A DNA stretch of 21,010 nucleotides, from IMG/VR virus record IMGVR_UViG_3300035126_000556, positions 1 through 21,010 of that record; one strand, 5' to 3'. This document shows, piece by piece, positions 1 through 21,010 of this stretch. The position numbers and the translations under genes are program-made. Under the pieces are notes generated by a model. It did no database searches, was not told the origin of the DNA, and saw only the letters and a list, made by a program, of their open reading frames with translations. The stretch's first letter is position 1, and every line of letters begins with the position of its first letter. The stretch is from a virus.

Positions 1-27
1 CAAATTAAAATAATTTGTAAGCAGATG

Positions 28-56
28 TTGACATTTGGTGGCAGATTGTTACTTAT
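28..56 (+). promoter_or_regulatory. candidate sigma70-type promoter of the early operon
   Basis: A perfect -35 hexamer TTGACA lies at 28-33. After a 17-base spacer comes ACTTAT at 51-56, which matches only three of six positions of the -10 consensus. Initiation would fall near position 62, at or next to the ATG of the first gene, so the transcript would be nearly leaderless. This fits the lack of a Shine-Dalgarno sequence there. The -10 is weak, so the call is tentative. Confidence 0.4.
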
Positions 57-61
57 CCCAT

Positions 62-283
62 ATGTCACAACCAAAACAGCACCGAAAAAAGTATTCTCCA
101 GAGGAGATTTCACGAATCAGCACACAATCTTGGTGGACTCTTCGTGACACCGCAATCTATCTGAACCGCACCTACGGATCTGTCCGTAACTGGGCTGCGA
201 AAGTTTCTCTGAAAAGATGTCCGAACGACAAACGATTAACCTGCAAGCGTTGGGTTGATAGTGCCCTTTTGGGCAAGTCATAG
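62..283 (+). CDS. small helix-turn-helix DNA-binding protein
   Basis: This 73-residue basic protein is probably a DNA-binding regulator at the head of the early operon. Residues about 22-50 (WWTLRDTAIYLNRTYGSVRNW) read as a helix-turn-helix: a short helix, the alanine-containing turn segment DTAIYLNRT, and a recognition helix beginning GSVRNWAAK, as in excisionase/MerR-like and HTH_17 proteins. The ATG at 62 is preferred over an in-frame TTG at 35, although neither has a Shine-Dalgarno sequence. A promoter-like -35 sits just upstream, so a leaderless start is possible. Its position in front of the annealing protein suggests control of the replication operon, which is inference. The fold call is moderately sure and the regulatory role is not. 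Confidence 0.65.
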   Translation: MSQPKQHRKKYSPEEISRISTQSWWTLRDTAIYLNRTYGSVRNWAAKVSLKRCPNDKRLTCKRWVDSALLGKS

Positions 284-287
284 GACA

Positions 288-309
288 GCATTTGTCTCAC
301 GGCAAATGT
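288..309 (+). other. small hairpin between genes
   Basis: CATTTG at 289-294 and CAAATG at 303-308 form a six-base-pair stem with an eight-base loop, extendable by one G-T pair. It lies just after the HTH gene and before the A-rich ribosome binding region of the next gene. No T-tract follows directly, so it is not a classical terminator. It could modulate translation or mRNA stability, but short stems like this also arise by chance. Confidence 0.25.
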
Positions 310-347
310 ATTATTACTAAAAAACAAAATAGAAAGGACGGGAATAT

Positions 348-1022
348 ATGAAAGAAGTAGGTGGATTAAAGGCAATCGACATGAAAGGGAAGGCGTATGT
401 GATGGTGCATACACGAGTGAGCGGTTTTCATGCGATGTATCCGAATGGTCGGATCGAGACTGAGATTATTGGAGATCCAGCCAGCCATGTATTTATGCGG
501 GCGAAGGTGACTCCGAACGTCGAGCATCCCGAGCGTTACTTTATCGGGCACAGCCAATCCAAGTGGACTGGCATGATTGCTGGGGCAGCTGCCCTAGAAG
601 TGGCAGAGACCTCTGCAGTGGGTCGTGCTTTGGGCTTCCTGAATATCGGGATCGAGGATGGGCTTTGCTCCTCCGAGGAACTCGACAAAGCGAAGGCCGT
701 GACCCCTCAGAAGTCAGATAACATCTTCTCTCTGGAGCGGGAGCTGGTTAAGAACAAGTCCACTGAAAGCCTTGGCGAATTGACCGAGGCATTCATCAAG
801 ATGTGCGACCAGCACCAGCTGACCGATGGCGATCTCTACAAGTTTGCGAGATCCCTTAATTCTTCATCTTGTAAAAAACTTGGCATCAGTTTCCCAGCGG
901 TGCCAGCGAAGACCGACAAGATCGATGAGCCTTTCATTGGTGTGGCTGATACCGCACTACTGTCGGCCATCGTCAAGCACGGCAAGCTCGTGGTTGAAAG
1001 AATCAAGGGCGAAGTAAAATGA
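348..1022 (+). CDS. Erf-like single-strand annealing recombinase
   Basis: This 224-residue protein is a probable single-strand DNA annealing protein of the Erf-like class, which pairs with an exonuclease in phage recombination and replication. The diagnostic stretch is near residues 83-101: EVAETSAVGRALGFLNIG. Erf-type proteins carry this E-T-S-A-x-G-R-A-L-x-x-x-G-I signature. It follows a beta-rich N-terminal half with F-x-A-x-Y-P-N-G at 27-34. The C-terminal third is charged and variable, as usual. The start has a clear GAAAGGA Shine-Dalgarno nine bases upstream. A nuclease gene (1281) and a resolvase gene (2390) follow in the same operon, supporting the recombination role. The family call rests on motif recognition only. 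Confidence 0.75.
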   Translation: MKEVGGLKAIDMKGKAYVMVHTRVSGFHAMYPNGRIETEIIGDPASHVFMRAKVTPNVEHPERYFIGHSQSKWTGMIAGAAALEVAETSAVGRALGFLNIGIEDGLCSSEELDKAKAVTPQKSDNIFSLERELVKNKSTESLGELTEAFIKMCDQHQLTDGDLYKFARSLNSSSCKKLGISFPAVPAKTDKIDEPFIGVADTALLSAIVKHGKLVVERIKGEVK

Positions 1023-1186
1023 CGGCCAAGTTTGGAGAATGGAAGACTGCCACGTTCGGTGAACCAAGGGACGTTCCTGTCTCTAAGAAGAGCTGGGATC
1101 GGGCAATTAAAAACATTCATACTCAACAACCGCAGAAAACCTCTTCGGGTAAGAAGCGTCTGCCAAGCAGACGTAAGTGTAAATAA
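1019..1186 (+). CDS. small basic protein, function unknown
   Basis: The gene encodes 55 residues starting at an ATG that overlaps the stop of the annealing protein by four bases (ATGA), so translation is probably coupled. The product is strongly basic, with a lysine/arginine-rich tail (KKRLPSRRKCK). It has no recognisable domain. Nucleic-acid binding is plausible from charge and from its neighbours, but this is inference. Reading frame and overlap support a real gene. Confidence 0.55.
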   Translation: MTAKFGEWKTATFGEPRDVPVSKKSWDRAIKNIHTQQPQKTSSGKKRLPSRRKCK

Positions 1187-1203
1187 CCTATCCCCTTAAG
1201 GAT

Positions 1204-1284
1204 ATGGATTACGAAACCCAAGTACTAGCAATGGAGGCAGCTGTGATGATTATTTTCTTAGTCATTGTAGCTAAAGGATTATGA
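1204..1284 (+). CDS. 26-residue single-span membrane peptide
   Basis: A short frame runs from ATG 1204 to a TGA that overlaps the ATG of the exonuclease by four bases. The peptide has a short acidic N-terminus (MDYETQ) followed by a hydrophobic helix (VMIIFLVIVAKGL), consistent with a one-pass membrane peptide. AAGGA lies close upstream at a short spacing. The stop/start overlap and hydrophobic pattern argue for a real gene. It could also be a leader peptide coupling translation to the nuclease. Confidence 0.4.
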   Translation: MDYETQVLAMEAAVMIIFLVIVAKGL

Positions 1285-1997
1285 GGACAGTTCAGCTATT
1301 TCTCGACGAGCCACACCAGAAGTACAGGAACAAATACGGGGATATCCTGCCGTCCGTTACTTCAATAATCGGAAAGCATATAGCCATTCCCCAGCTAGTG
1401 CCTTGGGCATTTGGGCTAGGCAAGAGAGGCAAGTGTCTCGAGAAGGATGGTGGTAAGAAGCGGAGGATCGGATCGATATTCCACTTCGGTGCCCACGGCT
1501 TCCTTGATGGATTTAAGTGTGACTTCAGTCTGTGTGCCAAGGACGAGGTCGAGTGTGCCGAGGAGATGATCGAGGGATTCAAGAAGTGGTGGTGGAAGAG
1601 CGGTCTGGATCGCATCCACTGCGAGCTTCAGCTTGCCAGTGATAAGCACGGCTTCGGTGGAACTGTAGACCTTATCGCTCGGGATAAGCAGGGGAGGCTG
1701 GTGCTGGTTGACTTCAAGACCAGCTCATCCCTCAAGCCCCAGTACGAACTGCAGATGGCTGGTTACAAGATGCTCTACGAGGACTGCCACCCGTTCGACG
1801 AGGACATTGAGGCAGTAAAGTTACTTCGTATCGGGTACGAGAACGACATTGAGGAAAGAAACTTTGAGGACTTAACCCCGCAGATGGAGGCGTGGAAAGC
1901 GATCTTGCGCTTCCATTCTGCATACAAACAAATCGAAGATCGCACGAAAGGACAGAAAACATGGCCACGGAAACGCAAGTCAAAGGCATCAAGCTAA
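1281..1997 (+). CDS. PD-(D/E)XK exonuclease (RecB/Cas4-like)
   Basis: This 238-residue protein is a probable PD-(D/E)XK exonuclease, the partner of the Erf-like annealing protein in a two-component recombination system. Core residues are visible in order: H68 in GSIFHFGAHGF, E115 in CELQLAS, D130 in GGTVDLIA, the D144-x-K146 pair in VLVDFKTSS, and the trailing helix YELQMAGYKM (155-164), typical of RecB-like nuclease domains. It would resect double-stranded ends using Mg2+. The ATG at 1281 overlaps the small membrane peptide's stop, with AAAGGA just upstream. The 3' end overlaps the next gene by 37 bases. Fold and nuclease activity are fairly sure; polarity cannot be read from sequence. Confidence 0.85.
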   Translation: MRTVQLFLDEPHQKYRNKYGDILPSVTSIIGKHIAIPQLVPWAFGLGKRGKCLEKDGGKKRRIGSIFHFGAHGFLDGFKCDFSLCAKDEVECAEEMIEGFKKWWWKSGLDRIHCELQLASDKHGFGGTVDLIARDKQGRLVLVDFKTSSSLKPQYELQMAGYKMLYEDCHPFDEDIEAVKLLRIGYENDIEERNFEDLTPQMEAWKAILRFHSAYKQIEDRTKGQKTWPRKRKSKASS

Positions 1998-2218
1998 ACC
2001 TGTTTGGAAACAAACGGGCAGAAGAAAACCCGAAGGCACCTAAGTTCGCCAGCCCTCGCAAGAAGGATGGAGAGAAGTGGGTGGACGAGGCGATTGAGAT
2101 CCCTGCTGGCAAGTACAAAGCTGCTTGCTGGGTGCGGGACGATAAGAACGGCAACAAGATGTTGTCGATCACACTCACCGATGTGGGTGGCACCGTCTCG
2201 GGTGGTGATATCTTTTAG
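1961..2218 (+). CDS. small protein of the recombination cluster, function unknown
   Basis: The gene encodes 85 residues. ATG 1961 is chosen because GAAAGGA sits nine bases upstream, inside the 3' end of the exonuclease gene. The upstream in-frame start would lengthen an already large overlap. The N-terminal half is lysine-rich. The C-terminal half looks like consecutive beta strands (KYKAACWVRDDKNGNKMLSI then a TLTDVGG turn), somewhat like small phage OB-fold or DUF736-like proteins. A single-strand DNA-binding or accessory role fits its position after the exonuclease, but no diagnostic motif proves it. Confidence 0.6.
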   Translation: MATETQVKGIKLNLFGNKRAEENPKAPKFASPRKKDGEKWVDEAIEIPAGKYKAACWVRDDKNGNKMLSITLTDVGGTVSGGDIF

Positions 2219-2376
2219 TGAAAGATAAACCATTCTGGGAAAAGGAAGCTGCTGGCAAGAGGCTTGGAAACAAGCTCTCGCCTAAAGCAAAAGCCTATGC
2301 AAAGGCCAAGGCCAAAGCTGCTGGCAGACCCTATCCCAACCTAGTGGATAACGCAGCTGCCTCTAGGAAGTACTAA
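2218..2376 (+). CDS. small lysine/alanine-rich phage protein
   Basis: This 52-residue gene starts at GTG 2218, sharing one base with the preceding TAG stop (TAGTG), so translation is probably coupled. The product is very basic, with an alanine/lysine helix (SPKAKAYAKAKAKAAGRPYP) and the ending NLVDNAAASRKY. Proteins of this look are frequent next to resolvase genes in phage genomes, with no known function. DNA or RNA binding is possible from charge. The frame and position are convincing; the role is unknown. Confidence 0.6.
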   Translation: MKDKPFWEKEAAGKRLGNKLSPKAKAYAKAKAKAAGRPYPNLVDNAAASRKY

Positions 2377-2389
2377 TCGGTAAGCCGAG

Positions 2390-2752
2390 ATGCCAATCAA
2401 TTCTTGCGCCAAGGGTAAGCGTGGAGAAAGAGCATGGAGGGATTTCCTTCGTGCCGTTGGTATCTCGGCTCGGAGAGGTAGGCAGTACTCGGGTTCCCCA
2501 GACTCTCCCGATGTTGTGTCGGATGACGGCATGCACTGGGAGGTTAAGTGGGTTGAGAACCTGAATGTGTGGAAGGCCATCGAGCAGTCGGTCAGGGACT
2601 GCGGAGCTGGAAAGGTTCCAGCGGTAGCCTTTAAGAAAAACGGAACAGACTGGCTGGTTGCCATGAGAGCTGAGGATTTCCTTAAGATCAAGGGCAACTG
2701 CCAAGCAGATGAAACTAAAACGGAGGTTAAAGGAATATGGATAAAGCATTAA
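2390..2752 (+). CDS. Holliday-junction-resolvase-like PD-(D/E)XK nuclease
   Basis: This 120-residue protein matches the compact Hjc-like resolvase layout. E13 lies in the first helix (KGKRGERAWRDFL), D41 follows the SGSPDSPDVV segment, and E51-x-K53 is in HWEVKWVE, followed by a helix with W61 and Q66 (VWKAIEQSV). These are the expected catalytic positions for cleavage of branched DNA with Mg2+. The order annealing protein, exonuclease, resolvase makes a coherent recombination module that probably processes replication intermediates before packaging. The last 16 bases overlap the next gene. Nuclease fold is likely; junction specificity is inferred from family resemblance. Confidence 0.75.
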   Translation: MPINSCAKGKRGERAWRDFLRAVGISARRGRQYSGSPDSPDVVSDDGMHWEVKWVENLNVWKAIEQSVRDCGAGKVPAVAFKKNGTDWLVAMRAEDFLKIKGNCQADETKTEVKGIWIKH

Positions 2753-3096
2753 CTGCATTGTTCTTAAGTGTCTGCATGAGCAACGCAGACCCGATCAAGG
2801 TCAGGTTAACAACCTATCATCGTGGTGAGGATTCATACACTCGGAGACTGAAGAGTGCCTCTGGCTACACGCTCAAGGAGGGCATCTCAGTTGCAGCTGA
2901 CCCTCGGGTATTCGGCTACGGGAACTGGATCTATATCGACGGCATTGGTGCCCGTCAGGTTCACGATACTGGGTCTGCTGTGATCAGCAGGAAAGCAAGC
3001 GGTGGAAAATTCCCCGTGATCGATGTGTTCTTTCACAGCCGTAAGGATGCGGAAGCGTTCGCTAATTCCCACAAGTACGCACTGGTATACCGATGA
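2737..3096 (+). CDS. secreted 3D-domain (MltA-type barrel) protein
   Basis: This 119-residue protein has a hydrophobic N-terminus (ALTALFLSVCMSNA) resembling a signal peptide with possible cleavage before D18. A 3D domain follows, named for three conserved aspartates: D55 in VAADPRVFGYG, D77 in QVHDTGSA and D96 in PVIDVFFHS. In characterised relatives such as MltA this double-psi barrel contributes to lytic transglycosylase activity on peptidoglycan. A cell-wall role in the periplasm is therefore likely, but whether it acts in lysis, envelope remodelling or superinfection is unknown. Location between a resolvase and a helicase is unusual. GGAGG lies ten bases before the ATG. Confidence 0.75.
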   Translation: MDKALTALFLSVCMSNADPIKVRLTTYHRGEDSYTRRLKSASGYTLKEGISVAADPRVFGYGNWIYIDGIGARQVHDTGSAVISRKASGGKFPVIDVFFHSRKDAEAFANSHKYALVYR

Positions 3097-4385
3097 AGGA
3101 CTTCGCCATGTTTGACTCGGAGATCGAGGGTCGTGTCCTTGCAACCGCAATGTCCGATCCAGATGTTCATAAGGAAATCTGTGGCTGGTCTTCCGACCTG
3201 TTCGGCAATCCAGTCTCCAAGCAACTCCACTCTTTGATGGTCAGGCTCGGTGCCAAGGGCGCACCTGCCGATCCAGTGCTGTTGGTTGGCGAGCTGAAGA
3301 ATGGTGAGCGTCAGATGATGACCCACTTCGTTGGACAGCTTGCGACCAAGGATCTTGTACCAACTGCCAAGCACCTAGCTTCCTTCGAGGACAGGCTGGT
3401 GGAGATGGCCAGACTGCGTTCGATGTATGTTGCAGCTGAGAACTCTCTGCGACTGATTAAAGATGGGGCACCATCAGCCGAAGTGTCGGCATCGATGGAG
3501 GAGTATACCAACACAACCAGCCTCGGGAGATCCAAGGGAGTTGACATCGGGGATGCAGCCCACTCGGTAACCCAGAAGGCAAGAGACCTTATCAGGACTG
3601 GGGCTACCTACTCTGGCCTGCCCACTGGATACTCTGAGCTGGATCATTGTATCGGAGGGCTGACCAACGGGCACCTGATCCTACTTGCTGGGTTTACCAA
3701 CATGGGTAAGTCGGCCTTCGCTATTCAGCTTTGTTACAACGCACTGAAGAACGGCAACAAGGTCGGGTATATTTCGATGGAGCTTACCGCTGGTGACATT
3801 GCCGAGCGTATGATCGCACTGTCCGAGAGGTTCAGCACGGATGAGCTGAGAACACTTGGAAGCATCACGCCAGATCAGCTGGCCACGCTGGACTCCGTTG
3901 CGAACGAGATGCGGGAACTCCCGCTGGTGGTGATGGATCGCCCGACATGGTCGGTCAACGAGATCAGGGCTGAGGCCAGAAGGCTGAAGCGGAAGGGGTG
4001 CAAGCTCCTCGTCATCGATCTACTCGGCAAGGTCAGCGTCGATACCAAGAAGCAGGACAGTAGGGCGAGGGAGCTTGAGCTTGTGGCAGTGCATACCAAG
4101 GCACTTGCCAAGGAGCTGGACATTCCGATCCTCGGTTGCGTCCAGCTGAACAGGCAGTCTGTCTACGACTCACAGGCAGAGCTTCACCATCTAAAGGACT
4201 CCAACGGACTGGCCGAGAACGCCGATGAAGTTCTCATACTTGACCGCAGGAACCCCAAGATTAACGACTTCAAGCTATTTGTTAAGGTGAGGAAGTCTCG
4301 TCGTGGATCGAACCACTCAGACATCCCATTCAAGTTTAACCCGAAGCACCAGAGTTTCCGTTACGAGAAGCCAGATGCACTATGA
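3093..4385 (+). CDS. DnaB-type replicative DNA helicase
   Basis: The 430-residue protein has the two-part plan of DnaB. An all-helical N-terminal domain (about 8-120) is followed by a RecA-like motor domain beginning at GLPTGYSELDHCIGGL. The Walker A loop is G200-FTNMGKS (200-207), a variant of the usual GxPxMGKT. Walker B is KLLVID with D309. The later DnaB motif appears as CVQLNR, followed by LKDSNGLAENADEVLILDRR. It would unwind DNA at the phage fork as a hexamer. Length is close to normal DnaB. No primase or loader is visible in the window, so those may come from elsewhere in the phage or the host. The start overlaps the previous stop (ATGA). Confidence 0.92.
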   Translation: MKDFAMFDSEIEGRVLATAMSDPDVHKEICGWSSDLFGNPVSKQLHSLMVRLGAKGAPADPVLLVGELKNGERQMMTHFVGQLATKDLVPTAKHLASFEDRLVEMARLRSMYVAAENSLRLIKDGAPSAEVSASMEEYTNTTSLGRSKGVDIGDAAHSVTQKARDLIRTGATYSGLPTGYSELDHCIGGLTNGHLILLAGFTNMGKSAFAIQLCYNALKNGNKVGYISMELTAGDIAERMIALSERFSTDELRTLGSITPDQLATLDSVANEMRELPLVVMDRPTWSVNEIRAEARRLKRKGCKLLVIDLLGKVSVDTKKQDSRARELELVAVHTKALAKELDIPILGCVQLNRQSVYDSQAELHHLKDSNGLAENADEVLILDRRNPKINDFKLFVKVRKSRRGSNHSDIPFKFNPKHQSFRYEKPDAL

Positions 4386-4618
4386 AGATCGAAGTTAAAG
4401 TTCAAGGCAACTGCGAACAGTATCATTTGACTACTACCAGCTTCCTTGGAGAATGTCGCCTCGGCTCACGATGGGTTATGGGTGGAGACCTGCCCGATCT
4501 CGGATGGGATCAGCCTACAAAGGTATTGGCCGAGGAAGCGAGGAAGCAGTGGCAGTCTTATATCGACGAACGTCAGATCAACAGAAGCAAATCATCTCGA
4601 CGAAGGGGGACGAAGTGA
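4382..4618 (+). CDS. hypothetical protein, 78 residues
   Basis: The start overlaps the helicase stop by four bases (ATGA), so it is probably translated by coupling. The N-terminal two thirds are strand-rich (MKIEVKVQGNCEQYHLTTTS, then CRLGSRWVMGG). The tail is helical and ends in a basic cluster (SKSSRRRGTK). I recognise no family. Two alternative frames overlap this stretch, but this one best continues the chain of four-base overlaps on both sides. Confidence 0.55.
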   Translation: MKIEVKVQGNCEQYHLTTTSFLGECRLGSRWVMGGDLPDLGWDQPTKVLAEEARKQWQSYIDERQINRSKSSRRRGTK

Positions 4619-4815
4619 CCACTTACGAAGACCAATCGAAGCGGGCACTGGAGATCGGCCTTCAGCAGGCAACCGAATGCAATGAGCGTTTATGGCTACA
4701 CAACCGAAGAATGTTTGGTGCCCTTTACCATGTACACGAATCGATCAAGGCCATGAAAGAAAAGCCCGAGTGGATGAGCAGAGTTGTTGCAGCACTCGAG
4801 GACAAGGAGCCGTGA
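4615..4815 (+). CDS. hypothetical helical protein, 66 residues
   Basis: The GTG at 4615 overlaps the previous stop as GTGA, the arrangement used by several neighbours, and is preferred over an ATG far upstream inside the previous gene. The product looks wholly helical (KRALEIGLQQATECNERLW, then a second amphipathic helix to VVAALEDKEP) and may form a small coiled coil. No family recognised. Confidence comes from the overlap pattern on both ends. Confidence 0.5.
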   Translation: MTTYEDQSKRALEIGLQQATECNERLWLHNRRMFGALYHVHESIKAMKEKPEWMSRVVAALEDKEP

Positions 4816-5012
4816 GCTGGGATGGATATTGTAATCTCATTGTTGAAGGACATGTGGTGCCTGCTGGGTCTTGGTTTATACGCCCCGAGGGGCAACAAGG
4901 TTTTACCGAAGACGATCTCATCTACTACACCAAGCCTGATGGAACTCAGGTGGGAACAAATGCGAGCGAGGTCGAGATCGTTGACCCCGTCTACGGAAAG
5001 GTTTACCCGTGA
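4812..5012 (+). CDS. hypothetical protein, 66 residues
   Basis: It starts at GTG 4812 in a GTGA overlap with the previous stop and ends in a GTGA overlap with the next start. The sequence is strand-rich and acidic (GSWFIRPEGQQGFTEDDLIYY, then ASEVEIVDPVYGKVYP), probably a small beta protein. No family recognised. The tandem arrangement with 4615 and 5009 suggests these small genes are translated as one coupled series. Confidence 0.5.
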   Translation: MSWDGYCNLIVEGHVVPAGSWFIRPEGQQGFTEDDLIYYTKPDGTQVGTNASEVEIVDPVYGKVYP

Positions 5013-5224
5013 TTACCTTCCTTCCTAACGAACGCTGGGTTCAGACACCCAAGGGCGAGGGGCTATGGCTTGCCCTGATTGACTACGGAAAGACCGACAA
5101 CCCTGTCTACCTGATCGAGCTGAACACTGGAGAACATATCTGCGTGGATATGTGCGAGGTCAGGGGAACTGAGAACGCCATGTACGGACTGGACAGACCA
5201 AGCCAGCCAGAGAGGAAGATGTGA
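5009..5224 (+). CDS. hypothetical protein, 71 residues
   Basis: The GTG start at 5009 overlaps the previous stop by four bases, and the 3' end overlaps the next GTG in the same way. The product seems to be a small beta-rich domain (ERWVQTPKGEGLWLALIDYG, then PVYLIELNTGEHICVDMCEV) with two cysteines near residues 47 and 51. Nothing diagnostic of a family is visible. Confidence 0.5.
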   Translation: MITFLPNERWVQTPKGEGLWLALIDYGKTDNPVYLIELNTGEHICVDMCEVRGTENAMYGLDRPSQPERKM

Positions 5225-5535
5225 CACACACCACTTGCATGACCGCACCCATCAGCCGTTACACTCCAACAACCGAGGAGCTTGCGGAGACTGCATATCG
5301 AGCAGTGATCGACACCATGAACGAAAGCCTAACATCTGGCAAACATGGTGACGGTTCATGGAACCAAGGCGTTGAATCTGACCCACGCTGGCACCTGAGT
5401 AGGGTAGCCAGACATGCCATACAGGCAGTCATGCTGCTGGATGGTGTGGATCTGAAGGATCAGGAGTCGGTCAGAATCCATACAAGAAACGCATTGGCCA
5501 GATCCTGTCTAGCCCTTGCACAATTAGGAGGATAA
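5221..5535 (+). CDS. hypothetical helical protein with His/Asp pattern
   Basis: This 104-residue protein starts at GTG 5221 (GTGA overlap). The core is helical, with histidines and acidic residues in register: DPRWHLSRVARHAIQAVMLLDG, then DQESVRIHTRNALARSCLALAQL. This pattern loosely resembles phage DUF5664/dNTP-phosphohydrolase-like helical proteins, but the match is by eye and weak. It could also be an unrelated small helical protein. The last codons (GGA GGA) double as the Shine-Dalgarno of the oxygenase gene that follows. Confidence 0.55.
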   Translation: MTHTTCMTAPISRYTPTTEELAETAYRAVIDTMNESLTSGKHGDGSWNQGVESDPRWHLSRVARHAIQAVMLLDGVDLKDQESVRIHTRNALARSCLALAQLGG

Positions 5536-5539
5536 CAAA

Positions 5540-6250
5540 ATGCCAGTCATAATCTTGCCAAAGCCGAAAAAAGAATTACCCTCAGTGGAGGTCGCAGTGA
5601 ATAGTGGGAAGGGAGAACCTTCCACGGGCACCGTCTGTTCCTCAGTATGCAGCCCTGTTAAACACACTGCCGACCCTTTATTTTTAGATACTCCAACTGT
5701 TAAGCAGGACATGACAGCTGGGGTGTGTAGCCCGCTGGTGTTCACACCGAACCAGTGTACCTCGATCATCTTGGATGCACAGGTGACTGGGATGGAGAGG
5801 GCTAAGATTCTAAGGGGAGGGAAGTCGATCAAAGGTTATGCGAGGACATGCTCCTCGGCATGGCTCCCGAGGAACGACAAGAACGATTGGATGTATAAGC
5901 GGATGATTGAGGCCACGGCTGAGATCAACGCAAACAACTACGGGTTCCAGATCGATGGCATTCAGTCCATCCAGATCCTGCGGTACCAGCCACTCCAGCG
6001 GTTTGATTGGCACTATGACACCTACCCAGATTCTGGCAGGAAACTAACCGCAGTCGTTAACCTGAGTGACCCGAAGGATTATGTCGGCGGTGGTCTCAGG
6101 ATGTTGGGTGAACTCCACAACAAGAAGTATGTGAGGGATCGTGGTGCAGGGGTCTGGTTCCCTAGCTGTCTAAAGCATTGTGCAAAGGCACCTTGGTGGG
6201 GCGAGCGTTGGGTTCTGGTTGCTTGGTTCCTCGGAGGAAACTTCCGATGA
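5540..6250 (+). CDS. 2-oxoglutarate/Fe(II)-dependent oxygenase
   Basis: This 236-residue protein is a probable dioxygenase of the prolyl-4-hydroxylase-like (P4Hc) group. The iron triad is visible as H158-x-D160 in FDWHYDTY and H213 in LKHCAKA. R223, ten residues after the distal histidine, would bind the 2-oxoglutarate carboxylate (WGERWVLVAWFLG). Between them lies the family's strand GGGLRMLG. The first 70 residues are Pro/Ser/Thr/Val-rich and look like an extended linker. Such enzymes in phages may hydroxylate proteins or nucleic-acid bases; the substrate cannot be told here. AGGAGG sits 8-10 bases before the ATG, one of the strongest ribosome sites of this operon. Confidence 0.85.
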   Translation: MPVIILPKPKKELPSVEVAVNSGKGEPSTGTVCSSVCSPVKHTADPLFLDTPTVKQDMTAGVCSPLVFTPNQCTSIILDAQVTGMERAKILRGGKSIKGYARTCSSAWLPRNDKNDWMYKRMIEATAEINANNYGFQIDGIQSIQILRYQPLQRFDWHYDTYPDSGRKLTAVVNLSDPKDYVGGGLRMLGELHNKKYVRDRGAGVWFPSCLKHCAKAPWWGERWVLVAWFLGGNFR

Positions 6251-6510
6251 AGTTCACCAAGGAATACCTGCAGGAGGCAGCACCCGAGGCGATGAAGGCA
6301 GACGGGTACGATGACTGCATCGTCGGGATTGGTTACAGGTGTGGATCAAAAGCCGTGCTGGTCTACGACATCGACATGGTCGTGGAAAAGATAATGAAGA
6401 GGGATGGCTGTAGCTACGACGATGCCCTCGACTTCTTCGAGTACAATATAGGCGGGGCTTATGTTGGTGACGGGACTCCCTTGTTTATGAATCGGAGGTT
6501 CGACCCGTGA
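6247..6510 (+). CDS. hypothetical acidic protein, 87 residues
   Basis: The ATG at 6247 overlaps the oxygenase stop (ATGA) and is preferred to an earlier in-frame start inside the oxygenase gene. The product is acidic, with a strand segment (CIVGIGYRCGSKAVLVYDID) and a helix (MVVEKIMKRDGCSYDDALDF), ending FMNRRFDP. The motif DALDFFEYNIGGAYVGDGTP recurs in small phage proteins of unknown role. No enzymatic motif is visible. Confidence 0.6.
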   Translation: MKFTKEYLQEAAPEAMKADGYDDCIVGIGYRCGSKAVLVYDIDMVVEKIMKRDGCSYDDALDFFEYNIGGAYVGDGTPLFMNRRFDP

Positions 6511-6623
6511 TCCAAGAACTCCCCAGCATTCTTATCAGTGCAGTTGTTGTGCTTGGTTTACTAAGCATCTTCCTCGTCGGGTTTATCTTTATCTGCGACG
6601 AGATCATCCAAAGGTTCAAGTGA
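6507..6623 (+). CDS. 38-residue single-span membrane peptide
   Basis: A short frame from GTG 6507 overlaps the previous stop as GTGA, and its own TGA is overlapped by the next GTG. The peptide has one long hydrophobic segment (residues about 8-30, SILISAVVVLGLLSIFLVGF) followed by a charged tail (CDEIIQRFK), a plain single-pass membrane topology. The tight fit between neighbours supports it. Function unknown; small holin-like or envelope-interacting peptides are possible. Confidence 0.55.
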   Translation: MIQELPSILISAVVVLGLLSIFLVGFIFICDEIIQRFK

Positions 6624-7177
6624 TCAAGGTTCGCCTCGAGCTTTATGAGATGCAGCTGGCCTGCTTGGTTGGCAAGGCGAGGAACTTGTCGGCACTCGTG
6701 AAGTCATCGAGGGATGCGTACCCTAGCGACAGCCAGAACGCATGGGGTCAGCATATCGACGGGGCGGGTGCAGAGCTGGCGTTCGCCAAGTTCATTGGCC
6801 TGTACTGGGACGGGTCGGTGGACACCTACCGAAGCGGGACGGGGGATCTTCCGTTCACCCATGTGGATGTGAAGCACTCCCGAGATGGTAAGTGGAAGGT
6901 GAAGGAAAGGGACAGGGGGGAATTGGTTTTGGTTAGGGGCACGATGCCCGAGTACATCATCGAGGCGTACTGCACTGCCGAGGATGTTAAGAAGTATGCT
7001 CCAGCATATAGCGAGCCTAAGTTGTGGGCGGTGCCCGAGGACGAGAGGCAGAGGGATTTCACAAGCCTCAGAAAAAAGCTGTGGCGTAGGGCATTTGATG
7101 CGAGGGAGGGATTGAACCAACCCCCGATCAAATCCGCTACCGAATTACATAAGTGTATTTCAGTAGGGTCTCTGTAG
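6620..7177 (+). CDS. putative PD-(D/E)XK-fold nuclease
   Basis: This 185-residue protein begins at GTG 6620 in a GTGA overlap. Core features fit a restriction-endonuclease fold: E52 in the helix GAGAELAFAKFIGL, D76 in the segment before the core strand, and D83-x-K85 in HVDVKHSRD. The strand KWKVKERDRGELVLVRGTMP follows, then EYIIEAYCTAEDVKKYA. Proteins of this type occur widely in phages without a proven role; nucleic-acid cleavage is inferred. The 3' end runs 41 bases into the end of the convergent minus-strand gene at 7137-7304, so both operons end on shared DNA. Confidence 0.6.
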   Translation: MIKVRLELYEMQLACLVGKARNLSALVKSSRDAYPSDSQNAWGQHIDGAGAELAFAKFIGLYWDGSVDTYRSGTGDLPFTHVDVKHSRDGKWKVKERDRGELVLVRGTMPEYIIEAYCTAEDVKKYAPAYSEPKLWAVPEDERQRDFTSLRKKLWRRAFDAREGLNQPPIKSATELHKCISVGSL

Positions 7178-7304
7178 CCGTCTGCGTAGCAGATGCTAAC
7201 AGGATAAAAGAAAGACACAGGGTCAGTCCGATAGCCACCCCGCATAGAACAAGCGTGGTTGCACGAGCCTCCCGAATCTTTCTGTCAATAGTTAACTCAA
7301 TCAT
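7137..7304 (-). CDS. small single-span membrane protein, 55 residues
   Basis: On the minus strand, ATG at 7304 is preceded by a strong AAAGGAGG Shine-Dalgarno seven bases upstream. The product begins with a charged helix (MIELTIDRKIREARATT), then a hydrophobic span (LVLCGVAIGLTLCLSFILLA, about 18-37), then a short polar tail ending YTYVIR. This fits an N-in single-pass membrane protein. It is the last gene of the leftward operon and overlaps the 3' end of the rightward nuclease gene. Function unknown; the layout is compatible with a small lysis or superinfection-related membrane protein. Confidence 0.6.
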   Translation of the reverse strand: MIELTIDRKIREARATTLVLCGVAIGLTLCLSFILLASATQTATETLLKYTYVIR

Positions 7305-7323
7305 CTGTTCCTCCTTTCTGTTT

Positions 7324-7593
7324 TTATCTGTCTCCGTACAGGGGTAACTCGAACTTGGTATTGAACCTATGCTCGAGCCACTTATCTATTGAGACGAGAG
7401 ATCCTATGATCTCTTTCTTTTCTTTCTGTGTTATGGCTTTCGCCATGACCGAGTCTTTGCCAACACGCACGATGTGCCTGAGCCAGTACCACTGATTGAT
7501 ATTGGGGCAGGACTTCATGTTGTTACCCTCACGCCGAATGCGTTTCCGCATTAGCTCGGAGTGAGTGCCGAGCAACACACCCGACAGACTCAT
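7324..7593 (-). CDS. hypothetical protein, 89 residues
   Basis: The ATG at 7593 overlaps the stop of the ribbon-helix-helix gene by four bases, and GAGGAG lies upstream, so the two are probably co-translated. The product is basic, with a tryptophan-containing segment (NINQWYWLRHIVRVGKDSV) and a helical C-terminal half (TQKEKKEIIGSLVSIDKWLE). I recognise no family. Following a small RHH protein it could be its regulated partner, but no toxin motif is visible. Confidence 0.55.
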   Translation of the reverse strand: MSLSGVLLGTHSELMRKRIRREGNNMKSCPNINQWYWLRHIVRVGKDSVMAKAITQKEKKEIIGSLVSIDKWLEHRFNTKFELPLYGDR

Positions 7594-7724
7594 TTCGTTT
7601 TCTCCTCGATGAACTCCAGCAACGCCTCTCGGACAATCGATCCGAGTGATCGGTCACCAGACTCCTTCGATATCTTCTCCATGTCTGCCCGTATTTCGTC
7701 GGGCAGGTTGACACTAATTCTCAT
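7590..7724 (-). CDS. ribbon-helix-helix (Arc/CopG-type) DNA-binding protein
   Basis: This 44-residue protein has the minimal RHH plan: an N-terminal strand (MRISVNLPDEI, alternating residues for the antiparallel ribbon), helix A (RADMEKISKESG), a turn, and helix B (SLGSIVREALLEFIEEKTK). RHH dimers insert the paired strands in the major groove and usually repress their own operon. It is much shorter than most bacterial CopG proteins but close to Arc in size. It lies in the tail of the leftward operon between small unknown genes. The fold is confident; the target is unknown. Confidence 0.8.
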   Translation of the reverse strand: MRISVNLPDEIRADMEKISKESGDRSLGSIVREALLEFIEEKTK

Positions 7725-7908
7725 AGCTCATCTCCTCCTGTACCTGTTCGAGACCAGCCCGAACACTTTCTTTGATGTGAACCTCTGCGACACTCTCGTC
7801 GAGTTCATCCGTACTTCGGATGACTCCCTCGTCTTTGAGTGTCTCGAGGATGGTTGCAGCAATCGTGTCGAGTGCTTCGTCATCCTCAAGAAGCTGGGTT
7901 AGCTTCAT
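7714..7908 (-). CDS. small acidic protein, 64 residues
   Basis: The frame starts at ATG 7908 inside the end of the upstream gene, with GGGAAG upstream, and its end overlaps the RHH gene by 11 bases. The protein is highly acidic and helical (LLEDDEALDTIAATILETL, DELDESVAEVHIKESVRAGL). No family recognised. The charge would suit a protein-binding antagonist or DNA mimic, but this is speculation from composition only. Confidence 0.5.
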   Translation of the reverse strand: MKLTQLLEDDEALDTIAATILETLKDEGVIRSTDELDESVAEVHIKESVRAGLEQVQEEMSYEN

Positions 7909-8752
7909 TATTTTCTTCCCTTTCTTGGTTGTCTGTCAGATCACGAACAGCCTTGAAAAGCTGTTGGAGCTTCCAGTTGTTTTCGTTTCTCAGCTTCTCA
8001 TCATGGATGCTGAAGTTGAGTCGCAGGTCGCATGAGATGTGGCTCGCATGATTCCCGCTGATCGTCAGGTCGACTCCGACCTTCCCGACTTTCTTCGTGT
8101 GCTTACTCGACGGCCACTCCGAGCGGAGACACTTGTCGAGTGAGTAAGATGAGTTCTTGGTGAAGACATCTTCCCTTGGATCATCGAGACGGAATTTGCT
8201 TCCCTTTATAAATCCAAGAGACCTCCTCAAGGCAAGTACTGTCCTCCTGTTACGCCTCCTGTTGACTGCATGGAATGCGTTCTCCGACTCGTACTTTGCG
8301 GGTAGCTCCCCAGCCAGCTTGTTCAACTCAGCGAACAGGGCTGGCACATAGGCCAAGCTGTCGCTCTTGAATCTCCACTTGATTGGTAGCTTGTAGTACT
8401 GGGAGAGAACCAGCCCCCAGTCGGACTGGATGCAGGTTGCCTCACCTCGCCCGCCTTGAAGGTAAACTCTTATGTCTGATCCACGGACAAAGATTTCTCC
8501 TAAGCCGTGGAGCTGGGAATAAGCCTCGGCCTTTTCCTGTATCCACAGACTCGCCTTGTGCCACGCATCGTTTGATTGCGTGTCCCAAGTTGCCTTGCTG
8601 GGGATCAGTCGAGGGATGTTTCCCCCGAGGGCATTTGTCACCGCATTCCTGATGATCCTTTCCGACACCTGCTTGGGTAGCAGGGACAGGAGGTTGGTCT
8701 TGGTGACCCAAACCTCCTGACCCTTGCCAGCTCTGTTTTTAATTACGCTCAT
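7886..8752 (-). CDS. hypothetical protein, 288 residues
   Basis: The ATG at 8752 overlaps the upstream stop (ATGA). The N-terminal part is helical (LLSLLPKQVSERIIRNAVTN). The middle is aromatic and strand-rich (GEIFVRGSDIRVYLQGG, SDWGLVLSQYYKLPIKWRF). A basic cluster (NRRRNRRTVLALRRSLGFI) and a second strand-rich part (GKVGVDLTISGN, CDLRLNFSIHDEKL) follow. I recognise no family. Being coupled to the 8749 gene and downstream of the ATPase-VWA pair, it may be an accessory or target protein of that system. Two-domain architecture is probable. Confidence 0.65.
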   Translation of the reverse strand: MSVIKNRAGKGQEVWVTKTNLLSLLPKQVSERIIRNAVTNALGGNIPRLIPSKATWDTQSNDAWHKASLWIQEKAEAYSQLHGLGEIFVRGSDIRVYLQGGRGEATCIQSDWGLVLSQYYKLPIKWRFKSDSLAYVPALFAELNKLAGELPAKYESENAFHAVNRRRNRRTVLALRRSLGFIKGSKFRLDDPREDVFTKNSSYSLDKCLRSEWPSSKHTKKVGKVGVDLTISGNHASHISCDLRLNFSIHDEKLRNENNWKLQQLFKAVRDLTDNQEREENNEANPAS

Positions 8753-9270
8753 TTTGCCACCACCTTTCTCTTGCTGGATTTGTTTCGCTTTAGTTTAGGG
8801 AAGTGCTTGCCGTCTCTAAGATGCGAGATGTCTCCCGCAAGGTAGTAGGCAAACGCCTCGGTCAACCCGTAGGCCAAGGCCAATGCTGGATCTGTAAACC
8901 CAAAGTCACTGCTTATTGATCCAGCCTTAGCTTCCCAGCAGGGTGAGGAGGTGGACGGAACGAACCGACCATCCTCAGTGCGACAGAGTAGAATCTCAAT
9001 CTCTCCGTCACCCTTGGCGAAGATGGATGGAGTAAACTCCCAGCCATGTCCGTCCTCTGGCACACCGCTCCTACTGATCAACTGTTTCGCATAATCTGTT
9101 GCCTTGGGTCGGATGATTGATTCGATATCGTTAATCGAATCTGAGTCATCTTCTCCGTATAACCTCTGACACTTTTCGTATGCGTTATTAAGTTCAAGAA
9201 TCTTTGACCTGTCAGATTTGCTGAGTCGGTCAAATATCTCTTTGATGTGTGTTTTGTTTTTGTTGTTCAT
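8749..9270 (-). CDS. hypothetical protein, 173 residues
   Basis: ATG 9270 is chosen because AAAAGGAACAGACAAC, the leader shared by genes of this operon, ends directly before it. The frame is open upstream but that extension lies in a hairpin region. The N-terminal 75 residues are helical and charged. The rest has strands (EIEILLCRTEDGRFV) and a helix (DPALALAYGLTEAFAYYLAG), ending in a basic tail (KLKRNKSSKRKVVAK). No known family. Co-translation with the 288-residue protein suggests a functional pair. Confidence 0.65.
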   Translation of the reverse strand: MNNKNKTHIKEIFDRLSKSDRSKILELNNAYEKCQRLYGEDDSDSINDIESIIRPKATDYAKQLISRSGVPEDGHGWEFTPSIFAKGDGEIEILLCRTEDGRFVPSTSSPCWEAKAGSISSDFGFTDPALALAYGLTEAFAYYLAGDISHLRDGKHFPKLKRNKSSKRKVVAK

Positions 9271-9297
9271 GTTGTCTGTTCCTTTTAGTTGTGGCTT

Positions 9298-9330
9298 GGG
9301 AGCTGACCCACATTGGGTGAGCCAGCTCCC
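9298..9330 (-). promoter_or_regulatory. leader hairpin before the 173-residue gene
   Basis: GGGAGCTG (9298-9305) pairs with CAGCTCCC (9323-9330). Inside, ACCC (9306-9309) pairs with GGGT (9315-9318) around a five-base loop, leaving a four-base bulge. On the minus-strand transcript this hairpin follows the VWA gene's stop and precedes an A-rich stretch and the Shine-Dalgarno. It parallels the other leaders of the operon but lacks their GATCA closing stem. No T-tract follows, so it is not an obvious terminator. Confidence 0.5.
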
Positions 9331-9341
9331 TCGCCGATTTG

Positions 9342-10592
9342 TCATCCCTCCCGAGGGATGTTGACCAGCTCCCCATACGGGGGCTGGATGCCTTCAGTGT
9401 TGGAGTGGATCGCCCAGACAGTCGGGCAAACCTCAGCTCCCCAGTTGCTGACTTGGCCGTCAGTGATGAAGACATGTGCCTTCACCTCGTTGCCCTGACT
9501 GATCAGGTCATCGAGTTTCACCGAGGCATCGTCGAAGTCTGTGCCACCACCGCCCCGCAACTTGGGGAGGGGATCGCCGTCGAGGTATTCCTCGAAGCCG
9601 TAGTGTTCGGTATCGCACGAGCCGATGAAGACTTTCGCCTTGATCGACTGGGCACACTCCTGCACCTCGGCGATGGCCTGCTCGTAAAGCTCGGGGCTGA
9701 TGCTCCCCGAGGTGTCCACCGAGATCGCCAGTACGCCTGCACCCTCAGAGCTGAGGCTCGGGAGGATTGCGGTGCGGTGACGGCGAGATGGCCTACGCCA
9801 GCTCCAGTCATCGTTGGTCTTCTCGGTCAGCAGTCGGCGAAGTGTGTCCCGCCAGTTGACCGCTGGTTTGCGTGAGCTACCCAGCAGTCGGTCAAGCCCA
9901 GCGGGCAGGTTGCCAGCGAGTCGGGCTGTAGCCTCTGCACCAGCTACTGACTGAAGAATCTTTTCAGATACCTCGGCCTTCTTCGCTTCGCTCAGTGGCT
10001 TGCCGTCCTCGGTTGGGTCTTCAACCTTGCCCCACTCGGATGACTTGTCTGGCTCGCTGTCAGACGATTGCTCGTCGGACTGCTCATCGCCACCAGCTCC
10101 CGAGCTGGATGACTTGTCATCCTGTTTGCTGGATGACTGGTCATCCTGCTTCTGCTGTTTCTGCTTCTGCTTCTCAGCCCTGTCTTTTGCCAGTATCTCG
10201 TAGACCTGATACTCGGACAGGTTGCGGTACTTTTCATCGAGGAGACCGCCCTCGGGCAGGTAGTACCCGCCGTCTTTTAGAATCAGGTTGATGACATAGT
10301 CACACGCCTGATTCCAGAGCTGAGGGTCACGGCTTCCACGATTGACCGAGTGGAGCAGTGCGATGTGAAGCACCTCGTGAGCGATCAGCCCAACAACCTG
10401 CCTCACATCCAGCTTCTCGAGGAAGCTGGGTGCGTAGCGGATTCTCGTGCCGTCCGTGCATGCCGTCTCGACTGCCTCGTCCAGCTCACTGGGCAGACCG
10501 CATGCGATTGCCCCGAAGAACGGGGCATCGCACACGATCCGCACCCGAGCCTTCTCGAGTATCGACTCTGCAGATAGTTTTTTCTTGTTCAT
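9342..10592 (-). CDS. metallopeptidase-like and VWA (MIDAS) domain protein, DUF2201-like
   Basis: This 416-residue protein joins two domains. The N-terminal part has an HExxH zinc motif, H72-EVL-H76, with a further histidine at 81 and the following LWNQACDYVIN segment, as in putative metallopeptidase DUF2201_N proteins. After a Gln/Asp/Ser-rich linker (about 139-200) and a helical segment comes a VWA-like domain with a complete MIDAS: D293-x-S-G-S297, T351-D352 after a glycine run, and D378 in FITDG. Such proteins act with MoxR ATPases, and the MoxR gene is directly upstream, 18 bases away. Whether the peptidase site is active is unknown. GGAGG precedes the ATG at good spacing. Confidence 0.85.
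   Translation of the reverse strand: MNKKKLSAESILEKARVRIVCDAPFFGAIACGLPSELDEAVETACTDGTRIRYAPSFLEKLDVRQVVGLIAHEVLHIALLHSVNRGSRDPQLWNQACDYVINLILKDGGYYLPEGGLLDEKYRNLSEYQVYEILAKDRAEKQKQKQQKQDDQSSSKQDDKSSSSGAGGDEQSDEQSSDSEPDKSSEWGKVEDPTEDGKPLSEAKKAEVSEKILQSVAGAEATARLAGNLPAGLDRLLGSSRKPAVNWRDTLRRLLTEKTNDDWSWRRPSRRHRTAILPSLSSEGAGVLAISVDTSGSISPELYEQAIAEVQECAQSIKAKVFIGSCDTEHYGFEEYLDGDPLPKLRGGGGTDFDDASVKLDDLISQGNEVKAHVFITDGQVSNWGAEVCPTVWAIHSNTEGIQPPYGELVNIPREG
10093..10146. repeat. three consecutive palindromes in the VWA gene linker
   Basis: CCAGCTC-CC-GAGCTGG (10093-10108) is followed by GGATGACTTGTCATCC (10107-10122) and GGATGACTGGTCATCC (10131-10146). The last two are near-identical copies 24 bases apart, each self-complementary with a two-base centre. 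They lie in the low-complexity linker coding for Gln/Asp/Ser runs. The tandem copies probably arose by slippage. The palindromes could fold in the mRNA or simply reflect repeated GAC/TCA-type codons. Confidence 0.6.
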
Positions 10593-10610
10593 CGCTGAAC
10601 CTCCTTTTTG

Positions 10611-11645
10611 TTAGGCCACCAACAGGTGACCACGATTCGCTACCCACTCTCCGTAGTGCGGGCAGATCTCAACTTTTGGTGCGACCTTGGTCGCTGTCTT
10701 TGAGGCGAAAGCCTCGAACGCCTCGCCGAGTCGAGGGATGTAGCTGAAAAACGCTTTCGAGTTTTTCGCATCAACCTTCAGCCTCGCCGTCAACGCACCG
10801 ATCAAAGCCCACCGAACCTCGGGCTTGGTCGGCACCGATGCCTTGGCGGGATTCGCCAGTATCTCGTCGGGCAGAGTTGCCAGCCCCTCGTAGACCGAGA
10901 GGAAGCCGTGCAGGTCAACGCCCGCCGTCCCGAGCGAGGCGGTGAGCCAAGCGGGAGAGGTGAGCTTTGCCTTCACGAGTCTGTCAACTGCCTCCCACGA
11001 GCGAGGACACGCCACTTTCTTGGCGAACTCGGCGGTGGGTTCTTCAGCGAACCGATCAGGTCGGAACTGCAGGAAGCTGAGAATCTCGGGGGAGATCCCA
11101 GCACCGCCTGCCCATCCGAGCCAGTGGTTGAGGTCGGGCAGAACTTCGATGGTCGCATCGAATCGCCCGATCAACGGGGAGATGAGCCAGCCCACGCCAG
11201 CCCGATCAGTGCGGGCATTCGTCGCTCCGACGAACTGCACACAATCGGGGATGCGTTTGCCTTCGACCTCCCGTGCCCAGATGATGTGTTGCAGACCTTT
11301 CTGCACCGCCTCACTGGCCTGACCCAAGTCATCGAGGAAGCACAGGGTGGGCTTCTTTGCTTTCAGCAATCTCCTGAGCAGTCCGATTGGATCGAACACC
11401 GCCGACCCGTCGATCACCACAGGCAGACCTTTGTAGTCTGTGGGGTCAGAGCAGGCAGGGGTATCCACGATGACCTCGGGGTCACCGCCGATCTCGGAAG
11501 CGACCCGCTTCCAAGCATCCTGCACGATGGCAGTTTTGCCGACTCCCGCCCGCCCGATGAGCAGGCAGGAGATTTTGTTTTTGAATGCCGTTGCGAGATC
11601 GCTCGCAAGGTTACCGATTTTTATTTGGTTGATGTTGTTGTTCAT
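10611..11645 (-). CDS. MoxR-type AAA+ ATPase
   Basis: This 344-residue protein is an AAA+ ATPase of MoxR/CbbQ type. Visible motifs are Walker A G31-RAGVGKT (31-38), Walker B LCFLDDL (101-107), sensor 1 in VGATNAR with N143, and a likely arginine finger at R161 in PLIGRFDA. The loop PTDYKGLPVV (68-77) precedes the helix insert typical of this group. MoxR ATPases form hexamers and work with VWA-domain partners to remodel or activate target proteins. The VWA/metallopeptidase gene follows 18 bases downstream and a DUF3150-like gene lies upstream. GGAGGA sits 8 bases before the ATG. Confidence 0.9.
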   Translation of the reverse strand: MNNNINQIKIGNLASDLATAFKNKISCLLIGRAGVGKTAIVQDAWKRVASEIGGDPEVIVDTPACSDPTDYKGLPVVIDGSAVFDPIGLLRRLLKAKKPTLCFLDDLGQASEAVQKGLQHIIWAREVEGKRIPDCVQFVGATNARTDRAGVGWLISPLIGRFDATIEVLPDLNHWLGWAGGAGISPEILSFLQFRPDRFAEEPTAEFAKKVACPRSWEAVDRLVKAKLTSPAWLTASLGTAGVDLHGFLSVYEGLATLPDEILANPAKASVPTKPEVRWALIGALTARLKVDAKNSKAFFSYIPRLGEAFEAFASKTATKVAPKVEICPHYGEWVANRGHLLVA

Positions 11646-11683
11646 TGTCTATTCCTCCGTTTTGTTTTTGTTTTGTTTGTGCA

Positions 11684-11741
11684 CCCTGCATCCGCAGGGA
11701 TCATGGCAACGCACCCCCGAGGAGATGCGTTGCTGATGATC
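11684..11741 (-). promoter_or_regulatory. structured leader of the MoxR ATPase gene
   Basis: Two hairpins lie between the 59-residue gene and the ATPase. The short one is CCCTGC/GCAGGG (11684-11699) with loop ATCC. The long one has an outer stem GATCAT (11699-11704) with ATGATC (11736-11741), then GCAACGCA (11706-11713) with TGCGTTGC (11726-11733). In the minus transcript the order is long hairpin, short hairpin, an unstructured stretch of CAAAA-type repeats (11657-11683), then Shine-Dalgarno and ATG. The same plan recurs at 12883-12942 and 13585-13630. Function is unknown; translation control or mRNA processing is inferred. Confidence 0.65.
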
Positions 11742-11755
11742 ACTGGTTCTGATTC

Positions 11756-11935
11756 TCAGCCCCTGTAACCACGCTGAATTAGCCCGAACCTGATCTCCGT
11801 TGTCTCGTCAACGATCTCTTTGCAAAGTTCTTTTATTTTTGCGAAGTCATCGTCGGGAGTGACTGAGGCGATGTGTGCTATCTCGCATATCTCGCCAAGT
11901 CTCTCGAATATCTTTATGAGTTTTTCGTCGTTCAT
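11756..11935 (-). CDS. small helical protein, 59 residues
   Basis: The ATG at 11935 is preceded by AAAGGAACAGATAAC, the leader type shared by this operon. The product is acidic and helical: LIKIFERLGEICEIAHIAS, then a break at PDDD, then FAKIKELCKEIVDETTEIRF, ending with a basic tail LIQRGYRG. It probably forms a helical hairpin. No family recognised. Its place between the DUF3150-like gene and the ATPase suggests a small subunit or adaptor of that system, which is inference. Confidence 0.6.
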   Translation of the reverse strand: MNDEKLIKIFERLGEICEIAHIASVTPDDDFAKIKELCKEIVDETTEIRFGLIQRGYRG

Positions 11936-11963
11936 GTTATCTGTTCCTTTCTGTTGAGTGCTG

Positions 11964-12836
11964 TTAAGCAGATGCCACAGTCCCGAGTGAGGACTGTAGA
12001 CTCTGCAGTGTGTTTAGTACCGACTTGGATGCGACCACCGCATCCTTCCTGACCGCCTTCGAGTCCCGCAGAATCTGCGGGTCGTTGAATGCGACCAGAG
12101 TTTTCCGAGCGTCCGAGAGTGCCTGTGCAATCTCGGCGTTGCCCGTGAAGTTCAACGCCTCTGCCTCGGCGATGGTCTCGCTGATGGCAGTGATGGTTGA
12201 GTCACGAAAGATCGCCTTGGGATTCGCCAAGGTGCGACCAAAGTGAGCGACCACATCAGCCACCCTGTCGAGCAGCTGTCTGTGAGCGTCAGCCAGTCGG
12301 GCTGAGATCGCCTGCTGGGCACGAGCCTGCAGGCGGGGGTCGTTGAGGTCGGTCTCCCGAGGGAATGCCTCAGCGTCGAATGTCACCTCGAAGCGGGAGC
12401 GAAACTCGCTCGAGCTGGAGGGGTACTCCGATGCGTTGAACAATCCGTTCAACCTGACCTCGGCCTCGTTCCTGATCTCGTCGTAGCGGGCACAGAGATC
12501 GTCGGCGAGTCGGTTGAACTCGTCGACCAGTCTGTTGTGTGCCTCGGTGAAGGCTTGAAACTGAGAGATCGGGAGAACCCGACTCTCTCCCCGCCACGGG
12601 AGGGTGAACTTGTAGAAGTTCTCCCTGATCCGAGAGGCAACCTGATTGACCGACTTCAAATAGTCGGGTCGGATCAGTGCCTTGACGAATCGCCCGCCCT
12701 GCCCAGCGGAGATCGAGTGATTGGCCTCGACCTCGCTGGTGGCTTTACGATCCTGTCTGCCACCGATGAAACGCCTGATCGAGAGATCGACCAGCCGTGC
12801 GTAGCTGTTGAGTTGCGTTGTTGTTATGTTGTTCAT
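11964..12836 (-). CDS. DUF3150-like protein
   Basis: This 290-residue, largely helical protein resembles DUF3150 proteins found in phages and plasmids near MoxR ATPase and VWA genes. The N-terminal segment LNSYARLVDLSIRRFIGGRQDRKAT is the most typical part. The middle (FTEAHNRLVDEFNRLADDLC, YDEIRNEAEVRLNGLFNASEYPS) and the C-terminal third (AISARLADAHRQLLDRVADV onward) look like long helices and possibly coiled coil. No enzymatic motif is visible. It may be the substrate, adaptor or structural element of the ATPase-VWA machine. AAGGAG lies before the ATG. The family assignment is by pattern recognition. Confidence 0.7.
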   Translation of the reverse strand: MNNITTTQLNSYARLVDLSIRRFIGGRQDRKATSEVEANHSISAGQGGRFVKALIRPDYLKSVNQVASRIRENFYKFTLPWRGESRVLPISQFQAFTEAHNRLVDEFNRLADDLCARYDEIRNEAEVRLNGLFNASEYPSSSSEFRSRFEVTFDAEAFPRETDLNDPRLQARAQQAISARLADAHRQLLDRVADVVAHFGRTLANPKAIFRDSTITAISETIAEAEALNFTGNAEIAQALSDARKTLVAFNDPQILRDSKAVRKDAVVASKSVLNTLQSLQSSLGTVASA

Positions 12837-12882
12837 GTCTGCTCCTTCTGCCCTGTCGGGCGGTTTTGTTTTTGTGTGTGCC

Positions 12883-12942
12883 CCCTGATCTCAGGGATCA
12901 CTACAACCCTCGGGGCATTCCTCCCGAGGGCTGAGGGTGATC
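12883..12942 (-). promoter_or_regulatory. structured leader of the DUF3150-like gene
   Basis: A short hairpin CCCTG/CAGGG (12883-12896) adjoins a long one. The long one's outer stem is GATCAC (12896-12901) with GTGATC (12937-12942), and its inner stem is CCCTCGGG (12907-12914) with CCCGAGGG (12923-12930) around an eight-base loop. The outer stem includes the stop codon of the upstream 57-residue gene. An unstructured C/A-rich stretch (minus strand, 12861-12882) and AAGGAG follow. Shape and order match the leader at 11684-11741 while the inner stem differs, which suggests conserved structure rather than a simple copy. Confidence 0.65.
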
Positions 12943-13114
12943 ACTGCTTTCGCAACCACTCCGCTGGGACTGACATTTGCAGTCCTTTCGGGAGTGGGAT
13001 GACCACTGCCTTGTCACCGCCAAGGAAGCCCCTGAAATTTACAAGGGTGTCCTCGTTGGTGAAGGGCGAGTGCATCACCAAAGTCTCGTCGACTTGGAAT
13101 CGCTCTTCGTCCAT
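12941..13114 (-). CDS. hypothetical protein, 57 residues
   Basis: The ATG at 13114 has a strong AAAGGAGG Shine-Dalgarno eight bases upstream. The product is MDEERFQVDE at the N-terminus, a central hydrophobic stretch with FRGFLGGDKAVVIPLPKGLQ, and the end SVPAEWLRKQ. The pattern VVIPLPKGLQMSVPAEWL looks like a short beta-strand and turn motif. No family recognised. Its stop codon forms part of the outer stem of the next leader, so termination and structure may interact. Confidence 0.6.
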   Translation of the reverse strand: MDEERFQVDETLVMHSPFTNEDTLVNFRGFLGGDKAVVIPLPKGLQMSVPAEWLRKQ

Positions 13115-13129
13115 GTGTTCCTCCTTTTG

Positions 13130-13294
13130 TTATTTGTTTTTTAGTGCGTTCAATTCCTGACCAAGCACTGCGACTCGGTTGAAGGCATCCAGTGCCGTAT
13201 CTGCCACAACCCTCAACGCTTCCCTCAGCCGAGCGACCTCGGCCTCGGATTTACTCAACTTTACTCTCACATCGCTAATAGTTTCCGATTTCAT
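13130..13294 (-). CDS. small coiled-coil protein, 54 residues
   Basis: ATG 13294 is chosen for the strong AAGGAGGAGC Shine-Dalgarno upstream and the four-base overlap with the preceding stop. An upstream start would lie inside the preceding gene. The product is one long amphipathic helix with hydrophobic heptads (VRVKLSKSEAEVARLREALR, then ADTALDAFNRVAVLGQELNA), so a coiled-coil dimer is likely. No family recognised. It may be a scaffold or adaptor. Confidence 0.6.
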   Translation of the reverse strand: MKSETISDVRVKLSKSEAEVARLREALRVVADTALDAFNRVAVLGQELNALKNK

Positions 13295-13536
13295 TTTGTC
13301 TGCTCCTCCTTCTTTTTTTGTTCCTCCGATTCCAAACATTGATCGCAACCGCACCGACGAGAATCTCTCAAAAGAGAGAAGCACTGGGTGGGTGTGTCCT
13401 CGTGGATGATGTGCGAGCCTTCCTCGTAGCCGTAGTATCCGACTTTCAAGTAGACCCAGAACCCATCACCAACTGACCGCTCGTCGCTGATTTCCTCGAC
13501 CCTGTGGTCTTTAAGTATCTTTTGAATTATTGTCAT
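13291..13536 (-). CDS. hypothetical protein, 81 residues, first gene of leftward operon
   Basis: The ATG at 13536 follows CAGGAGGACAGACAAC, a strong Shine-Dalgarno. The product has an N-terminal helix (IIQKILKDHRVEEI), an aromatic strand region (GDGFWVYLKVGYYGYEEGSHI), and a cysteine cluster RRCGCDQC (C-x-C-x2-C) that could bind a metal ion, followed by a Lys/Glu tail. As the first gene after the divergent noncoding region it may be expressed earliest in this operon. No family recognised. Confidence 0.6.
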   Translation of the reverse strand: MTIIQKILKDHRVEEISDERSVGDGFWVYLKVGYYGYEEGSHIIHEDTPTQCFSLLRDSRRCGCDQCLESEEQKKKEEQTK

Positions 13537-13584
13537 GTTGTCTGTCCTCCTGTTTTTTGTATGACCTCCGCTTACTGGGCTGAG

Positions 13585-13630
13585 ATCATGCCTGCCCCCC
13601 GACTAACATTGCCGAGGGGCAGGGTATGAT
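13585..13630 (-). promoter_or_regulatory. structured leader of the first leftward gene
   Basis: ATCAT (13585-13589) pairs with ATGAT (13626-13630), and CCTGCCCC (13591-13598) pairs with GGGGCAGG (13616-13623) around a 17-base loop. In the minus transcript the hairpin lies upstream of an A-rich stretch and the Shine-Dalgarno of the 81-residue gene. The closing GATCAT segment and GC-rich inner stem match the leaders at 11684 and 12883. The short CCCTG/CAGGG hairpin is missing or degenerate here. Confidence 0.55.
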
Positions 13631-13947
13631 ATCAGTTCTTAAATTTTAATCAGCCGATGCAACTGCTCCCGCTAGTCGTGCATCGCTCGAGTGATTAGCC
13701 CGAGGCCGTTCTGTTTATCCAAGAATCAAAGTGCCCTCCGAAAGTTTCCCGCATCCCTGCGGGTCACTGCCAGCTGTACTCGTTGCAAATTTTAGACCTC
13801 GAAACTTTTCTGGTCACCCGATCATAAAAGATCGTCGGTACCATGTTATCGTCTCGGGATTGCGGGGAGTCTCCGATATGTGGGGAGAATTTCCCTCGAG
13901 GAACGCACTCTGAAGCGTCGAACGACTTAGTATCGCCTGTAGAAGTT

Positions 13948-13967
13948 GTGGTGAGAACTGTCACCAC
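13948..13967. other. hairpin in the divergent noncoding region
   Basis: GTGGTGA (13948-13954) pairs perfectly with TCACCAC (13961-13967) around a six-base loop. A short run TTT follows on the + strand, too weak for a standard intrinsic terminator. It could equally be a protein-binding inverted repeat. Confidence 0.45.
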
Positions 13968-14167
13968 TTTGCACCATTATGATTATCCTGTCAACTGCTT
14001 TGTAGATTGTTTATCTGCTTTATGACACAAGACAGGGGAAGGCAGGGATCGTCATCACACAGCCCAAAATATCGCACGAGGATGCCCGAGGAATCGATTT
14101 GAGGGTCGGGGTAGTATGGGGACAGCGGGTAGCTTTCACTCGAGGGCAGGTCTCATGCACGAATCTT

Positions 14168-14202
14168 GCGAACCATTTATTTTTATAAGCAGAAAGGTTC
14201 GC
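14168..14202. other. inverted repeat around an AT-rich core
   Basis: GCGAACC (14168-14174) and GGTTCGC (14196-14202) are perfect inverted repeats separated by 21 AT-rich bases that include TATAAG at 14184-14189. The spacing is about two helical turns or more, so it could be an operator flanking a promoter -10 or a long-loop hairpin. No matching -35 is visible at 17 bases. Confidence 0.4.
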
Positions 14203-14312
14203 TTGGTTTCGATTGGGTATCTCTTGCGAGTGATAGACGGATGGATTCCAGAGGGGAGGGAGTTGTCATAGGGAGAGAGCTTACTCATCGATGGGTTTAT
14301 CTCGTGAGCAGT

Positions 14313-14338
14313 AAGCCTCCCCGCAAGGGGAGAGGCTT
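14313..14338. ncRNA. strong GNRA-capped hairpin, possible untranslated RNA or leader element
   Basis: AAGCCT-CCCC (14313-14322) pairs with GGGG-AGGCTT (14327-14338, with a two-base AG bulge) around a GCAA tetraloop. Ten base pairs with a GNRA loop is the most stable structure seen in the noncoding region. No T-tract follows on either strand, so it is unlikely to be an intrinsic terminator. It lies about 250 bases before the late operon and might be a leader or part of a small RNA. Confidence 0.4.
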
Positions 14339-14588
14339 GTGAGTTGTCACCGATTGGGAAATTCGCTCACAGGAAAATTCTTTTCATGCTCGGGTTTGAC
14401 CAGCCCTCACGCTCGAAGGATCGAGTATTTTCGCCGTATTTATTATGAGCTGGAGGAGTTCACGAGTGCCAGCTCTCGAGATATTCGCAACCCACACGGC
14501 TCTGTTCGATCTTTCATCCGCTGGGAGGACAACTGCTTAACAGCTGAAAGTGGTCGACAGATTAAAGATTGCAATTAAAAACTGATCC

Positions 14589-15212
14589 GTGCCGAAAGAA
14601 TTAATGAGGAGGAAGCGGGCGAAGAAAGTTGAGCCAGCAAAAGACCTGAGCGTCGAGATGGTGAACGGCTCACCAGTTGTCACGATGCCAGAAAAGATTC
14701 CCGATCCTGTTCCTGTTCCTGTTCCAGTCGTGCAAAAAAGAGGACGAGGAAAGCCGAGGACAACATTTGAAAACTTCAGTCAGACGAAAATCAAAGAGCT
14801 GTATCGACTCGCTCGTCTCGGGATGAGTCTGAAAACTATGGCAGGTGCTGTGGGCATTGGGATCGGGAAGCTGATCGAGATGAAGGAGCAGAGCAGGGAA
14901 TTTGCCGAGAGACTAGATGCAGAGCGAGAGAACTTCATCGCCGACAACCTCACAAAGCTCAGGAATCACGCTCAATCATCGCCTCAGTCAGCCCAATGGC
15001 TACTCGAGAGAGTAAGACCAGAGGAGTTCAGCCAGAAGACAGAGCTAAGAGTCTCAGGTGGAACGACTAACACTCTCTCGTTGGATGTATCATCTGCCAT
15101 CTGTCAGAGATTGAGTGAGGCACGATTGCAGAGCATAGATGTTATTCCGTTAACAGAACCACCACCACAGCTTATGGAAGTACCTACCACTGAACAACAA
15201 TGTTCATCATAA
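14589..15212 (+). CDS. terminase small subunit candidate
   Basis: This 207-residue protein opens the late operon, one position where small terminase genes lie. A basic, proline-rich N-terminus (PDPVPVPVPVV, then RGRGKPR) precedes a helix-turn-helix region (KIKELYRLARLGMSLKTMAG, AVGIGIGKLIEMKEQ). A helical segment follows (FAERLDAERENFIADNLTKL) and then AQSSPQSAQWLLERVRPEEF, a pattern often seen in phage small terminases. It would recognise pac/cos DNA and load the large subunit. The GTG at 14589 has no clear Shine-Dalgarno; ATG 14604, with GAAAGA upstream, is an alternative. The function is inferred from HTH content and position. Confidence 0.65.
   Translation: MPKELMRRKRAKKVEPAKDLSVEMVNGSPVVTMPEKIPDPVPVPVPVVQKRGRGKPRTTFENFSQTKIKELYRLARLGMSLKTMAGAVGIGIGKLIEMKEQSREFAERLDAERENFIADNLTKLRNHAQSSPQSAQWLLERVRPEEFSQKTELRVSGGTTNTLSLDVSSAICQRLSEARLQSIDVIPLTEPPPQLMEVPTTEQQCSS
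14705..14725 (+). repeat. TCCTGT hexamer microsatellite
   Basis: Three and a half tandem copies of TCCTGT encode the Pro-Val run in the N-terminal linker of the small terminase candidate. Replication slippage could change the linker length in two-residue steps without a frameshift. Confidence 0.7.
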
Positions 15213-15249
15213 AAGATTAGAGCATCAAATCTTTCTTCTTCTTTTTTTG
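15212..15249 (+). terminator. candidate intrinsic terminator
   Basis: AAAGATT (15212-15218) pairs with AATCTTT (15228-15234) around a nine-base loop and is followed by a pyrimidine-rich tract ending in seven T at about 15242-15248. The stem is AT-rich and weak, so efficiency may be partial. It lies directly after the small terminase gene. The next 135 bases to the following gene hold a C-rich stretch and TAAATATATAG at about 15328-15338, which may be a -10-like element. Confidence 0.5.
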
Positions 15250-15385
15250 AAAATCAACAACTTACATCAGCTCCTCAGGATTCTCCAGATACCCCGTACC
15301 ACCACCCCACCCCCCATGCGTCACACTAAATATATAGAGACGAGCAACCCACCACCCACCTGCATTATCGGCTACAGGGGGGTAC

Positions 15386-15631
15386 ATGAATAACACACCC
15401 CCACCCCTCGAAATGGCGAAGAATTTTGCCCAAGGAATGGTCGAGTGGGCAGGGGATGGATTCAAGATGCAGCCCGAGGCCGAGACCGCTCGAAGGCTAA
15501 AGATCTGTGAAGAGTGCAAAGATCATAAGGATGGACGCTGCATGCTTTGCGGATGCTTCCTGAAGGTCAAGGCAGCCCTGTCTACTGGGAAATGCCCAGT
15601 TGGAAAGTGGCACCCCGAGGAGCCTGCTTAA
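15386..15631 (+). CDS. cysteine-rich putative zinc-binding protein
   Basis: This 81-residue protein carries a six-cysteine C-terminal region: ICEECKDHKDGRCMLCGC, then a cysteine in TGKCPVGKW. The C-x2-C pair, the C-x2-C-x-C group and CPxxKW fit a small zinc ribbon, a type common in phages next to terminase genes with no established role. The N-terminal half is a helix (LEMAKNFAQGMVEWAGDGF). The Shine-Dalgarno is weak (AGGGGGG). A packaging or DNA-binding accessory role is inferred from position only. Confidence 0.65.
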   Translation: MNNTPPPLEMAKNFAQGMVEWAGDGFKMQPEAETARRLKICEECKDHKDGRCMLCGCFLKVKAALSTGKCPVGKWHPEEPA

Positions 15632-15635
15632 CCCC

Positions 15636-15866
15636 ATGCCTTGGAATTACACCGAACACAAAGCCCGCCTTCACTCCGATGAAGCCTACAAATTACAGTT
15701 CTACGCCAAGTGCCGAGAATGGCTTAAACGCAGGGTTCGCAACGATCCAGACTACGCACTCATCCACCGAGTCAAACGGCGCATACAAGCCCGCAAGCGA
15801 CGAAAGAAGGCCAAGCTGGAGGCGAAGCGGTTAGCCAAGGAGAAGTCCAATGTCCCAAATGAATGA
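15636..15866 (+). CDS. highly basic helical protein, 76 residues
   Basis: ATG 15636 is taken rather than the in-frame ATG 15600, which would overlap the previous gene; GAGGAG lies 14 bases upstream, a long spacing, so the start is uncertain. The product is rich in Lys/Arg with a long helix (HRVKRRIQARKRRKKAKLEA) and an N-terminal segment with W3 and Y5. DNA binding near the packaging machinery is plausible. No family recognised. Its end overlaps the terminase start by 17 bases. Confidence 0.6.
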   Translation: MPWNYTEHKARLHSDEAYKLQFYAKCREWLKRRVRNDPDYALIHRVKRRIQARKRRKKAKLEAKRLAKEKSNVPNE

Positions 15867-17274
15867 ACTGCAGAAGCTGAAGTTCCTGTCCACACTGGCT
15901 GGGTTCTCCAGCCACTACCTTGGGATGGACAGCCTTTACCCTTGGCAGATCCAGTGCATGGATGCTCTTGATGCTGGTGGCAGAGTGGCTGTCAGGGCAC
16001 CCAACGGATCGGGCAAGTCCAGCTTCTTAGTGGTACCAGCCATCATATGGCACTGTGCTGTATTCCCTAACAGCTATGTGATCGTGACTTCTAACGTAGG
16101 CAGACAGATTAAGTCAGGCTTGTTTGCCACTGTACACAAGTACGCCTCCAAGCTGAAGGGCTGGACGGTTAACTCCAACGAGCTGATCAGCCCGATTAAC
16201 GGGAGGGCGGTGGCCTTTACCACCGACGAACCCCAGCGGATGGAGGGGTGGCATCCAGAGGGCAGCACCACGGGTGGCAAGGGCAACCTGATGCTGATCT
16301 ATGACGAGGCCAAGTCCATACCTGCAGAGATCTGGCATGCAGGTGAACGCACCCAACCCAACCGTTGGTTAGCTATTAGCAGCACAGGTTCAGCAAACAG
16401 CTTCTTTGCCAAGTGCTTTAGGGAACATGCTAAGTTCTGGAAGACCTTCACTATTCCTATCGGCCAGTGCCCACATATTACGGACGAGTCGATTAGAAGA
16501 CTTAAGGAGCTGTATGGGGATGACCACCCGCTGGTCAGGAGCATGATCCATAACGAGTTTGTGGATGAGGCTGATAACGAGACCGTGATCTCGGAAACCA
16601 AGATCCATGACTGCAGGGCTACACCCCCAACCCACTTTCCTATGGATAGGGTGGCTTTTATCGACTGGGGTGGGGCAGGGGTTGACGAGACTGCCGTGGC
16701 CATCATGGACGGGAACAAGCTGTTGCCTCTAATCATCATTAAGGATCGGGACGAGATGCGTACCGTCGGACGGGTGATAAGGGAGCTGCGGGCGTTTCAG
16801 GTTAACCCCAAGCTGGTCTGGGCTGACAACGGGGGTATCGGGTCGCCCATGATTAGGCGCATGGACGAGCAGGGGTACAGCGTCAACCGTGTGAACTTTG
16901 GTACGGCTGGTTTGGCTGGGTACGCCAACAAGGCTTCCGAGATGTTGTTTACGGCAGGCAAGCTGATTGAGGACAGGGGAGTGATCCTGCCCAAGGACGA
17001 CATCATGGACGGACAGCTGTGTACCCGCAGGTTCTTCTGCACATCCAATGGCAGTATCAAGCTGGAGTCCAAGGCTGAATATAAGCAAAGGACAGGTGGA
17101 AGCAGTCCAGATCGTGCGGATGCAGCTGCTGGAGCCATCTGGGCTTATGTCAAGACCAGACCGAGCTTGACCTCAAATGATGCTGGTGGTAGTCATTTGC
17201 AGACAGATGTATTCGGCAATACCATCCAAACTAACTTTGAAGATGCCAGAAGTGGCTTCGACGCTGGGGACTAA
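15850..17274 (+). CDS. terL: terminase large subunit (ATPase and nuclease)
   Basis: This 474-residue protein is the DNA-packaging motor. The ATPase half shows the Q-like motif YPWQIQCMDAL (30-40), Walker A A50-PNGSGKS (50-57), Walker B LMLIYDEA with D152-E153, and coupling motif III SSTGS (177-181). The RNase H-like nuclease half has D272 in FIDWGGAG, D326 in VWADNGG, and D421/D424 in SPDRADAAAG, the expected metal ligands. It would cut concatemeric DNA and pump it into the prohead through the portal encoded next. Length is typical. AAGGAG precedes the ATG by about seven bases. Confidence 0.95.
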   Translation: MSQMNELQKLKFLSTLAGFSSHYLGMDSLYPWQIQCMDALDAGGRVAVRAPNGSGKSSFLVVPAIIWHCAVFPNSYVIVTSNVGRQIKSGLFATVHKYASKLKGWTVNSNELISPINGRAVAFTTDEPQRMEGWHPEGSTTGGKGNLMLIYDEAKSIPAEIWHAGERTQPNRWLAISSTGSANSFFAKCFREHAKFWKTFTIPIGQCPHITDESIRRLKELYGDDHPLVRSMIHNEFVDEADNETVISETKIHDCRATPPTHFPMDRVAFIDWGGAGVDETAVAIMDGNKLLPLIIIKDRDEMRTVGRVIRELRAFQVNPKLVWADNGGIGSPMIRRMDEQGYSVNRVNFGTAGLAGYANKASEMLFTAGKLIEDRGVILPKDDIMDGQLCTRRFFCTSNGSIKLESKAEYKQRTGGSSPDRADAAAGAIWAYVKTRPSLTSNDAGGSHLQTDVFGNTIQTNFEDARSGFDAGD

Positions 17275-19113
17275 ATGACCACGCAAGAGCTGTACGATGC
17301 TTTTTGCGATGACCTTAAAAAGCGAACCACTTGGGAGGATCGGCAGAAGGTTTGGTACACCATGTGCAATGGTGGACTTCGTCGTAAGCGTAAACCTTGG
17401 CCGAATGCAGCCGACCTTCACTATCCTTTAGCGAACTCGATCATCAATAAGTTCGTACCGTTTTACATAAACCAGATTTACTCAGCTGAGAATCTGGCCA
17501 GCTTTACCCCACGCAAACCTCAGATGCAGTCTCTGCGCTACGCAGCGGAGAGCTGGTTTAACTACATGCTGCGTGAGCGTTCCAATTTTGAAACCGAGAT
17601 GATGGTCTATGTGTCGGCCATGCTTCGTTGCGGGATCTCGTTTATGAAGACATCTTGGGATGAAGCCAACAGGTCGGTCAAGTTTGATGCAGTTAACCCG
17701 ATGTATCTTGTGTTCCCGTACTACACCAAGGACATGGAGAGCTGTGATCGGATCTGCCACATCATGGAAATTTCTGAAGGCCAGTATCGTCGCAATGAGG
17801 CGTACAAGCAGGACGATGATTTTATTAAGCGGATCAAAGGCGAGGGGAACTCGGCTGGTGCTGGGGTTCGCTCGTATGATCAGCACAAGCTAGGCAAGCA
17901 GGGTCTGACCGAGGGCAGCATGCGGGATAACATCATTATCTGGGAGTGCTACTATCGGGATGACAAGGGGAAGATCATCGTGGAGACCTTCAGCCCGCAG
18001 GCTCCTGACGAACCTATTCGCCCTAAGTTTGAGCTTCCCTATGCCCACGGGCAGATGCCGTTTGTGCCGTGCATGCTGGAGTTTACTCCAGACAAAGGTT
18101 TTTATTCCAGCCGTGGAGTTTGTGAAACGGTTGCAGCTTTTGAAGCTGCGTTGACCAAGACCATGAACGCCAAGGCTGATGCGATGAGCCTCTACAACTC
18201 ACCGATGTTTTCCTCTGATCAAGACATACCCAATGTGAACAATATCAAATTCGGCACAGGGGTTCTCTTGCCCACGGGAGTTAAGCCAGTACTAATGCCC
18301 CAGCCCCCAATCAGCTTTGATCAGGAGATGGTGCAGATGCGTCAGGTCTCCGAGTACTTGGTGTCGATGCCCGACTTCGGCCTGACGCAGGGAAGACTCG
18401 GAAGCTCCAAGCCCCGCACGGCTACCGAGGTGCAGAATATCGGACAGCTGATGGGGGTGAACACAGATCTCCGCATTAAACTTTTCAGGCTGGCGTTGAG
18501 CGAAATCTACAAGCAGGCATATGCAATCCTAGTTGAGTACGCACACGACCAGCTTCTCTTTGAATACCAGAACCAGTTCTCGGCTGTCCCTGCCGAGGCA
18601 ATCATCTTTGATTACCAGATCAAACCTTCGGGCAGTGCTGACGGTGTGAACCGAGTCATGCAGTACCAGAAGGCTTTGGTGCGGTTCCAGACCCTCCGTA
18701 ACGATCCGTACATTAACCAGCCAGAACTCCGCAAGGATCTGCTGGAGGTGGACGATCCCCACCTTGTCAACCGCATGTTGATCGATCCGCAGCTCAAGAA
18801 GCAGATGCAGGCCGAAGAAGCTGGAAGCGAGAATCTGTTGCTCGACCAAGGCTTCGGTGCTGTGGCTGTTGAGCCTGCCGACGATCACGAGGTGCATGTT
18901 CAGATCCACATGGATCGACTGCAGTTGGCTGGTCAGCGTGGACAGCAGCTCGCTCAGGATAGCGGTGCTGCCTACACCCAGCATTTACAGCAACACATCC
19001 AGTTCCTTTCACAGACTAACCCGAACCTCGCCAAGCAGATCGGCGCACAGATTATGAAGGCTATGCAGACTGAGACCAAGAATGCTCAGTTCCAGCAGAT
19101 GTTACCGCAGTGA
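17275..19113 (+). CDS. portal protein
   Basis: This 612-residue protein directly follows the terminase stop (the two genes abut) and fits a phage portal. The N-terminal segment KPWPNAADLHYPLANSIINK is typical of portals of this lineage. An alpha/beta wing (MLRCGISFMKTSWDE, FDAVNPMYLVFPYY) and a stem/clip region with KTMNAKADAMSLYNSPMF follow. The helical crown end is Gln-rich (QQLAQDSGAAYTQHLQQHIQ). Twelve copies would form the head vertex ring and channel for packaging. The capsid gene is not in the window. Confidence 0.9.
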   Translation: MTTQELYDAFCDDLKKRTTWEDRQKVWYTMCNGGLRRKRKPWPNAADLHYPLANSIINKFVPFYINQIYSAENLASFTPRKPQMQSLRYAAESWFNYMLRERSNFETEMMVYVSAMLRCGISFMKTSWDEANRSVKFDAVNPMYLVFPYYTKDMESCDRICHIMEISEGQYRRNEAYKQDDDFIKRIKGEGNSAGAGVRSYDQHKLGKQGLTEGSMRDNIIIWECYYRDDKGKIIVETFSPQAPDEPIRPKFELPYAHGQMPFVPCMLEFTPDKGFYSSRGVCETVAAFEAALTKTMNAKADAMSLYNSPMFSSDQDIPNVNNIKFGTGVLLPTGVKPVLMPQPPISFDQEMVQMRQVSEYLVSMPDFGLTQGRLGSSKPRTATEVQNIGQLMGVNTDLRIKLFRLALSEIYKQAYAILVEYAHDQLLFEYQNQFSAVPAEAIIFDYQIKPSGSADGVNRVMQYQKALVRFQTLRNDPYINQPELRKDLLEVDDPHLVNRMLIDPQLKKQMQAEEAGSENLLLDQGFGAVAVEPADDHEVHVQIHMDRLQLAGQRGQQLAQDSGAAYTQHLQQHIQFLSQTNPNLAKQIGAQIMKAMQTETKNAQFQQMLPQ

Positions 19114-19349
19114 ATATCGTAGACGTTGACATGTCGGATATCAGGGAACGCCTCGCAAGAATGGAAGAGCGTCAGGTCGGCCTGTGTTCTATGCTTGAGC
19201 GGAGCCTTTCTAACTACGGGGATCTGGTTAATCGGGTGACGGCACTTGAGAAACTTAAAGGACATTTCTACTTAGCAGCTGCCATCGTCGGCACGGCTGT
19301 CTCCATATCTTGGGAGTTGATCAAGACCAAGTTCTTCAGCAAAGGATAA
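19110..19349 (+). CDS. XhlA-like coiled-coil membrane protein (holin-associated?)
   Basis: The GTG at 19110 overlaps the portal stop by four bases. The 79-residue product has a helical, charged N-terminal part (DIRERLARMEERQVGLCSML) with heptads through VTALEK, then a hydrophobic span (HFYLAAAIVGTAVSISWELI, about 52-71) and a basic tail (KTKFFSKG). This layout matches hemolysin XhlA-type proteins that assist holins, and also some holin-like proteins. A lysis gene between portal and structural genes is unusual. The topology is clear, the function is not. Confidence 0.65.
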   Translation: MNIVDVDMSDIRERLARMEERQVGLCSMLERSLSNYGDLVNRVTALEKLKGHFYLAAAIVGTAVSISWELIKTKFFSKG

Positions 19350-19353
19350 TACA

Positions 19354-20352
19354 ATGCCCAGCAATCAAGAGTTTTTCGATGCAATCAAAAATATATCGGT
19401 AGATGCCGATACGCTTAATCTCAATACCGATCAGGTCGAGAGTAAGCTCGACACGGCTAATGGTTTGCTAACTACGCTTTCTGCGGATACTGCAATTATT
19501 AAGACTGACATGTCTAACGGGGTGTCGATAAGTGGAGCAATCGGAGCATTTAACAACTCTTTAGTTAACGCAGGAACTATATTTAGTTATGGCGGTGCTG
19601 GTAATTACGGATTGTTTGATGCGGGAACTGATGCTGACTATGTCGAGTTTAGGGTAAATGGTGGAGGCGGAGGTTTTACTCACAACATTGCTCTTTCTGT
19701 TTCCAACTCTCCTTTTTCAACTGGTGCTGGTACTAGCAATGGCTCAGTAACGGTATTTAATGACAAATATCCATCTTCTCAGGGCGACCCAACGGCCTAT
19801 CGATTTATAAATTCACCTCTTACCAGTGGCTCGGCAGGCAACTATGTCTTTAGTTTGTGGTCTGGAAGTACCAAGTATAGATATGTAAGATTAGATGTAA
19901 CGGGTGGTGGTGGAGGTGGCTGGTCTGGAGTATTCAATTCATACAGAAACTTAGGTCTTAATGCTACAATTGGTGGAGATAACAGGATACTTAATAGAGT
20001 GCCAATCGCAGGGGTTGTCGATATAAACAGTTGTACAAGTTCACTCCCATGTACAGTCAGCGGAACCGTAAATACATATCCGCTACAAGGCTCATCTGTA
20101 TCTAACACAAACTTTTCAAGCATCACATCCGCTGAACTCGCTCCAGCGTCTGTCAATAGGAAATCCCTAACCGTGTACAATGAGGGGACTGGAACACTCT
20201 TTATAAATGTTGGTGCAAGTTGTAGCACCACATCGTATCAGGTGCGGTTACTGGCGGGAGATTATTGGGAAGCCCCAGCGGGTCAACAATCCCTTCAGCA
20301 TAGCGGAATCTTTAGTAGCTCAGGTACGGCAAGGATAACTGCAATTAGTTAG
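19354..20352 (+). CDS. Gly/Ser/Thr-rich virion structural protein
   Basis: This 332-residue protein starts after AAAGGA. The N-terminal part (DADTLNLNTDQVESKLDTAN) looks like a helical trimerisation region. The middle has glycine runs (VNGGGGGF, DVTGGGGGGW) and strand-rich repeats typical of phage tail fibre or adhesin proteins. The last third carries a pattern seen in many virion proteins: NRKSLTVYNEGTGTLFINVG, then SYQVRLLAGDYWEAPAG and IFSSSGTARITA. A receptor-binding or decoration role is probable. The base composition is visibly more AT-rich than in the upstream genes. Confidence 0.65.
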   Translation: MPSNQEFFDAIKNISVDADTLNLNTDQVESKLDTANGLLTTLSADTAIIKTDMSNGVSISGAIGAFNNSLVNAGTIFSYGGAGNYGLFDAGTDADYVEFRVNGGGGGFTHNIALSVSNSPFSTGAGTSNGSVTVFNDKYPSSQGDPTAYRFINSPLTSGSAGNYVFSLWSGSTKYRYVRLDVTGGGGGGWSGVFNSYRNLGLNATIGGDNRILNRVPIAGVVDINSCTSSLPCTVSGTVNTYPLQGSSVSNTNFSSITSAELAPASVNRKSLTVYNEGTGTLFINVGASCSTTSYQVRLLAGDYWEAPAGQQSLQHSGIFSSSGTARITAIS

Positions 20353-20362
20353 GGAGTAGGCG

Positions 20363-20953
20363 ATGCCTCTTTATCAAAAAGTCCCTGCGGAACCAGTTGC
20401 CGTACAGATGGCAGCGTTGATACGGCCTTCTATTAGTGGAACATCTTTTACTGCGCCCTATACTACCAATTTAACGGGAACTGGGTCAAGATTTCTTACG
20501 CAAGTTTCAACGTCGAATAGATTGCAGACTATAACATCGTCGGGGATAAGGCATAACCTTGGACTCGTAACGTCCGTCGCAAGTAATACAAGCCTAGGTT
20601 TCACAACTTTCAGGTCAATTTCGGACAATCCAATTCACGTCATACCGCTGGATACTGGTTCCCCAACAACTGGAACTACATTCATAACTCAAAAATCTAA
20701 TACGGCGTTTACAGTAGCAAACGGAAGCTATTACATATTATCAAGTGTAGGTTTACTTGGGCCGTACTCAATGACGCTCGCTGATTCAAATTTTACACTT
20801 CAATTCTCTTACGATTCAGCTTACTTTACGTGGGCAACTGCAAGTTCTACCATAAACGAGTTAACCGCAGGATTAAATCTTTTTCCCTCAACAAATTTGA
20901 CGGCAGGAACAGTCTACTATGTTTCTCCTGATAATATCCTAAGAATTGCGTGA
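20363..20953 (+). CDS. putative structural protein, 196 residues
   Basis: The ATG at 20363 has GGGAG upstream. The sequence is Thr/Ser-rich and likely all-beta (SISGTSFTAPYTTNLTGTGS, SNTSLGFTTFRSISD, ANGSYYILSSVGLLGPYSM), which suits a tail-associated or decoration protein. No catalytic motif is visible. Like its upstream neighbour it is AT-richer than the rest of the phage. Specific function unknown. Confidence 0.6.
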   Translation: MPLYQKVPAEPVAVQMAALIRPSISGTSFTAPYTTNLTGTGSRFLTQVSTSNRLQTITSSGIRHNLGLVTSVASNTSLGFTTFRSISDNPIHVIPLDTGSPTTGTTFITQKSNTAFTVANGSYYILSSVGLLGPYSMTLADSNFTLQFSYDSAYFTWATASSTINELTAGLNLFPSTNLTAGTVYYVSPDNILRIA

Positions 20954-20954
20954 T

Positions 20955-21010
20955 ATGCCCCTCCTCCTCCTCGCTCTCTTGTTCTGCTCCTGCTCGCCAA
21001 GGCCAACTGA
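20955..21010 (+). CDS. start of a putative lipoprotein (partial)
   Basis: A frame starting at ATG 20955 runs to the window end: MPLLLLALLFCSCSPRPT and on. It is an N-terminal hydrophobic segment with cysteines at positions 11 and 13 followed by Pro/Arg/Thr, resembling a lipoprotein signal with a lipobox. The frame is still open at the edge. Outer spanin (Rz1-like) proteins begin this way and often sit in late regions, but this is a guess from 18 residues. The Shine-Dalgarno is weak. Confidence 0.45.
   Translation, partial: MPLLLLALLFCSCSPRPT

Follow-up and report, generated by a model that had tools for sequence, protein, structure and literature searches.

In this study, three adjacent genes on the minus strand of a tailed-phage fragment, here called the window (a 21-kb stretch of 21,010 nucleotides), were found to encode a DUF3150-family protein, a MoxR-type AAA+ ATPase and a metallopeptidase-VWA protein, and in the samples analysed the DUF3150 gene is hardly ever found apart from its two neighbours, a linkage that is near-obligate. 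We consider the chances about even that the triad specifies a remodelling machine of the AAA+/VWA kind, equipped with a peptidase domain and relying on DUF3150 as an obligate co-factor, which would act on a cellular or replication-stage complex and not on the virion. The features of the operon are as follows:

11964..12836, minus strand: DUF3150-family protein, 290 aa, assigned by AlphaFold2 fold and a family link to PF11348; putative obligate adaptor/co-factor
11756..11935, minus strand: accessory ORF of 59 aa between DUF3150 and MoxR, with a Shine-Dalgarno sequence; not a conserved part
10611..11645, minus strand: predicted MoxR/midasin-type AAA+ ATPase, 344 aa (PF07728, phrog_1297, midasin match)
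9342..10592, minus strand: predicted metallopeptidase (DUF2201_N, zincin-like) and VWA protein, 416 aa (PF13203, PF09967)
8749..9345, minus strand: downstream ORF of the operon, 198 aa, confined to the window's clade, with relatives only in near-identical contigs
7886..8752, minus strand: downstream protein of the operon, 288 aa, conserved within the window's clade
7590..7724, minus strand: putative ribbon-helix-helix (CopG-like) protein, 44 aa, just above the PF01402 cut-off

All of the ORFs named in the initial annotation are present at these positions on the minus strand, each with a good Shine-Dalgarno sequence ahead of it, and the assignment of DUF3150-like, MoxR and metallopeptidase-VWA genes to positions 9342-12836 was confirmed by the reading frames, Pfam, a family profile and fold. 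Purifying selection is strong on all three genes (pN/pS 0.04-0.16; 0.04 for MoxR and 0.05-0.16 for DUF3150), which together with their co-occurrence excludes a chance origin of the triad.

The ATPase lies above the Pfam cut-off for AAA_5 (PF07728) and matches phrog_1297 (E 2e-48), while comparison of the MoxR profile with the PDB gave midasin as the best match (E 1e-39), with CbbQ and NorQ also among the matches. The Walker A lysine, Walker B aspartate, sensor-1 asparagine and arginine finger are kept in 106-109 of 109 relatives. The motifs previously read from the sequence therefore stand for Walker A, sensor 1 and the arginine finger; Walker B is also present, but its catalytic glutamate is replaced by aspartate (FLDD, that is DD and not DE) in the window's clade, which accounts for 11 of the 109 relatives. 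These motifs and the similarity to MoxR and midasin indicate a MoxR-type AAA+ protein.

For the protein encoded at 9342-10592, Pfam matches were obtained with PF13203 (DUF2201_N, E 1e-55; 189.7 bits against a curated cut-off of 23.2) and PF09967 (E 4e-11). The HExxH site (HEVLH) and complete MIDAS (D293xS295xS297, T351, D378) that had been claimed for it are both there and are almost invariant across 102 relatives, which were collected via MoxR or DUF3150 and so were not chosen for either motif; H81, D98 and N102 are likewise nearly invariant. Residues 258-283 of this protein are also conserved, although of low confidence in the model. In the AlphaFold2 model the VWA part matches the Rea1/MDN1 MIDAS and NorQD, and the N-terminal part matches the minigluzincins selecase and jannalysin. 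With its VWA fold, complete MIDAS and a gene adjoining MoxR, the protein qualifies as a VWA co-factor of MoxR, and the passed cut-off, HExxH and conserved candidates for the third ligand place its predicted N-terminal domain in DUF2201_N. The HExxH and MIDAS sites could serve binding alone, and the peptidase activity is putative. PHROG 1314 bears the misleading name HNH endonuclease for what is really a DUF2201 metallopeptidase-VWA protein.

The 290-aa protein has no direct Pfam match (none to PF11348 at E up to 1) and no NCBIfam assignment. L110, a relative that shares its profile family, scores above the PF11348 cut-off (E 6.9e-9), and the AlphaFold2 model of the 290-aa protein (pLDDT 94.4, pTM 0.87) has as its best viral fold match in BFVD a phage protein named DUF3150 (E 1.7e-15, TM 0.80); by this profile relative and predicted fold, the protein belongs to the DUF3150 family. 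Its D29, which is almost invariant, and the acidic position 137 are candidates for a contact with the MIDAS. A fold search of the PDB with the model returned nothing better than E 0.2 and hence suggests no function. DUF3150 is named in no paper of the open literature searched.

The neighbourhood search in other phages that the initial annotation had proposed shows that the three genes recur together. Among non-redundant viral loci with at least 4 kb of flank on both sides, MoxR and VWA are both present in 37/37 of those seeded with DUF3150, and those seeded with MoxR contain VWA in 41/41 cases and DUF3150 in 33/41. Gene order varies (MoxR-DUF3150-VWA, DUF3150-MoxR-VWA or MoxR-VWA-DUF3150), with the genes remaining adjacent, and besides the triad no family occurs in more than 32 of 207 non-redundant loci, antisense shadows aside. 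Homologues occurring independently in most genomes, or an ATPase or MIDAS site lost in relatives, had been named as observations contrary to a three-gene machine; neither was seen, the first in the sampled loci and the second in the 109 relatives compared for the ATPase and the 102 for the MIDAS, and recurrent adjacency and near-invariant active sites support such a machine. DUF3150 is absent from 77 of the 207 loci with MoxR and VWA (some of these loci being incomplete) and from Escherichia phage N4, where it was found neither within 6 kb of gp25 nor by PF11348 across the genome, and it is therefore not essential to the MoxR-VWA pair. In Tunturiibacter phage Tunturi_3 a homologue of DUF3150 is present for which neither a MoxR nor a VWA partner could be detected. 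A GHKL/rIIA-like ATPase, considered as a further partner, adjoins only the N4, FFH2, L112 and L151 loci and is not general.

The other ORFs of the operon are not shared in this way. The 59-aa ORF, which had been listed with the machine, is an open frame with a Shine-Dalgarno sequence, but its protein was matched only in one contig (L015, 100% identical), and the gap between DUF3150 and MoxR is about 30 bp in three close relatives (L003, L004 and L007) whose DUF3150 is 97-99% identical, so that it was rejected as a fourth part. The 288-aa protein has relatives in the window's clade down to 27-41% identity and none in other triads, its family being missing from those found in at least 8 loci; both it and the 198-aa protein were rejected as general parts, being clade-specific. 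A 35-bp repeat that the 8749..9345 ORF has in common with the sequence around the start of the 59-aa ORF places a Shine-Dalgarno sequence before an internal ATG, and the true start of the former is thus probably near 9270. The 44-aa CopG-like protein is a possible regulator of the operon.

Nor is the machine phage-specific: the triad also occurs on plasmids, including those of Burkholderiales and conjugative ones, and certain bacterial genomes carry it too; MoxR-DUF3150-VWA is the prevailing order there. That the viral contigs carrying it are themselves plasmids was rejected, since no TraG/TraD was found in 50 contigs and TerL was found in 17/50, a lower bound that counts the phrog_2 type only. 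In 50 phage contigs PRTRC genes are absent, and a PRTRC link in phages was likewise rejected. Cultured phages seldom have the DUF3150 form (4 of 50,697 records), but it is common enough among uncultivated phages for one scan to yield 320 relatives. Phage triads have as neighbours genes of replication and recombination (PD-(D/E)XK nuclease, SNF2 helicase, DNA polymerase A, DUF5906/VapE-like), and terminase small-subunit genes lie near 19 loci, the window's triad also being near terminase; gene neighbourhood is, however, a weak guide to function. As the same set is found on phages, plasmids and some chromosomes, mobile DNA probably uses the triad as a general tool for dismantling or cutting protein complexes.

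The three proteins likely form a physical complex. MoxR-type subunits would assemble into a hexameric ring, on which the VWA domain would dock, holding a client through its MIDAS metal, so that ATP hydrolysis by the ring could be transmitted as a pull on the client, which the zincin-like N-terminal domain might then cleave; DUF3150 would be the obligate third component, most likely an adaptor bringing or shaping the client for the MIDAS. The machine would work inside the cell during the replication stage, and its object would be a protein complex of the host or of the element, not the virion. Peptidase activity, adaptor role and client are features that we infer. A more specific version, which we put forward tentatively and at well below even chances, is a three-component AAA+ remodeller/protease of mobile elements, so far without a name, with DUF3150 as substrate adaptor; phages and plasmids would use it to take apart or cut one host complex that stands in the way of replication or establishment for both.

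A chaperone that aids particle assembly and cleaves structural proteins is another candidate. For group 2.2 jumbo phages, in which MoxR is paired with a metallopeptidase-vWA protein, Iyer et al. 2021 (PMC7824862) proposed such a role by analogy to Acidianus two-tailed virus (ATV), whose MoxR ATPase p618 binds the VWA protein p892 and has been linked to tail development (PMC4124505). Some triads, including that of the window, lie near terminase genes. We nevertheless consider such a role distinctly unlikely: the same triad is carried by plasmids and bacterial genomes, and its replication-type neighbours weigh against virion assembly together with the expression class of N4 gp24/gp25, which are middle transcripts, the RPP1/RLP1 virion protein list given beside them naming neither homologue (PMC4193335). 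Particle maturation, one of the roles initially suggested, is thus disfavoured by genomic context, expression class and plasmid occurrence. Middle expression in N4 would suit counter-defence or host take-over, in which the machine would recognise, dismantle or cleave a host defence or competing complex, and so would its carriage by unrelated mobile elements, both phage and plasmid, and the at least 17 changes of source state on a quick MoxR tree. This explanation is unlikely, although less remote than the others, as PADLOC gave no meaningful match for any triad component and gp24/gp25 are core genes of N4-like phages (PMC4193335), which points to a role required in the majority of hosts.

MoxR/VWA couples such as NorQ/NorD, CobS/CobT and CbbQ/CbbO carry out metal-cofactor insertion (PMC9976466), and with CbbQ and NorQ among the solved relatives of the MoxR profile an insertase maturing one metalloenzyme could be envisaged; we regard it as very unlikely, given that no metalloenzyme family is conserved beside the triad in 207 loci and that a zincin domain is foreign to those systems. 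Least probable, and by a judgement close to dismissal, is a system by which the element defends itself against or excludes competitors, for although the three-part layout is similar to that of the MoxR-vWA ternary conflict systems (PMC7159879), the third gene has no VMAP, iSTAND, FtsH or beta-propeller match in Pfam or PADLOC and so falls outside that class, variable effectors are absent, PADLOC is negative, and the MoxR-VWA pair is core in lytic N4-like phages.

The preferred reading, a remodelling machine acting within the cell, bears on a long-standing puzzle. The MoxR-VWA pair belongs to the N4-like core set and hundreds of cultured phages encode it, yet no function for it was found, and none is reported for gp24/gp25 in the literature searched; with DUF3150 as a near-obligate partner, and a genomic context outside the virion genes, this puzzle becomes testable.

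Compared with known systems, the MoxR and metallopeptidase-VWA pair is not undescribed, being already in print for jumbo phages (PMC7824862) and N4 (PMC4193335); only for DUF3150, the near-obligate component, did the open literature searched offer no description. N4 gp24/gp25 are an adjacent MoxR-type ATPase and DUF2201-VWA protein, both homologous to those of the window over nearly their full length, but the window adds DUF3150 and has aspartate where N4 has the Walker B glutamate. The jumbo-phage pair shares the two-component architecture, with a metallopeptidase domain fused ahead of vWA; no DUF3150 is described there, and a replication-stage role is favoured for the window. ATV p618/p892, compared by description, are also a virus-encoded MoxR and VWA and bind each other, but they are described as being without a peptidase domain (PMC7824862), which the window's VWA protein has, and are tied to tail development. 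In the ternary conflict systems (VMAP and others) MoxR and vWA are likewise joined by a third conserved protein, to which that of the window is unrelated in Pfam terms. The nearest solved structures are NorQ/NorD, CbbQ/CbbO and Rea1/midasin, in which an AAA+ ring drives a VWA/MIDAS domain, and for NorQD a VWA finger powered by ATP and a client bound through the MIDAS are described, a mode of action suggested to be general for MoxR/VWA couples (PMC9976466); these systems have dedicated, known clients, and neither a zincin domain nor DUF3150. The same three families as in the window are found in the Burkholderiales plasmid operons, which have the order MoxR, DUF3150, VWA and adjoin PRTRC genes, with genes for conjugation also nearby in one of them, whereas the window is from a phage.

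The DNA, a viral record of 21,010 bases, carries a minus-strand operon between a replication module and a packaging side, with Shine-Dalgarno sequences preceding the main genes of the operon:

Left end, plus strand: replication and recombination genes (PD-(D/E)XK exonuclease, RusA-like resolvase, DnaB-like helicase)
About 13.5 to 7.3 kb, minus strand: the operon, which also includes several small proteins
11964-12836, minus strand: DUF3150 protein, 290 aa
11756-11935, minus strand: 59-aa ORF
10611-11645, minus strand: MoxR AAA+ ATPase
9342-10592, minus strand: metallopeptidase-VWA protein
8749-9345, minus strand: 198-aa ORF
Right side: terminase and portal-like genes

The replication module also holds a gene resembling a 2OG-Fe(II) oxygenase (5540-6250) and a 3D-domain protein with similarity to cell-wall lytic enzymes (2737-3096). 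A 35-bp repeat (86%) at 9257-9291 and 11922-11956 spans the ribosome-binding site and start, suggesting that the real start of the 198-aa ORF lies near 9270.

The initial annotation had proposed that the DUF3150, MoxR and VWA genes form one phage-encoded machine, and their recurrent co-occurrence was borne out by a neighbourhood search of non-redundant loci flanked by 4 kb or more on either side, in which all 37 DUF3150-seeded loci contained both MoxR and VWA. Loci seeded with MoxR comprised 33 with all three genes and eight with the MoxR-VWA pair, those seeded with VWA in viral contigs 11 and 15, and those seeded with VWA in bacterial and archaeal genomes 8 and 34, plus one with VWA alone. 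Among 207 non-redundant MoxR-VWA loci DUF3150 was present in 130 and the next most frequent family, antisense shadows set aside, in at most 32. The dependence is one-way: DUF3150 requires the pair, while the pair also occurs without DUF3150. The one exception found is Tunturiibacter phage Tunturi_3, whose DUF3150 homologue is labelled an HNH endonuclease; no MoxR or VWA match was found anywhere in this genome, and a different AAA protein is encoded at a distance of about 2 kb. Gene order varies (MoxR-DUF3150-VWA, MoxR-VWA-DUF3150 and the DUF3150-MoxR-VWA order seen here). In 14 loci lacking DUF3150 (L060:6469-7173 and relatives) another protein, weakly matching Nmad5 (nucleotide modification associated), lies between MoxR and VWA. 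GHKL-type ATPases occur near MoxR in a few unrelated loci (L031, L112, L151, L195; rIIA-like in N4 and FFH2).

Compared with relatives whose proteins are 95-99% identical, pN/pS was 0.05-0.16 for DUF3150, 0.04 for MoxR and 0.08-0.14 for VWA. The 59-residue protein encoded between DUF3150 and the ATPase is not conserved as a part of the set, its sole match being in an identical contig; in three relatives with 97-99% identical DUF3150 proteins the gap at this position is about 30 bp.

In Pfam the VWA protein hits PF13203, the putative metallopeptidase family DUF2201_N (E 1e-55), and the VWA-like family PF09967 (E 4e-11). Its HExxH site and complete MIDAS, noted initially, hold up: HExxH, H81, D98, N102 and each of the five MIDAS positions show conservation in 94-99% of 102 non-redundant relatives, which were reached via MoxR or DUF3150 and hence unselected for these motifs. 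In the AlphaFold2 model (pLDDT 85.9) the N-terminal part resembles the minigluzincins selecase and jannalysin and the C-terminal half the MIDAS domains of Rea1 and MDN1 as well as NorQD, all PDB matches falling short of E 0.001. Residues 258-283 are mostly of low model confidence yet lie inside a conserved motif, YSWxxPNRR (R270 conserved), and could be a pore-binding element like that of NorD (PMC9976466). PHROG 1314, found for example in N4-like phage records, carries the name HNH endonuclease both in PHROGs and in many phage entries of RefSeq; this appears to be a mis-annotation, as its members match the DUF2201 metallopeptidase and VWA families.

The ATPase motifs listed by the initial annotation stand, with one correction in Walker B. 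Of 109 relatives, 106-109 retain Walker A, sensor 1 and the arginine finger, apart from the first Walker A glycine, which is found in 103, but the catalytic glutamate of Walker B is aspartate throughout the clade of this ATPase (11/109). Searched against the PDB, the family profile places midasin at the top (E 1e-39), with CbbQ and NorQ also among the matches.

The 290-aa protein itself has no Pfam match; the link to PF11348 comes from family member L110, which scores above the cut-off (E 6.9e-9), with six further members matching below threshold. Its model is very confident (pLDDT 94.4, pTM 0.87), with a protein named DUF3150 as top viral fold match and a best E of only 0.2 in the PDB fold search. 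Conservation is strongest at R71, D29 and N229.

Homologues of the VWA protein and the ATPase were found in 644 and 503, respectively, of 50,697 phage records, including N4 gp25 and gp24, both in the 14-gene core of N4-like phages (PMC4193335). DUF3150 homologues occur in only four cultured phage records, and relatives in 42 plasmid records. Among the plasmid regions read, those of Cupriavidus, Burkholderia and Rhodovastum have the order MoxR-DUF3150-VWA, a Simplicispira plasmid encodes an ATP-binding protein some 4 kb ahead of DUF3150-VWA, and one carries a type IV secretion operon after the set. In two (L191 and L192, Cupriavidus and Burkholderia) the triad follows, at a distance of a few kb, PRTRC genes, none of which were found in 50 triad-bearing phage contigs. 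Some bacterial genomes also carry the triad, in copies that may belong to prophages or integrated elements, and its neighbours there (DUF4942, PcfJ-like, ligases) look like mobile-element genes. A quick MoxR tree requires at least 17 switches between virus, genome and plasmid sources, and 14 changes in whether DUF3150 is present.

Iyer et al. (PMC7824862) suggested a virion-assembly role, including peptide processing, for the jumbo-phage pair, and a terminase small subunit is among the recurrent triad neighbours. We rate this role lower, because N4 gp24 and gp25 are middle transcripts absent from the virion proteins listed near them (PMC4193335), the recurrent neighbours of known family include PD-(D/E)XK nuclease, SNF2 helicase, DNA polymerase A and DUF5906/VapE-like proteins, and the triad is also carried by plasmids and some bacterial genomes.

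The MoxR/metallopeptidase-VWA pair is already known; no description of a DUF3150-dependent three-component form common to phages and plasmids turned up in the open-access papers covered by the search. The proposed mechanism follows that of NorQD, for which experiments led to a model with the VWA domain docked on the ring, the client bound through MIDAS and remodelled by ATP hydrolysis, a scheme suggested to be general for MoxR/VWA couples (PMC9976466). By analogy, the VWA domain of the triad would dock on the MoxR ring and take a client via MIDAS, ATP hydrolysis by the ring would remodel that client, the zincin domain may also cleave it, and DUF3150 would be the adaptor of this ATP-driven remodeller.
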